Positions 1-64,000 of a DNA stretch of 64,000 nucleotides are shown here, in pieces. The notes beneath the pieces are model-generated. The model was given only the letters and a program-made list of their open reading frames with translations. It was not told the origin of the DNA and searched no databases. Within the stretch, counting starts at the first letter, position 1. Every line of letters starts with the position of its first letter. This DNA is from Staphylococcus schleiferi (GTDB taxonomy: Bacteria > Bacillota > Bacilli > Staphylococcales > Staphylococcaceae): positions 1,550,001-1,614,000 of the forward strand of contig NZ_LR962863.1 of the NCBI RefSeq assembly GCF_900458895.1, written 5' to 3'. A program made the translations under genes and the position numbers.

Positions 1-520
1 GTATTGTAACGATAAAATCAACATCTGGTACATCAATATGTGCAACACTTGTGACATGTGTTTCTTCATTATGATAGCCCACTACTAATCCGCCATAAAT
101 CGTCGGTGCGACATTATCAGGATGACCTTCAATATTAGTGGCAAGTTGTAAAAGCTCGTACTTGGATAACTCTATATCACCAAAATAATTGGCGATGTAT
201 AAAGCAGCAACAAGTGCAGATGCCGAAGAGCCAAGACCTCGCGCTAGAGGAATGTCACTAAACATTCTTATTTCTAAAGCAGGTAAGGTCACTTGATACT
301 TATTGGCCACTTTTTGAGCAATCTGATACATATAATGCCCCTCATCTTCAGGTAAACCGACCAAATGCGGGCCTTCATGAACAAATCTCCATTTTTCACC
401 TGAAATGATTTGCGCCTCGATGTATAAAAACTTGTTCAATGCCATACCAATTGAATCAAAGCCACAACCCAGATTCGCTGTCGATGCGGGAACTTTTAAG
501 CTCAAATTATTTTTTGTCAT
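1..520 (-). CDS. thrB: Homoserine kinase (3' part cut by window edge)
   Basis: Phosphorylates homoserine in threonine synthesis; a cytosolic GHMP-family kinase. The minus strand reads from an ATG at 520 into [18 protein letters not shown], typical of ThrB, and further on shows the GHMP glycine/serine loop [17 protein letters not shown] at about 275-225. The frame stays open to base 1, so the C-terminal part lies outside the window. The start overlaps the thrC stop by four bases (ATGA), which implies translational coupling in a hom-thrC-thrB operon. Confidence 0.95.
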
Positions 521-1581
521 TGTAACGCATCCTTAATATATTGAATAATACTTTCCTTATTATTTGGTAATGCTTGAATTGGATTCTCTAATAAACCAAT
601 CGCAGTGTCTGGATCTTTTAAACCATTTCCTGTTAATACCGCAACAACACGTTGTCCTGGTTTGAGTCGACCTTGACGATGTAATTTAATCAGACCTGCA
701 ATAGACGCATTACTTGCTGGCTCACTAAAAATACCTTCTTTAGACGTCATCAATTGATAAGCTTCTAAAATTTCTTCATCTGTGACAGCATCAATAAGTC
801 CTTGTGACTCATCAATAGCCTGTACTGCTTTCTCCCAACTTGCAGGATTACCAATACGAATCGCCGTTGCGATAGTCTCTGGATTTTTCACGACTTTGTT
901 TTGCACAATTGGCGAAGCGCCTTCTGCTTGAAAGCCAAACATCTGTGGTAATCCAGATTGATTTGCATCATGATAAGTTTTAAATCCTTTCCAATATGCA
1001 GTAATATTGCCTGCATTACCGACTGGTATCGCTAAAACATCGGGTGCTTGTCCATCAAGTTGGTCGACAATTTCAAATGCACCTGTTTTTTGACCTTCAA
1101 TTCGGTATGGATTGACAGAGTTTACTAATTCAATTTCACCGTCTTGCGCTACTTCTTTTACGATTTCTAAAGCTTCATCAAAATTTCCTTCAATAGAAAC
1201 AATTTCTGCACCATACATCACAGCTTGTGATAATTTACCCAATGCGATTTTACCTTCCGGAATAACTACAATCGCTTTTAAACCTGCTCTTGCAGCATAA
1301 GCAGCTGCCGAAGCAGATGTATTGCCTGTTGATGCGCAAATCACAATTTTACGCCCTTGTTCCTTAGCTTTAGTGACTGCCATCACCATACCTCTATCTT
1401 TAAATGAACCTGTAGGATTGGCACCTTCATATTTGACGTAGAGTTCGATACCTAACATTTCAGAAATTGTATCGCAATAAATTAAAGGCGTATGCCCTTC
1501 ATTTAATGTCACTTTAGGTGTATCATCTGTGACTGGTAAAAATGATTGATATTCTTCAACAAGACCTTTCCATAATTTCAT
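517..1581 (-). CDS. thrC: Threonine synthase
   Basis: PLP-dependent conversion of O-phosphohomoserine to threonine, the last step of the pathway. The Schiff-base lysine sits in GSFKDRGM (about Lys61), and the phosphate loop [15 protein letters not shown] follows. The chosen ATG at 1581 has a GAAGGAG ribosome site ten bases upstream. A TTG three codons earlier lies too close to that site to be preferred. The product is 354 aa, the normal size for the short bacterial ThrC. It starts five bases after hom ends and overlaps thrB by four bases, so the three genes form one operon. Confidence 0.96.
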
Positions 1582-1586
1582 GCTTA

Positions 1587-2870
1587 TCAAACTCCTTCAA
1601 CTGGATATACTTTTTGTACGTGATAGCCTTCTTCTGATTCGACGTAAGTTGTTGGATGATGATCAACACCTACAACAACCACTGCTACACTATGAGGCGA
1701 TAACGGTTCAATTTGAAGAGACTTATGAAAAGGTAGCTTGCTTTTCAATGTCGCTTCGACTTGTTTTTGTGAAACTTCAGGTGTATTAACCACTAAATAA
1801 TAACTTTCCTTTTCTTTTATCGTTACTGTTTCGCCATCATCCATCATTTCTTTTGTTTTATCGGTTTTTAATTCAAAATGCGGTGGTAATGTATGAAGAT
1901 CAGACTCAAATTGGAGTGCAACATTTAATAAGTCACTCACGACTGCTGAGCCTGTCGCTAAACTGCCGGCACCTTTCCCATAAAACATAGTTTCTCCTAC
2001 AGCGTCTCCGATAACATATATCGCATTGTATTCATTTTCAACCGCTGCAAGTTGGTGTGAATGCGCAATTAAAGTCGGTTTCACGGATGCTTCCACTTTA
2101 CCGCTGACATAGGCACCCTTACCGATAAGTTTAATCTTGTATCCTAATGCTTTTGCTGCATCTATATCGTGGGTCGTTACACCACTAATCCCTTCTGTTT
2201 CAACATCTTTTAAATTAATTACTTGGTTAAATGATAAATAGGAAGTAATAACGACTTTACGCGCTGCATCGATACCTTCAACATCATCTGTTGGATCGGC
2301 TTCTGCAAATCCTAAATCTTGTGCTTCTTTTAAAGCATCTTCGTAAGGTGTGCCTTCTTCTGTCATTTTAGTCAAAATAAAATTCGAAGTACCATTAAAG
2401 ACACCCATGAATTTACTGATATTATTCGCATTCAATCCATTGTTTATTGCATTGACAATCGGTATACCCCCAGCTACACTCGCTTCATATTTAAGCGCCA
2501 CTGCATTTTCTTGTGCTAGGTCTTCTAAAACACGTAAGTGAACAGCCAACAAATCTTTATTCGCCGTAATGACATGTTTCTTTTGAGTCAATGCTGCTTT
2601 TAACCAGTCCACAGTCGGCTCAATCCCACCCATCACTTCAATAATAATATCAACATCATTGTCATTTAAAATGTCATTGATGTCCTCGGTTAAGTGATAT
2701 CGAGAAATGTTCAATGGACGTTTTTTTGATGTGTCTCGGACCAAAATATGTTTGATGTGGATATCTTTTTGAATTGTATCTTTAATTTGTTGATGGTTCT
2801 CTTCAATGATTTTTACGACACCTGAACCGACAGTACCTAATCCTAATAACGCAACATTGAGTTGTTTCAT
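1587..2870 (-). CDS. hom: Homoserine dehydrogenase
   Basis: NAD(P)-dependent reduction of aspartate semialdehyde to homoserine, the branch point towards threonine and methionine. The N-terminal Rossmann motif GLGTVGSG is at residues 10-17, followed by the substrate-binding ITANKDLLA at about 101-109. The C-terminal ~75 residues look like an ACT regulatory domain, which suggests feedback control by threonine (family knowledge). The length of 427 aa is usual. GGAGGG precedes the ATG. It is the first gene of the hom-thrC-thrB operon and is divergent from aspartokinase. Confidence 0.96.
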
Positions 2871-3061
2871 CTAAATCCCTCCGCTTAAATTCTCTCAAAA
2901 ATTATTCAAGTACAGTTGAAATATATGTAAATATGGTTTAGTATAAATTCATTCACAAAGTTTGTAAAGTTCTAAAAATTTAGAAATATACCTTTATATT
3001 ACCATTAGTCTTTAACAAACTAAATAGGCAAAGCATCATTAAAGAAAGGTTGTCAAAATTT
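2871..3061. promoter_or_regulatory. Divergent intergenic region between hom and aspartokinase
   Basis: An AT-rich stretch of 191 bases separates two genes of the same pathway transcribed away from each other, so both promoters must lie here. I see no T-box, riboswitch or terminator hairpin. No single -35/-10 pair stands out on either strand. Confidence 0.5.
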
Positions 3062-4414
3062 ATGAAAGTATCAAAATTTGGGGGGAGTTCAGTAGCGTCT
3101 GCTGAACAAATCAAAAAAGTTTTAAACATTGTAAACAGTGACAATGATAGACGCATCGTTGTTGTTTCTGCACCTGGTAAACGAAATGATGATGATATCA
3201 AGACAACCGATCTTCTCATTAGGTTGTATGAAAAAGTAGTTAATGGGCTGGATTATATACATAAAAAAGAAGAAATATTAACACGTTTTCAAGATATTAT
3301 TGATGGGCTCTCACTGAAAACAGATGTCCTAAACGAAATCGATCAAACATTAGAACACCATATTTCTACATTAAAAGATCAGCCTGCACGTTTATTAGAT
3401 GCGCTGAAATCTTCAGGAGAAAATTTTAATGCTCAAATTATTGCTGCATATAATAATGAACAAGGGATTCCAACGACGTATTTGTCACCGAAAGAAGCGG
3501 GTATTATTGTGACAGATGATCCGGGTAATGCTCAAATTCTCGAATCAAGTTACGACCAAATCAACCAACTTCAAAGCTACGATAAAAAAATCATTATCCC
3601 TGGCTTTTTTGGCTATTCTGAAACAAATCATATTGTGACATTCCCTCGTGGCGGCTCAGATATTACTGGTGCCATTGTAGCTCGAGGTGTTAAAGCTGAT
3701 TTGTATGAAAACTTCACAGATGTTTCAGGGATTTATCGGGCAAATCCAAAAGTGATTTCTAAACCAGAAATTATTAGCGAAATTACTTATCGTGAAATGC
3801 GTGAGTTATCTTACGCTGGATTTAGTGTCTTTCATGATGAAGCATTACAACCTCTTTATCGTTACCGTATACCTGTTGTTATTAAAAATACAAATCGACC
3901 TGATGATCCGGGGACTTATATTGTACATGATCGAGAAATTGATCGAAAAAATGTCGTAACCGGTATCAGTTGTGATAAAAACTTTACGAGCATTAACATT
4001 AAAAAGTATTTAATGAACAGACAAGTGGGCTTCACCGTGAATATTCTTGATATTTTGGCTAAACATCATATTTCATTTGACCACATGCCGTCTGGAATCG
4101 ATAATATTAGTATTATCATGCGCTCAGCACAACTCGCTGGAAAAGAACAAAAAGTATTAGAAGAAATCCGTCAACGCTGCGAAATTGACGAATTAAGTGT
4201 TGAAAATGATTTGGCTATTTTAATGGTTGTCGGTGAAGGAATGAGTGCAGCGGTAGGCACAGCAAATAAAATTACTGACGCACTCGCACAGGCCAATATC
4301 AACTTAAAAATGATTAATCAAGGTTCATCTGAAATCTCAATGATGTTTGGTATATCTACTAAAGATGCCGACGACGCAGTCAAAGCGTGCTACCAACATT
4401 GTTATCTAAAATAA
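3062..4414 (+). CDS. Aspartokinase
   Basis: Phosphorylates aspartate, the first step to lysine, threonine and methionine. It begins MKVSKFGGSSVASA, the kinase signature, and carries FPRGGSDITGA near residue 200. The C-terminal ~150 residues contain the tandem ACT region (VTGISCDKNFTSINI onwards) expected of a feedback-regulated enzyme. The ATG at 3062 gives the canonical N-terminus; a TTG at 3050 abuts the AAAGG ribosome site and is less likely. The product is 450 aa. Its position divergent from hom suggests that it serves the threonine branch, as in the S. aureus gene often called thrA. Confidence 0.93.
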   Translation: MKVSKFGGSSVASAEQIKKVLNIVNSDNDRRIVVVSAPGKRNDDDIKTTDLLIRLYEKVVNGLDYIHKKEEILTRFQDIIDGLSLKTDVLNEIDQTLEHHISTLKDQPARLLDALKSSGENFNAQIIAAYNNEQGIPTTYLSPKEAGIIVTDDPGNAQILESSYDQINQLQSYDKKIIIPGFFGYSETNHIVTFPRGGSDITGAIVARGVKADLYENFTDVSGIYRANPKVISKPEIISEITYREMRELSYAGFSVFHDEALQPLYRYRIPVVIKNTNRPDDPGTYIVHDREIDRKNVVTGISCDKNFTSINIKKYLMNRQVGFTVNILDILAKHHISFDHMPSGIDNISIIMRSAQLAGKEQKVLEEIRQRCEIDELSVENDLAILMVVGEGMSAAVGTANKITDALAQANINLKMINQGSSEISMMFGISTKDADDAVKACYQHCYLK

Positions 4415-4421
4415 GTAAAGA

Positions 4422-4471
4422 AGAAGTACTTATCCTCCCTCTCTAATGAGATGTTAGTGATAAGTACTTCT
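4422..4471. terminator. Bidirectional hairpin between convergent genes
   Basis: A 13-bp perfect inverted repeat (agaagtacttatc at 4422-4434, gataagtacttct at 4459-4471) has A-rich and T-rich flanks. It can end both aspartokinase (+) and the convergent gene (-). It overlaps the last codons of the minus-strand gene. Confidence 0.8.
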
Positions 4472-5047
4472 TTCTGTAAGTAACTTTCTTAATAAATCTT
4501 CGCCTACTGCCACTTTTAACGTAATAAACTGATAATAACTCATGCGATCTATTAAGTGGCGACAATATTGAACTTGTTTTTGACTCACAGGTTCATGTAA
4601 TAAATACATCAAAACTATTTCAGGTTTTATATAATCCACATTCCATTTTAACGAATGATAATATATTTGTTTTTCAGGAATTCTAATATTATTATTTAAT
4701 CGGAACATCCACTCTTCATTATCTACATCATAAATAATTATATTGAGTAATAATATTTCATTTTCATAAATTTCTACAGATGCGATTTGATGTAGACGAT
4801 GCTTCTCACAATTCACCATTTTCCCATATTTATCCAAACCCTTAATTCGATAATTCTGAGGAATCGCACTTAAAACGGTCAACAAATCCATTCTGTTGAC
4901 GCATATTTCTATCCCATCTTCCAAACATAAATGATCATTTAAAAATAAATTAGTCGCTGCTTCTCCGTGAAATTTAAAATCATTGGGAACACGTTCAATT
5001 AATGTGTACATCAATTGATTGACATGGCATTTTTGATTTCCTTCCAT
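4454..5047 (-). CDS. Conserved hypothetical, weakly nucleotidyltransferase-like
   Basis: A 197-aa cytosolic protein without signal or membrane segment. The segment FKFHGEAATNLFLNDHL followed by EDGIEICVNRMDLL loosely resembles the 'GG-A-N-L...D-D-h' layout of minimal nucleotidyltransferase folds (AbiEii-like). The acidic catalytic pair is not clear, so this is only a hint. AAGGAGGTG stands eight bases before the ATG at 5047, which decides the start over an upstream in-frame codon. It is convergent with aspartokinase, sharing a terminator. I do not recognise its function. Confidence 0.7.
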   Translation of the reverse strand: MEGNQKCHVNQLMYTLIERVPNDFKFHGEAATNLFLNDHLCLEDGIEICVNRMDLLTVLSAIPQNYRIKGLDKYGKMVNCEKHRLHQIASVEIYENEILLLNIIIYDVDNEEWMFRLNNNIRIPEKQIYYHSLKWNVDYIKPEIVLMYLLHEPVSQKQVQYCRHLIDRMSYYQFITLKVAVGEDLLRKLLTERSTYH

Positions 5048-5556
5048 CAATTTGCACCTCCTTAGAAAACGCTTACACATGACAGTAATTATACAAGATA
5101 AGTTTTCACTTATCAATCAACTTGCGTTAAAAAAACATTTGTTACTACATTTGTCACAATTATTTTGATATTTTTTTATTAAGTATAATAATTATAATCT
5201 TTAGGCAATGCAAATCCATTATTAAATTATAATACTAGTAATAGTTGTTTAGTTTCAGAAAATTTAATAACAAAAATCTTTAATATTCATACTTTTACGT
5301 TGAATTATATATTATTTCATTGTAAGCTATTAAATATATCACTCCTACATTTGAACAATAACTATTTCGGTTTAAAAATAATTGAATTCCTATTTAATAA
5401 CAGTTAAAATTTTACATGTATGGATTGGATATTTTGTGTACTTTTAAATGACATAAACAGTTTTTTTGAATTTCCTTAAGAATATTCTTTTAAAACTATA
5501 AAAATTTTAATATAATATGACTTAGGGTATTAAGAATTTAGAAAAGGAGTGAAATT
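5048..5556. other. Long AT-rich intergenic region
   Basis: About 500 bases without a credible reading frame. It is very AT-rich with scattered TATAAT-like hexamers. The best one is TATAAT at 5511-5516, about 45 bases before the SarA-family start, though its -35 is weak. Long AT-rich upstream regions are usual for SarA-family genes, which bind AT-rich DNA and autoregulate (family knowledge). No repeat or RNA gene is seen. Confidence 0.5.
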
Positions 5557-5919
5557 ATGAATAACCATTTTAAAATGGAAACTGAAGCTATCTTCTTTTA
5601 TGAATCAAATAGAAAGAAAATTATCAGTGAATTAAAAAAGCAACATGGTCTCAAGTTGAATGACATCTTGTTTTTATATCACTTAAAAACGACAAATAGC
5701 CGCCGTATTTCTTTGCACAAAGTCAAACAATCGATTGACTTCAGTTTAATGGAGATACATAAATCTTTAACGGCGTTGACTGAAAAAGACATCATTGGTA
5801 AAGAACGTTCTACAGAAGATGAAAGAAAAGTGTTTATTACTATTGATGACAAACAAGCTAAGACGATGAATCAATTATTAGATGATTTTAACCAAATCCA
5901 AAAAGAAGTGCTTCAATAG
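5557..5919 (+). CDS. SarA/MarR-family transcriptional regulator
   Basis: A 120-aa single-domain winged-helix protein. The central helix-turn-helix is followed by the wing segment KERSTEDERKVFITI, which contains the DER motif conserved in Sar-family proteins. Such proteins act as dimers controlling virulence, autolysis or surface genes. GGAGTGA precedes the ATG by about eight bases. I cannot assign it to one named Sar protein. It stands alone between two long AT-rich gaps, and the TA-rich upstream DNA would suit autoregulation. Confidence 0.88.
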   Translation: MNNHFKMETEAIFFYESNRKKIISELKKQHGLKLNDILFLYHLKTTNSRRISLHKVKQSIDFSLMEIHKSLTALTEKDIIGKERSTEDERKVFITIDDKQAKTMNQLLDDFNQIQKEVLQ

Positions 5920-6107
5920 GCCTTCTACCCCAACAAAATGACCGTACGATATAACAGATATCATTCTCCGTGGTATCTGTCTTTTTATTATTCAAAAATA
6001 TTTTCACTTTATACATGCATGAAATTAGACATTCATTTAAAATTAACATAAGATAAATATTAACTTATATCTCATTACAACAAGGTTATGAAAGGAGGAT
6101 AAATGCC

Positions 6108-6959
6108 ATGTCAATTATGATTTGGGTTATCATATCTGCCTTATTTATTATTGTCTTGCTCAGTTTATTGCGTGTTAAATTTTATCAAAACAAATTAGAA
6201 GTTGAACTTTATACAAAGAGTCAGCTGTTAAATAAAATATCTAAAATGAAGCAAGAAAAATATCAATTCCAAACTAAAGAAAAAGATTCAAGTGAATATC
6301 ATCTCGACTTGCGCCGTGCCAAACAGACATTAACTGAAGATTTGGATGCACTTGTTGATGATGAGAAAATCCGTCATTATCGTATATTTACTACAAGTCA
6401 AATTGCACCTAAGAATACGATATATCCTTTTATTTCGCAGTTTGATATTCTTGTAGTCACAAATATTGGTTTAATTCTATTGAATCTTAAAGCTTTAAAA
6501 GCGAAAACATTCTATCACTTTGAAGGACGCTTACCTTTAAAAGATGAAAGTGACATTCATCAAATTGTAGGGCATTACATTGCCTACCAATATCACAACC
6601 AATTTCAATCAGAATTAAGAACACACTATACATTTAGTGAAAACATTCATGAGAATGAAGTGACGTATCAATTTAACAAATATGATTCATATGAAATGGC
6701 TGAGAAAGCAACACAAAATCTGCAAATGCATTTTGAATCCTTAGTAGATGTGCCGGTTTCTACAATTGGCGTGATCTACTGTGCGAAACAAAATGGAGAA
6801 CGTATTGATGGTGATGCAACACCATATAGTCAAGTTTATACTTGTGAAAACAACCAAGATTTCCAAAATGCATTACAACAATTTGTTGCTACAACACATA
6901 CTAACCTTTCAGATGCATCATATGAACAAGTGATTAACAATATTGAACATAAAAATTAA
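6108..6959 (+). CDS. Membrane-anchored protein with NERD-like core
   Basis: 283 aa. Residues 3-22 form a single N-terminal membrane anchor, followed by a charged stretch (about 35-85) that may be coiled coil. The soluble part contains YPFISQFDILVVTNIGLILL and then NLKALKAK. This resembles the nuclease-related (NERD) pattern 'tQ-D-hhvv-p-Gh-hhE-K', but the usual Glu is Asn here, so catalysis may be lost (inference). AAGGAGGA precedes the ATG closely. The gene is followed by a terminator and stands between the Sar regulator and the CRISPR locus. The function is unknown. Confidence 0.75.
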   Translation: MSIMIWVIISALFIIVLLSLLRVKFYQNKLEVELYTKSQLLNKISKMKQEKYQFQTKEKDSSEYHLDLRRAKQTLTEDLDALVDDEKIRHYRIFTTSQIAPKNTIYPFISQFDILVVTNIGLILLNLKALKAKTFYHFEGRLPLKDESDIHQIVGHYIAYQYHNQFQSELRTHYTFSENIHENEVTYQFNKYDSYEMAEKATQNLQMHFESLVDVPVSTIGVIYCAKQNGERIDGDATPYSQVYTCENNQDFQNALQQFVATTHTNLSDASYEQVINNIEHKN

Positions 6960-7017
6960 ATTCTGAATTTTAGTGTATCCAATATGCAAGTGCATTAAAT
7001 AAGGTTGTATATTTTTT

Positions 7018-7046
7018 AACGGTTGGTGAAATATTCACTGACCGTT
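7018..7046 (+). terminator. Terminator after the NERD-like gene
   Basis: A 13-bp stem (aacggttggtgaa / ttcactgaccgtt, two G-T pairs) with a three-base loop, followed by ATTTTAATTTTT. This is an intrinsic terminator for the gene ending at 6959. Confidence 0.8.
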
Positions 7047-7129
7047 ATTTTAATTTTTGATATCAAAAAAGCACAAATATCTCTATAATTGTAAGTGCCT
7101 AAACAAACCATTAAGGAGATATTGTGCCT

Positions 7130-7395
7130 ATGTATAATGATATATCAGAAATGCTTGGAATTAAAGTCAAAAATTTAAAAATCACTCAAAATCTAGGATT
7201 ACATGTACATAAAAACGTAAAGGCATTATTATACGAAGGCCAATTGAGGGCATTAATAATAAAATAAAACTGATTAAACGGGTTTCTTATGGCTATAGAA
7301 ATTTCTGGAATTTTAGGAATAGAATCTTAATCATTTCCAAGGTATTTCTAAGTGAATATAAAAAACGCATTAAACAACAAAATAACGTTGCTTAA
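7130..7395 (+). pseudogene. ISL3-family transposase remnant, internally deleted
   Basis: The 5' piece starts with MYNDISEMLGIKVKNLKI after AAGGAGA, as in ISL3 transposases. After about 35 residues the sequence jumps. In another frame it reads IEGINNKIKLIKRVSYGYRN and continues to ...KRIKQQNNVA-stop at 7395. That segment is the ISL3 C-terminal block carrying the last catalytic Glu. The middle of the gene, roughly 350 codons, is missing and the two ends are out of frame, so it is non-functional. The remnant's 3' end abuts the trailer end of the CRISPR array. Confidence 0.8.
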
Positions 7396-7401
7396 TGCGT
7401 T
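7361..7401 (-). terminator. Terminator downstream of the CRISPR array
   Basis: A 15-bp stem (7364-7378 with 7387-7401, one G-T pair) is followed on the minus strand by TTTTTAT. It lies 18 bases beyond the last repeat and overlaps the ISL3 transposase 3' end. It would end minus-strand pre-crRNA transcription, apparently supplied by the insertion sequence. Confidence 0.75.
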
Positions 7402-7419
7402 ATCGTCTCGCCAACCGAT

Positions 7420-7587
7420 GTTGACTAAGAACCTAAAATTACAGAGTACTAAAACCCGATGCAGCTGCTAATTGCATGACACCGTGTATCATTTATACCT
7501 AAAATTACAGAGTACTAAAACAAACCTATCTCAAGTTGTAAAAAGTCAATAGTATCATTTATACCTAAAATTACAGAGTACTAAAAC
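7420..7587 (-). CRISPR. Type II-A CRISPR array, 3 repeats and 2 spacers
   Basis: Repeats are 36 nt at 7420-7455, 7486-7521 and 7552-7587; spacers are 30 nt at 7456-7485 and 7522-7551. The core acctaaaattacagagtact is identical in all three and matches the S. aureus-type Cas9 repeat from memory. Read on the minus strand each unit starts gttttagtactctg, so crRNA transcription follows the cas genes. The repeat at 7420 has its outer 11 bases degenerate, marking the array's distal end. The two intact copies are identical to each other. With so few spacers and cas1 broken, the array looks frozen. Confidence 0.97.
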
Positions 7588-7762
7588 CTCTAGCTATAAT
7601 TATAGCTTATTTTTATGATTATTATAACCAAATTTAATGTTAGACATTTTTAAAATCTCGCACAATTTCTACTAAAATAATTTAGCAGCGCTTGATAAAT
7701 CGATTAAATTACAAGTCAATTGACCAAGCGCTAGAGCCTTTTCCTATAATAAGCTCTTAGAT
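7588..7762 (-). promoter_or_regulatory. CRISPR leader region
   Basis: 175 AT-rich bases between csn2 and the leader-proximal repeat. A perfect 16-bp palindrome agctataattatagct (7592-7607) lies four bases from that repeat. Farther out, agcgcttg (7687-7694) and caagcgct (7725-7732) form an 8-bp inverted repeat around a 30-base loop. Leader sequence next to the first repeat directs Cas1-Cas2 integration in type II-A systems (family knowledge). Whether the palindrome takes part is inference. Confidence 0.65.
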
Positions 7763-8773
7763 TTATTTATTAAACTTCAAATCATACATTTTTATATATT
7801 TCGCTACAGCAATCGGTAGATTGTCATAATGGATATCCAATACAAAATCTTGTTTTGCATGTTTAAGGTATTTTACGACAACATAGATATCTATTGGTTC
7901 GAAGACAATGATATCAGCTAAATTATAATTTGAAATCTTCGGTGTTAATTCAATGACCTCTTGATATAATTTAATAATTTTTTCTAAGCTACGTTTAATC
8001 TCAAGTTTTTCAAAATTAAGTGGCGCATCCCATACTAAATGATTAATAAAATCTACTGTCAATAATTGCTTTTCATTTCTAATATAATTCATATGCGCTA
8101 AATCATGAGCTATAAAATGTTTCGATCCTGTTAATACAATTATTGGAACCCCTAAGTCTTCTAAAATATTCCTAAATCGAATTTGTTCTTTCGGACTTAA
8201 ATTAGATTCGGGATAGCAATAAATCAATAATGCTTTATTATTAGATTGATAACTTAACTCTTCAACAATTAAAGGTATGAGTGACTCTAATCTTACAATT
8301 AAGCGACTATATTCGTGATCTAAATCATACGCAAACTCTATATTTTTAATAAAGGATTTTGTATCAAATCTCTTTGTTTTTAAAGGTAAATCATTTTTAA
8401 CAAGGTTTAACAAATCTTCTAATAAAACATTAATAGAGTTTAAATAGCTGTCTAATTCGTATTGTTCTGACAAAAGTCGATTGAGCTTTTTAGTTATTAT
8501 TGCGTTAGCAGCCAAAGTATGTTCCTTATCTATTGCTTCGTGACTTAACATGTAGCATTGATAAAGATTAGATGGCAATTGTTCTTGATTAATTCTGTCA
8601 TAAATGCTTGTTTCATCCTTATTTGAATGACGCTTTTGAAAATAGTCACATATGATATTTAATATATCTTCTTCCTTAGTCTCAAATTCATTATATATTG
8701 AAGTGTACATCCCAATGTTCATTTCAGTCTTTGGGATAAGCGTACTTTTTATCTCCCAAATCATATTGTTCAT
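7763..8773 (-). CDS. csn2: Csn2, long form (type II-A adaptation protein)
   Basis: 336 aa, the long Csn2 variant seen with small Cas9 proteins such as S. thermophilus CRISPR1, not the ~220-aa form of S. pyogenes. Csn2 forms a ring on double-stranded DNA ends and is required for spacer acquisition (family knowledge). Visible are the charged middle (about 90-170), the hydrophobic strand NKALLIYCYPESN near 205, and VPIIVLTGSKHF near 235. The reading frame is intact from an ATG 12 bases after cas2, and the leader and array follow. It has no intact Cas1 partner here. Confidence 0.88.
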   Translation of the reverse strand: MNNMIWEIKSTLIPKTEMNIGMYTSIYNEFETKEEDILNIICDYFQKRHSNKDETSIYDRINQEQLPSNLYQCYMLSHEAIDKEHTLAANAIITKKLNRLLSEQYELDSYLNSINVLLEDLLNLVKNDLPLKTKRFDTKSFIKNIEFAYDLDHEYSRLIVRLESLIPLIVEELSYQSNNKALLIYCYPESNLSPKEQIRFRNILEDLGVPIIVLTGSKHFIAHDLAHMNYIRNEKQLLTVDFINHLVWDAPLNFEKLEIKRSLEKIIKLYQEVIELTPKISNYNLADIIVFEPIDIYVVVKYLKHAKQDFVLDIHYDNLPIAVAKYIKMYDLKFNK

Positions 8774-8785
8774 TATAATTATCCT

Positions 8786-9109
8786 TTAAAATATTATTGT
8801 TCGATTATCACCGAGTAAAGCTATATTTTGATCTTCCTTACCTAACAAAATTTGCATTTTTTCATATTGTTTCTCGGTTATAATTAAAGATCTTACATGA
8901 CCGTCTTGAGGTAAGAATTGTTTTATTTGTAAAACTGAAAAATCTGCAGCATCTTTATTGGCAACACTTTTAATATAAATTGAATATTGCATCATCAAAA
9001 AACCATTTTCAAGTAACCTTTTTCTAAATTTACTATAAATTCGCCTCTGTTTTTTCGTCTCAACTGGTAAGTCAAACATAATCATTACTCTCATAAACCT
9101 ATAGCTCAT
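8786..9109 (-). CDS. cas2: Cas2 (type II-A)
   Basis: 107 aa. Cas2 dimers form the scaffold of the Cas1-Cas2 integrase. The sequence MSYRFMRVMIMFDLPVET is the standard type II-A Cas2 start, with the conserved Asp after the first strand. It then continues KQRRIYSKFRKRLLENGF and closes with GDNRTIIF. I chose the ATG at 9109 because it gives this conserved N-terminus; it overlaps the cas1 stop by 11 bases. The gene is intact, but the upstream cas1 is split and transcription from cas9 probably stops inside the inserted element. Confidence 0.9.
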   Translation of the reverse strand: MSYRFMRVMIMFDLPVETKKQRRIYSKFRKRLLENGFLMMQYSIYIKSVANKDAADFSVLQIKQFLPQDGHVRSLIITEKQYEKMQILLGKEDQNIALLGDNRTIIF

Positions 9110-9735
9110 AGAAAGTAAATTGCTTAATATCTGGAAATTTAAGCAATTGTTTTTGACCTTCTCTAAAATAATCAATGATAGACTGAATCATGATTTCAAT
9201 AGCGCGTATAACTGTTTGCATCTTACCGTCTATAAGCACCCTCGCATGTAACAAATTCACAAGCTTTAATCTATATGCTTTTGTCAAAAAATCTTCTGGC
9301 GGATGTTTGAGTAAAAATAAATCTACTAAAGGTCTAAAGGGTTCAATAAAGTCTGATGCGAGATTAAAATGATTTCTACCACCTATATGGTGAATACCTA
9401 ACGCGGGAATGAGCCCTTTTGCTACGATAGTTCTTGCAATAGCTGCATTCAGAATCGTGTATCCATAATTAAGAACTGCATTCTCTAATGAATTGTCATC
9501 ATCACGTTTAAAATCTTCAAAAAAGCTATTAAAATAATATTTTGCAGCTTGTCCTTCAATATTGTGTTCATCTTTTAATTGAACGACATCTCTCAATTCT
9601 TGCATTTTACGAATCCTAGCCTCATTTCCTACGATTAGTCAAGTCTTTATGTTTAAAATAAGCATTACTAAATTAGCCCGTTCAATTTAATTTTTTTGAA
9701 TAAGGTGTTATGATGTATATGATTATATGGTTACA

Positions 9736-10935
9736 TTAGTGTGGTGCTTTTTGATAATCATATAATTGATTGTTAGTAATAAGATAATGAATGGTTTTTA
9801 ACAAACGATTCACACTAGCTATGACTGCAGTCTTATGAGGTTTCTCATTTGGCTGCTTTCTTAATTTGTAGTAATAGTCTGCAACATGATTTTTATAACG
9901 ATTTCGTCCTCTAATGATATTCATGATGATTAGAAACAATAAACGTCTAGCTTTCTTATTACCTCTTTTATTAATTGTATCTCTGCTCATAGAATTACCT
10001 GATTGATAACGTTTTATATCAATTCCGACATACGCATTGAGTTGTTTGTTTGTTTCAAAATGTGTTATATCTCCAAGCTCTCCAATCAGTAAAGCAGTGG
10101 TTAATTCTCCTAACCCAGGAATAGAAACTATATTTTCAAACGCATCAGTTGTCTTAGCTAATTTAATCATCTCTTTATCAAACAAATCTTTTTCATGCAT
10201 AGATTTAAGTAATTTATCACATAGATGTCTTAATTTCTCTACGAGAAATGAAGATTGTTTAACTGTAGGGAAGCTATTTTGTGCTATTGAAATCAAATCA
10301 TTCGTATACTTTTGAGCTTTTTTAATGGACATGCCTTTAGCTGTTGAATTAAGTATGGTATGAGTTAATTCGTCATGTGTTAATGCGAAAACACAATTGG
10401 GATGAGGAAATACTTTAGCTATATTTAAAGCAATCTTAGAGTACCTATTTTTAAATAACTTTTCTAAGCCTGGAAATGTTTGATGAAGCACTTCAACTAA
10501 TTCTACCTTTAGTTTATTTTGATCATTTTCCATTTCTAAATGAAATCTTGCACGTTCTCTAAGCTCAAAATATATTTCTTCAGTATGACGTTGAATTTTA
10601 GCGTCCTTCATATTGAATGCCAAAAGCGCAAGTTTATGTGCATCAGCTTGATCGGTTTTCCATGATCTTAAAGAACTTGTTCTGAATTTAGCTTCTAACG
10701 GGTTCATCTCAATATAATTAATTTGATTTACGCGACAAAATCGAGTCATACCTCTTGAATAAATACCAGTAGATTCAAAAATGATTTGTAGGTGGTCTAA
10801 ATCATTCAAATACTTTAATAAATAATTATAACCATTTTTATTATTTTGAATGGTAAATTCTCTTTGAAATTGATCGTTATGATAATGAGCTACGACACTA
10901 CTTCTTTTACTAATATCAACACCTAAGTAATTGAT
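9736..10935 (-). CDS. IS110-family transposase (DEDD recombinase)
   Basis: The N-terminal RuvC-like domain begins NYLGVDISKRSSVVAHYH, with the first Asp of DEDD. It continues with FESTGIYSRGMTRFCR and SSLRSWKTDQADAHKLA. The C-terminal Transposase_20 part has SIPGLGELTTALLIGELGD and KRGNKKARRLLF, which includes the region of the catalytic Ser. The first ATG-type codon falls 42 codons too late and would delete the first Asp. The frame is open upstream to an ATC at 10935 placed eight bases after AAGGAGG, so I take ATC as start, giving 399 aa. The gene is otherwise intact. Confidence 0.85.
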   Translation of the reverse strand: MNYLGVDISKRSSVVAHYHNDQFQREFTIQNNKNGYNYLLKYLNDLDHLQIIFESTGIYSRGMTRFCRVNQINYIEMNPLEAKFRTSSLRSWKTDQADAHKLALLAFNMKDAKIQRHTEEIYFELRERARFHLEMENDQNKLKVELVEVLHQTFPGLEKLFKNRYSKIALNIAKVFPHPNCVFALTHDELTHTILNSTAKGMSIKKAQKYTNDLISIAQNSFPTVKQSSFLVEKLRHLCDKLLKSMHEKDLFDKEMIKLAKTTDAFENIVSIPGLGELTTALLIGELGDITHFETNKQLNAYVGIDIKRYQSGNSMSRDTINKRGNKKARRLLFLIIMNIIRGRNRYKNHVADYYYKLRKQPNEKPHKTAVIASVNRLLKTIHYLITNNQLYDYQKAPH

Positions 10936-10944
10936 AAATATAGC

Positions 10945-11174
10945 CTCCTTTAAAGAATTGAGAAGCTTTGAACTTTACTTAGCCTTTTTCATCTCATTTT
11001 CCTATACACGGTTTCAAGAACCCAACATACTTCAAACGAATTTCAAAAGGAGAGTAAAGCTGATCAGTTTAAATTGCGGATTCAAAGATCCAAGAGTCTA
11101 CTCGATCTACTTCTCTCTACAACTATAAAAAATAGCTGTGAAGAAATCTATCGTCATAAATTTCTTCACAGCTA
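10945..11174 (-). ncRNA. Candidate bridge RNA region of the IS110 element
   Basis: IS110 elements make a structured non-coding 'bridge' RNA from the end 5' of the transposase (established for IS621). Here that end is about 250 bases and holds a perfect 14-bp stem-loop (11133-11174) at its outer side. Further in are small hairpins, ggatctttgaatcc and ggttcttgaaacc. An 8-base stretch (agtatgtt on the minus strand, 11031-11024) is complementary to the element's own left terminus at 11180-11187. The exact ends and fold are not determined; this is inference from position and structure. Confidence 0.45.
11123..11174 (-). terminator. Stem-loop at the IS110 left end, terminator-like
   Basis: On the minus strand tagctgtgaagaaa pairs perfectly with tttcttcacagcta around a 14-base loop and is followed by TTTTTTATAG. 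As an intrinsic terminator it would stop read-through from cas9-cas1. As the first stem of a bridge RNA it would be the 5' stem-loop. Both roles are possible. Confidence 0.7.
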
Positions 11175-11561
11175 ATCTTAGTATGTTTATATTATTATGT
11201 TCCATGCACCTAATTTGATTCAATATTTTTTGCTTCAATATTTGTTTCCATAGTTCTTTTTTACTTAATTCATCCCATGACAATTGCGCTTTCATTTGTG
11301 CATACTGACTAAAATGACCAGAAATAGGTTGCAATACACATTCTGGCAAATGTTTTTGGTTACAAAAAATTACTAAAATATTATAATCAGATAATTCAAC
11401 TAATAATCTAGCTGTTACCGTAACAGTCAAATCTTCAATAACAACCGCAAAAATATCACTCAAAGGTACTTTAATCTCCCGATCTCCCTTAGCAATTTTC
11501 AAACTACTCAATGACAAAGATAACTTAGTGACATCACTTGCATAGACGATGCGCCAAGACA

Positions 11562-14500
11562 TTATAGGACACCTCTTTTAAAGATAAGTTGAGGACTTTT
11601 TGAAGGTTTAACTTTAAATTGATTACCTAAAACGTCAGTTGAATATTTTTCAATCTTTTCAGTTTTTTTACCTATTGTTTTAAAAATTCGTGGTGTTTTT
11701 TTAATTTCCATTAAGTCACAATAGTATTTATAATTAATATCAATCATATTTAATTCCACCACATTTCTTGTAGAATTATTCACTCCAATTACTCTAAATA
11801 GTTCATCATCAATAGAAATCAAGTCATTATAATAAAAACTACCAATAAATTGAGCATCACTAGGTACTTTATATCTTTCTTTCAATGCTTGATATTCATT
11901 TTTTAATATTTGATAATGCTTCTCTTTTTTCTTTATATCCATGTAAGTTAAAGTAATCATATGATAGCCTGCTTTTGAGTGAAAAACATCGAAGCGAAAA
12001 GGCTTAATGGAGAGCTGTACAACCTTTCTTTCTGCACCCGGAAAATTTTTGCTTATATCTAGATGAGTCCCTACTTTTTTCCCAATATACTTTAATTTTT
12101 TGATAGTGGGGCCTTTTTCATTTTTAGCATATTTAGTAAGGTATTCACCATTTTCTTCGTAATACTTGGCAAACGGATTTTTCTCTTCTCCATATTGTTT
12201 TATCACTAGCATTAATTTTTCAAAAGTTTGAGGATCATGTTTATACATAAGTAACTTCTCAGGCGTTTTTAAAAATAAATCTTTAATTTTAGTATTATCT
12301 TTGGCATATATATCTTTAACGGTTTGAACAATATAATGGTCTTCATTTACTTCCCGTGTAGAATATAGACTATCATTAATCAATTGTCTATTTGGCTTCT
12401 TATCTACTCGATGTGAATATTTAAAGTCTTTATAATCTTTAATGTCTTGGACTTGCTTAGGAATTTCAAACATTTTGCGAAAGTCTTGTTCGGATAGTAA
12501 ATTCTTGGACTCTTTATTTCTATTTAGACTTAAATTATTATTTTCTAAGATAGCATTTGCTTCTTTAAGTTCTTTAGACTGTTTGAATAAATAACTTACA
12601 TTAGCAATAATTAACGCATCTTCTGCATGATGTTTAAATCCTTTATTTCGAGCTTTATCAAACTTCCAAGCTTTTCTCAAATAATTTGTAAAGCTTCCAT
12701 TAATAGTTTTAATTTTAACGTCTAAATCATTAGCACTAAAGTAAGATTTCAATAATTGCACTAACTCTCTTGTTGCATAGCGTGTATCCACCAAATTGCG
12801 ATTAATAAACTCTTTTTGAATTTCAAATTTATTAATGTCACGTTCTTCTAACAAATACTCTCTCTTTTTCTTGGATATTCTCTCCTTAGATTTACTTAGG
12901 TTGAGTATGTGTTGCTTAAATTGCGCATATGATAAAGCGCTTTCATTAGAGTTTAAGTACTGATATGGTGTACGGTTTCCTTTTTTACTATTTTCTTCTT
13001 GCTTTACCAGAACTTTATTATTAAAAGAGTTATCAAACGATACTGACCTCGGGATAATGTGATCGATTTCATAATGTGATGGATTTCTAAGTAAATCATC
13101 TAATGGAATATTTTGTAGAGAATACAAGCATTTTCCTTCTTGCATGTGATGCAATTTAATTTTTTCAACTAAACCTTTTGCATTGTGATTTCCGTATTCT
13201 CGAATCGCTTCCTCTACTTGTTTTCTTGTATTCTCATTTTCTTTTTGTATACGGTTTAAAAACTTTCTTCGATCTTCACTATTTTTCTCTCGAGCTAATT
13301 CAATAACAATCTCTTCTGGCAGTCCGTACTTTTTTATTACGGTATTTACAATTTCAATTGATTGAATAAAAGAACGTTTTACGACAGGTGACAAAATGAA
13401 CTCTTCAACCATGTTTTTAGGAATTTGCTTCTGTTTAGAAAGCTGAAACTTTTGAGGTTTAAGATTAAGAGCAGTAAATACCTCCATTTGGTTTCGAGAT
13501 GTCTGCCACATCTCTTCGATTAATAGATGTAAACATTTTAACGATAAACGATGAGTCCCTGTATAACCATTCAAATGTGCAATTGCTTCTTTTTCAGACT
13601 CTGTTAATAAATCCTGTAGTTGATCCAAAGCTTCTTTAATACTTAATGGATCTTGATAAAGCGTTAAAATAAATGCAATTTCATCTAATAATTCAATATT
13701 TTCTAAGTTTTTTCTTATCCAAAAATATTTTATTTAAATCATGATACAACTTAAATGATGTAAATTGTGGTTTCCCGTTTTTGGTAATTCTATATCCTTT
13801 AATATCAGATTCTTCAACATTTATTTCTTTGGCAATTTGTTTTAATGTTGGTGATTTCTTTTGTTTGAAGACATTTTCAATAATATGATACTTTTCATAA
13901 TATTCTAACTTTTCATTTTCATCTCTTGCGATTACTAAATTATTCAAATCATTTAATGCATTAAATAAATCTGCTGAATATGCGTACTTAACACTTCTTA
14001 ATTCCTCTGGAAAGTAGGTACATCTTCCAATTAACTTTTCATACCATTGTTTCAAATCGCCATCCCAACCGTATTGACTTCCTTTACCTGGGCCCTCATA
14101 GTATTCTCTTCTCGTTTCTAATAAATGTATGTACTGTTCTATAAAATGATCATCAATGTCATGATAATTTTGTTGCGTAGTTAATATTTGTCTTGCTTCT
14201 TTTACAAAATCCTCCGTCTTAAATCTGTTACTTTCCCCTCTTACTTTATAATGTTCATTTAACCTATCTAATTGAAGTTCACAAACATATCGATTTTCTA
14301 ACTGCTTTGCATTTTCTTTTAATTGCTCTTTTGTCGATAGTTCATTAGTACTTTCATTTTCGTCCATCACAACATGTACATTATGTATTCCTCTTCTTTT
14401 AGCCAAATGTAATAGTGCAATGACAAGCTCACTTTTAGATAATGGTGATGATAATCCCTTAACCCTGATTAGATATGGGTTTGTACTCTTAGGAATTTTG

Positions 14501-14739
14501 TCGTCAATAATTAAATGGTATTGTGCTAATAAATTTTTAACTCGATCTAATCTATGAATTCTTCTTCGTTTTAAGCGTCTTGAACCCCTTTTAGCTCTTC
14601 TACCCTCGTTGTTTTCAACATTCGCTTCAGGAAACAATCTCACACCAGCATCTATTACTGATTTTGAATCACTATGAATTAAACCGTATCCAACTGATGC
14701 GATACCAACATCTAAACCGAGAATATAACTATTTTTCAA
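11562..14739 (-). pseudogene. cas9: Cas9 (S. aureus type), frameshifted by one base
   Basis: RNA-guided DNA endonuclease of type II-A. The 5' part reads from a TTG at 14739, eight bases after AGGGGGA. It encodes MKNSYILGLDVGIASVGYG with RuvC Asp10 and the bridge helix (RRAKRGSRRLKRRRIHRL). At 13708-13713 a run of six T (A on the coding strand) shifts the frame and gives a stop at 13693. With five bases the frame continues through LENIELLDEIAFILTLYQ to the stop at 11562, a 1058-aa protein against 1053 for SaCas9. The rest is complete: E480, HNH with H560 (YEIDHIIPRS), HHAEDALIIAN (H704, D707) and the PAM-interacting end. Confidence 0.95.
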
Positions 14740-14770
14740 ATTTTTATCCCCCTTTTATTTTATTTATTAC

Positions 14771-14776
14771 ATTATA
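14771..14776 (-). promoter_or_regulatory. Possible cas9 -10 element
   Basis: TATAAT on the minus strand lies 32 bases before the cas9 TTG, in the short gap after the tracrRNA terminator. The matching -35 position falls in the terminator's T tract and is poor, so the promoter call is weak. Confidence 0.4.
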
Positions 14777-14791
14777 ATACACTTTAAAACG

Positions 14792-14887
14792 AAAAAAAAT
14801 CCCACTAATAAATTAGTGGGATAAACACGACATTTTGTCTTGTTTTAGTAGATTCTGTAATTTTAGGTATAAATACAATATATATTG
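14792..14887 (-). ncRNA. tracrRNA of the type II-A system
   Basis: The minus strand reads tatacctaaaattacagaat, then ctactaaaac. This anti-repeat is complementary to the CRISPR repeat apart from the usual bulge. A short nexus stem (gacaaaatgtc) and a 9-bp terminal hairpin (cccactaat / attagtggg, 14801-14820) ending in eight T follow. The order and size match the S. aureus Cas9 tracrRNA. It pairs with crRNA for RNase III processing and Cas9 loading. The 5' end near 14887 is inferred from the promoter. Confidence 0.93.
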
Positions 14888-14894
14888 TAACTTT

Positions 14895-14924
14895 ATATTA
14901 CACGATTACAGGAGCTTATGTCAA
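14895..14924 (-). promoter_or_regulatory. tracrRNA promoter
   Basis: On the minus strand a perfect -35 TTGACA (14924-14919) is followed after 18 bases by TAATAT (14900-14895). Initiation about seven bases on, near 14887, puts the anti-repeat at the start of the transcript. Confidence 0.7.
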
Positions 14925-15214
14925 CTCTTTTCGCCACTTAAAATCATATTGAATAAGTATACCTTCATATCTTTTGATGATACGGCTAGATGAAACAAAA
15001 TAAGTAAACAAATAGAATTTACAAGTTAATCAAAATGCTTTATTTACTTTATTATCTATCAGTGATATTACTTTGGATATGTGCACTCTTAAAAATTTCT
15101 ATTGGATCTTAATTAAGTCACCTATTTAAAGCAGCTTAATTAGATAAAAATTTATTCAAAATACGAATGTAAGTATAATGCTTTTTTTAGTTAGACTATA
15201 TCATTCTGACTTTA
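14925..15214. other. Intergenic DNA between tracrRNA and the permease
   Basis: About 290 AT-rich bases with no credible reading frame, repeat or further CRISPR-like unit. I see nothing specific in it. Confidence 0.5.
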
Positions 15215-15257
15215 TAAAAAAACTTGCTCCCTCACGATTAGAGAGAACAAGTTTTTT
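15215..15257. terminator. Terminator after the permease gene
   Basis: A hairpin with arms aaaaaaacttg (15215-15225) and caagtttttt (15248-15257) and partial pairing between them has A and T runs on both sides. It serves the minus-strand permease and could act in both directions. Confidence 0.78.
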
Positions 15258-15297
15258 AAATATTATGTGATTGATTTAAATCATTTCAAAAGATTTT

Positions 15298-16671
15298 TTA
15301 TTCTTTTATGTCACTTTGCTGATGTCTCATTTTATTAAGTATAAATAAAACAGCAGGTAACACAATATAACCAATGACCATAGCTGTAATTGCAAAATAG
15401 TTCAAAGTGGTATGCTGACCTTCAACGATTGAAAACTGCCCTTTCCAATTGAATTTAACTAATAATATGATTGTAAATAAAAATGAAATGATAGGAAGTA
15501 TTACATCTGTAAAAACATTTTTCTTAACGTTTTCTAATACTGTCCCTTTATTTTTATTGTAATAAAATACAATCACCCCTATTGGAACAACTAAAAATTG
15601 AATAAAACGTGAGATTGAACTTAACACAATAATACTTGTCATATTATATTGAAATGCCATAGGAATAATAATAGCAATTAAAAAAGTAACGATAAAGGCG
15701 TTAAACGGAAAATCATATTTTGTACGCTTTTTAAACCATGGGGAAATTTGTTGTTGATTCGCAATGGCTTCAATGATTCTTGGTGTAGAAAATGAAGCAG
15801 CTACGTTAATTCCAAACATGGATATAAGTGCACCATATAAAATGATATTTTGGATAATGGGTGAGTGAAAAACAGCTACTAAGGAAACAACTTGCTTTGT
15901 TTCAATTAAAGCTTGTGGATTCAACGCCATAGTAACTAAAATAATCCCTAAATAGACAGCGGCAATTGAAAGAATAGCTAATGGAATAGCACGAGGCAAA
16001 TTTTTCTCTGGATTTTTCATATCTTCAGATCCACTCGCCACACTTTCGAAACCTGTAAAAGCATAAAACGCAGCAATGATCGCCAAAACAAAAGTTGTGG
16101 TATCGATTTTAGAAGTATCAACGATATGCGTGACCTCCGAAAATCGAACTTCACCCGTTGTTACAATTACAACAATACCAGCTACAATTGTTGTAACGAG
16201 TGCGAGTAATTTACCAATCGTTGATAAATTATTAATAATTTCAAATAGTTTATTCCCTGTAATATTAATTAAAAGTAGTGTTACCATTAATATTAAAAAA
16301 CCAATTGTAATCAGTGTGGTATTTGTATTGTCACCTCCGAATATCGTGATGACTGTTTTCACAACTGCTGTAGACATAACTCCCCATGCGATACATGCCG
16401 CTATGAAGCGCGTAATACCTACATAGAAACCGATATTATCTCCAAAAGCCGCTGTTGCATACGCATATGCCGCACCACTTTTGTTTACATATTTTGAAGC
16501 AGCGGCAAATGTTACTGCCAATATAGAAGCAAATATTGCTGCTAATATGTAGACATAAGGCGTATATGACCCAGCAATGGATATGACTGCACCTGGAGAT
16601 AAGAAAATCCCTGAGCCGATAATTGAGTTAATTGCTAATAAGACGATTGACCAAAATCCTAATTTCTTCAT
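15298..16671 (-). CDS. APC-superfamily amino acid permease
   Basis: 457 aa with about twelve membrane helices spread over the whole protein. The N-terminal IGSGIFLSPGAV is the APC helix-1 unwound motif that binds the amino or carboxyl group of the substrate. GFESVASGSEDMKNPEKNLP near residue 210 is the conserved loop after helix 6. It starts two bases after the amidotransferase-like hydrolase ends, so the pair is co-transcribed. The likely substrate is an amino acid or a gamma-glutamylated amine handled by the partner enzyme; the sequence does not decide which. Confidence 0.9.
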   Translation of the reverse strand: MKKLGFWSIVLLAINSIIGSGIFLSPGAVISIAGSYTPYVYILAAIFASILAVTFAAASKYVNKSGAAYAYATAAFGDNIGFYVGITRFIAACIAWGVMSTAVVKTVITIFGGDNTNTTLITIGFLILMVTLLLINITGNKLFEIINNLSTIGKLLALVTTIVAGIVVIVTTGEVRFSEVTHIVDTSKIDTTTFVLAIIAAFYAFTGFESVASGSEDMKNPEKNLPRAIPLAILSIAAVYLGIILVTMALNPQALIETKQVVSLVAVFHSPIIQNIILYGALISMFGINVAASFSTPRIIEAIANQQQISPWFKKRTKYDFPFNAFIVTFLIAIIIPMAFQYNMTSIIVLSSISRFIQFLVVPIGVIVFYYNKNKGTVLENVKKNVFTDVILPIISFLFTIILLVKFNWKGQFSIVEGQHTTLNYFAITAMVIGYIVLPAVLFILNKMRHQQSDIKE

Positions 16672-16673
16672 TT

Positions 16674-17402
16674 TTAACCACTTTCTTTCGCATTTTTAAT
16701 AAAATCTATAAATAACTTATCCATTGCTTCTTCTCGCCATAACATTTCAGGATGCCACTGCACCCCCACTAAATAAGGATAGTTCTGAGCTTCGATACAT
16801 TCAATCACACCGTCACTTGAACTAGCAGTGCCTTTGAAGTCCGGTGCAATATCTTTAATTAATTGATGGTGAAATGAATTCACAAAAATCTCTCGTTCTT
16901 CAAACACCCGAGCTAAATGACATTGTTCTAATATTTGGATACGATGTGTTTTTTCAGTTGGATTCACACCTTGCCAATGTCTTAAAGTTTCTTGTTCACG
17001 ATAAGAAACATCTTGGTACAATGTACCGCCATGGTATACATTAATCAGTTGAGCCCCTCTACAAATACCTAAAATGGGAATGCCACGTTTTTTTGCTAGT
17101 TCTAATACCGTATATTCAAATAAATCACGCTTTAATAACGTTTCTCCTATTAAGTTTCTCGGATCTTCTCCATACAAATGAGGACTGACATCATAACCAC
17201 CACTCAAAATAAGACCATCTAATTGTTCGACCTGTTTTTCGATTGCATTTTTATCTGAATGTATAGGAAGTACAACTGGCACACCTGCATGCTTAGTAAC
17301 AGAATAAACATAATCTTGGTTGATATAGCAACGTTCGTACCCAGGAAACATACCATCTTTATCACGTAAAATATTAGCGGTAATTCCTATTATAGCTACC
17401 AT
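16674..17402 (-). CDS. Gamma-glutamyl-gamma-aminobutyrate hydrolase-like protein (peptidase C26)
   Basis: 242 aa, a class I glutamine-amidotransferase fold without synthase partner. The nucleophile elbow GICRGAQLINVYHGG (about Cys112) and the VGVQWHPE His/Glu at about 220 are present. Proteins of this family (PuuD-like) cleave gamma-glutamyl amides in the cytosol. GGAGGG ends seven bases before the ATG at 17402; an upstream ATG abuts it. It forms a two-gene operon with the downstream permease, suggesting uptake followed by hydrolysis of a gamma-glutamyl compound or use of the released amino acid. Confidence 0.88.
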   Translation of the reverse strand: MVAIIGITANILRDKDGMFPGYERCYINQDYVYSVTKHAGVPVVLPIHSDKNAIEKQVEQLDGLILSGGYDVSPHLYGEDPRNLIGETLLKRDLFEYTVLELAKKRGIPILGICRGAQLINVYHGGTLYQDVSYREQETLRHWQGVNPTEKTHRIQILEQCHLARVFEEREIFVNSFHHQLIKDIAPDFKGTASSSDGVIECIEAQNYPYLVGVQWHPEMLWREEAMDKLFIDFIKNAKESG

Positions 17403-17551
17403 ATACATCCCTCCATTACAATTGAGTTATTTTAATTATAATGTGGGTGTTGATTTTGTCAATAACACTTTCTGATTTTTCTGACTTTTTAAGTCAGATT
17501 TTTCATTTTTATTAATAACAGTTAAATGTACAAGTGTTTATAAAACAAAAA

Positions 17552-17599
17552 GCTGAAGTTATCACAGTATAAATCCAATCTGTAGATAACTCAGCTTGT
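17552..17599 (-). terminator. Terminator after nuc
   Basis: On the minus strand aagctgagttatct-acag pairs with ctgt-gataacttcagctt around a 12-base loop and is followed by TTTGTTTT. It lies about 80 bases after the nuclease stop. Confidence 0.75.
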
Positions 17600-17681
17600 T
17601 TGTCAATTTGCACATGCTAAATTAAAGTTTTCTGCTCGTCTTGTGATTTAAAAAATGCCCTCGCGCGAGCAATTTATCCAA

Positions 17682-18194
17682 TTATGCTTCACTCCAAATG
17701 TTGAGCTTTTTCTTTTGTGCTTCTTTTTGTGCTTGTTCGATTTGAGGGCGATATTTATAGTTTGGTGAATAGAATTTTGCTCGTGCTAATCCTTCTTTTG
17801 CAAGTCTGACATTAAACATTTTGTCGCCTACCCAAACATAAGCAAGTGTACGTCCGTATCTATCTTTCGGTGCGCGATCATATTCTAAAGTGACACGTTT
17901 ACCTGTAAGATGTTTCTTCGTAAAATCAGATGCTTCTTTACCATAAGGTTGAACTGGCGTATTAGGTTTAACCGTTTCAGGTGTATCAACACCAATCATA
18001 CGCACGCGTTCTTCCTTTCCATCTTTATTAACTATAATAGTATCACCATCGATGACACGTGTAACGATATATGAGTCGCCTTTTGTACTGCCTTCCGTCG
18101 TTTTAAACGGTCCTTGTCCATTTACATATTGTAATGTTAAGACAAAGATTGCTACTACAACAATTAATAAACCAGATGTAAATTTCTTCATCAT
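17682..18194 (-). CDS. nuc: Thermonuclease, membrane-anchored (Nuc2 type)
   Basis: 170 aa. Residues 5-26 are a hydrophobic signal/anchor without a clear cleavage site, so it probably stays on the outer membrane face, as S. aureus Nuc2 does. The SNase domain fills the rest: VIDGDTIIV (metal Asp), RMIGVDTPET (Arg35/Asp40/Glu43 equivalents), DRAPKDRYGRTLAYVW (Arg87 equivalent) and a C-terminal LNIWSEA. Ca-dependent hydrolysis of DNA and RNA is expected. AGGAGG lies just before the ATGATG start. In S. aureus the Nuc2 gene is close to aspartokinase; here the CRISPR locus separates them. Confidence 0.93.
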   Translation of the reverse strand: MMKKFTSGLLIVVVAIFVLTLQYVNGQGPFKTTEGSTKGDSYIVTRVIDGDTIIVNKDGKEERVRMIGVDTPETVKPNTPVQPYGKEASDFTKKHLTGKRVTLEYDRAPKDRYGRTLAYVWVGDKMFNVRLAKEGLARAKFYSPNYKYRPQIEQAQKEAQKKKLNIWSEA

Positions 18195-18326
18195 TTCCTC
18201 CTTATTGTTTATAAATTAATACTTTTATATTATTATATTTATGTATAATTTTCCATAAGTTTTCTTGCCCTAATTGTGACTTTTTATCTACAAATGCTAT
18301 AATGTTGACATTAGGAGTGAAAAAAC

Positions 18327-18533
18327 ATGAAAACATTTAAAAATAATTATCTATCTTTAGTGGTTATCATTATAGCCATTTTGATTGGCTTCTTTTTACA
18401 ACATAAATTCAACCTGCCACTATTTGCTGGTGCATTCATCGGTGTCTTCCTCGGCATGCTCGGCGGTTTTATCACACAAATTTTAATGCCTAAAGATCAA
18501 AATCATGATGCTGATCAAAAGAATCGGCAGTAA
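18327..18533 (+). CDS. Small two-helix membrane protein
   Basis: 68 aa: MKTFKNNYLS, then hydrophobic segments at about 10-25 and 32-53, and a polar tail MPKDQNHDADQKNRQ. The second helix is glycine-rich (GAFIGVFLGMLGGF), suggesting helix packing. TAGGAGTG precedes the ATG by eight bases. It is divergent from nuc and followed by a terminator. The function is not known. Confidence 0.72.
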   Translation: MKTFKNNYLSLVVIIIAILIGFFLQHKFNLPLFAGAFIGVFLGMLGGFITQILMPKDQNHDADQKNRQ

Positions 18534-18882
18534 ATACAATGATTATCCACAAAAAGTTCACTTAAACTATAACTGGACGTACCTATGTATAAAACTTTTA
18601 TAAAGCATAAAAAAGACTATACTTTTTTACGCACAGATGATACAACTCGATCGTCAAAATATTCTCCACTCACAGCCAGTCTGTGCAGTGGTTTTTTTGA
18701 AATTGTACAATACTTTTAATAGTACGTTTTTAATTTTATACCCTTGATAGCAAATCATTATCTGTCACAAATCATTCTATATTACAATTGTAATATAAAA
18801 TTCTTTTATTAATGAAATAGTGGTCTAGAAATACTTGTTGAAAAAGTGTTTCTTTATCGAATAATAGAGGTGTCATTGACCC
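18534..18882. other. Intergenic region with one terminator
   Basis: 349 bases without a convincing gene. The only clear element is the terminator at 18666-18698; the rest is AT-rich spacer. Confidence 0.5.
18666..18698 (+). terminator. Terminator
   Basis: ccactcacag pairs with ctgtgcagtgg (one bulge) around ccagt and is followed by seven T. It lies 130 bases beyond the 68-aa membrane protein gene on the same strand. Confidence 0.78.
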
Positions 18883-19101
18883 ATGCTCATAGTCTTGTTT
18901 ATGTTCAGTTTTTTGGCCTCCAATGCGTTATTAATTTTATTTATTACCATATCCCTTAATAACCAAATTGACTTTCAATTTATGATTGATATTAATAAAA
19001 TTAAGCATTTAGAAAAATATAACCGCCTATTTTTTATTATGGGAATTATTTTACTAATCTTTTCTATGTATATATTGTTACAATTTTTACAACGGTTATA
19101 G
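18883..19101 (+). CDS. Small two-helix membrane protein
   Basis: 72 aa with hydrophobic segments at about 1-25 and 49-70 and a short charged link (DINKIKHLEKYNR). AGAGGTG is 13 bases upstream of the ATG, a long spacing. A terminator lies 36 bases after the stop, which supports a real transcript. No family is recognised. Confidence 0.55.
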   Translation: MLIVLFMFSFLASNALLILFITISLNNQIDFQFMIDINKIKHLEKYNRLFFIMGIILLIFSMYILLQFLQRL

Positions 19102-19136
19102 CAAAACCCAATTGCATCAGTAGCCTTTGTTGTCAT

Positions 19137-19187
19137 AGAGAAATTCCAAATTTGAACCTTTACGTTCAATGTGAGTTTCTCTTTTTT
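19137..19187 (+). terminator. Terminator after the 72-aa membrane protein
   Basis: Arms agagaaa (19137-19143) and tttctct (19176-19182) with further internal pairing (gaac/gttc), followed by TTTTTG. Confidence 0.7.
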
Positions 19188-19740
19188 GTTTATTTAACCC
19201 ATTAGATTTTTTAGTGACAAGATAATAAATAAATGTAACGCAAAATTTAATCAACCTCTAAAATATCGTAAATACATCTTATCATTTTTATATTTAAAGT
19301 TAAAATTATATACAATGACTTCACTAAATTTACAAATATTTTTATATAAGTGGTTAGCAGATATTCTAAAAATAACGAAATGATTATGAAATTATAGTTA
19401 AGATGTCACTATTGAATTAAAGAACTCTATTACAGCTGATTGTAGTGATTAAATTGCTAAGTAATGATATATCAAATCAAGAAAATAAATACTGTTTTTG
19501 ATATTTAATAAAGATTTGATAATGGATGTATTTTTTGGTATATTACGGCTTATAAACAAGTGGATAATTTTACACTCTAAAACTTGTTTACCTCATATTT
19601 TTGTTTCTAAAATAAACTAAAAGTTGAGCTTTGTTTTTGATAGATTCTTATTCTTAATTGACCTTTTGACATTTCGTTCGTAATAGCAATTCATTTTACG
19701 CTTCGTATCATTAAGAATTATTTCAACTAGGAGAGAAAAA
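19188..19740. other. AT-rich intergenic region
   Basis: About 550 bases, very AT-rich, without a supported gene, repeat or RNA. Its right end supplies the ribosome site of the following gene. Confidence 0.5.
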
Positions 19741-20004
19741 ATGGGAGAGTTAAACAAAAATGAATTAGAACAATTAGAAAAAAGAATTAATCATAGATTT
19801 GATGATTTAGAAAGACAATTACATGCCTTACCGATGCACTTAGAAGATAAAATGAAACTCATTTTTCAAATAGAGAAAGAAATTCTTAGAGGTGAAAGAA
19901 TAAAAGATCGGGACAAAATTATTAACCGAATCGCCGTTACTTTAACAGTGATTGGTACGATTTTAACGACAATCATTGCTTTGTTCACTTTTTTCTGGCG
20001 ATAA
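19741..20004 (+). CDS. Small coiled-coil protein with C-terminal membrane helix
   Basis: 87 aa. Residues 3-62 are charged and heptad-like (NELEQLEKRINHRFDDLERQ), and residues 63-85 form a membrane helix (IAVTLTVIGTILTTIIALFT) ending FFWR. The layout resembles XhlA-type holin-associated proteins of phages and defective prophages, but no lysis genes adjoin it. TAGGAGAG lies seven bases before the ATG, and a terminator follows. Its role is unknown. Confidence 0.75.
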   Translation: MGELNKNELEQLEKRINHRFDDLERQLHALPMHLEDKMKLIFQIEKEILRGERIKDRDKIINRIAVTLTVIGTILTTIIALFTFFWR

Positions 20005-20030
20005 AGCAAAATAAACAGTATAAAGTCATG

Positions 20031-20066
20031 ATACCACATACATGATCGTGGTATTTGATTCTTTTT
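20031..20066 (+). terminator. Terminator after the coiled-coil protein
   Basis: ataccac (20031-20037) and gtggtat (20048-20054) with a ten-base loop, then TTGATTCTTTTTG. Confidence 0.7.
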
Positions 20067-20861
20067 GCTCACCTTTTGCATTAAAGGAAATACGATGAAA
20101 TCGAATTAAGATTACTCGTATTTCCCTTTTTATATTTACGGCTTCCTTTTCAGGAGTGAACGTAAAATAAGTCATGTCGATAGTATATTCACTACGATAT
20201 TAATGATTGTTAATGTATTTGATTTTTTCTTCATATTGTTATCCTATTTATACAAATTAACGACTCACTCCAATTTATTATAACTTTAAATTAACTTTAT
20301 TTACAAATTTAATTTTCTAATACATAACAGTTTTGTAACTACGTAATGACTTAAACAGCTTTTGTACACTTGATATTATGTCATTCTTTGTAGGCTGTTG
20401 AATCAAATTCTCAATTTAGGTTTATTTTTATATTGAAACATTATACAAATTTTACACATCTATATGCACATCTTTATACTAAAACAGCTTAAAATTCCAC
20501 TCATTTATTCCTAATTTGAACAAAATCTTTTAAATTACATAAATGTTTTCGACATATTTATATTTAAACCTTTAATTATATTTATCACTATTGATTTTAA
20601 TGCTATAATTGTGCTGTTCATTAGTCTCTAAAAATAACAATTCGCGATGATTCCAGTTCATATTTATAAAATTTGCTTTGTAACTGTATGACATCGCACA
20701 CCATTTATCATCTTTTGCGTATTTTCTAACCTTAAACCGATTGATAGATGGATTAAAGTGACGTTTACTCCTTTTTAATGACACATCATAAGAAGGTTTA
20801 ACCCAGCATGAATTCAAAATTTAGATACTAGGATAAGATTATAGTAGAAGGAGTCAAGCAG
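20067..20861. other. AT-rich intergenic region
   Basis: About 795 bases before the second thermonuclease. An 81-codon minus-strand frame at 20572-20817 lacks a ribosome site and has an unnatural composition, so I do not call it. AAGGAG at 20848-20853 serves the following gene. Nothing else stands out. Confidence 0.5.
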
Positions 20862-21833
20862 ATGAAACAACGGAAGTGGTATCAAACGCAATGGTTTACA
20901 ATTTTAATGCTTATTTTTGTTTTTCCAGTAGGTCTATTTTTAATGTGGAAATATCAGCCTTGGGGTAAGTGGATTAAAATTATTGTTACAGTCGTGGTCT
21001 TAATCATGTTTATGATTAATTTTCCAAATAATAAACAACCACAAGATTCTCATTCAACAAAGCAAGAAACAACTCAAGAGCATACGAATAAGGAAGAACA
21101 CAAAAAACAAACTTCTAAACATAAAGATGAAAAAAATGAAGCAAAAAAAGAAAAAGAAGACAAGGAATCATACGAACCAGGAACTACGGACCGCATACCA
21201 GTTAAGTTAAGTGCAGCGGTAGATGGTGATACCGCGAAATTCGTTTACAACAATAAAACTGAAACATTTAGATTCCTACTTATTGATACACCTGAAACGA
21301 AGCACCCTCGTTTAGGCAAACAGCCATTTGGTCAAGAAGCTTCTGATCGGACAGCTGAACTACTTAGAAATGCCAAAAAAATTGAAGTAGAATTTGATGT
21401 AGGTCAAAAACAAGATAAGTACCATAGATATTTGGCATATATTTATGTTGATGGAAAAATGTTAAACGATATTTTAGTCAAAGAAGGCTTAGCGAGAGTC
21501 GCTTATGTTTATCCGCCAAATACAAGATATTTATCTGAGTTAGAAGCTTCTCAAGAAAAAGCAAGAGAAGAAAAGTTAGGCATATGGAGTTTGACTTCTG
21601 CTTTCGAGGAAGAAAGTCATGAACAACCTGCTGCAACAACAGCACCTGCTCAAAATGACAACACAGCACAACCTGCACCTCAACAATCACATACAGAACC
21701 AGCTCAAAGCACTCAATCATTTGCCAATTGTACACAGTTACGTTCGGTTTATCCAAACGGCGTTCCACAAGGACATCCTGCATACCAACCAAAATTAGAC
21801 AGAGATAACGATAATTTTGCATGTGAACGTTAA
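20862..21833 (+). CDS. Membrane-anchored thermonuclease with C-terminal excalibur domain
   Basis: 323 aa. Two hydrophobic segments lie at about 13-29 and 38-54, then a Lys/Glu-rich linker (55-108). The SNase domain is at about 113-245: AVDGDTAKFV, FLLIDTPETKHPR, and KYHRYLAYIYVDGKML. A Gln/Pro/Ala-rich linker leads to the excalibur motif at the end (LDRDNDNFACER; Ca-binding Asp array with Cys). The SNase catalytic residues appear intact. It probably acts on the cell surface. AGAAGGAG precedes the ATG. It is a second, clearly diverged thermonuclease 2.7 kb from nuc and carries an extra domain. Confidence 0.92.
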   Translation: MKQRKWYQTQWFTILMLIFVFPVGLFLMWKYQPWGKWIKIIVTVVVLIMFMINFPNNKQPQDSHSTKQETTQEHTNKEEHKKQTSKHKDEKNEAKKEKEDKESYEPGTTDRIPVKLSAAVDGDTAKFVYNNKTETFRFLLIDTPETKHPRLGKQPFGQEASDRTAELLRNAKKIEVEFDVGQKQDKYHRYLAYIYVDGKMLNDILVKEGLARVAYVYPPNTRYLSELEASQEKAREEKLGIWSLTSAFEEESHEQPAATTAPAQNDNTAQPAPQQSHTEPAQSTQSFANCTQLRSVYPNGVPQGHPAYQPKLDRDNDNFACER

Positions 21834-21924
21834 CTCAGTATTCTAATATTTAGCTTACCAAAAAGTGAGATAAAATTATTAGTAATCATAAGATAACTAA
21901 CTTTAGTTCATTGGATTATACATT

Positions 21925-21967
21925 AAAAGCAGTTGTGAAAGATTTAATATCTAACACAACTGCTTTT
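21925..21967. terminator. Bidirectional terminator
   Basis: aaaagcagttgtg (21925-21937) and cacaactgctttt (21955-21967) form a perfect 13-bp stem. It serves the excalibur nuclease (+) and the convergent MFS gene (-). Confidence 0.85.
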
Positions 21968-22022
21968 ATTTTCAATCTATTATTTTAAATTCACGCCGTT
22001 TCTCTTCTGTCATCATCAAAAT

Positions 22023-23303
22023 CTATGCACGAGATTTGCGGTTTAAAAAGAGTAACAGTAAAGTACATAAACTGCCTAAAAATGAGACGATAATGCCAAT
22101 TTCAAATATCATACGATATGCTGTAACAACATTATCTTGATGCGCATCAAGGAGCTTACCATTCATCGTGTAAACCCAGAAAATAGGCGCATATGCTGCG
22201 AACGAACCTACACTCATTGCTGAACCAGCATATTTTTTAGGAATATCAAACTCAGCAATAGGCGCTAGTATTACACTTTTAGCTAAAAACGTTGACACTG
22301 AAAATACGATTAAAAGCGCCATACTGATAAAGAGATTTCCTTCGATAAATACAACACCTAGTAAAACGAGTGATGATAAAATAAGCGCTGAGAAAATCAT
22401 TTTCGAAGATGACTTAAATACATAGTCTGAAATCAAACCCGCAGACACACCCATAATGACGCCCATAAGTCCTGTATTAAAGATTCCGAAAAGCGCAGTT
22501 TGTGTTGTTGAAAGTTCATAAGTTTTTTGTAAATACGGCACGCTATATATTAAAATGATATAGCCCCAATAAATCGACATCGCACTCAATGATGCCAACC
22601 ATACTTTAGGCTGTAATAGCACATAGAATAAACCTTTAAGTGCTTCAGCTGATTTATTAAGATGCATCTCTTCTGTTTTTTCTTCATCGATTGCAGCAAT
22701 ACCATTTTTTGGCACATATTTGATAATTAATAGAATTAAAGGAATAATCAATAAATTATATGCAAGCATGCCCCCTTTAAATACAACAATCCCACTGATT
22801 AATGACATGATTCCTACAATAATTAAATTCATGATCATTTCTTCGGCACGTCGGATTGATTCTAATAATCCAAAACCCATACCTCGATTACTTTGGTTCG
22901 TGAATAACATAACACCGTTAAGTACAGCTGGCCAAAAGAATGAGTCCACAATACCCCAAATAATCGCAATTACTTTTAACATTTGAAAAGTTGGACTGAA
23001 GAAAATGATCACTGAAATAGTTATAAAGCGAATTACCAATCCTACAATTAAAATAGATTTCACCGAAAAACGGTTATTAATCCAACCCGCAGGAATGTAA
23101 AAGAATATAGAAATACCAATGAGCCCAAATATCGCTCCTAGCTCTGCATTACTTACTTGTAAGACATCGAGTAATAAATTATAAAATGTCCCTTTGAAGG
23201 CTTCGAAACTTGAGTAAATCAACTGCCCTGCTGTCACAACAGTTAAAAATCCAATAAGCGTCTGTCTATCTTTAAAGTTCAATTTGTCCATAATACGTTT
23301 CAT
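22023..23303 (-). CDS. MFS transporter
   Basis: 426 aa with about twelve membrane helices; the loop AGWINNRFSVKS after helix 2 matches the MFS 2-3 loop. GGAAGGGG stands eight bases before the ATG at 23303, which I prefer to a start 22 codons upstream that would overlap the previous gene. It begins 31 bases after the glycerophosphodiester phosphodiesterase, so the two are co-transcribed. A role in glycerophosphodiester or sugar-phosphate uptake is suggested by that pairing only. Confidence 0.85.
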   Translation of the reverse strand: MKRIMDKLNFKDRQTLIGFLTVVTAGQLIYSSFEAFKGTFYNLLLDVLQVSNAELGAIFGLIGISIFFYIPAGWINNRFSVKSILIVGLVIRFITISVIIFFSPTFQMLKVIAIIWGIVDSFFWPAVLNGVMLFTNQSNRGMGFGLLESIRRAEEMIMNLIIVGIMSLISGIVVFKGGMLAYNLLIIPLILLIIKYVPKNGIAAIDEEKTEEMHLNKSAEALKGLFYVLLQPKVWLASLSAMSIYWGYIILIYSVPYLQKTYELSTTQTALFGIFNTGLMGVIMGVSAGLISDYVFKSSSKMIFSALILSSLVLLGVVFIEGNLFISMALLIVFSVSTFLAKSVILAPIAEFDIPKKYAGSAMSVGSFAAYAPIFWVYTMNGKLLDAHQDNVVTAYRMIFEIGIIVSFLGSLCTLLLLFLNRKSRA

Positions 23304-23334
23304 ATGACGTACCCCTTCCGCTTTGTTGTAAAAT

Positions 23335-24081
23335 CTATTGTTGTTGCAAATGAATGAGATCATCAGCATAATCTGTAAATATGCCGTCTACACCCCAATT
23401 GATCAGTGTATTTGCACGATCTTTATCATTCACTGTCCATACGCTCAATGTATAACCAGAATTTTTAATTTCTGAAACGAGTTCTCGTGTTAAGTTAATA
23501 TCTTCTAAATGGACAATAGATGAACCACAATAATCTACTACTGTACGCCAATCATTATAAAACGCACATTTTTCAAATAAAACCGCACGCTTATATTGTG
23601 GTATATATTGTTCTGCTAATTTGAGCAAACTAAAGTTAAAACTAGAAATTAATACTTCTACTGAGTCATCTAATTTCTCAATTTGTGTCTTCATTAATTG
23701 CAACATGCGTTCACTTAAATAGGTTCCATTTGGACCCGTAACACCTTTAAGCTCGATATTAAGATTCATTTTATAACGATTTGCAAACGCTATAAGCTGC
23801 TCAAATGTCAAAATACGTTCATCTGCAAACTCTGGATGAAACCAAGCCCCAGCTGATGCATTCTGAATTGCTTCATAACGCGTTTCACTCACTTCTCCAT
23901 ATGTATTCGTTGTTCGATCTAAGTCATCATCATGAAATATAATTAAAACTTCATCCTTGGTGATAGCGACATCGAGTTCAAGCCACTTCACCCCTTCAAC
24001 TTTACGAGCTAAATCAAATGCTGCAAAAGTATTTTCAGGTGCTTTACTCGACAATCCTCTATGTGCGAAAATATTCGTCAT
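23335..24081 (-). CDS. Glycerophosphodiester phosphodiesterase
   Basis: 248 aa, a GDPD TIM barrel. The motif IFAHRGLSSKAPENT (catalytic His/Arg and Glu) opens the protein. LELDVAITKD and FHDDDLDRTTN follow, with the second catalytic His. No signal peptide is seen, so it acts in the cytosol, unlike the secreted GlpQ. It cleaves glycerophosphodiesters to sn-glycerol 3-phosphate, which feeds GlpD. It is first in an operon with an MFS transporter. Confidence 0.93.
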   Translation of the reverse strand: MTNIFAHRGLSSKAPENTFAAFDLARKVEGVKWLELDVAITKDEVLIIFHDDDLDRTTNTYGEVSETRYEAIQNASAGAWFHPEFADERILTFEQLIAFANRYKMNLNIELKGVTGPNGTYLSERMLQLMKTQIEKLDDSVEVLISSFNFSLLKLAEQYIPQYKRAVLFEKCAFYNDWRTVVDYCGSSIVHLEDINLTRELVSEIKNSGYTLSVWTVNDKDRANTLINWGVDGIFTDYADDLIHLQQQ

Positions 24082-24483
24082 AATAATCCCCTTTACTAAA
24101 TTTGAAAATAAAATCTACAAAGCTTTGGTATAGCTTGCATTATTATTGTGCGAAATCATAACGTTAATAAACTGCGTATTAGACTCGATAACACACCTAT
24201 CAATCATAATTAAACATTATCCACGCTTATATAAATTAAATTAAAAACAATGATTAATCGCTACCAATTATAATGAAACAATGGTTTTATACAATAACTT
24301 TTGTAGACCTACTCATTATTATAAAGCGTTTACATTATACTGACAATATGATATTAATATTTTTTTAATTCATTTTAATGTCTAATGCACTATATGAATG
24401 GAAACGCGCATTAATCACTTTGATGCTAGACTAAAAAACGGACACAGTAAATTGATAGGAATTTAATGTATAATAAAAGAAAT
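24082..24483. other. Intergenic region before the IS graveyard
   Basis: About 400 AT-rich bases. The last ~50 (from about 24430) probably belong to the left end of the IS3 element, since they precede its first gene with a proper ribosome site. Nothing else is recognised. Confidence 0.45.
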
Positions 24484-24504
24484 CAATTTATAGGAGTGCC
24501 AGTG

Positions 24505-24843
24505 ATGGCGAGAAGAAAATACGATCATAGCTTTAAAATGGAAGCAATTCAATGAGTAGAATCAGGGAGACGTGCCTCAGAAGTTTCGAGAGATTTAGAT
24601 ATTCCTATTCAAACCTTAACAAGATGGCTGAGTATATACCGTAAAGACGGTGAAAAAGGTTTTTTTGGTAGCGGTAAACGTACGTCAAATACACAAGTAG
24701 AAGCAGATTTAGAAAAGCGATTAAGAGACTTAGAGGAAGAAAATAAAATCTTAAAAAAGGCTATGCACATCTTTGCCAAAGACCAGAAGTAATATATAAG
24801 TTTATCTATGAACACCGACATGAATTTCGTGTCGTAAAGATGT
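24505..24843 (+). pseudogene. IS3-family orfA with internal stop, plus start of orfB
   Basis: After TAGGAGTG the frame reads MARRKYDHSFKMEAIQ, then TGA. It resumes with VESGRRASEVSRDLDIPI and QTLTRWLSIYRKDGEKGFF. The ending DLEEENKILKKAMHIFAKDQ is the helix-turn-helix and leucine-zipper layout of IS3 orfA. The following FIYEHRHEFRVVKMCQVLGVS is the normal beginning of orfB. After about 20 residues it is broken off by unrelated IS21 sequence. The element is dead. Confidence 0.88.
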
Positions 24844-24865
24844 GCCAAGTTCTAGGTGTTTCGAT

Positions 24866-25484
24866 TGGTGGGGTTCCTAAAGAACTACTCACAGATAATA
24901 TGAAAGAAGTGATGGATCAGCCCTGTACGAGATTCAGTAAAGGTCAAATCAATCGTCGATTCGAACAATTCGCGCATGATATGGGAACAAAAGTCCGACC
25001 ATGTATAGCAGGGAGACCTATGACAAAGGGTAAGGTTGAAGCTTCTATGAAACTACTTGATGAAATCCATGCCTATCAAGGCGAATTTAATTTGTCTGAG
25101 CTTCATGAATATATCTCAAAACTGAATCAAAGATTAAATTATCAGCTACACCAGGGTACGGGAAAAATACCGATTATTGAATTAGAAAAAGAAAAGAGCC
25201 ACTTACTCCCCTTCCAACGGAAAAAGTAAGAGACTCCTATAGAATCATTGGACAACATGTAAAAGTTAACGCTTCTAATATGATTACGTTTCAAGAAAAT
25301 CAATATTCAGTACCATCTGAATATGCCGGAAAGCGCGTGCAATTACAAGTGTTCAACCATGAACTACATGTATATTATAACAAGAAGCTGATAGCGTGCC
25401 ACTCTATAAGTAACGCCAAGTTGAATTATAAAGAAGAACATTATATTGAAGCGTTGCAATTATCATCCCCATATTATCCAGTCG
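24866..25484 (+). pseudogene. istA: IS21-family IstA transposase fragment
   Basis: GGVPKELLTDNMKEVMDQP, then VRPCIAGRPMTKGKVEASMK and LLDEIHAYQGEFNLSELHEY, is the DDE core of IstA. A stop at 25229 is followed in another frame by VRDSYRIIGQHVKVNASNMI and YSVPSEYAGKRVQLQVF through LNYKEEHYIEALQLSSPYY, the C-terminal part. The N-terminal half is missing and a frameshift lies near 25227. The fragment is fused to IS3 orfB on the left and a group II intron end on the right. Confidence 0.88.
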
Positions 25485-25618
25485 TCAGTGCGAGTGTTTA
25501 CGTCCGACTTCCTTCAGATTCCACTTCACAATGGACACCCTTGTCTTTCGCTAACAGTTCCTACTACCAAGCCTGTAACGGACTTTCACCGTCAAGATGT
25601 TACCCATGCCGGGCGCAC
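25485..25618 (-). mobile_element. Group II intron 5' end fragment (domain I)
   Basis: On the minus strand the sequence opens GTGCGCCCGGCATGGGTAAC, the GUGYG 5' splice end of bacterial group II introns. It continues with ggtgaaagtcc and gcgaaagacaagggtgtcc, then gaatctgaaggaagtcggac, all typical of domain I. The homology stops near 25485 where istA sequence begins. No reverse transcriptase or domains V/VI remain. Only the conserved primary sequence identifies it; I could not fold it. Confidence 0.8.
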
Positions 25619-25629
25619 TATAAACATCA

Positions 25630-25656
25630 AAATAGAGACCTGTTGTAGGCCTCTAT
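25630..25656. terminator. Hairpin between the intron fragment and the small membrane ORF
   Basis: aatagag-acc (25630-25639) pairs with ggc-ctctatt (25648-25657) around tgttgta. On the minus strand it follows the bacteriocin-like gene pair; the T tract is short (TTTTGATGTTT). Confidence 0.55.
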
Positions 25657-25799
25657 TTGCTTTTCTTTTTATCAGAAACAAATACATTTAAGAATAATAG
25701 AAACAATGGTGGAAATATAAAAAACAATGAGAATATACCGATAACGAATGGTAATGTAATACAAGCTAAAATAATTCCCAAAATCATTATTAAAATCAC
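25653..25799 (-). CDS. Small hydrophobic protein, possible immunity partner
   Basis: 48 aa from a GTG, or 44 aa from an internal ATG at 25787. Nearly all of it is hydrophobic (MILGIILACITLPFVIGIFS continuing to LFFIFPPLFLLFLNVFV), with a basic tail SDKKKSK. It lies 11 bases after the secreted glycine-zipper protein on the same strand. No clear ribosome site is seen, so it may depend on coupling. Small basic-tailed membrane proteins next to bacteriocin genes are often immunity proteins; that is inference. Confidence 0.45.
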   Translation of the reverse strand: MILIMILGIILACITLPFVIGIFSLFFIFPPLFLLFLNVFVSDKKKSK

Positions 25800-25810
25800 A
25801 TTATTTTTTT

Positions 25811-26365
25811 TTAATCGAAACAACTAGCTACAGCTCCTCCCATTCCTCCAGATACTCCACCTATCACTCCACCAATAACAGATCCAGCTCCAACTGAAAC
25901 AGGAGTTGCTCCAATAGCTCCATATCCAGCTCCACTAGCAATACCTCCTCCAGTGCCACCAAGAAGTCCACTACCAGTACCTAAAGCACATTTTTTCCAA
26001 TTAGTTTTATAAGTTACAATATCATCACTTTCTTTTAATGTAACATTACCAATAATATTACCATCTAAGACCTTATAAGTAACATAAGCTTTTCTTTTAT
26101 CTTTTGTCGTTACTTCCGAAGGCAATTCTTCAGATTTTTTTGTTTTTTTATTTAAAATTGTTGCCTTGCCATTTTTCACTTTTCCTTCAGCGAATTTATT
26201 GGGAACAACTTTAAATTGAGCATCATTAACTTTGACAACTTTCACTTTAGCATCATCACTGTCCTTCGAAGTACCTGCAGTAACAGAATCAGTTTCAAAT
26301 ATTCCGTAGTTAAAAGAAATCAATAAACCAAAAACAATTAATAATGATGATATTTTTTTGTACAT
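25811..26365 (-). CDS. Secreted glycine-zipper protein, bacteriocin-like
   Basis: 184 aa. Residues 1-22 form a signal peptide; cleavage is likely by about residue 31. Residues 32-125 are polar and Lys-rich. Residues 127-181 are a glycine zipper (GSGLLGGTGGGIASGAG, VIGGVIGGVSGGMGGAVA) bounded by Cys126 and Cys182, which could form one disulfide. A pore-forming toxin released from a larger precursor, as SdpC is, would look like this, but I recognise no named family. AAGGAG lies nine bases before the ATG. It stands among mobile-element scraps beside a small membrane ORF. Confidence 0.75.
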   Translation of the reverse strand: MYKKISSLLIVFGLLISFNYGIFETDSVTAGTSKDSDDAKVKVVKVNDAQFKVVPNKFAEGKVKNGKATILNKKTKKSEELPSEVTTKDKRKAYVTYKVLDGNIIGNVTLKESDDIVTYKTNWKKCALGTGSGLLGGTGGGIASGAGYGAIGATPVSVGAGSVIGGVIGGVSGGMGGAVASCFD

Positions 26366-26565
26366 TTCAAAAACTCCTTATTCAGAAGTTAAACAATCCC
26401 TTAATAACATCCCAATTGAAGCATATCATAGTGATTTATTTATACCAATTATTTGATAAATTATGACCCTCGGAATTTTTAATTTGTGATGTATACACTT
26501 ACCAATTATATTCTAGTTTATTAGCGCAAAAAGTATCACCATATAAGGTAACCCTAATATATTAC
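26366..26565. other. Upstream region of the glycine-zipper gene
   Basis: 200 AT-rich bases between the secreted protein and the endolysin remnant. It must hold the promoter of the former, but no clean pair of hexamers is evident. Confidence 0.4.
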
Positions 26566-27074
26566 TTAACCTATAATTTTCCCCACAGTGCTTTTTTTCA
26601 ACAATTTTCCTTCTTTATCAGTTATTTTACCTATAGGCATGTATAAATTATCTTTCTTATTCGCACCATCCGCTTGATACTTAAATTGAACCTACCACAT
26701 TTTATTTTTTACATCTTTAATAACTTGATCAAATAGCACCCACTCGTCAGGCTTAATCCATGAATCGTTGTCCACTTCTTCCTTATCCATACCAAAGGCG
26801 CGACGTACAACGATTGGGTCTGTGTTACTTTTAGATGCAGTAAATTCACCTTTCCATGGCCATACAGTTTTAGGTGGTTTACCTGATTTGGATTTGGCAA
26901 CATTTGGAGCTACTTTTGGTATAGGTGAATCATCTTGCATATATTTAATCACAAGATTATCTATGATTGCGATGTCATGACGACCATAGCCACATGCAGA
27001 TAATATATTACTAGGATCTTGTTTATCATATTGAATATCTTGATGGCCGGGCATTGGTGTACGTGGATTAATTT
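26566..27074 (-). pseudogene. Phage endolysin remnant (amidase end plus SH3b)
   Basis: The fragment opens NPRTPMPGHQDIQYDKQDPS and YGRHDIAIIDNLV, the end of a staphylococcal phage amidase domain. A linker follows (PPKTVWPWKGEFTASKS), then the SH3b domain (WIKPDEWVLFDQV). A TAG at 26692 interrupts it, and the frame continues VQFKYQADGANKKDNLYMPI to a natural stop at 26566. The N-terminal catalytic part is absent. It belongs to a decayed prophage with the terminase and integrase pieces next to it. Confidence 0.85.
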
Positions 27075-27111
27075 CCTATGAATTACATAATGCCCCTTAA
27101 TGCGACAAGAA

Positions 27112-27252
27112 TTACAGAGTGATTTCAGTGAACGTGATTAATCTGTAAAATAACAAGACTCTAATCCAAAATAATTTTTCACCATTTTTGGCTAACGAAT
27201 CATCATCGTCTTTACATGTAAATATTAAATTACTTTCAGATTTAAACCGCAT
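27112..27252 (-). CDS. Small phage-remnant ORF
   Basis: 46 aa, MRFKSESNLIFTCKDDDDSLA onwards, with AGGTGAT six bases before the ATG. It overlaps nothing and lies between endolysin and terminase fragments, so it is probably a leftover phage gene, perhaps with a foreign C-terminus from the deletion joint. No function is recognised. Confidence 0.35.
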   Translation of the reverse strand: MRFKSESNLIFTCKDDDDSLAKNGEKLFWIRVLLFYRLITFTEITL

Positions 27253-27322
27253 TTTTATCACCTAAATCGCAAACTGTTGAATTGCTTCTAATTCTTCTTC
27301 CACAGTCTTATTCTCAAATGTT

Positions 27323-27613
27323 TCAATATGCGTTAAATGCCGCATATCTTAATGCATCTAGTACATCATCATATTCTTTTATTGGTAAATCTTTTTTATC
27401 GTCCCAAGAATAGTTATAAATTTCAGATGCAAAACGTGGACACATATCATATAAAACCCATAGCTTATTATTTTTAAAATAATGTGCAATTAACTTAACG
27501 CCACGCATAACACGTTTATCAGCAAACACCGCATTAAGACCTTCCTCTTGGAACTTTGCAACGTGTTCCGGACGTGCTGAGTCACAATAAAAAGGAAGAT
27601 TACCATAGATCGC
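27323..27613 (-). pseudogene. Phage terminase large subunit, C-terminal fragment
   Basis: AIYGNLPFYCDSARPEHVAK, then NAVFADKRVMRGVKLIAHYF and NKLWVLYDMCPRFASEIYNY, ending DDVLDALRYAAFNAY, is the nuclease-domain end of PBSX-type large terminases. The conserved Asp pair (CDSARPE and DDVLDALRYA) is present. Everything upstream is lost; the integrase remnant on the other strand begins within a few bases. Confidence 0.88.
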
Positions 27614-27618
27614 TTAAT

Positions 27619-28301
27619 TCACTTTAATCCTTGCGAAGGTATTGAACTTAAACACAAAGATTTAAGCGAGCCCCAAAAAGCGCAATACTTACCAAAAGAA
27701 CAAATCAAACCATTTCTAGAAATGATTAAGAAAAGAGACATACACCAATACTATATGTTTAGAACAATGATTGAAACTGGCATACGTGTAGGTGAAGCTA
27801 ATGCGCTGCAATGGTCTGATTACAATAGTAAAGATAAAACCAAAGTCTTATGATCAAAAGCATGACAGATGGAATACATCGAAAAATAAAGAACATAGAA
27901 CTATTTATATTACTGATGATTTAGCGAAAGAATTAACTAAACTGAAATACCTTCAAAATGCAAATCGGATGGTAAATGAAGATGTTTATAATGAAACTCA
28001 TGACTTTATATTCTGTAATGCATTTGGCGACCCGCTTCCACGCAGTACAACACATAATACTATGATGCATGTGACAGGTGAGCTACTAGGCAAAGAAAAC
28101 AAGCTAAGCATCCACAAGTTAAGACATACGCATGCTACGCTTTTATTAGAAAGCGGTGTTCCGATGAAAGTTATTCAAGAACGTCTCGGACATAAAACAA
28201 TGGCAGTTACCGAGCAAGTTTATAGTCATGTGACTGAAAAGATGAATCATAAGGCAAAAGAGAACTTTGAAAACTTTATTAAGGATTCGAATATTTTTTA
28301 G
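27619..28301 (+). pseudogene. int: Phage tyrosine integrase, truncated and frameshifted
   Basis: The first frame reads NPCEGIELKHKDL, then MFRTMIETGIRVGEANALQW (catalytic Arg), and stops at 27853. The second frame continues KPKSYDQKHDRWNTSKNKEH through HKLRHTHATLLLESG (His-x-x-Arg), GHKTMAVTEQVYSHV (His and nucleophile Tyr) to 28301. The N-terminal arm-binding domain is absent and about one frame change lies near 27835. All catalytic residues survive in the two halves, but no single intact protein is possible. Confidence 0.9.
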
Positions 28302-28302
28302 C

Positions 28303-28365
28303 AACTATTTTGAGACCATTTTGAGACCAAAACGCTATTTTTAGCACACTGGTCTCAAAATAGTT
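28303..28365. other. Inverted repeat after the integrase, candidate attachment region
   Basis: A perfect 16-bp inverted repeat (28303-28318 and 28350-28365, arms aactattttgagacca) begins two bases after the integrase stop. An extra direct copy of ttttgagacca lies at 28319-28329. It could be the integrase terminator, the phage attachment site next to glnA, or both. No second att copy was located at the other end of the remnants. Confidence 0.5.
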
Positions 28366-28373
28366 TTAAAACA

Positions 28374-28405
28374 AAAACCCTCAAAGCCAATAGCTTCAAG
28401 GGTTT
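28374..28405 (-). terminator. Terminator after glnA
   Basis: On the minus strand aaacccttgaagc pairs with gctttgagggttt around tattg, followed by TTGTTTTAAAAC. It lies directly after the glnA stop. Confidence 0.85.
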
Positions 28406-28411
28406 CTTCTA

Positions 28412-29752
28412 TTAATACTGCTTCATATATTGCTCGACTTCCCATTCAGACACTTGTGTGCGGTAGTAGTCCCATTCAATAGATTTAGAGTTAATAAATT
28501 GATTATAAATATGATCTCCTAATGCGTCTTTTACAATTGGGTTTTCACGCATTGCTTTTAATGCTGTGTATAATGTTGAAGGTAAGTCTTCGATACCAAC
28601 AGCTTCGCGCTCTTCACGATTCATTTCATAAATATTTTGATTTACAGGCTCTGGAACTGTTAATTTGTTTTTAATACCGTCTAAGCCAGCTTGTAAAATT
28701 GTTGCTAATGCCATATATGGGTTTGCGGAAGGATCTACTGATCGAATTTCAATACGTGTAGATAATCCACGAGAGCTTGGGACACGAATTAATGGTGAAC
28801 GGTTTTTACCACTCCATGCAATGTAACTTGGCGCTTCGTAACCCGGTACTAAACGTTTATAAGAGTTAACTAATGGGTTACACACTGCAGTAAATCCACG
28901 TGCGTTTTTCAAAACACCAGCAATAAAGTGACAAGCATCTTCAGTTAATTGCATATCTCTGCTTTCATCATAAAAAGCATTTTCTTTTCCTTTAAATAAA
29001 GAAACGTTAAAGTGCATACCGCTTCCGTTCACACCAAATAATGGTTTTGGCATGAATGTCGCATGTAAATTGTGTTTACGTGCAATTGTTTTAACAACTA
29101 ATTTAAATGTTTGGATATTATCACAAGCTGTTACTGCATCTGCATATTTAAAGTCAATTTCATGTTGTCCTGGTGCAACTTCATGGTGTGAAGCTTCAAT
29201 ATCAAAGCCCATGTCTTCTAATTCAAGTACGATATCACGACGACAGTTTTCACCAAGGTCTGTTGGTGCTAAGTCAAAGTAGCCCCCATGGTCATTTAAT
29301 TCCATTGTTGGTTCGCCTTTTTCATCTAACTTGAATAAGAAAAATTCTGGTTCAGGCCCTAAGTTGAAATCTGTAAATCCAAGTTCTTCCATTTCTTTTA
29401 ATACACGTTTTAAATTGTTACGAGGATCCCCTGCAAATGGTTGATGATCAGTTGTATAAACATCACAGATTAAACGTGCAACTTTTCCTTGTCCTGCTGT
29501 CCATGGGAAAATCACCCAAGTGTTTAAATCAGGATATAAATACATATCTGACTCTTCAATTCGAACAAACCCCTCGATTGAAGATCCGTCAAACATCATT
29601 TCATTATCTAAAACTTTCTCTAATTGACTCACTGGTACTTCTACATTTTTAATTGTCCCTAAAATATCAGTAAATTGTAAACGTAAGTAACGTACGTTTT
29701 CTTCTTCTGCAAAGCGTCGGATGTCATCTTTAGTGAAATTTTGTTTCGGCAT
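28412..29752 (-). CDS. glnA: Glutamine synthetase
   Basis: ATP-dependent ligation of ammonia to glutamate; a dodecameric GSI-alpha enzyme. 446 aa, the standard Gram-positive length. The signatures are [20 protein letters not shown] (Asp50 region), the ATP-binding [27 protein letters not shown] and [20 protein letters not shown] (active-site Arg and Glu). GGAGGACA precedes the ATG. It is transcribed with glnR 23 bases upstream. In Firmicutes, glutamine-bound GlnA activates GlnR, so the operon controls itself. Confidence 0.98.
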
Positions 29753-29775
29753 GGATAATTGTCCTCCAATTTTAA

Positions 29776-30144
29776 TTATTTAAAAAATCGTGATAAGTCT
29801 CCACGGTTAAGCGGTATCGACTCGCGCTGTGGCTTTTGTGTCGTATCCACTAGCATTTGTTTTCTTAACCGTTCTTCCTCTTCGTTTAGCGCGTATGTAC
29901 TTTCTGACAACATGATTTGTTTAATTCCTTTCATATTAAAGCCTTTCTCTAAAAGATGCTTAATTGAAAGTAAAGTTTCCAAATCATTTAATGAAAACAA
30001 ACGCTTATTCCCTTCAGTTCGTGAAGGTTTTACAAGTTCATGTGTTTCATAATAACGAATTTGTCGTGCAGTTAATTCGGTTAGACGGCTGACAACACTC
30101 ATCGGAAATACAGGCATGCTACGTCGAATTCTATCGTTGTCCAT
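29776..30144 (-). CDS. glnR: Glutamine synthetase repressor GlnR (MerR family)
   Basis: 122 aa, the usual length. The N-terminal MerR helix-turn-helix includes [20 protein letters not shown] and [16 protein letters not shown]. The short C-terminal tail is the part that senses feedback-inhibited GlnA. The ATG at 30144 is nine bases after AAGGAG; an upstream ATG abuts that site. A GlnR box lies 68 bases upstream, in keeping with autoregulation. Confidence 0.95.
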
Positions 30145-30211
30145 ATCCAGCATCTCCTTAACTTTGAACTTGTATTAACCATAGCACATCATTTCAGGCA
30201 TTTCAAAAATA

Positions 30212-30228
30212 TGTAAGAAAACCTGACA
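30212..30228. promoter_or_regulatory. GlnR operator
   Basis: tgtaa-gaaaacc-tgaca fits the GlnR/TnrA consensus TGTNA-N7-TNACA exactly. It lies upstream of glnR-glnA, where repression under good nitrogen supply is expected. Confidence 0.8.
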
Positions 30229-30321
30229 TGAAAGCGCCAAGCCTAGTCATATCAGGTAATCAGAAAAGTCAGACAATCAGTTATATTTTCATATTTCACT
30301 TAAATTGTAAAACTTTGTATT

Positions 30322-31566
30322 TTAAATGGAAATTAATCCTTTTTTCATTAGTGTTTTAACAGCACGAATGACTGCAATTTTGACATGCTCGTATGTGAGT
30401 CCACCTTGAACATAAGCTTCGTATGGTGGACGAATTGGGCCATCTGCTGATAATTCAATAGATGAGCCTTGTACAAAAGTGCCTGCAGCCATGATCACGT
30501 CATCTTCATACCCCGGCATATAACTAGGTTCCGGACTAAAATGGGCATTAATAGGTGACGCATGTTGAATGCTTTGACAAAATTGAATCATCTGTTCAGG
30601 TGTATCAAATGACACAGTTTGAATTAAATCCGTACGCTGCACATCATATCGAGGCGTCGTACGCATATTGAGACGTTCTAATAATAAACTTGTAAATAGC
30701 GCACCTTTAAGACTTTGACTGACCACATGGGGACTCATAAAAAAGCCTTGATACATTTCTTGTAATGCATATAATGAAGCACCCGCTTCCTTCCCGATTC
30801 CAGGGGCAGTTAATCTATAACCACAGCGTTCTACTAAGTCTCGTCGTCCAGCAATATAGCCGCCAATTTTCGCGAGACCTCCTCCTGGATTTTTAATTAA
30901 AGAGCCTGCGATTAAATCTGCACCCACTTCGATAGGCTCTTTGGTTTCTACAAATTCACCGTAACAATTATCGACAAAAACAATAATATGAGGGTATTCG
31001 TTTTTTATAGTTTGAATCGCACGACCTATTTCATCAACGCTTATAGATGGTCTTTGACTATACCCTTTAGAACGTTGAATCGCAATCACTTTTGTTGTTT
31101 CGTTAATTGCTTGTAAAACACGCTCAACATCAATTTGATCTTCCTTTAAATCAACCTCTTGGTAATGGATACCATATTCTTTTAAACTCTCAATACCATT
31201 TCCGTTTTCACCGATGACTTCGAGTAATGTGTCATACGGTTTGCCTGTAATATACATTAAACTGTCTCCAGGCTTTAACATACTTTGTAGAGCAACAGTA
31301 ATCGCATGGGTGCCTGAAATTAACTGTGGACGTACGAGTGCATCTTCAGCCTTGAAAGTATGCGCATAAACCGCTTCTAAATGATCACGACCAAAATCAT
31401 CATAGCCATATCCCGTGGACCCTAATAAATCTGATTCAGTGATTTTTACATGATGAAAGGCATCAAGGACGCGTGCTTGATTTTCAAGTGCACGTGCTTC
31501 GATTTCTTTAAAATAAGGGGTTAATGTTGTTTCTACTTCATTAATCAATTGTTCTAATCGCTTCAT
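30322..31566 (-). CDS. ynbB: PLP-dependent 'aluminium resistance' family protein (YnbB)
   Basis: 414 aa of the methionine gamma-lyase-like PLP family. The Schiff-base Lys is in AGSLIKNPGGGLAKIGG (about residue 230), and the cofactor loop SGTHAITVAL lies near residue 105. The true reaction of YnbB proteins is not established, and the name 'aluminium resistance' is historical. It follows hflX by 17 bases and precedes glnR, the ynbA-ynbB-glnRA order of Bacillus and Staphylococcus. Confidence 0.9.
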   Translation of the reverse strand: MKRLEQLINEVETTLTPYFKEIEARALENQARVLDAFHHVKITESDLLGSTGYGYDDFGRDHLEAVYAHTFKAEDALVRPQLISGTHAITVALQSMLKPGDSLMYITGKPYDTLLEVIGENGNGIESLKEYGIHYQEVDLKEDQIDVERVLQAINETTKVIAIQRSKGYSQRPSISVDEIGRAIQTIKNEYPHIIVFVDNCYGEFVETKEPIEVGADLIAGSLIKNPGGGLAKIGGYIAGRRDLVERCGYRLTAPGIGKEAGASLYALQEMYQGFFMSPHVVSQSLKGALFTSLLLERLNMRTTPRYDVQRTDLIQTVSFDTPEQMIQFCQSIQHASPINAHFSPEPSYMPGYEDDVIMAAGTFVQGSSIELSADGPIRPPYEAYVQGGLTYEHVKIAVIRAVKTLMKKGLISI

Positions 31567-31583
31567 TTTTCTGCTTCTTTCTA

Positions 31584-32813
31584 TTATTTTTTATAACCTT
31601 CTATTAGATATTCATTTGTTGTTTCGTCAAATTCTAATTTCGTAACTAATGTGTGTTGTTTCAAGTAATATAACGTGTCTGCTTCATGACTCTCTAGGCG
31701 TCTTTCATAAAAATGAAGTTGGCTTTGAATCGCTTCTATTAATAAATTTTTCACCACTTGAATATCATCGTGATTTTTAGCGGATACAAAAACAGAGGGC
31801 TGTTCCACAATAGGCTCTACGCCTTCATGTAAATCTTTTTTGTTAAAAATAACCACTTGCGGAATTTCAGCCATATCTAACTCTTTAATAATTTCATTAA
31901 CAGTATCGTATTGAATTTTATATTCTTTATGACTCGCATCCACCACATGGATTAATAAATCTGCATTACTTGCTTCTTCTAGTGTTGATTTAAAAGCTTC
32001 AATTAATGTTGTGGGTAATTTTTGAATAAAACCAACTGTGTCTGAAATGACCAACTCGAAGCCATCATTAATTTTAAGACGTCGTGATTTCGGATCAAGC
32101 GTCGCAAACAGTAAATCGCGCTCATAAGTTTCTGCATGGGTCAACGTGTTGAACCACGAAGATTTCCCTGCATTCGTATAACCAATCAGTGCAACTTGGA
32201 AAGATTGGTTCTCTTCTCTTTGATGGCGATAACGTGCACGATGTGCTTCGACTTCTTTTAATTTACGTTTTATTTCATTCATACGCGTACGTATATGACG
32301 ACGATCGGTTTCTAGTTTTGTCTCACCAGGTCCTCGTGTACCTATACCGCCACCTAAGCGAGATAAACTTTTTCCATGTCCCATTAAGCGAGGTAAGAGA
32401 TAATTAAGTTGTGCATATTCTACTTGTAATTTACCTTCTTTACTTTTCGCTCTCAAAGCGAAAATTTCAAGAATCAATTGTGTACGGTCAATAATCTTAA
32501 TGCCTAAATATTCATTTAAATGTTTAGATTGTGCTGTCGTTAATTCGTCATTAGCCACAAGAACATCTATTTCTTGTGATTCCACAAAAGCTTCTATCTC
32601 ATCTAATTTTCCTTTACCAACATAATATTTATGATCCACTTGATTTTTATTTTGCGTGAATTCACCTTTCACCTCAAGATCACATGTATACGCCAGTGCA
32701 TGTAATTCTCTCATCGTACTGTCAAAATCATAATCTGATTGATAAACATCTACACCAATTAAAAGTGCTTTTTCTTTAACTTTTTTGGTAGAATGGAGTT
32801 CATTTTTTTGCAT
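31584..32813 (-). CDS. hflX: Ribosome-splitting GTPase HflX
   Basis: 409 aa from the ATG at 32813, which gives the usual N-terminus MQKNELHSTKKVKEKALLIG. The HflX N-terminal domain carries GGIGTRGPGETKLETDRR (about 170-187). The G domain has GYTNAGKSSWFN (G1), LDPKSRR, DTVGFI (G3) and NKKD (G4). HflX binds the 50S subunit and splits stalled or heat-damaged ribosomes. An in-frame start 18 codons upstream is less likely. The divergent glutathione peroxidase begins about 105 bases away. Confidence 0.94.
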   Translation of the reverse strand: MQKNELHSTKKVKEKALLIGVDVYQSDYDFDSTMRELHALAYTCDLEVKGEFTQNKNQVDHKYYVGKGKLDEIEAFVESQEIDVLVANDELTTAQSKHLNEYLGIKIIDRTQLILEIFALRAKSKEGKLQVEYAQLNYLLPRLMGHGKSLSRLGGGIGTRGPGETKLETDRRHIRTRMNEIKRKLKEVEAHRARYRHQREENQSFQVALIGYTNAGKSSWFNTLTHAETYERDLLFATLDPKSRRLKINDGFELVISDTVGFIQKLPTTLIEAFKSTLEEASNADLLIHVVDASHKEYKIQYDTVNEIIKELDMAEIPQVVIFNKKDLHEGVEPIVEQPSVFVSAKNHDDIQVVKNLLIEAIQSQLHFYERRLESHEADTLYYLKQHTLVTKLEFDETTNEYLIEGYKK

Positions 32814-32917
32814 TACATCACCATTTTCTTTAAACATATCATCACGTATTCTAACATAGTGTTTCAATTAAGACTATATTGAATAATTATGTTATATTTT
32901 TATTAGAGGTGAGGACA

Positions 32918-33391
32918 ATGCATTTATATGATATAGAAGTCACAAAAATTGATGGAACAAATTACCCTTTATCTGAGTATAAAGGCGACGTTTTATTGAT
33001 TGTAAATACTGCAAGTGAGTGTGGTCTAACACCACAATTTGAAGGTTTACAAAAGTTGTATGATACTTATCATGAAAAAGGATTTACGATTCTTGGTTTC
33101 CCATGTAATCAATTCGGAAAACAAGAACCGGGTAGCGGGGAAGAAGCAGCATCAAACTGCCAACTAAACTATGGCGTTACTTTTCCAATGCATGAAAAAA
33201 TTGAAGTTAACGGCGAAAATGCACATCCACTTTTCAACTATCTCAAATCACAACAAAAAGGTGTATTTGGAGATAAAATTAAGTGGAATTTCACGAAGTT
33301 CTTAGTTGATCGAGAAGGAAATGTGGTTAAGCGCTTTTCACCACAAAAGACACCAGAAAGTATTACAAAAGAAATTGAAAATGTTTTATAA
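32918..33391 (+). CDS. bsaA: Glutathione peroxidase homologue (thiol peroxidase)
   Basis: 157 aa. The catalytic block [20 protein letters not shown] has Cys in place of selenocysteine. [12 protein letters not shown] (Gln) and [13 protein letters not shown] (Trp/Asn) complete the tetrad. It reduces peroxides, probably using thioredoxin or bacillithiol since staphylococci lack glutathione (family knowledge). GAGGTGAGG precedes the ATG at 32918. It is divergent from hflX and ends with a hairpin terminator. S. aureus has the homologue BsaA in the same neighbourhood. Confidence 0.92.
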
Positions 33392-33394
33392 ATT

Positions 33395-33440
33395 AAACAT
33401 CACCCTTTCCTATTTCTAGTGAAAGCGGTGATGTTTTTAT
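33395..33440 (+). terminator. Terminator after the peroxidase
   Basis: aaacatcaccctttc pairs with gaaagcggtgatgtttt around a short loop, followed by TTTATATTT. Confidence 0.8.
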
Positions 33441-33628
33441 ATTTAATGATTTAAAATTGGAGTACACCCTATAAATGAACAGATCAATCAAGGATGGTAG
33501 TGGAGATGAATGCTAAATACACCAACCTATTCAATATGAATGTATATTGAAAGATGGTCATCATATGGTCAACCTTTTAGATTGCACATTTAACATGCAT
33601 CCCCACTCCGCCATTGTGGATTAATAAA

Positions 33629-33835
33629 TTAGTTTGTGCCTTCTAAGAAAGTACTAATCGCATGTTTGTAAATTAAATGGTGACGTCCTTGAGAGAGTAT
33701 ATCAATTACATATTGGTCAAAATCAACAATTGTACCACGTAATTGGAAACCATTCGTTAAAAATACAGTGAGTTCCTTACCCTCGTTTTTAAAAGTTTCT
33801 AGGTACTCATCTTGAATGTTGCGTTTCTCAATCAT
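33629..33835 (-). CDS. hfq: RNA chaperone Hfq
   Basis: 68 aa from the ATG at 33835, chosen because AAGGAG is eight bases before it. The Sm1 motif VFLTNGFQLRGTIVDFDQY and the Sm2 YKHAIST with the uracil-binding Lys-His are present. The protein ends nine residues after Sm2, so it lacks the acidic C-terminal tail of the 77-aa S. aureus Hfq. It assembles as a hexamer binding small RNAs. It overlaps the miaA stop by eight bases, the usual miaA-hfq arrangement. Confidence 0.94.
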   Translation of the reverse strand: MIEKRNIQDEYLETFKNEGKELTVFLTNGFQLRGTIVDFDQYVIDILSQGRHHLIYKHAISTFLEGTN

Positions 33836-34784
33836 GTTCATTTCTCCTTTTATTTATTAGGGTTTTGAGCTCAGATAACATTGAAGTAAGTGACATCTTC
33901 TCTCTATCTAACCAATGAACATTAAGTTTGTTTTTAAACCAAGTCATTTGCCTTTTTGCGTAATTACGTGAATGCTGTTTAAGTTGATCCACGGCTTCAT
34001 TAAGTTCTATTTCATTATGAACTACCGGTATGATTTCTTTGTAGCCGATAGCTTGCATACTTTGACACGATTCATAACCTAATTCAATAAGTTCTTGCAC
34101 TTCATCCAATAAACCATGAGACAACATTATGTCTACGCGTTTATTTATTCTTGCATATAATGTATCACGCGACATTTCTATCCCTATTAATAATGTATCA
34201 TAATTTTCAGTCAATTGGGTACTTTTCTTTCGATTACTTAAAACTTTTTTTGTAGTTAAATAATAAGAGATCGCACGCTCTACTCTTTGGCGATTGTTCG
34301 GATGGATATCAGCATAAGATTGAGGATCAAATGTCCCTAAGTATTCATGGAGCGCTTCATTTGAATACGATTTGAGTTCTTCCATTTTTTGCTGAACTTT
34401 TTCTGCAACCTCTGGAGAAACTTCTTCTTTATCAAATTGATAATCGTATATTACAGATTGAATATATAGACCTGTCCCTCCAACAATGATAGGTATTTTC
34501 CCTCGATTTGTAATATCCGTTATGAGTTTACGTGCCTGTTGCTGAAAATCGTATGCGGAATATGTTTGGCCTGGATTTAAAATATCAATTAAGTGATGCG
34601 GGATGCCTTGCATTTCAGACTCTGTCACTTTTGCGGTACCAATGTTCATTCCGCGATAAACTTGCATAGAGTCACCACTAATGACTTCTCCATTAATTTC
34701 TTTCGCGAGTTCCACACCTAATTCAGTTTTACCACTCGCAGTGGGACCTACGATTACTACAATGAAAGGTTTCTTACCTATCAC
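33828..34784 (-). CDS. miaA: tRNA dimethylallyltransferase
   Basis: Adds a dimethylallyl group to A37 of tRNAs reading UNN codons; its product is the substrate of MiaB. The P-loop VGPTASGKTELG is near residue 10, followed by ISGDSMQVYRGMNIGTAK and HPNNRQRVERAISYYL. The GTG at 34784, six bases after GTAGGTG, gives 318 aa; a GTG three codons upstream overlaps that site. It overlaps the lipase gene upstream and hfq downstream. Confidence 0.95.
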   Translation of the reverse strand: MIGKKPFIVVIVGPTASGKTELGVELAKEINGEVISGDSMQVYRGMNIGTAKVTESEMQGIPHHLIDILNPGQTYSAYDFQQQARKLITDITNRGKIPIIVGGTGLYIQSVIYDYQFDKEEVSPEVAEKVQQKMEELKSYSNEALHEYLGTFDPQSYADIHPNNRQRVERAISYYLTTKKVLSNRKKSTQLTENYDTLLIGIEMSRDTLYARINKRVDIMLSHGLLDEVQELIELGYESCQSMQAIGYKEIIPVVHNEIELNEAVDQLKQHSRNYAKRQMTWFKNKLNVHWLDREKMSLTSMLSELKTLINKRRNEHD

Positions 34785-35724
34785 CGAGTTCACCTACTTT
34801 TCTTTTTTTAATAATTTGACGACTCATCCATTCTAACATATGCTTCCATACCGTCTCTTTATCATTTTCAAACAACACTTCATGGCGTTTGTTTTTATAT
34901 AGTTGAACAGTGATATGTTCAATACCACCTTTTTTCAATAACTTTCCTAAGTTTCTAATCGCATTTCCAAAATCACCAAACGGATCATCTTTTCCTGAAA
35001 CTAACAAAATTGGTAATTGTGGATTCATCTTTTCAATGTTTTTAATACGTGCTGTTTGCATCATCGTATTTACAACACTATAAATCAATTGATTAGATAC
35101 AAGGAAGCCTGAATATGAGTCTGCGATATAAGCATCCACTTCACTTTCATTTGAACTAATCCAATCGCTTTCAGTACGTAGTGGCTTGAATTTTTTATTA
35201 AAGCTATTCGTCATCACATTATTGAGCCACTTCATACGGCGTTTTTTACCACAAATCAATGTAATACATTTTAATAATGGCACAATAGTGAATCTATAAA
35301 ACGATGGAAACAAGCCTGTACCACTTAATATGAGTCCTTGACAGTCATTCGGGTAGGTTTGCACATACTGACGTGCAATAATTGAACCCATTGAATGTCC
35401 AAGTACAATTAGAGGTAACGTATCATCAAATTGTGCTTTCAATGTCGTTTGTACTTCATGTGCATCTTTAACCACTTGCATCATTGAATCATAATGGCCT
35501 CTTTCACTATCGATATCAATGCCATGACCTCTATGGTTGTGTCGAATCACATGGTAGCCTTGTTGATTTAATTTTTCAACAAGCGCATTGTACCTTTCTA
35601 AATGTTCTGCCATTCCGTGGAAAATATGCACAATCCCAACGGACTCACAATCCGTTCGATCTACTTTTGCTTCTAATATTGTGCCGTCTGTAACTGCTAT
35701 TTTCATAGCTTCTGATTTAACCAT
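34774..35724 (-). CDS. Alpha/beta hydrolase, monoacylglycerol lipase / lysophospholipase type
   Basis: 316 aa. The nucleophile elbow is VLGHSMGSIIARQY (about Ser112). The oxyanion region VHIFHGMAEHLERY and the late LVSGKDDPFGDFG (Asp) and KRHEVLFE (His) complete the triad. No signal peptide, so cytosolic or peripheral. It overlaps miaA by 11 bases and follows glpD, the same place as a lysophospholipase-annotated gene in S. aureus. A role in lipid turnover feeding glycerol metabolism is plausible from context. Confidence 0.88.
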   Translation of the reverse strand: MVKSEAMKIAVTDGTILEAKVDRTDCESVGIVHIFHGMAEHLERYNALVEKLNQQGYHVIRHNHRGHGIDIDSERGHYDSMMQVVKDAHEVQTTLKAQFDDTLPLIVLGHSMGSIIARQYVQTYPNDCQGLILSGTGLFPSFYRFTIVPLLKCITLICGKKRRMKWLNNVMTNSFNKKFKPLRTESDWISSNESEVDAYIADSYSGFLVSNQLIYSVVNTMMQTARIKNIEKMNPQLPILLVSGKDDPFGDFGNAIRNLGKLLKKGGIEHITVQLYKNKRHEVLFENDKETVWKHMLEWMSRQIIKKRKVGELGDR

Positions 35725-36043
35725 TGTTATCCACCTTTCCGCATCTCTTCACTTAATTCAACTTTACCACAACATCGGAATAAAAACACAAGAATTAAAA
35801 TTAAACTGCATACTATAAATTGAGAATACCTTTCACTTGTTATCAAGAAACTATCAAACAAAAATTTTAACAGTTGAAAAATCATCGTTTACGAAATGTA
35901 TGAAAACAGTTGTATGTAAGAATAAGCTGAAATACGAAAATAAAGTGGAAATCACTGATATATTTGATGATAAAAATAAAAAGTAACACAAGCTTAAAAT
36001 CAACTTGCGTTACTTTTTATCTCATAAATTGCTAGCTAATATC
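35725..36043. other. Intergenic region between lipase and glpD
   Basis: 319 AT-rich bases. They hold the glpD terminator (35978-36018) and, to its left, the promoter region of the lipase-miaA-hfq operon. No gene is seen. Confidence 0.5.
35978..36018 (-). terminator. Terminator after glpD
   Basis: aaaaagtaacacaag and cttgcgttacttttt form a 15-bp stem with one G-T pair around an 11-base loop. It is nearly symmetric and could act in both directions. Confidence 0.85.
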
Positions 36044-37714
36044 TTATTTTTCAGCAGGTTGGTGTTGACCATGTCTTGCTTCTTGGATCGCTTTATCTAA
36101 TTCAGCATGATAAGCTGCTTTAGTATTTGCATCGTAGCCTAATAAGTCAGCTAATACATCGACAACAATATCTTTATATTCTAATACACGATTAATATCA
36201 AAGTATAATGCACCCGTACGACGTACAAGGAAGTCAGTTGGTTTTACAACTAATTCGTTTTGAACGCTATATACAAGTTCAACATATAATTCTAATGGTA
36301 AACCAGTTGTTTGATGTTGTGCTGCTTGCGCAATCGCAAATAAATCATCAACGTTAGAACCATATTTTGAAGCTAAGTGACGAGCTAATTTTTCATCTAA
36401 ATTGAATGCTTTCGCAGCTTGTACTTTTTCTTCAACGAATTTATCGAAGTTTGCACTACCACCAACATCCCCACCAGAAATTGGAATGTATTTTGTATCT
36501 ACTTTATTGAATTTCAATTTATATTCTTGTTTTAATCGTTTTTCAACTAAGTTTACAATTTCTAATGCCATGTGACGGTAACCTGTTAATTTACCACCAG
36601 CAATTGTTAATAATCCTGATTTACCTTCCCAAACTTCGTCTTTACGTGAAATTTCAGAAGGGTCTTTACCTTCTTCTAAAATTAACGGACGAATACCTGC
36701 CCATGTAGACTCAATGTCTTCATCTTTAACTTGAACAGTTGGGAACATATAGTTAATGGCATCAATTAAATAATCTCTGTCTTCTTGGTTAACAAGTGGT
36801 GTTGATTTTTCATTATCATAGAATGTATCAGTTGTACCAACATAAGCTTTGCCTTCACGAGGAATAGCAAAAATCATACGACCGTCTTTTTCTGTATCAA
36901 AATAAACAGCTTGACGTAATGGGAATTTTGATTGATCGATAACAACGTGAACACCTTTTGTTAAACGCAATTGTTTGTTGTTTTTAGAGTAGTCTGCACT
37001 ACGTACTTCGTCTACCCACGGACCTGTTGCGTTAACGACTTTTTTACCTTTAATTTTAAAAGTATCATTCGCTAAGCGGTCAATCACTGTCACACCGTTT
37101 ACTTTTTCATTATTATCATATAAGAAGTTGTTTACTTTCGCATAGTTTAAAATATCAGCACCTTGCTCAGCTGCTTTTTTCATCACTTCAATTGTTAAAC
37201 GAGCGTCATCTGTACGGTATTCAACGTAGTAACCGCCACCTTTAAGACCATCTTGTTTAACTAATGGTTCTTTGTCAGTAGTTTCTTGTACAGTTAACAT
37301 TTTTTTACGTTCTGATTTTTTAACACCAGCAAGGCGATCATACATACCTAAACCGATTGAAGTTGAAAACTTACCAAATGTACCACCTTTATGCATTGGT
37401 AATAACATCCATTCAGGTGTCGTAACATGTGGACCATTTTCATAAACGATTGCACGTTCTTTACCAGTTTCAGCAACAACGCCAACTTGGAATTGTTTCA
37501 AGTAACGTAAGCCACCATGAACCAATTTAGTAGAACGAGAGCTTGTACCTTGTGCGAAGTCTTGCATTTCTACTAAAGCGACTTTCATACCTCTTGCACT
37601 TGCATCTAATGCGATACCTGCGCCAGTGATACCCCCACCGACAACAACTAAATCATATTCCTCATTTTTCATTTTGTTCTTTACTGAATCACGTTTAAAA
37701 GTTGATAAACTCAT
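36044..37714 (-). CDS. glpD: Aerobic glycerol-3-phosphate dehydrogenase
   Basis: FAD enzyme at the membrane that oxidises glycerol 3-phosphate to DHAP and passes electrons to menaquinone. 556 aa. The N-terminal dinucleotide fold [20 protein letters not shown] is followed by [18 protein letters not shown], the substrate loop typical of GlpD. GGCGGA precedes the ATG. A GlpP-type leader terminator lies 30-70 bases upstream, so expression depends on antitermination. Confidence 0.96.
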
Positions 37715-37736
37715 ATATTCCGCCTCCTAATATCAT

Positions 37737-37792
37737 AAAAAAAGAGAGACTTCTCCCACAGCTTAAATAAAGTTGTACGAACGACGTCTCTC
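37737..37792 (-). promoter_or_regulatory. GlpP-type antiterminator/terminator in the glpD leader
   Basis: On the minus strand gagagacgtc (37792-37783) pairs with gaagtctctc further along and is followed by a run of seven T. The same gagagac...gtctctc block occurs in the glpF leader, so both messages probably share control by GlpP with glycerol 3-phosphate. Confidence 0.75.
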
Positions 37793-37839
37793 ACAATCTC
37801 GTATGATGCTATTAACTTAACTACAGTATATCACACCAC

Positions 37840-39399
<1,560 letters not shown>

Positions 39400-39451
39400 T
39401 TATTATAACCCAAAGTGCTGGTGTAAGATGTCAAATCCAGCTCATAAACAC

Positions 39452-39512
39452 TAAAAAACTACAATACGTCATCACCATGTTATTAATACCTCTATGATCA
39501 CAACGTATTGTA
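39452..39512 (-). terminator. Terminator after glpF
   Basis: tacaatacgt and acgtattgta form a 10-bp stem with further internal pairing around a long loop; on the minus strand GTTTTTTAG follows. It lies between glpF and glpK, which suggests partial or full termination inside the glpFK operon. Confidence 0.65.
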
Positions 39513-39568
39513 AAGTTTTGTATGTCTTACTTTAACATTCATACTTATGACAAAAACAGTAATATGAA

Positions 39569-40384
39569 TTAGATTTTAGCAATTTCATCTTGTGGCGATT
39601 TTTTATTTAATGCCGCACCAAGTAATAATGTTAAAACTAATACGATAATCGTTACAATTGTCCAAACATCAAATGCGCCTTTAAAAATTAAGCGATATAC
39701 GACTGTACCTACCATACCACCAACCAATGGTCCTAACACAGGTACAATTGCGTAACCCCAACCGCTGTCACCTTTACCATGGATTGGTAAAATAGCATGT
39801 GCGATACGTGGTCCTAAGTCACGAGCAGGATTAATTGCATAGCCTGTTGTACCACCTAAGCTGACACCAATTGCTACAATCAAAGCACCAACGATTAATG
39901 GGTTTAATCCTTCAGAGAACTTATTTGCCCCGATGTATAAAAGACCTGAAGTTAAAACTGCAGTACCAATAATCTCTGAAATAAAGTTTGCAGTATAGTT
40001 TTTAAGTGCAGGCGCAGTTGAAAAGACGCCTAATTTTGTTGCTTTATCTTCAGTTGCACGCCAATGTGGTAAATACATTAACCATGTCAACACGCCACCT
40101 AAAATACCACCAAGCATTTGCGCAATGATGTAACCAGGAACTTGTGACCATGGGAAATCACCATTCATTGCAAATGCAAGTGTCACTGCTGGGTTAAGAT
40201 GTGCATTTGAAAATTGACCAACGGCATAGACACCTAGCGTCACACCAAGTCCCCATCCAATAGCAATGACAATCCAATCGGCACCATTACCGTTTGTTTT
40301 TTTCAAATTGACGTTGGCACATACACCGCCCCCCATGAGTAGAAGTAGTGCAGTACCGAAAAATTCAGCTAAATAAACATTCAT
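39569..40384 (-). CDS. glpF: Glycerol uptake facilitator
   Basis: Aquaglyceroporin for passive glycerol entry. 271 aa with six helices and the two half-helices marked SNAHLNPAVTLAFA (first NPA) and YAINPARDLGPR (second NPAR, Asp selects glycerol). GGGAGG precedes the ATG at 40384; a start 30 codons upstream would run into the leader terminator. Upstream lie two cre sites and a GlpP-type terminator, so it is subject to both glucose repression and glycerol induction. Confidence 0.96.
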   Translation of the reverse strand: MNVYLAEFFGTALLLLMGGGVCANVNLKKTNGNGADWIVIAIGWGLGVTLGVYAVGQFSNAHLNPAVTLAFAMNGDFPWSQVPGYIIAQMLGGILGGVLTWLMYLPHWRATEDKATKLGVFSTAPALKNYTANFISEIIGTAVLTSGLLYIGANKFSEGLNPLIVGALIVAIGVSLGGTTGYAINPARDLGPRIAHAILPIHGKGDSGWGYAIVPVLGPLVGGMVGTVVYRLIFKGAFDVWTIVTIIVLVLTLLLGAALNKKSPQDEIAKI

Positions 40385-40403
40385 GCTTTTTCCTCCCTTT
40401 AAC

Positions 40404-40453
40404 GAAAAAGAGACTTCCTTCGCATAACAATTAATACGCCAACAGAAGTCTCT
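40404..40453 (-). promoter_or_regulatory. GlpP-type antiterminator/terminator in the glpF leader
   Basis: On the minus strand agagacttc (40453-40445) pairs with gaagtctct (40417-40409), followed by TTTTTCG, 20 bases before the glpF ribosome site. It resembles the hairpin before glpD. Confidence 0.78.
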
Positions 40454-40497
40454 CAGTCTCTCACAATTTATCAACTTGATTTAATCTTACATTTTGA

Positions 40498-40533
40498 TGT
40501 AAGCGTTGTCAACCATTATTTTAAACGCTTTCA
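40498..40533. promoter_or_regulatory. Two CcpA cre sites upstream of glpF
   Basis: tgtaagcgttgtca (40498-40511) matches the consensus TGWNANCGNTNWCA at every position. tttaaacgctttca (40520-40533) matches on the other strand with one mismatch. Tandem cre sites would place glpFK under carbon catabolite repression. Confidence 0.8.
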
Positions 40534-40701
40534 TAAATAAATGGAAATTTAATTTTACTGAAAATGAATTAACTATCTATTTAATTGGTTTTTAAAATCT
40601 AAATAATCTTCACTTTAAAGATAAAATGCTTTGAAAACGGATGTCAAACAAATATTGAACGCCTGATTATAATTGCTGATTTGACGCTTCTAACGCGCAT
40701 C
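40534..40701. other. Intergenic region between the carboxypeptidase and glpF
   Basis: AT-rich; beyond the cre sites I see no gene or hairpin of note. Confidence 0.4.
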
Positions 40702-41733
40702 TTATTCACTTACAGCCGCTTCATCAATACTAAATGTTAAAGGAGATGTACTTATTGATGCTTTAACACCGTATGGAATCGTACATTTAGGTTCATTGTG
40801 ACCAAAACTAGCGTTACCGATGACCGGTAAATCCTCTTGCTGAAATTCTTTTAAAATGCTTTGAATAATTTGGTGATATTCATTTTGATATATTCCATTT
40901 TGAGGACGTCCCAATATAATCCCTTCAATACGATCAAATATGCCCATGTATCCAAAAGAACGAAAAGTATCTTCAAAAGCCCACGGTTCAATATTAACTT
41001 CAGAGTTTTCTAAAAACAAAATCTTGCCGTCAAACTGTTCAAGTTTTGGAAAATACTGTGAACCTCTGAGGTGGTCTAATGATTCAAAACAACCGCCGAT
41101 CAGGTCTCCAGAAACGTTACCCTCGCCGTTCACTAATATGTAACTTTCATTTTTCTTTGTTTCACGCGCGATATTTTTATTTTCTTCATCCCATCTCAAG
41201 CCAAAAATCCGCACATAATCCGACGTGGCCAACTTTCCAAATGGCTCCGCTTTAGAAATGACATCAAACATATGATCAAGCGTATAGTCATCAAGCGCTA
41301 CATTTTCTGCAAAGTCCGTGAGCAACGCTGGACCATAAAAGCTAACGATTCCTAATTGGTTTAAATGCAAATGAAGTGGTGTGATATCTGAGTAACCTAT
41401 AAAAATCTTAGGATGCGCTTGAATGATTTCATCATCTAAGTATGGGATAATTCTTGCTGATTCTTTACCCCCAATCGTACAAAGTATGGCTTTTACTTCT
41501 GGATCTTTAAACGCCGATGTCAGTGTCTCTGCACGTTCTTTTGGATGATTGTAGTTCCATTCAATCGTATTAAGCGCTTGTTCCATAACTTTAACGCGAT
41601 AACCTAAAGTTTTGATATTCTCTATACCTTGTTGTGTACGCCATTGAATATTCGGCTCACCCGCAAGGCCAGAAGACGGGGAAACAATCGCAATTGTATC
41701 CCCTTTTTGTAGCTTCTCTGGTTTGTTCAGCAT
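40702..41733 (-). CDS. LD-carboxypeptidase family protein (peptidase S66, LdcA/MccF-like)
   Basis: 343 aa, cytosolic. The nucleophile region KIFIGYSDITPLHLHL (Ser about 117), GGCFESLDHLRGS, LFLENSEVNIEP (Glu) and a late FGHNEPKCTIP (His) give the Ser-Glu-His triad. Family members either trim the terminal D-Ala from recycled muropeptides or hydrolyse microcin C-type nucleotide toxins. The sequence does not decide which. It lies between glpP and glpF, a position where S. aureus has no such gene as far as I recall. Confidence 0.88.
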   Translation of the reverse strand: MLNKPEKLQKGDTIAIVSPSSGLAGEPNIQWRTQQGIENIKTLGYRVKVMEQALNTIEWNYNHPKERAETLTSAFKDPEVKAILCTIGGKESARIIPYLDDEIIQAHPKIFIGYSDITPLHLHLNQLGIVSFYGPALLTDFAENVALDDYTLDHMFDVISKAEPFGKLATSDYVRIFGLRWDEENKNIARETKKNESYILVNGEGNVSGDLIGGCFESLDHLRGSQYFPKLEQFDGKILFLENSEVNIEPWAFEDTFRSFGYMGIFDRIEGIILGRPQNGIYQNEYHQIIQSILKEFQQEDLPVIGNASFGHNEPKCTIPYGVKASISTSPLTFSIDEAAVSE

Positions 41734-41756
41734 TTAAATCCCCCTCTATTTTTTAC

Positions 41757-42290
41757 TTACCATAATGATGCGTCACTTGTTGTCACATAGGCAGCACCAC
41801 TATTAATGGCGTTTTCAATTTCTTCCTCTGTGTTAATCAAGCCTCCCGCTATTACCGTAGTACCTGTTTTCTCATGTATTTCTTGTATCACTTTATCTGC
41901 GATACCGGGTAAGACTTCAACATAATCTGGCTCGATACGTTGAATGAGATCGATACTTCTCTGTAAAGCGTGACTATCAATAACAAACACTCTAAAAATC
42001 GTAACGACACCAAGCGCTTTTGCCTTTTTAATCACTTTAGTTTTAGTTGATACAATCCCTTTAGGTTTATAAGTTTGAATAATATATTCACATGCAAATT
42101 CATCATGACTCATCCCTTTAATGAGATCGATGTGCATAAAAGGTTGCAGTTCATGCTCTTTAATTAATTGCGTCATGCCTTTCAAATGACCAATATGTGT
42201 ATCAAGAATGACACATTTTTTATAATCTGTTTTAAACAATCTTTCTAAATCTCTCATCGAACGAATTGCTGGTAAAATATGTTTTTTCAT
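41757..42290 (-). CDS. glpP: Glycerol uptake operon antiterminator GlpP
   Basis: 177 aa from the ATG at 42290, five bases after GAGGGAGA. It has the TIM-barrel-like GlpP fold with VILDTHIGHLKGM near the start and EVLPGIADKVIQEIHEKTGT, then TVIAGGLINTEEEIENAINS, at the C-terminus. With glycerol 3-phosphate it binds glp leader RNA and prevents termination. Likely targets are the hairpins at 40404-40453 and 37737-37792. It is separated from glpF by the S66 peptidase and follows mutL. Confidence 0.93.
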   Translation of the reverse strand: MKKHILPAIRSMRDLERLFKTDYKKCVILDTHIGHLKGMTQLIKEHELQPFMHIDLIKGMSHDEFACEYIIQTYKPKGIVSTKTKVIKKAKALGVVTIFRVFVIDSHALQRSIDLIQRIEPDYVEVLPGIADKVIQEIHEKTGTTVIAGGLINTEEEIENAINSGAAYVTTSDASLW

Positions 42291-42312
42291 AACATTCTCC
42301 CTCTTCATCGTA

Positions 42313-44253
42313 TTATTGAATTCTCTTAAACAGACGCTCTAATTCATAATTACTAAAGTTGATAATCACAGGTCTTCCATGCGGGCATGTAAATGGGTCT
42401 TCCATTTCCCCTAATTGTTGGATTAAATCTGCCATCTCATTTATTTTTAAATAATGATTGGCTTTAATCGACTTTTTACAACTCATCATTATCGCAGCTT
42501 CTTCTCTAAACTTTGCAATGTCAATCTTCTTGTGTTGAATCACATATTCGATAATATCTTTAATGATTTCTTCAACTTGCTCACTTGGGAACCAAACTGG
42601 ATAACTATTCACAATATAATCATATCCACCAAAAGGTTCTAAAAAGATACCTGCCTCTTTTAATGTATCACGATATTGCTCAATAATTAACTGTTCATCT
42701 TTTGAAAAGTTAAATGTGATTGGAATGAGAAGATTTTGGTTTTCATTTTCCACTTCTCCAATTTTATCTCTAAAATACTCATACTTTATCCGTTCTTGTG
42801 CGGCATGTTGATCAATTAAATACATGCCTTGATCATTTTGAGCAATAATATATGTGCCATGTACTTGTCCTACAACTTCCATATAAGGCACGCGTCTTTT
42901 AGGTTTTTGAGGTACGTCATGAGGTAATGCATCATCTTGACTTTGAGTTGGTGACTCAGCGAACGATGGAGGCACTACAGCTTGATGACGATCAAGTTCA
43001 TTTAAAATCGCTTTTTGTTCTGCTTCAAAATTGTCATCTGAATGTACTGAATGATTGGCTGATGACGGTTCATTTGAAGCTGTAAAGTGATTCGCTTCTT
43101 CTTTAACCTCGAAATGTGGTGGCGACGGTTGTACTTCATCTTTATCCGTTGTTTCATGCTTCTCATGTTGTTGCACTTGCTGATCAAAAGCCATTTTTTG
43201 TTGCTCAAATTGTTCAAGTACCTTTTTAGGGGCATATTTTTGTTTTAAATCATTTTGAGGTATGAGTACCTTATCTTTAAAAGCCTCACGTATTTTATTC
43301 ACAATGAGATCAAACAACTGATCCTCTTTAGATAATCGCACTTCCAATTTCGTAGGGTGCACATTCACATCGACTAAAACGGGATCCATATCAATATTGA
43401 TATAAACAATTGGATATCGACCGATCATCATTAATGTGTGGTAGCCTTCTTGAACAGCTTTATTTAATAAAAAGTTTTTAATATATCTACCGTTGATAAA
43501 TATCGACATATAATGCCGATTGCTTCTTGAGTGTTCAGGTTTTGCAACGTAACCCGAAATACGATAGTCACTTGTTTCGCCTTCAATATGCACTAAATCA
43601 CGCGCTACTTTCATTCCGTATATTTCTGCCATCACTTCATTTGTTCGTCCTGAGCCATTCGTTTGGAGAATGGTCTTACCATCATTTTTAAGCGAAAGAC
43701 GAATATGTGGGTGGCTCATCGCCATTCGATTCACAATATCTGTTATTTTCCCTAATTCCGTGTAGAGACTTTTAATATATTTTAGTCTTGCTGGCGTGTT
43801 ATAAAATAGTGAGTCTACACGAATGTCTGTACCTTTACGCGCTTTCGCTGGCTTTTCTTTCAGTATGGCACCTTCTTCAGCATACACTTCGTAACCATTA
43901 ATACCATCCGTAGACGTTTGTAATGTGACTTTTGCAACTGAAGCAATACTTGCGAGTGCTTCGCCACGGAAACCTAACGTTCTAATATGGAATAAATCAT
44001 CATCTTCTTGTAATTTACTTGTTGCATGGCGATGAAATACAAGTCCTAAATCATCCGCTAATATGCCGGAACCATTATCCACAACTCGAATAGAAGATAC
44101 ACCTGACTCTAAAACTTCAATATTAATTTCAGTTGCACCTGCATCAATACTGTTTTCTAATAATTCTTTCACAACAGAGCTCGGACGTTCCACTACTTCA
44201 CCTGCAGCAATTTTATTTGCTAAAGACGTTTGTAGCGTTTTTATTTTTCCCAT
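42313..44253 (-). CDS. mutL: DNA mismatch repair protein MutL
   Basis: 646 aa. GHKL ATPase motifs include [21 protein letters not shown] and [13 protein letters not shown]. The C-terminal domain has [20 protein letters not shown] with the DQHAxQERxxYE endonuclease motif and ends [11 protein letters not shown], so it is a nicking MutL as in other bacteria lacking MutH. The ATG at 44253 follows GAGGGTG by six bases; a GTG three codons earlier overlaps that site. It lies 12 bases after mutS. Confidence 0.97.
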
Positions 44254-44265
44254 CAATTTCACCCT

Positions 44266-46887
44266 CTACTGTAATCTATTTTGAAGTTCACTGAGCTTAA
44301 CTAATGCTTCAATTGGGGTCATTTGCGATAAATTCATTTGTTTAATTTCAAGTTCAACTTCGCTATTTTGTGCTTCTGATTCAAATAAATCGAAAACAGG
44401 TTGTTCGAATTGGGGCTTTGCATCTGAATGTTGCTGTGACGTTACTTGTTTAGGTGTTTCAAGACTTTGGTTTGTGAATTCAACCGTTTTTTCAGCATTT
44501 GCTTCTGATTTAATCGCGGCTTGTTCTTTCGCTTCAAATGCATCTAAAATAACTTGCGCACGGTCAATCACTTGTTTAGGTAGGTCGGCTAATTGTGCGA
44601 CTTGAATCCCATAACTATTTGCAACAGCCCCATCTTTAACTTTGTGTAAGAAGATAAGCTCACCTTGATATTCATCTGCAGCGACATGCACATTCTTCAA
44701 GCTTGGAAGTGCTTGTTCCAATTCTGTCAGTTCATGATAGTGCGTTGAAAATAAAGTTTTCGCTTGAGATGTTTCCGCAACATATTCAATCATAGCTTGA
44801 GCCAACGCAAGACCGTCATAAGTTGAAGTACCTCTACCGATTTCATCAAATATAATTAAACTATCTGGTGTGGCATATTTGAGTGCTTTTTGTGCCTCTA
44901 ACATTTCAACCATGAACGTACTTTTCCCAGATACAAGATCATCTGCAGCACCAATTCTTGTGAAAATCTGATCGAAAATAGGGAGTATCGCAGATTCACA
45001 AGGAACAAAAGCCCCCATTTGTGCCATAATACTTATAATCGCCACTTGACGCATATAGGTTGATTTACCTGACATATTAGGCCCTGTAATCAAATAGATA
45101 AATTGTGACTGATTTAATTCACAATCATTTGGTACATAATCATTATAATCCATCACACGCTCAACAACTGGATGACGTGAATCTTTTAAAACTAATGTTT
45201 TGTCTGTGCTGAATTGCGGTCGGACATAATTATATTGTTGCGCTATCTCTGCAAAACTTTGCAAGCAATCAATTTCAGATATAATTTTAGCTTGTTGTTG
45301 CAAACGTTCTGTATATGTTTTTACTTTTTCACGAAGCGCTACAAACAATTGATATTCGAGCTCGATTGCTTTATCTTGAGCACCCAAAATCACAGCTTCT
45401 TTTTCTTTTAATTCATCAGTGATAAATCTTTCAGCATTGGATAATGTTTGTTTTCGTTCATAGCCAAATTCAGCTGGATTAAATTGCGTCAAATTGGCAC
45501 GTGTAATTTCAATATAGTAACCAAACACTTTATTAAAGCTTATTTTCAAAGATTTAATCCCTGTTCGCTCACGTTCTTTCGCTTGTAATTCAGCTAACCA
45601 CTGTTTTCCATTTTTTGAAGCATCTAAATATTGATCTAATTCTTCGTTAAATCCTGATTTAAAAAGGCCACCTTCTTTGACAGATAACGGAGGTTCATTC
45701 ACTAAACTATCTTCTAACAATTGTAAAAGGTCATCTAGCGGTTCTAACGCATTAAAATGTGCAATCGCTTCATGTTCAATAGTTTGTAAGAGTGCTTTTA
45801 TAGAAGGAATTTGTGCAATCGAATGCTTGAGTTGTATTAAATCTTTTGCGTTCACATTACCAAAACTTACGCGACCGACTAATCGTTCGATATCGTAAAC
45901 TTCTGTTAAATAGTTGCGTAAAGTGTCTCTCTCGATAAAATATTGTAAAAATTGATCGACGGCATCATGACGTTTTGTTATTTCATTTCGCTGAATAAGA
46001 GGTCGATCAATCCATTGTTTCAAACGTCTTGCGCCCATAGGGGTTTTGGTCTTATCCATTAACCAAAGCAATGTCCCTTTTTTTGATTTAAGTCGAATAC
46101 TTTCAGTTAATTCGAGATTTCTCTTAGCATAAAAATCCATTTTCATATAATCTAACGCTTGGTATTCAATCACATTCTCAATATGCGACATATCTCTTTT
46201 TTGCGTATCGTATATATAATCTAATAACACTTGCACTGCCTGAAACTTACTTGGATCAGACAACTGATTAACAGCATATTGCACATCCGAAATACGTTCA
46301 ACAACTGTAACTGTTTCTGTAATCATGCTTAATTGACGTTTAAGTGTTTCTGATAGAGGTTGAGTGACAACAATTTCGTTAGGTTGAATGGTCGTCACTT
46401 CGTTTACAAGCGTACTTTCATCTTCAAAGTGTGTCACTTTTAATTCACCAGTCGAAACATCACAATAACTGAGCCCATAGCCATCTTCATTATGGATAAA
46501 ACTTAAAATATAGTTGTTACGTGTATCCTCTACGCCACCTTTTTCCATCACTGTACCTGGCGTAATCACACGTACAACTTCTCTTTTAACCATGCCTTTG
46601 ACTTGTCTTGGATCTTCCATTTGTTCGCATATAGCCACTTTAAAACCATTTTGTATTAACGTTTCAATATAACTATCCGCAGAATGATATGGAACGCCTG
46701 CCATTGGAATAGGATTTTCTTTTTTAGCATCACGTTTCGTTAACGTGATTTCAAGGACGCGAGAGGCAGTAATTGCATCATCATAAAACATCTCATAAAA
46801 ATCACCAAGTCGAAAAAAGAGCAACGCATCTTGATGTTGCGCTTTAATATTTAAATATTGTTTCATCATTGGTGTAACATTTGCCAT
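44266..46887 (-). CDS. mutS: DNA mismatch repair protein MutS
   Basis: 873 aa. The N-terminal mismatch-binding [11 protein letters not shown] (Phe-x-Glu wedge, residues 28-38) is intact. The ATPase has [17 protein letters not shown] near residue 610, [15 protein letters not shown] and [12 protein letters not shown]. The last residues (about 800-873) are a Gln/Glu-rich linker and the clamp/tetramer tail. It is first of the mutS-mutL pair. Confidence 0.98.
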
Positions 46888-46974
46888 ATACTTTCACAAT
46901 CCTTTTGTTCAAAATTTTCTATATTTCATTTACTTTTTGAAGGTATTTTATGTATGCGATTTAAATATGTATCA

Positions 46975-47016
46975 AGGCTGAGAGTATAAACTTCTGTTTA
47001 AACCCCCAGCCCCTCA
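46975..47016 (-). terminator. Terminator after the ThiW-like gene
   Basis: On the minus strand ggctgggggtttaaac pairs imperfectly with gtttatactctcagcc around agaa. It lies just after the stop at 47029; the T tract is weak. Confidence 0.5.
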
Positions 47017-47028
47017 ATGATTTAATAA

Positions 47029-47544
47029 TTATTTTAATCTTCTTTTATTTTTATCTAATTTTAAGTATGCTAATAAACCTCGCCGCTTAAGTACAAGTAA
47101 AAGAATGTAACTAATACTTGCACCAATCAAACTCGATGTAATAAATGCAGCCATTAACGGTTTAATGAGAAAATAATCTAAGTGGAGTATCCACGCAATT
47201 GGAATACAGAACAAACTCCCAATAATGCCTGTACCAATCACTTCTCCTATCGCCGCAACAAATAAGTGCCGATTTACATAATAAAACAAGCTCGCTAGCA
47301 AAACGCCAATCATACTCCCAGGAAACGCAAACGGCGTACCTGTTCCAAACAATACACGAATGCTTGAAGAAAGGAAGGCTTGGGCCAGCCCGTACCATGG
47401 TCCAACTAAAACAACGCTCAAAACATTGATAAAATGCTGAACTGGTGCTGCTTTAATCGGACCAATGGGGATGACAATTACTGAACTCAACACTACATTA
47501 ACGGCCACAAATAATGCTGTCAGTGTCAATTTACGTGTATTCAC
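47029..47544 (-). CDS. thiW: ECF transporter S component, ThiW-like
   Basis: 171 aa with five or six membrane helices, MNTRKLTLTALFVAVNVVLS then IGPIKAAPVQHFINVLSVVL. It has the ThiW pattern of substrate-binding ECF subunits thought to carry the thiazole precursor of thiamine. I take the GTG at 47544, ten bases after GGTGGAG, because it gives the conserved N-terminus. It needs the shared EcfA/A'/T module from elsewhere. No TPP riboswitch is visible upstream. It sits alone between ricA and mutS. Confidence 0.82.
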   Translation of the reverse strand: MNTRKLTLTALFVAVNVVLSSVIVIPIGPIKAAPVQHFINVLSVVLVGPWYGLAQAFLSSSIRVLFGTGTPFAFPGSMIGVLLASLFYYVNRHLFVAAIGEVIGTGIIGSLFCIPIAWILHLDYFLIKPLMAAFITSSLIGASISYILLLVLKRRGLLAYLKLDKNKRRLK

Positions 47545-47683
47545 ACATATCACTCTCCACCACGGTTGAAACAATGATGTGCTCTACCATATTTTTAGAA
47601 TAGAAACTCTATTTTACCTTAAAAACCTATGTCCTCATTCATAACTTCTCATTTAGCTACACAATGTTGAACGTCTAGACATC

Positions 47684-48037
47684 TCAGTCATCAGTTGAAC
47701 TTTCAATTCGCGTTGATATTGTGTCTACAACGAGATGGAGCAACTCATTTGCCTCTTGCTGTGCTGTTCTAAACTCATTGACAATAGGGATATCATCTAT
47801 TGTCGTTCTAATTTGATCTATCTTCGCTTCAGAACGTGCATAGGCATTCGGCTTATTATAGTTTTGTAGATTTACAGACTGCTTTTGATTCTGCTTCAAC
47901 TCTGACATGTGCTGTGCAATCTGTTCATTTTGATGAATTTGTGTTTCAATGCGTCTATAATCTTGAATTGTATCTAAAGATTGAAATGCCTGACCCAATG
48001 CTTTAGCAGCTTCCAAAATCGACTCTTTTGAATACAT
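47684..48037 (-). CDS. ricA: RicA (YmcA), biofilm/competence and RNase Y cofactor
   Basis: 117 aa, helical, of the YlbF/YmcA family. MYSKESILEAAKALGQAFQS opens the protein and the C-terminal helix FRTAQQEANELLHLVVDTIS is typical. In Bacillus RicA, RicF and RicT form an Fe-S complex that directs RNase Y. It begins one base after miaB ends. RNase Y itself is encoded about 9 kb downstream. Confidence 0.88.
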   Translation of the reverse strand: MYSKESILEAAKALGQAFQSLDTIQDYRRIETQIHQNEQIAQHMSELKQNQKQSVNLQNYNKPNAYARSEAKIDQIRTTIDDIPIVNEFRTAQQEANELLHLVVDTISTRIESSTDD

Positions 48038-48038
48038 C

Positions 48039-49586
48039 TTATGGTGTCACCACAGCTGCTTCACTGACACCAACAAATTCACCATTAAGTGAGAATTGTT
48101 TTGCTTCAACAATCTTAACATCTACAATTTTACCGATAACAGATTTAGGTGCTCGGAAGTTAACAAGTTTATTTTTTTCTGTATAACCTGCTAATACTTC
48201 ATCATCTTTTTTACTTGCACCTTCACATAATACACGAACAGTTTGTCCCTCATAAGCCGCTAGCGTACGTGAAGAATATTCGCTTACTAAACGGTTCAAA
48301 CGTTGTAAACGCGCTTTTTTCACTTCATTTGGTACATTATCCTTCATTTTAGCAGCAGGTGTACCGTCACGTTGAGAATAAATATATGTGTAGGCATGCT
48401 CGAATCCAACCGCTTCATATAAAGATAACGTTTCTTCAAATTGTGCTTCTGTTTCGTTTGGATACCCTACGATAATATCTGTTGTGAGCGCAACATCTGG
48501 AATGGCAGCCTTAATTCTATCTACTAAATCTAAATAGCTCTCTCTTGTATATTTACGCCCCATAATTTTCAACACGTCATTATTCCCAGATTGAACTGGT
48601 AAATGGATATGCGGCACGATATTTCCACCTTCAGCAATGACTTCAATCATACGATCTGTAAAGTCCCACGGGTGACTTGTTGTAAAACGGACACGCGGGA
48701 TATCAATTTTTGAAATATCAGCCATTAAATCACCTAAACCATAAGTGATACCTTCTAAATCTTTACCATAAGCATTCACGTTTTGACCTAATAACGTAAT
48801 TTCTTTATAACCTTGACGTGCTAAATCACGTACTTCTTCAATGATATCTTCAGGACGTCGACTACGTTCTTTTCCTCGTGTAAATGGCACGATACAGTAT
48901 GTACAGAATTTGTCACATCCATACATGATATTGACCCATGCTTTAATTTTGCCGTCTCTTACTTTAGGAAGGTTTTCGATAACGTCGCCTTCTTTTGACC
49001 ATACTTCCACAACCATTGCTTTAGAAAGATAGGCTTCTTCCAAAATTTGAGGTAAGCGATGAATGTTATGTGTTCCAAAAATCATATCCACATTTTGGTA
49101 TGATTTCAAAATTTTATTTACCACAGACTCTTCTTGTGACATACAGCCACACACACCGATTAAACAATCTGGGCGTTCTTGTTTAATGTGTTTTAGATTC
49201 CCAATTTCTCCAAACACTTTATTTTCAGCATTTTCTCTAATCGCACATGTGTTCAATAGAATGACGTCTGCCAAATTGATGTCTTCAGTAGGTGTATAGC
49301 CTAAGGCAGTAAAAATTCCCGCCATAACCTCTGTATCATGTGCATTCATTTGACAACCATATGTTTTAATTAGGAAAGTGCGTCCTTTCCCCATACCGCG
49401 ATACTTTTCATCGATTTGAAAATCACGATTATATTGAACTGATTCTTTTCCACGCTTTTTGGCTTCTTTTAAGCTTGGCGGTTGATAAACGTGCTCAAAA
49501 TCAAAATATTTACTATAATCTTTCTCTTTATTATTACGTTGTGCTAAAACATCAATCGTCCCAGCTTTTCTTTGTTCTTCGTTCAC
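48039..49586 (-). CDS. miaB: tRNA-2-methylthio-N6-dimethylallyladenosine synthase
   Basis: Radical-SAM methylthiotransferase acting on the MiaA product at A37. 515 aa from a GTG at 49586, eight bases after AAAGGG, which gives the usual MNEEQRKAG start. The UPF0004 domain supplies three Cys ([25 protein letters not shown]). The SAM domain has [13 protein letters not shown] (CxxxCxxC), and a C-terminal TRAM domain follows. It forms an operon with ricA. Confidence 0.97.
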
Positions 49587-49687
49587 ATACAAAACCCTTT
49601 CTGCCCATATATCATTAGTTCATTATATTAAAATTCTAGCCAAAGTGCAAAATGATATTTTTCGAAGTCAATATAAAAATCGTTACA

Positions 49688-49990
49688 CTATTTTTCAGTA
49701 TCGTCATATTTACCAGTTAGTGTTTCAATACTGATGCCTTCAGGAACGTGATAAAACTTTATTTGATGAATGACGCTAGGTGCTTCTAATTCAACCATCC
49801 GATCATTCATTTTTTGGATTAAAATAAGCAACGCATTCATATCGCCTTCGACATTTGTTTCTAATGCACCAACACGATATTTTAGCCCGGATGCCTCAAT
49901 CACTTTTATTGCTTCATCAACAAAAGGAATGACATCCTCTCCGTGAGGTGTCTGTGGAATGATTTGTATACTCATCAATGTATCAACCAA
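49688..49990 (-). CDS. MTH1187-type thiamine-binding protein
   Basis: 100 aa from a TTG at 49990, eight bases after AGGAGG; an ATG seven codons later is possible. The ferredoxin-like fold shows SIQIIPQTPHGEDVIPFVDE and YRVGALETNVEGDMNALLIL, the Thiamine_BP family pattern. Members bind thiamine or related pyrimidines. A thiW-like gene is nearby, in line with thiamine salvage. Its own role is not established. Confidence 0.75.
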   Translation of the reverse strand: MVDTLMSIQIIPQTPHGEDVIPFVDEAIKVIEASGLKYRVGALETNVEGDMNALLILIQKMNDRMVELEAPSVIHQIKFYHVPEGISIETLTGKYDDTEK

Positions 49991-50355
49991 TGACAAAACC
50001 TCCTCTTTCTTCTATATATTATACCTGATTACAATTAAAATAAAAAATATCCCTAAGTTTGTGGTAAAAATTAGTCTGCTATCAAAATACGTTTTATAGC
50101 CTAGCCTTGATTGGAGCCTTTTAATAAACATGCTCTTTCTTAACTATCAATTTTTCTGCAAACTTTTTGATGTATAAATATCAAAGCATTTTTAGTCATT
50201 TTGATAAGACTGTTCAACCTTAAATGATAAAAATGAATCTTTACACTTTTATTTTAATTGATAATAGCAACTAAAAAAGCAACGCCACTTCAATGTGCCG
50301 TTGCTTTTGCAGAATATATTTTATAATCAAATCAGCAAACTTTATAGATAAAGCT
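49991..50355. other. Intergenic region with the korB terminator
   Basis: About 365 AT-rich bases with no gene. The terminator at 50273-50308 is the only clear element. Confidence 0.5.
50273..50308. terminator. Terminator after korB
   Basis: aaaaaagcaacg and cgttgctttt with inner gcca/tgcc pairing form a strong stem. On the minus strand it ends in TTTTTTAG. Confidence 0.85.
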
Positions 50356-51222
50356 TTATACAAATTGTTTTGTAAAAGATTCAAACTGTGCTTCACTTAA
50401 ACTTAAATCATGTTTTGCTAATGGTGTATCGCCTAACGCTTCAATTTGAGATTCATATGATGGCGTTTCAGTATCTTGATAAACAATACCTTTAATTAAT
50501 GAATCATGTTGTAGCACGGTTTGAATAGCACCTTGTTTATCTGTCACATCATAGCCCTCTATATCCTCAATCGCTGTTAAATTCTCTTTGAACCAATCGT
50601 ACGTATTCACTTTGTTGTATGTTACACATGGAGAAAAAACATTTACAAATGAGAAGCCATCATGATTAATCGCATCTTCAATCATTTTTGTTAAAGCTTT
50701 AATATCACTTGAAAAACCTTGTGCTACAAACGTTGCTCCTGATGATAAAGCTAATTCAAGAGGTGCAACATTTTGTTCGATATTCCCTTTTGGTGTCGTT
50801 TTTGTAACAAATCCCGGTGCTGAAGACGGAGAAGTTTGCCCTTTTGTTAAACCATAAATTTGATTATCCATAACAATGTAAGTAATGTTCATGTTTCGGC
50901 GTAACGCATGAATGGTATGTCCCATACCAATAGCATAACCATCTCCATCTCCACCTGATGCAATGACAGTTAAATCACGATTGGCCATTTTAACGCCTTG
51001 TGCGAGAGGTAATGCACGACCGTGAATCGAATGCACTCCGTATGAATTTACGTAACCAGAAAGTCGCCCTGAACAGCCAATCCCAGTGATTAGGGCAACC
51101 TCATCAGGTTCAAGCCCCACATTTGCAGCTGCTTTTTGAATCGCCGCTTGTACAGAGAAATCACCACAACCTGGACACCAATTCGGTTTCACATTATTTC
51201 TAAAATCTTTATAAGTAGCCAA
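50356..51222 (-). CDS. korB: 2-oxoacid:ferredoxin oxidoreductase, beta subunit
   Basis: 288 aa. The TPP-binding site shows NWCPGCGDFSVQAAIQKAA, GIGCSGRLSGYVNSYGVHS and GGDGDGYAIGMGHTIHALRR, and the Cys ligands of the subunit's Fe-S cluster are present. With KorA it decarboxylates 2-oxoglutarate (or a similar 2-oxoacid) to the CoA ester, reducing ferredoxin. It starts at a TTG directly after the korA stop (TAATTG), so translation is coupled. Confidence 0.95.
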   Translation of the reverse strand: MATYKDFRNNVKPNWCPGCGDFSVQAAIQKAAANVGLEPDEVALITGIGCSGRLSGYVNSYGVHSIHGRALPLAQGVKMANRDLTVIASGGDGDGYAIGMGHTIHALRRNMNITYIVMDNQIYGLTKGQTSPSSAPGFVTKTTPKGNIEQNVAPLELALSSGATFVAQGFSSDIKALTKMIEDAINHDGFSFVNVFSPCVTYNKVNTYDWFKENLTAIEDIEGYDVTDKQGAIQTVLQHDSLIKGIVYQDTETPSYESQIEALGDTPLAKHDLSLSEAQFESFTKQFV

Positions 51223-52983
51223 TTACACTCTCTCCTTTAACGCATTTACGATTTCTAAACCTTTTTCTTCAATCTCATAAGGTAAAAACGGTGTACCGTC
51301 ATATTTCGTTTGCTTAACAAGTTTATCGCCTAAGTTAACATTCATTTTGATAATGCTTGCGAGCTGGCCTTGGTAGTTATGTTCAACAACAACAACTTTT
51401 TTCGCTTTATCAGCAGCTGCTTGGATTGTTTGAGTTGGGAATGGATGAAGTTGACGAATTTGGAGGTGGTTTACTTTAGCTCCTTGCGCTTCTAGTCTAG
51501 CAACACCTTCTTGAATTGCGCCCTTCGTTGAAATGAAACCAAGGAATAAAATATCCGCATCTTCATGTTCCAATTGACCTTCAACAGGTTTTTCAATCAA
51601 TAAGTGTTCCGTCTTACGCATGCGTTTTTCCATTTGATCTCGGCGATTTTGAGCGGCTTCACTAGGTTTTCCTTCTTCGTTATGTTCAACACCTGTAACA
51701 TGGTGAATACCACCTTTTACACCAGGAATAGGTCGTGGTGAGACACCTGATTCTGTTAAAGCATAGCGTTTGAAGTACCCTTTATCTTCTGGATCGCGTT
51801 CGATATCCTCTGCAATAGTTGAGCCGCGTTGAATCTCAATTTTTGAATGATCTAAGTTTTTCACTGTTTGCTTACCTAAGGAAAGTTGTAAGTCACTTAG
51901 TAAAATAACTGGACATTGATATTCTTCCGCTAAGTTAAATGCTTCTACTGTAAGGTAAAAAGCATCTTCAGCATCCGTTGGCGCAACGACAATTTTAGGA
52001 ATATCTCCGTGTGTTCCATAAATCATCTGCATTAAGTCAGACTGTTCTTGCTTTGTTGGTAAACCTGTAGATGGACCACCACGTTGCGTATTCATTATGA
52101 CTAACGGTGTTTCAGTCATCCCAGATAAACCTATCGCTTCCATCATTAACGAGAGACCTGGACCAGCAGAAGCAGTGAATGCACGAACACCACCATAGTT
52201 CGCACCAATCGCCATCGTCGCAGCTGCGATTTCATCTTCGGTTTGAATGACGGTTCCGCCCACTTTTGGTAAATTTTCAATCATATATTCCATTATTTCA
52301 GAAGCCGGCGTAATCGGATAAGCAGCCATAAATCTTGAGCCTCCTGAGATTGCTCCTAAGCCAATGGCATCATTCCCTATCATATAAAGATGAGGCGTAC
52401 CTGCGCTTTCTTCAAGCATAAAGTCCCCTTGAATGCCAGCCAACTCATCTTGCATAATACGATAACCTTCATTCAATGCTTGAATATTAAGTTCAACGAC
52501 TTTTTCTCCTTTTTTCTCAAACATATTTGTAATGAGCGCTTCAAATGTGTCAGTATTTAAATCCATTAACGCTGCTGTTGCACCAATGGCCACCATATTT
52601 TTCATTAATGTTGTCCCTAATGATTTGGCAGTTTCTGTAAAGGGTAAGACAACCAATTGCGCTTTACAGTCTTCTGGTTTCTCAGGCTTAGCCTTACTAT
52701 CTGCTAGGATGACACTATCTTCTCGCATTTCATGATGATTTAACACAATTGTTTCTTGATCAAATGCGACAAGAATATCTAAATCATCACTAATTGCGTG
52801 AACAGGTGTTGTAGAGACACGGATTTTATTATTGGTATGGCCTCCTTTAATTCGGCTTGAAAAATGACGATAACCATACAAATAATAGCCTTTTCGATTC
52901 ATTGCAGTGGCGAAAATTTCTCCCGTTGATTCAATCCCTTCGCCTTGCTGACCTCCCACTTTCCATGACAATTGAGCTTTCAT
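51223..52983 (-). CDS. korA: 2-oxoacid:ferredoxin oxidoreductase, alpha subunit
   Basis: 586 aa, a fusion of gamma and alpha domains as usual in Firmicutes. The gamma part is at about 1-180 (WKVGGQQGEGIESTGEIFAT). The alpha part has MIGNDAIGLGAISGGSRFMA, YPITPASEIMEYM, and TASAGPGLSLMMEAIGLSGM. GGAGG lies before the ATG. The korAB pair lies next to ymdB and miaB, as in S. aureus. Confidence 0.95.
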   Translation of the reverse strand: MKAQLSWKVGGQQGEGIESTGEIFATAMNRKGYYLYGYRHFSSRIKGGHTNNKIRVSTTPVHAISDDLDILVAFDQETIVLNHHEMREDSVILADSKAKPEKPEDCKAQLVVLPFTETAKSLGTTLMKNMVAIGATAALMDLNTDTFEALITNMFEKKGEKVVELNIQALNEGYRIMQDELAGIQGDFMLEESAGTPHLYMIGNDAIGLGAISGGSRFMAAYPITPASEIMEYMIENLPKVGGTVIQTEDEIAAATMAIGANYGGVRAFTASAGPGLSLMMEAIGLSGMTETPLVIMNTQRGGPSTGLPTKQEQSDLMQMIYGTHGDIPKIVVAPTDAEDAFYLTVEAFNLAEEYQCPVILLSDLQLSLGKQTVKNLDHSKIEIQRGSTIAEDIERDPEDKGYFKRYALTESGVSPRPIPGVKGGIHHVTGVEHNEEGKPSEAAQNRRDQMEKRMRKTEHLLIEKPVEGQLEHEDADILFLGFISTKGAIQEGVARLEAQGAKVNHLQIRQLHPFPTQTIQAAADKAKKVVVVEHNYQGQLASIIKMNVNLGDKLVKQTKYDGTPFLPYEIEEKGLEIVNALKERV

Positions 52984-53133
52984 AGATTTAGCCTCCTACA
53001 CGATTAAATTCACTATTTATCATATCAAAATAACCCATTATTTGCTCTATTAAATAATGGGTTTTAAAAAAATTCATACTAATGGCGGATAATGCTTATA
53101 TCCTTTATTAGATCTATTAACGTTAAATGAATA

Positions 53134-53928
53134 TTATGCTTCGAACGGATGGTCATCATTGATTAAAATACGTTCAATATTTTTGGCTGTCCCGTCTTCT
53201 TTTAAATCAACAATAACGCCTGACAACACACTACGCCCTTCATCAGGAACAACGTGACGTTGAGGTAAACTTGTAAGGAATCGTTTAATGATTTCATCAC
53301 GATTAATGCCAAGAATACCATCATAATAGCCCGTCATACCTACATCGGTAATAAAAGCAGTCCCTTGAGGTAAAATACGATTATCTGATGTTTGAATATG
53401 TGTATGCGTGCCAACTACAGCACTCGCACGTCCATCTAAAAACCAAGCCATTGCATTTTTCTCAGAAGTGGTTTCAGCATGAAAATCAACAAAAATATTA
53501 TCCGTTTCTTTTTGCGCTTCTTCAATCAATTGATTGGCTTTTTTAAAAGGATCATCAATATCTGGCATAAAACTACGCCCCTGCAAATTAATAACTGCTA
53601 GCTTTTTATCATTTAAATTAATAATACGCATACCAATCCCTGGTGCTTCATCAGGAAAGTTTGCGGGTCTCACAAGGCGTGTTGCATCTTGTATAAAATC
53701 ATAAATTTCTCGTTGACCATAAGTATGGTTTCCCATAGTCATAAAATCAACGCCATTACGCAATAGTTCTTTATATATTTTTTCAGTTAAACCTTTACCG
53801 TGCGCCGCATTTTCTGCATTCACTATCGTCACGGTCGGATGATAACGTTGTTTCAGTTTTGGCAACCATTCTGATATCGCTTGGCGTCCAACTTTTCCGA
53901 CAATATCTCCTATAAATAAAATTCTCAT
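53134..53928 (-). CDS. ymdB: YmdB metallophosphoesterase
   Basis: 264 aa. Metal-binding motifs are MRILFIGDIVGKVGRQA, IVNAENAAHGKG, TMGNHTYGQREIYDF, FHAETTSEKNAMAWFLDGR and VVGTHTHIQT. YmdB hydrolyses 2',3'-cyclic nucleotides and affects biofilm and motility switches in Bacillus. It lies between the korAB operon and the metal efflux genes, close to rny, as usual. Confidence 0.93.
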   Translation of the reverse strand: MRILFIGDIVGKVGRQAISEWLPKLKQRYHPTVTIVNAENAAHGKGLTEKIYKELLRNGVDFMTMGNHTYGQREIYDFIQDATRLVRPANFPDEAPGIGMRIINLNDKKLAVINLQGRSFMPDIDDPFKKANQLIEEAQKETDNIFVDFHAETTSEKNAMAWFLDGRASAVVGTHTHIQTSDNRILPQGTAFITDVGMTGYYDGILGINRDEIIKRFLTSLPQRHVVPDEGRSVLSGVIVDLKEDGTAKNIERILINDDHPFEA

Positions 53929-54257
53929 TATGTTTCGTCCTCTCTAAATATGGGCATTTATGTATATTTCAACTGTATCATTATTTAAAAATTCTATATA
54001 CAAAGCATACGCAACATATAAAAAGAGACGAGCTATGAAAAGAACAATCTTCCATACAAACTCTTGGCATTGTTCATTCTCATCTCGTCCCATAATGATA
54101 TATTAAAAGTATGCATTTCATTCATCAATGCTAGACATAACTGTTGTGGTCATTCGCGAAAAGTTATTTCTATTTGAAAAGATTGTATAGTATTTAACGA
54201 TGTTGATTTACCTCTTATTGTATCTTTCTCAATAGAGATGTCAACCGTTCTACTTGA
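53929..54257. other. Intergenic region after the metal ATPase
   Basis: 329 bases with a long imperfect hairpin at 54021-54094 and no gene. The rest is AT-rich. Confidence 0.5.
54021..54094 (-). terminator. Long imperfect hairpin, probable terminator of the cad-type operon
   Basis: On the minus strand gacgagatgagaatgaacaa pairs with ttgttcttttcatagctcgtc (a few mismatches) around a long loop and is followed by TCTTTTTATATG. Confidence 0.7.
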
Positions 54258-56420
54258 TTAAGCTTCATCTTTCACATAGAGCAAACGAATTGCATTTAAA
54301 GCCACAATCAAAGTTGCACCCATATCTGAAAAAATAGCAATCCATAACGTTAACCAGCCAGGTATAACTAAGAGTAAGGCAATTAATTTAATACCAATCG
54401 CAAAGACAATATTAGCTTTAATCACATTCATCGTTTTTCGACTTAACCGGTAAGTAAATGGCAATTTAGACATATCATCGCCGAGTAAAGCAATGTCAGC
54501 AGTTTCAAGTGCTGTATCGGTGCTCGCACCACCCATCGCAATACCGATAGAAGCACGCGCTAGAGCAGGTGCATCATTCACACCATCACCAACCATTCCT
54601 ACTGGACCATTTAAAGCTTCTAATTTTTCTATATGCTTTAATTTATCTTCTGGCATTAAATCTGCTTCAACATTTGTCAATTTCAATTTTCGATTGATGG
54701 CTTGTGCACTATTTAAATTATCCCCTGTCAACATGACTGTATGTTGTATCCCTAAATTTTGAAGTGCTTCAATTGCTTTTTGAGACTGTTCACGTACTTG
54801 ATCTCGAACAGTAATTAAAGTGGTTAAAGTATGGTTAATCGACATTAAAATAACGGTGTCGCCTTGCTTTTGCATATCATTGATTTGTTCAACAAGTTCT
54901 TCATTGGTATTGATATGAAATAATTGGGGTTGACCGATTAAAATGTCGTTTCCCTCAATAACGGCACGCACACCTTGCCCTGTTTTAGATAGAAAATCTT
55001 TAACCTGATATTGTTGATAGTCAATATGCTTTTCTGTTGCGTAGGCTACCACTGCTCTCGCGATAGGATGATTTGATAAGTTTTCAACAGCAGAAAGATA
55101 ACCTAAAGTATCTATTCTTTCTTTTTGGTTTTGATTTAAATGGATGACCTCTGTAACGACCGGATGGCCCACTGTTAGCGTACCTGTTTTATCAAACGCG
55201 AGTGTTTGAACTTTACTCAATTGCTCAAGGTAAATCCCGCCTTTAATAAGCACGCCGTTTTTAGCAGCATTTCCTATACTTGAAACAATAGAAATCGGAG
55301 TCGCAATAACTAAAGCACAGGGACAGCCTACGACTAAAACAGAAAGTCCTTGATATATCCATGGTAAAAAAGCATCATTTAATAATAAAGGTGGAAGGAT
55401 GGCTACTAAGAAAGCAATCACCATAATACATGGCGTATAATATTTTGCGAATTTTTCTACGAAAGCTTGGGCGGGCGCTTTTTCAACTTGGGCTGCTTCT
55501 ACCAATTGAATCATTTTCGCTAATGCCGTATCTTTAGATGCTTTCGTTACTTTGACTTCAAGCACACCATCTTCGTTTAATGTACCTGCATAGACTTCAT
55601 CGCTTTCTCGTTTATCAACTGGCATTGATTCGCCAGTGATAGCAGCTTGATTGACTGACGCATGACCTGAAACAACAATCCCATCTAAAGCAATTTTTTG
55701 CCCAGGCTTAACATACAAAATATCATTAACTTCAACCTCTTCTGTAGCTAAGCGCAATAATTGACCCCGTCTAAGTATTGTCGCCTCATCAGGCGCAATT
55801 TCCATTAAAGAAGCCATAGATTGACGGGCTTTATCCATAGAAAATTGTTCTAATGCTTCACTGATTGCAAATAATATGACTACAACAGCAACTTCTCCCC
55901 ATTGGCCGATTAATACGCCCCCGATAATCGCAATCGTCATCAAAGTACGCATATCAAATTCAAAATGGAGGAGATTTTTGACCCCTTGAATAATCAACTG
56001 GCTCCCACTTAAGACGATAGATAACGTAAACAATATGAGCGTCATAGTATTGTTCGCGTTGTTTAGCCATTGTGAAATATAACCGAGAATAACAAGAATC
56101 GCAGCAAAGATAATGGTTTCATGTTGATGATAAAATGCTTTGAATTTATCTATAAAGTGCATCTCTTTGACAGGTGAATGCATCGTACGAGATTGCGCAT
56201 TCACTTGTTGATCGTCAGGAATAATTTTTAGATTTTCAAATGAACCCGCATGTTCTAATTCATCTAAAGTAGGTTGACCGGTTACATAAATTTTCGAAGC
56301 GCCAAAATTAACTTGCGCCTTTTCCACTGAAGTCAGCTTGTTCACATTCTTTTCAAATTTACCCGCACAATTGGCACACGATAACCCTTCGATACGATAT
56401 GTTTTATGATTTTGTACCAT
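54258..56420 (-). CDS. cadA: P1B-type heavy-metal efflux ATPase (CadA type)
   Basis: 720 aa from the ATG at 56420. One N-terminal metal domain has GLSCANCAGKF (Cys15/Cys18). Eight membrane helices follow, with the TGES loop, CPCALVIATP in helix 6, DKTGTLTVG (phosphorylated Asp) and GDGVNDAPALA. The CPC motif with a single CxxC domain and an ArsR partner suits Cd/Zn/Pb export. It overlaps the regulator gene by 17 bases, so the two are co-expressed. Confidence 0.93.
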   Translation of the reverse strand: MVQNHKTYRIEGLSCANCAGKFEKNVNKLTSVEKAQVNFGASKIYVTGQPTLDELEHAGSFENLKIIPDDQQVNAQSRTMHSPVKEMHFIDKFKAFYHQHETIIFAAILVILGYISQWLNNANNTMTLILFTLSIVLSGSQLIIQGVKNLLHFEFDMRTLMTIAIIGGVLIGQWGEVAVVVILFAISEALEQFSMDKARQSMASLMEIAPDEATILRRGQLLRLATEEVEVNDILYVKPGQKIALDGIVVSGHASVNQAAITGESMPVDKRESDEVYAGTLNEDGVLEVKVTKASKDTALAKMIQLVEAAQVEKAPAQAFVEKFAKYYTPCIMVIAFLVAILPPLLLNDAFLPWIYQGLSVLVVGCPCALVIATPISIVSSIGNAAKNGVLIKGGIYLEQLSKVQTLAFDKTGTLTVGHPVVTEVIHLNQNQKERIDTLGYLSAVENLSNHPIARAVVAYATEKHIDYQQYQVKDFLSKTGQGVRAVIEGNDILIGQPQLFHINTNEELVEQINDMQKQGDTVILMSINHTLTTLITVRDQVREQSQKAIEALQNLGIQHTVMLTGDNLNSAQAINRKLKLTNVEADLMPEDKLKHIEKLEALNGPVGMVGDGVNDAPALARASIGIAMGGASTDTALETADIALLGDDMSKLPFTYRLSRKTMNVIKANIVFAIGIKLIALLLVIPGWLTLWIAIFSDMGATLIVALNAIRLLYVKDEA

Positions 56421-56787
56421 CTTCATCCACTTCTTTCTTATGCTCAATAGATATTGTCATAATTTGACGGATATGTTCGTCATACAAGCGATAAAAAGCA
56501 CGTTTACCTTCTTTCCGATAAGTTACGATTCCGTTTTTGTACAAAGATCTTAAATGGTGCGACGCGTTTGCAACAGTAATATTGAGTATTTCTGCGATAT
56601 CACAAACACACAGCTCTTCATGTTCGCACAAAGCAAATGTAATTTTTGCACGATTGACATCAGCAATACTTTTAAACATTTGACTTACATGTTCAATATT
56701 AGAATTTTCTATTTCTTGCTTAGCTTCGTGTACGATTTCAGCATCTATACTAAATGTGTCACATGTTGGAATTTGTTGTTTTGTCAT
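56404..56787 (-). CDS. cadC: ArsR/SmtB-family metal-responsive repressor (CadC type)
   Basis: 127 aa winged helix. An N-terminal Cys (IPTCDTF) and the ELCVCDIAEIL motif in the DNA-binding region supply the CadC-type thiolate site for Cd/Pb. The helix VANASHHLRSLYKNGIVTYR contacts DNA. Binding of metal releases the operator. Two 20-bp operator copies lie directly upstream, so it represses itself and cadA. The ribosome site is weak (GTGAG). Confidence 0.92.
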   Translation of the reverse strand: MTKQQIPTCDTFSIDAEIVHEAKQEIENSNIEHVSQMFKSIADVNRAKITFALCEHEELCVCDIAEILNITVANASHHLRSLYKNGIVTYRKEGKRAFYRLYDEHIRQIMTISIEHKKEVDEDGTKS

Positions 56788-56802
56788 TTATCTCACACTT
56801 TC

Positions 56803-56867
56803 ATTCAAGTATTCGTTTGAATAAATTATAACTCGATTCATTTCTTTATTCAAGTGTATATTTGAAT
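56803..56867 (-). promoter_or_regulatory. cad promoter with two CadC operators
   Basis: The inverted repeats attcaagtattcgtttgaat (56803-56822) and attcaagtgtatatttgaat (56848-56867) are nearly the same and resemble the plasmid pI258 CadC operator. On the minus strand TTGAAT (56853-56848) and TATAAT (56830-56825), 17 bases apart, form the promoter. One operator covers the -35 and the other the start site. Confidence 0.88.
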
Positions 56868-56985
56868 GTAAAAATATATGATTAAATATAATCAGTTGGG
56901 GTATTGAAAAGATTAGGAATGCTTATTGTTTAATAATCAATAAGTACGTATTTTCATAAAAACATTAGGAGTTGTTTATTAACTT

Positions 56986-57204
56986 ATGTCAATTAGTATT
57001 GATCCTGAAAAATTTGCAGAACTTGTTTTGAGCGCGAATCCATCTAAAAAAGAAAATCCTGAAGATATCGCAAAAGAGAGTATCGAATTATACATCAATG
57101 CGTATCGAATGGCAGAACGTTATGCAAACATTTCCTCAAGTAGTTATGACACATCTAGTGCTTTAGAAGAATTGAAAGAAACTGAACTTCATCTCTGTAA
57201 ATAA
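56986..57204 (+). CDS. Conserved small hypothetical protein
   Basis: 72 aa, acidic and helical (MSISIDPEKFAELVLSANPS, then NPEDIAKESIELYINAYRMA), without membrane segment. AGGAG is 17 bases before the ATG, a long gap. A strong bidirectional terminator follows. It lies between the metal resistance pair and rny. No function is recognised. Confidence 0.65.
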   Translation: MSISIDPEKFAELVLSANPSKKENPEDIAKESIELYINAYRMAERYANISSSSYDTSSALEELKETELHLCK

Positions 57205-57268
57205 CTTTGATGACGACTGAAATTTAAAATGGAAAAATTAATCATTTAGGATATGAATACAAATAAAA

Positions 57269-57315
57269 AAACAGGTTTCATCATAATGTACATGACATTA
57301 TGATGAAACCTGTTT
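57269..57315. terminator. Strong bidirectional terminator
   Basis: A perfect 21-bp stem (57269-57289 with 57295-57315) and a five-base loop have A tracts on the left and T on the right. It serves the 72-aa gene (+) and rny (-). Confidence 0.93.
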
Positions 57316-57330
57316 TTATTTCATACACTG

Positions 57331-58890
57331 TTACTTCGCATATTCAATTGCTCTCGTCTCACGAACAACTGTCACTTTGATATGACCCGGATATTGTAGT
57401 TCATCCTCAATCTGATTTTTAATATCTCTCGCTAAGCGATGAGATTTTAAATCATCTATTTCTTCTGGTGATACAATCACGCGTATTTCACGACCTGCTT
57501 GTATAGCAAAAGCTTTTTCCACGCCATCATAGCTTTCAGAAATGTCCTCTAATCGTTCTAAACGTTTGATATAATTCTCTAACGTTTCTTTTCTAGCGCC
57601 AGGTCTTGCAGCCGATAAAGCATCTGCAGCAGCAACTAAAATAGATATAATCGATGTCGGCTCAACCTCTCCATGGTGTGAATGAATTGCATTGATGACC
57701 GTCTCAGGTTCGCCATATTTTTTAGCTAATTCGACACCAATTTCAACATGGCTTCCTTCAACTTCGTGATCAATCGCTTTACCAATATCGTGTAATAAAC
57801 CGGCTCTTTTAGCCAGTGTTACATCTTCGTTCAATTCTGCAGCAAGCATTCCAGATAAATATGCTACTTCAATAGAATGTTTAAGCACATTTTGTCCATA
57901 ACTTGTTCGATAATGCATACGCCCTAAAATTTTAACGAGATCAGGATGCATATTATGAATATTTAATTCAAATGTTGCATGTTCACCTGCATCACGAATA
58001 ATTTCATCGACTTCTCGTCTTGCTTTTTCTACCATATCTTCAATACGGCCTGGATGAATACGACCGTCAGAAACGAGGTTGATTAACGCTGTTTTGGCAA
58101 TTTCTCTTCGAATAGGATCAAAACCTGATAAAATTACCGCTTCAGGTGTATCATCAATGATTAAATCAATACCTGTTAATGTTTCTAACGTACGAATATT
58201 TCTACCTTCACGACCGATGATACGTCCTTTCATCTCGTCATTAGGTAAGTTAACAACTGACACTGTTGACTCTGAAGTATGATCAGCAGCAAAACGTTGC
58301 ACTGTCGTAGCGAGTAATTCTTTTGCTTTTTGGTTTACTTTTTCTTTAGCTTCACGCTCTTTTTCTTTAACAAGTACTGCAATATCTTGTGACAACTCTT
58401 CTTCTACACGTTCCAATTGCTCTTTACGTGCTTCTTCTTGTGTGAGACCGGAGATGCGTTCTAATTCTTGTTCGTGCTTCATTATTATTGATTGAACACT
58501 ACTCTCTTTTGCGTCTACTTGTTGTTGTCTTTCTTCAAGTTTAGATTCTTTTTGCTCTAAAATCTCATCCTTTTTATCGAGTAGATCAGATTTTCGCTCC
58601 AAGTTCTCCTCTTTTTGAAGAAGTCGGGATTCTTGCCTTTGAAGCTCTCCACGTCGTTCCCTTAGTTCGCTTTCGATGCGTTCTCTTAGAACTTGGTTTT
58701 CTTCTTTAGCTTCGATTAATTTCTCTTTTTTAAGATTCTCTGCTTCTTTGTTTGCTTGTTCAATAATATCTTTAGCAGTACGTTTGGCTTGTAACTGCTT
58801 TTGATATATTAAATTCTGGGCGATTAAATACCCTACAACAACTCCTAGAATTATACCCAGCAAAATGAGTAAGAGGCTTAATAAATTCAC
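57331..58890 (-). CDS. rny: Ribonuclease Y
   Basis: Membrane-bound endoribonuclease that starts mRNA decay. 519 aa from a GTG at 58890, five bases after AAAGGAGGTG; this gives the conserved [20 protein letters not shown] anchor. A long coiled coil (about 30-190) is followed by a KH domain with [20 protein letters not shown] and an HD domain with [12 protein letters not shown]. It is nearly collinear with S. aureus RNase Y. RicA, a component of its guiding complex in Bacillus, is encoded in this window. Confidence 0.97.
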
Positions 58891-59112
58891 ACAAACACCT
58901 CCTTTTTCTAGGATTTCGTTCTGTATGTTAACCAATCTATATGATTATATGACTAAAAATAAGAATCATACAAGTTCAATTGTACGTTTTGAACAATGAA
59001 AAATCAAGGTATCCAACACTATTGAATAAAAAAGATGATACATTTCAAAACGAAAAATCATCACGCTATCATGTTCTATTTGAAATTTTGTTGCAATTAG
59101 CTTTTCCAAAAC

Positions 59113-59163
59113 AAAAAGTGAAACCGAATCTAATTCTTATTTAGATTCATGTTTCACTTTTAA
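59113..59163 (-). terminator. Terminator after recA
   Basis: aaaaagtgaaac and gtttcactttt with inner gaatctaa/ttagattc pairing form a long stem; T-rich on the minus strand. Confidence 0.85.
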
Positions 59164-59181
59164 TTTTATATCGAAATATGA

Positions 59182-60225
59182 TTATTCATCAAATAATGTT
59201 TGTGGCTCTTCTTGCTCTTTTTCTTCTACATCACCGTCAAAAATACCTAATTTTTCACGGAGTTTTCGATCGATTTCATCTTCTAATTGTGGGTTTTCTT
59301 TTAAGAATTGTTTTACATTCTCTTTACCTTGACCCATACGTTCACCGTTATAAGAATACCATGCACCAGATTTGTCTACGATGTCATATTGTACACCTAA
59401 ATCAATCAATTCACCTTCTCGAGAGATACCTTGACCATACATGATATCGACCTCAGCGACTTTAAATGGTGGTGCCACTTTATTTTTCACAACTTTGATT
59501 TTCGTACGGTTACCTACGATGTCTTGGCCTTGTTTCAATTGTTCTGCACGTCTGACTTCTAAGCGAACAGAACTGTAGAATTTCAACGCACGACCACCTG
59601 GTGTCGTTTCAGGGTTACCGAACATAACACCTACTTTTTCACGAATTTGGTTAATGAAAATTGCAGTCGTATTTGATTTTGAAATGGCTGCTGAAAGTTT
59701 ACGTAATGCTTGAGACATAAGACGCGCTTGTAAACCAACATGTGTATCACCCATTTCACCTTCGATTTCTGCTTTAGGTGTTAAGGCTGCAACAGAGTCC
59801 ACAATAACAATGTCCACGGCACCACTTCTAACGAACGCTTCAGCAATTTCTAAACCTTGTTCACCGTGGTCAGGTTGAGAAAGGTATAGATTATCGATAT
59901 CCACACCGAGCGCTTCAGCATAGACAGGATCCAACGCATGTTCAGCATCGATAAACGCAGCAATACCGCCATTTTTTTGCACTTCAGCAATCGCGTGTAA
60001 CGCTACAGTAGTTTTACCAGAACTTTCAGGGCCATAAACTTCAATAATACGACCTTTTGGATAGCCGCCAACCCCCAATGCATGATCCAATGTAACAGAA
60101 CCTGTTGAAACACTTGAAACACGGCGATCTTTATTTTCACCTAGTTTCATAACGGCACCTTTACCGAATGACTTTTCCATATTTTTTATTACTGTGTCGA
60201 GTGCTTTTTGACGTTCATTATCCAA
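59182..60225 (-). CDS. recA: Recombinase A
   Basis: Strand exchange and LexA co-protease. 347 aa from a TTG at 60225, seven bases after AGGGGG; it gives [20 protein letters not shown]. Walker A is GPESSGKTT at about 65-73. The L2 loop is [20 protein letters not shown] and the C-terminus is acidic ([14 protein letters not shown]). A frame extending further upstream would run through the promoter, so it is not used. Confidence 0.98.
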
Positions 60226-60270
60226 TATAGGACCCCCTAATAAATAAAAATTTCCTTTTAATTTAATTCT

Positions 60271-60321
60271 ACTATACATGCTTTCAATTAAAATTACAAG
60301 CATTTTGCGAATATTTGTTCG
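60271..60321 (-). promoter_or_regulatory. recA promoter with LexA (SOS) box
   Basis: On the minus strand TTGTAA (60299-60294) and TATAGT (60276-60271) are 17 bases apart. The palindrome cgaatatttgttcg (60308-60321) is the Gram-positive LexA box CGAAC-N4-GTTCG with one mismatch, eight bases upstream of the -35. Confidence 0.82.
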
Positions 60322-60390
60322 CTATTTTGTGATTTGAATACTAACAAAATAGAACGCATGTGCTTGTGTTTTGTTCAAAATCATATCATA

Positions 60391-61539
60391 TTAGTGCTGT
60401 TTTAGTTCATTTAGCCATGCAATCAGCACATAATTTTGACTTCGATCACGTTGTAAATTTCTGTGATGACTCATTTTAAATGTTTCAATTCGGAAGTGAT
60501 CACGATCTAGAAAACCAATATAGACTGTATTACCTTGTGAAAGAAGGCTCATCGCCTGTTCAGTGTCATATAAAGATTGCACAAATACTGCTGATGCATA
60601 TAATTGGTTCTCAATTGTGGCTGTTTCATCTACAAATTGAGGATGATGCATCATATACCCTTTTAATAGATGTGTATGATCCTCTTTTTTTAATCTAGAG
60701 TAAAGTAAACCTTCTGTCACTTGATCATATATCGCAAATGATTTCTTTTGTAACGCCATAACAGCGCGCTCAGGTGTAGTGTCATTGGAGCCATAATAAT
60801 AATGACCAATTCGACTTAATATTTCATCTTTTATCGGTGCTATTAACTGTTGACTCGCTTTTTCATCATCCGCGCTTGCCGTCAATCTGATTGTGACTTC
60901 GTGCGTACCTGCAAGTGGTGCAATTGTTGGGTTTGTTTGCGCATCGATTAAGTCAAGTAATTCTGTTTCAACTTGTGATTCACCTATCCCACAAAAACGT
61001 AACACTTCAGAGAAAATTGTTTTTCCACCTTGTGAAAAGTAAGGCATGAGTTCATTCACGACCATCGGCTGCATTTCTTTCGGTGGCCCAGGTAGCATAA
61101 CAATGTGTTTATCATTTTCATTAAAATAGATACCCGGCGCCATTCCTACACGATTGGCTAATACTTTTGCACCTTCAATTACAAGTGCTTGTTGCTTATT
61201 ATTCGGCGTCATTTCTTTTTCATGTTGTTTGAAATAATCTTTAATGTAATTGAGTGCTTCTTGATCTGTTACGAGTTTTTTATTTAAAACACGTGCAACC
61301 GTTTGTTTTGTTAAGTCATCTTTTGTGGGGCCTAAACCACCCGTGAAAATTAATGCATCATATTGCTCCAGCGCTCTTTTTATGACAGTTTCAAGTCTTT
61401 TTTCATTGTCACCCACAACGATATGCTCCAACACATGATGACCCGCTTCATTCAACTTTTGTGATAAAAATTGAGCATTCGTATTTGTAATTTGGCCTAA
61501 AAGTAACTCTGACCCTACTGCGATAATACAGACTTTCAT
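60391..61539 (-). CDS. cinA: CinA-family protein
   Basis: 382 aa. The N-terminal MoCF-like domain opens MKVCIIAVGSELLLGQITNT and has FTGGLGPTKDDLTKQ and MLPGPPKEMQPM. The C-terminal CinA/PncC nicotinamide-nucleotide deamidase domain (about 245-382) is degenerate: the usual ESxTGG block reads QVTEGLLYSRLKK. NMN deamidation may therefore be lost, while the N-terminal ADP-ribose pyrophosphatase part is kept (inference). It lies upstream of recA in the conserved pgsA-cinA-recA order. Confidence 0.93.
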   Translation of the reverse strand: MKVCIIAVGSELLLGQITNTNAQFLSQKLNEAGHHVLEHIVVGDNEKRLETVIKRALEQYDALIFTGGLGPTKDDLTKQTVARVLNKKLVTDQEALNYIKDYFKQHEKEMTPNNKQQALVIEGAKVLANRVGMAPGIYFNENDKHIVMLPGPPKEMQPMVVNELMPYFSQGGKTIFSEVLRFCGIGESQVETELLDLIDAQTNPTIAPLAGTHEVTIRLTASADDEKASQQLIAPIKDEILSRIGHYYYGSNDTTPERAVMALQKKSFAIYDQVTEGLLYSRLKKEDHTHLLKGYMMHHPQFVDETATIENQLYASAVFVQSLYDTEQAMSLLSQGNTVYIGFLDRDHFRIETFKMSHHRNLQRDRSQNYVLIAWLNELKQH

Positions 61540-61712
61540 AATATTGCCTTCTTTCTGCCTACAAAATCTTATTCACAACTTCATTATATCTTGATATCCC
61601 TTTGAAATGGAACTAAACCGTTTATTGTTTTTACAGAATCACCCTTTTCAACTAAGACTCCATTACAAAAGACTTGATTATTATGTGAGCCTGTTGTTAC
61701 AAACAAAATAAA

Positions 61713-61769
61713 AGAAGAGTAAAACAAACAGCCCAATTCAACATTGTTCTCTTTGTTTCACTCTTAAAA
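61713..61769 (-). terminator. Terminator after pgsA
   Basis: aagagt-aaaacaaa (61715-61728) pairs with tttgtttcactctt (61752-61765) with one bulge. On the minus strand a T-rich stretch follows. Confidence 0.75.
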
Positions 61770-61798
61770 GTTCATTCATCCTTGAATTAATCATAAAA

Positions 61799-62386
61799 TT
61801 AAGCTTTTTTATCTTGTAAAAAAACATCTCTACCTTTATAGAAATATTCAATACCTGATAAAATTGTAAAAAATACACCAATATACAATAAAATTTGCCC
61901 TAAAGAAAAACCAATCCACTGGCTTAAAGGCTCACCTAATAAAATGAAAACTAAGGCAACCATCGTTACTGCCGTTTTAATTTTTCCAAGTTGACCTGCC
62001 GCACTCACAAAGCCTTGCTCAATTTGTAATAGTCTCAACCCTGTCACCGCAAATTCACGTGCAATAACGATGATGGCAACGACAGAATTCGTCAATCCAA
62101 GTTCTACTAAAACAACTAAAGCCGCAGAAACAAGAAGTTTATCAGCAAGCGGGTCTAAAAATTTCCCCATATTTGTTACAATTTGCCATTTACGTGCTAA
62201 ATAGCCATCTAAAAAATCACTTAATGATGCGATGATAAAAATGATTCCACTAATTAAAAATTCAATACGAATCGAGTGTCCCCCTAAGAAAGAAACATTC
62301 CCCATTCCAAAATCAACAAGTGCAAACAACATAAATATTGGAATTAAGATGACTCGAAACAATGTGATCTGGTTAGGTATATTCAT
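61799..62386 (-). CDS. pgsA: CDP-diacylglycerol-glycerol-3-phosphate 3-phosphatidyltransferase
   Basis: Makes phosphatidylglycerol phosphate, the key step to membrane PG and cardiolipin. 195 aa from the ATG at 62386, behind GAGAGAGG. The CDP-alcohol motif [27 protein letters not shown] (D-G-x2-A-R-x8-G-x3-D-x3-D) is complete. There are about five membrane helices. It follows the rodZ-like gene. Confidence 0.96.
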
Positions 62387-62426
62387 AATTATTCCTCTCT
62401 CCACTTATCTGTTTCTCTTATTGCTA

Positions 62427-62822
62427 TTATAGCACAATGGTTAATAGCCCCCAAAGTACGGCTGTAATACCAATCAGCATACCAATAATGATCGCAACTT
62501 TTTTCGGTTGCACATCTGTATTAGAAAATACTAATGCATCTTGATTTTGTGAGATTTGTTGTAAAATATCATGGGCTTGGTATGTCATGGAAGGCAACTC
62601 TTCTTTATGCTTATCCATGAGTAATGGGCCATCAACATTCACGGATTGCGCATATTTTTGTATAAAACCTCGTATATGATTAGGATGTTCAAATTGCTCA
62701 AACTGATTGCGTTCAATGGCAACTAATGTTTCTCGCTGAATTTGTGTTCTTTTTTCTAATTCAGCTAAAGTCATTCCTAAACCTTCTCTTTTACTTTGCA
62801 GTACTTCACCGATTGTTTTCAA
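62427..62822 (-). CDS. ymfM: RodZ-like helix-turn-helix membrane protein (YmfM)
   Basis: 131 aa from a TTG behind GGAGGAGAG. The N-terminal Xre/HTH_25 domain (GEVLQSKREGLGMTLAELEK) is at residues 4-70. One membrane helix (VAIIIGMLIGITAVLWGLLT) lies at about 109-129 and nothing extends outside, so it is a short RodZ-type protein. RodZ proteins link MreB to the membrane; in cocci the role is unclear. Confidence 0.88.
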   Translation of the reverse strand: MKTIGEVLQSKREGLGMTLAELEKRTQIQRETLVAIERNQFEQFEHPNHIRGFIQKYAQSVNVDGPLLMDKHKEELPSMTYQAHDILQQISQNQDALVFSNTDVQPKKVAIIIGMLIGITAVLWGLLTIVL

Positions 62823-62842
62823 CTTATGCTCTCCTCCAAACG

Positions 62843-63688
62843 TTAGAACGAACCAAAACCATCACCAAAGCCGTCTCCGAAACCACCAAATGTATCTCCA
62901 AAATCTAAGTTATTTTTACTTCTAACGGTTTGCTTTTTCATTTCTTCATATTCAATGGTCTGATTTTCTTCGGTTCTTAATTCAATAATATAGTCAAAAT
63001 CATCCATAATATAATCGCTTGCTTCAACAAATAAATCAGGATGTTCAACGACCTTTACTGATGGCAACGTCATCACTTCTTTAACAAGCTCTTGGTGCCT
63101 CGGATTTGTTTCTCTTGCAGTGACCGCACCATCAATAATATACACATGATCTTTATCGTATTCACCTTTAATTAGTGAACTACGAACCGTTTGTTTAATT
63201 AAAGTTGAACTGATGAACAACCATCTCTTGTGCGCAGACACACTGCCAGCTACAATAGATTCCGTTTTACCCACACGTGGCATACCTCGAATCCCAATTA
63301 ATTTATGACCTTCTTCTTTAAATAATTCAGCCATAAAATCAACAAGTAAACCTAAATCGTCTCGTTCAAAACGAAATATTTTTTTATTATGCTCATCTTG
63401 TTTTACAAAACGTCCATGTCTCACAGCAAGTCTGTCTTTTAACTCTGGCTCACGCAAGACTCTTAGAGAAATATCATCAATTTCTTTAAGTAAAGTTTCA
63501 AAGCGTTTTACTTTCTCTTCACTATCGGATCTAATAATAAAAGCACGAATGGATTTATCAATACCGTTTATCGCACCAATATTAATTCCCATCATCCCAA
63601 GTAAACTTGAAATATCACCTAACAAACCTGCTCTATTGATATTGATATTATACTCTAAGTACCATTCTCTTTTTTCACGTGTAATCAT
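62843..63688 (-). CDS. ymfK: YmfK family protein (DUF3388) with ACT-like N-terminus
   Basis: 281 aa. Residues 5-80 (YNININRAGLLGDISSLLGM, GINIGAINGIDKSIRAFII) look like an ACT domain. The middle part has GIRGMPRVGKTESIVAGSVS, a P-loop-like GxxxxGKT. The C-terminus is FGDTFGGFGDGFGDGFGSF, a run of Phe/Gly/Asp repeats. The conserved position is upstream of ymfM-pgsA. The function is unknown. Confidence 0.85.
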   Translation of the reverse strand: MITREKREWYLEYNININRAGLLGDISSLLGMMGINIGAINGIDKSIRAFIIRSDSEEKVKRFETLLKEIDDISLRVLREPELKDRLAVRHGRFVKQDEHNKKIFRFERDDLGLLVDFMAELFKEEGHKLIGIRGMPRVGKTESIVAGSVSAHKRWLFISSTLIKQTVRSSLIKGEYDKDHVYIIDGAVTARETNPRHQELVKEVMTLPSVKVVEHPDLFVEASDYIMDDFDYIIELRTEENQTIEYEEMKKQTVRSKNNLDFGDTFGGFGDGFGDGFGSF

Positions 63689-63742
63689 GAAAAACCCCCT
63701 TGCAACGCTTGCCTATACGTTATTTATTCATATTATAGCAAA

Positions 63743-64000
63743 TTAACAATACCAGCCACCATTAATACGTTGAACTGTACCCGTGATACTTTTCGCCTCA
63801 GGAGATAGTAAGTATTGCGTTGCATGTGCAATTTCTGAAGGGTCTATCCATCGATGCTGTGGCAATGATTCGAGCAAATCCTCACGTGCTTCTTCTGATA
63901 ACGCATCCGTCATACGTCCCGCAACAACGCCTGGCGCAATCGCATTCACTGTCACATTCGTTCGAGATAACTCCTGTCCGAGTGCTTTAACAAATCCGAT
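63743..64000 (-). CDS. Short-chain dehydrogenase/reductase, YmfI-like (5' part beyond window)
   Basis: The C-terminal 85 residues of an SDR remain: SRTNVTVNAIAPGVVAGRMT, PSEIAHATQYLLSPEAKSIT and GTVQRINGGWYC. The NAP-G and G-x-NGG patterns are typical of FabG-like reductases. The Rossmann and catalytic Tyr-Lys segments lie outside the window. In Bacillus ymfI precedes ymfJ-ymfK-ymfM-pgsA, which fits. Confidence 0.9.
   Translation of the reverse strand: MGFVKALGQELSRTNVTVNAIAPGVVAGRMTDALSEEAREDLLESLPQHRWIDPSEIAHATQYLLSPEAKSITGTVQRINGGWYC

What the first reader, a model, noticed from the sequence alone, without database searches (positions are those of the whole stretch)
9628..11187. Joined IS110 ends would create a promoter upstream of a structured RNA
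On the minus strand the right end finishes TTGACT-aatcgtagg and the left end begins catac-TAAGAT. Joined in a circle through the shared AA they give TTGACT-N16-TAAGAT. Transcription would then start at the 14-bp stem-loop (11174-11133). In IS621, circle formation builds such a promoter for the bridge RNA. Here each half is silent in the chromosome, so RNA would be made only from the excised circle.
Basis: partly seen in the sequence, partly recalled or inferred. Interest (0 to 1): 0.72.

Follow-up and report, generated by a model that had tools for sequence, protein, structure and literature searches.

The report
IS110 element with circle-only promoter
A small jumping gene of staphylococci, here sitting inside a CRISPR gene, carries half a promoter at each end, so that it should switch on its guide RNA mainly when it has cut itself out as a circle; the trick is known in this family, but the guide RNA is built in an unusual order and should begin inside what looks like a transcription stop signal.

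Summary
The element is a 1.56-kb IS110-family insertion sequence (minus strand, 11188-9625; transposase 399 aa, 69% identical to ISSep2), with 5 near-identical copies in its genome and relatives across Staphylococcus. Its ends are fixed by the unoccupied cas1 frame of relatives and by aligned copies. Joined at the shared AAA they give TTGACT-17-TAAGAT (not 16); 31 of 31 full-length copies scored, from 11 genomes, have this 17-bp spacing. The left end encodes a predicted bridge RNA with a target loop whose 9-nt guide covaries with the target (0 of 2000 permutations) and a nearly invariant donor loop. So promoter assembly on circularisation is well supported, but it is already known for IS621, ISEc21 and ISEc11.

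Less usual: both loops read right guide, hairpin, left guide, the reverse of IS621 and ISEc21 and the order reported for IS1111, although the RNA lies upstream of the transposase; and the 5' hairpin (19 bp plus U6) looks like a terminator for read-in transcription, while the junction promoter should start inside its 5' arm and so escape it. The terminator reading is inferred; no RNA data exist here. 'Silent in the chromosome' is not strict: this copy's right half meets a -10-like TAGGAT in cas1.

The parts
9625..11188 (-). whole IS110-type element, both AAA cores included (1564 bp)
   Evidence: copies; unoccupied Cas1 frame in relatives
11186..11188 (-). left core AAA (shared with right end)
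9625..9627 (-). right core AAA
9637..9642 (-). -35 half TTGACT in the right end
11175..11180 (-). -10 half TAAGAT in the left end
11172..11181 (-). left subterminal inverted repeat CTAAGATTAG, 7 nt from the element end; overlaps the -10
   Evidence: sequence
9629..9638 (-). right subterminal inverted repeat CTAATCGTAG (9 of 10 match as inverted repeat)
   Evidence: sequence
11133..11174 (-). 19-bp stem-loop, 5' stem-loop of the RNA and terminator-like hairpin
11127..11132 (-). U6 run after the hairpin
11119..11126 (-). ATAGTTGT, can pair with the hairpin's 3' arm (11139-11132) when the 5' arm is missing
10983..11169 (-). predicted bridge RNA body as made from the circle (start and end inferred)
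11051..11118 (-). target-binding loop with its closing stem
11092..11100 (-). right target guide TAGACTCTT, 5' side of target loop
11068..11075 (-). left target guide AATTTAAA, 3' side of target loop (weak support)
10983..11050 (-). donor-binding loop with its closing stem
11024..11031 (-). right donor guide AGTATGTT, complement of the left-end AACATACT
10998..11006 (-). left donor guide TATAGGAAA, same sense as right end TAGGAAA
9736..10935 (-). IS110 transposase/recombinase, 399 aa, apparently read from an ATC start codon after AAAGGAGG
11189..11562 (-). 5' part of the interrupted cas1
9099..9624 (-). 3' part of cas1; right target flank begins here (core AAA, then TGAGGCTAGG)

Best explanation
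This is an IS110-family insertion sequence of the ISSep2 kind that moves as an RNA-guided circle. On excision the right-end TTGAC(T/A) and left-end TAAGAT are joined 17 bp apart into a sigma-A promoter (shown by sequence in the scored copies; activity inferred). It should start transcription about LE nt 20-22 and make a bridge RNA of about 190 nt followed by the transposase message. The RNA has a target loop (right target guide, small hairpin, left target guide) and a donor loop (right donor guide, small hairpin, left donor guide) that pair with a target, usually an intergenic repeat with (A)AGRGNCTGGGAC, and with the element's own joined ends (covariation shown for the right target guide; donor pairing shown as conserved complementarity). 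In the integrated state the promoter is split, and transcripts entering from the left flank would make the full 19-bp hairpin plus U6 and stop; a circle-initiated transcript lacks 5-7 nt at the base of the 5' arm, so the stem no longer reaches the U-run and transcription should continue (inferred).
For: Ends and target. Promoter: 31 of 31 copies with 17-bp spacing; TTGAC in 38 of 40 distinct right ends counted without requiring it, while the base before it varies; upstream sequence diverges (whose filter required TTGAC). Right target guide: score 5.72 against 4.66 +/- 0.25 when genomes are swapped, 0 of 2000, 14 genomes; in a scan of 306 column/sense tests the five best were columns 129-133, the guide. 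Bridge RNA helices: 99.0% of cells paired, 7 pairs with double changes. Hairpin: 98.0% paired, 6 pairs with double changes; listed independently as terminator-like. Mean hairpin energy falls from -24.4 to -15.4 or -12.1 kcal/mol if the RNA starts at nt 20 or 22. ISSep2 itself has the same ends, hairpin and guide layout. Lactiplantibacillus relative (35% identity): same guide order and 17-bp spacing read by eye, 18-bp hairpin.
Against: No RNA or circle was observed. TAAGAT is only 4 of 6 of a -10 (TAAGCT, 3 of 6, in Lactiplantibacillus), and it lies in the subterminal repeat, so its conservation has another sufficient cause. The left target guide is weakly supported (89 of 2000 permutations). 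The refolded helix is predicted above 0.9 in 9 of 18 sequences (a tenth at 0.90) for start 22 and in none of 18 for start 20; the number of its pairs with double changes is reached by 71 of 500 shuffles; and it lies downstream of the U-run, so it cannot itself prevent termination. The insertion point sits about 0-3 nt from where the guide alone would put it. Some targets pair poorly (G013 and two of five in G030; G078, where the guide of one copy was set against the target of another). The scan has a sixth peak at column 268 (z 3.5, 0 of 300) that I cannot explain. This copy's right half is not silent by sequence.
Confidence: 0.68

Rival explanations
1. The hexamers are conserved only because the ends are needed for recombination (subterminal repeat and donor-guide pairing); the promoter-like match is a by-product and the RNA is made from elsewhere.
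For: TAAGAT lies inside the repeat CTAAGATTAG, and AACATACT and TAGGAAA are donor-guide matches. Promoter-like pairs of 9/12 are common in this AT-rich DNA.
Against: TTGA lies outside the repeat and outside the donor-guide match, yet TTGAC is kept in 38 of 40 right ends while its upstream neighbour varies. In G022 and G068 the repeat is broken by T to A, and the change makes the -35 a perfect TTGACA. Between the left end and the transposase start the consensus scan listed on this strand only one pair, directly at the gene start.
Confidence: 0.15
2. The 5' hairpin with U6 ends the circle transcript as well, so the junction promoter makes a short RNA and the bridge RNA comes from read-through or from host promoters.
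For: The hairpin is a strong predicted terminator.
Against: The expected start lies 5-7 nt inside the 5' arm, which separates the remaining stem from the U-run by 5-7 nt. The guide loops, which lie downstream, are conserved with covariation.
Confidence: 0.15
3. The 5' hairpin is only the 5' stem-loop of a bridge RNA, as in IS621, and the U6 run has no terminator role.
For: IS621 bridge RNA also begins with a 5' stem-loop (PMC11208160, section 6). ISEc21 has a hairpin after its -10 without a T-run behind it (by eye).
Against: Five or more T directly follow the hairpin in 17 of 18 aligned sequences; G073 is aligned as TTTTAT. Solo copies of the hairpin lie behind the stops of co-directional reading frames in 11 of 18 rows, against 7 of 31 full elements with a co-directional frame, as if kept as terminators.
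Confidence: 0.3

Closest known systems
ISSep2 (IS110-like, Staphylococcus epidermidis)
   Same: Transposase 69% identical. The ISSep2 copy L159 has the same ends (TTGACTAATCGTAGGA; AACATACTAAGAT), hairpin with T6 and guide layout, and is also annotated from an ATC start. A G026 copy (L136) is 99% identical to it.
   Different: About 75% DNA identity over the element; right target guide CAGACTCTT instead of TAGACTCTT.
IS621 bridge recombinase (PMC11208160, PMC11208158)
   Same: RNA in the left end, promoter made by the joined ends, 5' stem-loop, target loop then donor loop, each with two guides flanking a small hairpin.
   Different: IS621 loops read stem, left guide, stem-loop, right guide (PMC11208158, passages); here right guide first in both loops. 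Transposase 399 instead of 328 aa; 9/10 subterminal repeat instead of 2-3 bp; core AA(A) instead of CT.
ISEc21 (IS110, PMC11187229; read here as L164)
   Same: Upstream RNA; junction promoter, read here as TTGACT-17-AATAAT (by eye).
   Different: Bottom-strand match precedes top-strand match; here the reverse. No T-run after its hairpin.
IS1111 group (ISEc11 and others, PMC11187229)
   Same: Top-strand match 5' of bottom-strand match; subterminal inverted repeats; junction promoter.
   Different: IS1111 RNA is nearly always downstream of the gene and transposases are 330-350 aa; here upstream and 399 aa. The tree does not place this clade with either group.
Lactiplantibacillus plantarum IS110 (L156, L160)
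   Same: 35% identical transposase; by eye 17-bp junction spacing and right-guide-first order; hairpin and refoldable 3' arm.
   Different: -10 weaker (TAAGCT), ATG start, shorter T-run, different target.

Membership tests
IS110 family | DEDD domain PF01548 and C-terminal PF02371 | tested here: met
   E 1.8e-20 and 2.3e-20, above cut-offs; NF033542 transpos_IS110 182 bits, cut-off 140
IS110 family | excision as a circle with precise junction | not testable with these tools
   only the unoccupied cas1 frame and the copy ends were read
IS110 group (against IS1111) | longer noncoding end upstream of tnp | tested here: met
   left end 253 nt, right end 111 nt, counted to the ATC start and from the stop codon
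IS110 group (against IS1111) | bottom-strand match 5' of top-strand match in the guide RNA | tested here: not met
   right target guide, a top-strand match, is on the 5' side; ISEc21 read with the same convention gave the published order by eye
IS1111 group | subterminal inverted repeats of 7-17 bp (range from PMC11208160) | tested here: met
   CTAAGATTAG / CTACGATTAG, 9 of 10 (by eye, no chance control); in L. plantarum only CTA-G is kept
IS1111 group | transposase related over full length to IS1111, 330-350 aa | tested here: not met
   399 aa; 24% over 164 aa to IS5075
IS1111 group | noncoding RNA region downstream of tnp | tested here: not met
   RNA region is upstream
bridge RNA (IS621 type) | two internal loops with guides to target and donor | tested here: met
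   left target guide inconclusive
bridge RNA (IS621 type) | left guide precedes right guide in each loop | tested here: not met
bridge RNA (IS621 type) | RNA expressed from the junction and bound by the recombinase | not testable with these tools
   no expression or binding data

The most novel reading that the evidence does not exclude
The element uses a start-site-gated terminator: the same DNA stops transcription that enters from the host but not transcription that starts at the circle junction, because the start lies inside the 5' arm of the terminator, and the freed 3' arm then refolds with a downstream copy of that arm. Together with an upstream bridge RNA that keeps the IS1111 guide order and repeats, this marks a Bacillota clade intermediate between the IS110 and IS1111 plans, and solo copies of the gated hairpin have been kept as gene terminators.
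Probability: 0.4. Interest if true: 0.72.

Novelty: new variant of a known kind. Interest (0 to 1): 0.5.

Why it matters
It gives a clear, testable layout for how a bridge-RNA element stays quiet in the chromosome and turns on as a circle, in a genus outside the enterobacterial models. Reversed guide order with an upstream RNA bears on how the IS110 and IS1111 plans are related, which PMC11208160 (section 12) ascribes to the RNA having moved between the ends. Matches to this element, many of them partial, occur in 61 of 84 genomes of the genus and in 51 plasmid records, and a 399-aa, right-guide-first system would be a distinct starting point for programmable recombinases.

Tried and rejected
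Rejected: that the downstream helix is a classical antiterminator (its partner lies after the U-run, so it forms too late; energies mixed). Rejected as general: recurrent fusion of solo left ends to the target repeat (strict pattern found 2 places, both in one genome of 84; looser cases seen by eye in L061, L069, L074). Left open: assignment of the clade to IS110 or IS1111 (deep forks open, long branches).

Rows dropped or never scored: L148; G061 left out of alignment A1 because its copy looked internally deleted. In one search the one G078 target was set against the guide of another G078 copy; one search used the right pair, added two G000 targets (41 rows, 14 genomes) and lacked G061. In one search, 2 of 19 solo loci (L059, L075) were missed by the search expression, and L064 counted twice. 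One search required TTGAC, so its conservation there is by construction; one search was made without that demand. Genome-swapping permutations and shuffles do not remove kinship.

Literature: searches. ISSep2 occurs in 8 papers of the library (listing only, none read); no description of its RNA or of a left-end terminator was seen in these listings. That a sigma-A start lies about 6-8 nt after the -10, and that terminators need the stem next to the U-run, is general knowledge, not from a call.

Full report
What was checked. The region carries an IS110-family element on the minus strand. Its protein matches PF01548 and PF02371 and NF033542. The genome holds five near-identical copies, and 61 of 84 genomes of the genus have some match, many of them partial. 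A record title and plasmid hits name the genus Staphylococcus; the closest named element is ISSep2, 69% identical in the protein.

True ends. Nineteen full copies share AAACATAC at the left and CGTAGGA at the right; beyond that the left flanks differ but are AT-rich, and the right flanks are mostly variants of a genus repeat, (A)AGRGNCTGGGACATAAAT. The window copy lies in cas1: the two cas1 pieces match TIGR03639, and intact Cas1 of relatives (L107, L108) has the same length at this place, by eye, if a single AAA is kept. So the shared core is an A-run (AAA here), and the circle would read TTGACT-AATCGTAGG-AAA-CATAC-TAAGAT, with a 17-bp spacer.

Promoter. In 31 of 31 scored copies from 11 genomes the spacer is 17 bp, with TTGACT or TTGACA and TAAGAT. 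Outside the element the left flank scores on average 2.5 of 6 for a -35 and the right flank 2.0 of 6 for a -10, spacing penalty included. TTGAC stands in 38 of 40 distinct right ends found without asking for it; the two others have TTGCC and TTAAC. In consensus terms it is an ordinary 9 of 12 match (10 of 12 where TTGACA), and such matches are common in this DNA. The window copy is an exception to 'silent halves': TTGACT-18-TAGGAT runs from the right end into cas1 and could read into the rest of cas1, cas2 and the following gene; L040 also has 4 of 6 at 16 bp.

The RNA. An alignment of 18 left ends from 17 genomes (A1; 19 were listed, G061 left out) gave a consensus fold with a long 5' hairpin and a stem around the target guide region. 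Tested as stated helices, the target-loop stem, its inner hairpin, the donor-loop stem and its inner hairpin have 99.0% of cells paired and 7 pairs with changes on both sides, against 2.9 in shuffles; shuffles do not remove relatedness. The donor loop is invariant at AGTATGTTGGG and nearly so at GTGTATAGGAAA: the first holds the complement of the left-end AACATACT, the second matches the right-end TAGGAAA.

Guides. The 9-nt stretch before GG in the target loop pairs with the right target of its own genome better than with those of other genomes: 5.72 against 4.66 +/- 0.25, 0 of 2000 permutations, 14 genomes. A scan of gap-free 7-column windows in both senses (306 tests that could vary, 300 permutations) puts the five best at columns 129-133, which is this guide; a sixth peak at column 268 (z 3.5) is unexplained. 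Permutation of genomes does not correct for kinship. Poor cases: G013, two of five targets in G030, and G078, where guide and target came from different copies. The other side of the loop is AT-rich and ends in AAAC like the left targets, but the test is weak: 89 of 2000.

Order of the guides. In both loops the right guide (pairs with the top strand) comes first. PMC11208160 (section 6) and PMC11208158 (passages) give left guide first for IS621; PMC11187229 (abstract and sections 6, 9, 12) gives bottom-strand match first for ISEc21 and top-strand match first for IS1111. As a check on my convention I read ISEc21 itself: AGCGA (left target sense) precedes CCCTGG (complement of the right target) in its left end, as published; this was by eye on the output, since the 7-mer search there found nothing. 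The window element thus has the IS1111 order in an IS110 position, with a 9 of 10 subterminal repeat. PMC11187229 mentions a few upstream-RNA exceptions among IS1111-type elements; I saw no guide order for them. The same order is seen in a Lactiplantibacillus element 35% identical in protein: AAGAAGTTT (complement of right target AAACTTCTT) before GTCCTTAAAA (left target CGCCCTTAAAA), read by eye. A tree of 11 proteins puts it with the two staphylococcal ones (98/96) but cannot say whether they belong to IS110 or IS1111.

The 5' hairpin. The hairpin 11174-11133 with T6 behind it is one of two terminator-like sites in the 1.9 kb, 0.4 expected. It has 98.0% of cells paired and 6 pairs with double changes over 18 sequences. 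The -10 ends at LE nt 14, so by the general rule transcription should begin near nt 20-22, inside the 5' arm (nt 15-33). Starting there removes 5-7 nt at the base of the stem, lowers its mean energy from -24.4 to -15.4 or -12.1 kcal/mol and leaves 5-7 nt between stem and T-run. I infer that host transcripts entering from the left stop here and circle transcripts pass. The freed 3' arm can pair with ATAGTTGT just downstream: 97.2% of cells paired, 8 cells with double changes against 2.1 in shuffles (0 of 500), in two pairs (a number 71 of 500 shuffles reach), and an analogous refolding is predicted for the Lactiplantibacillus RNA. But its predicted probability exceeds 0.9 in only 9 of 18 sequences for start 22 and in none for start 20, and it comes too late to prevent termination.

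Solo hairpins. Pieces of the left end without the gene occur widely. Of 18 rows from 17 loci, 11 have a reading frame running toward the hairpin that stops 6-39 nt before it, against 7 of 31 full elements with a frame running toward them; 6 of the 18 also or instead have a frame reading away (Fisher p 0.013, or 0.011 with a duplicate locus and a second row removed). This fits retention as gene terminators, but the loci were picked from the matches listed.

Verdict. The junction promoter itself is established for this family (PMC11208160; PMC11187229, which also cites the ISEc11 junction promoter paper, seen only as a reference). The new parts are the guide order in an upstream RNA and the proposed start-gated terminator; only the first rests on strong comparative evidence here.

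Noticed in passing
10935-10951 (minus strand): The transposase appears to start at ATC after AAAGGAGG; ATC or ATT stands at this place in 7 of 9 left ends shown (GTG in the two G078 copies), and the ISSep2 CDS in L159 is also annotated from ATC. The first ATG/GTG/TTG (10809) would drop the N-terminal GVDIS stretch.
   Followed up: partly
7763-14739: Type II CRISPR-Cas operon looks decayed: cas1 is interrupted by the element and the cas9-like sequence is split in two frames (13693-14739 and 11562-13628).
   Followed up: no
9642-9613 (minus strand): Outward hybrid promoter-like pair TTGACT-18-TAGGAT from the element into cas1, upstream of cas2.
   Followed up: partly
L059-L062, L064-L078: Solo left-end hairpins (about 60-100 bp) without transposase in many genomes, often just behind gene ends; L064 is a palindrome of the left end.
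   Followed up: partly
L062, L063 solo copy, L069, L074: Solo left ends fused directly to the target repeat CTGGGAC, as if the rest of the element had been lost up to the target.
   Followed up: partly
L041, L042, L046, L050, L051, L062: Insertion flanks carry Rfam staphylococcal sRNA families S35 or tsr24 (6 matches in 15 loci given); the target repeat may be part of, or next to, these transcribed repeats. Own genome has 25 sites like TNTGGGACATAAAT, 1 mismatch allowed, against 2 for the reversed control.
   Followed up: partly
right flanks: Distance between the core AA and the guide-matched GRGNCTG varies by about 0-3 nt or more between copies, so the guide register is loose.
   Followed up: no
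A1 column 268: A second, weaker complementarity signal to the right targets near the end of the left-end alignment; may be chance or kinship.
   Followed up: no
7065-7122 and 25466-25535 (minus strand): Rfam matches: sau-5949 sRNA and a piece of a group II intron.
   Followed up: no
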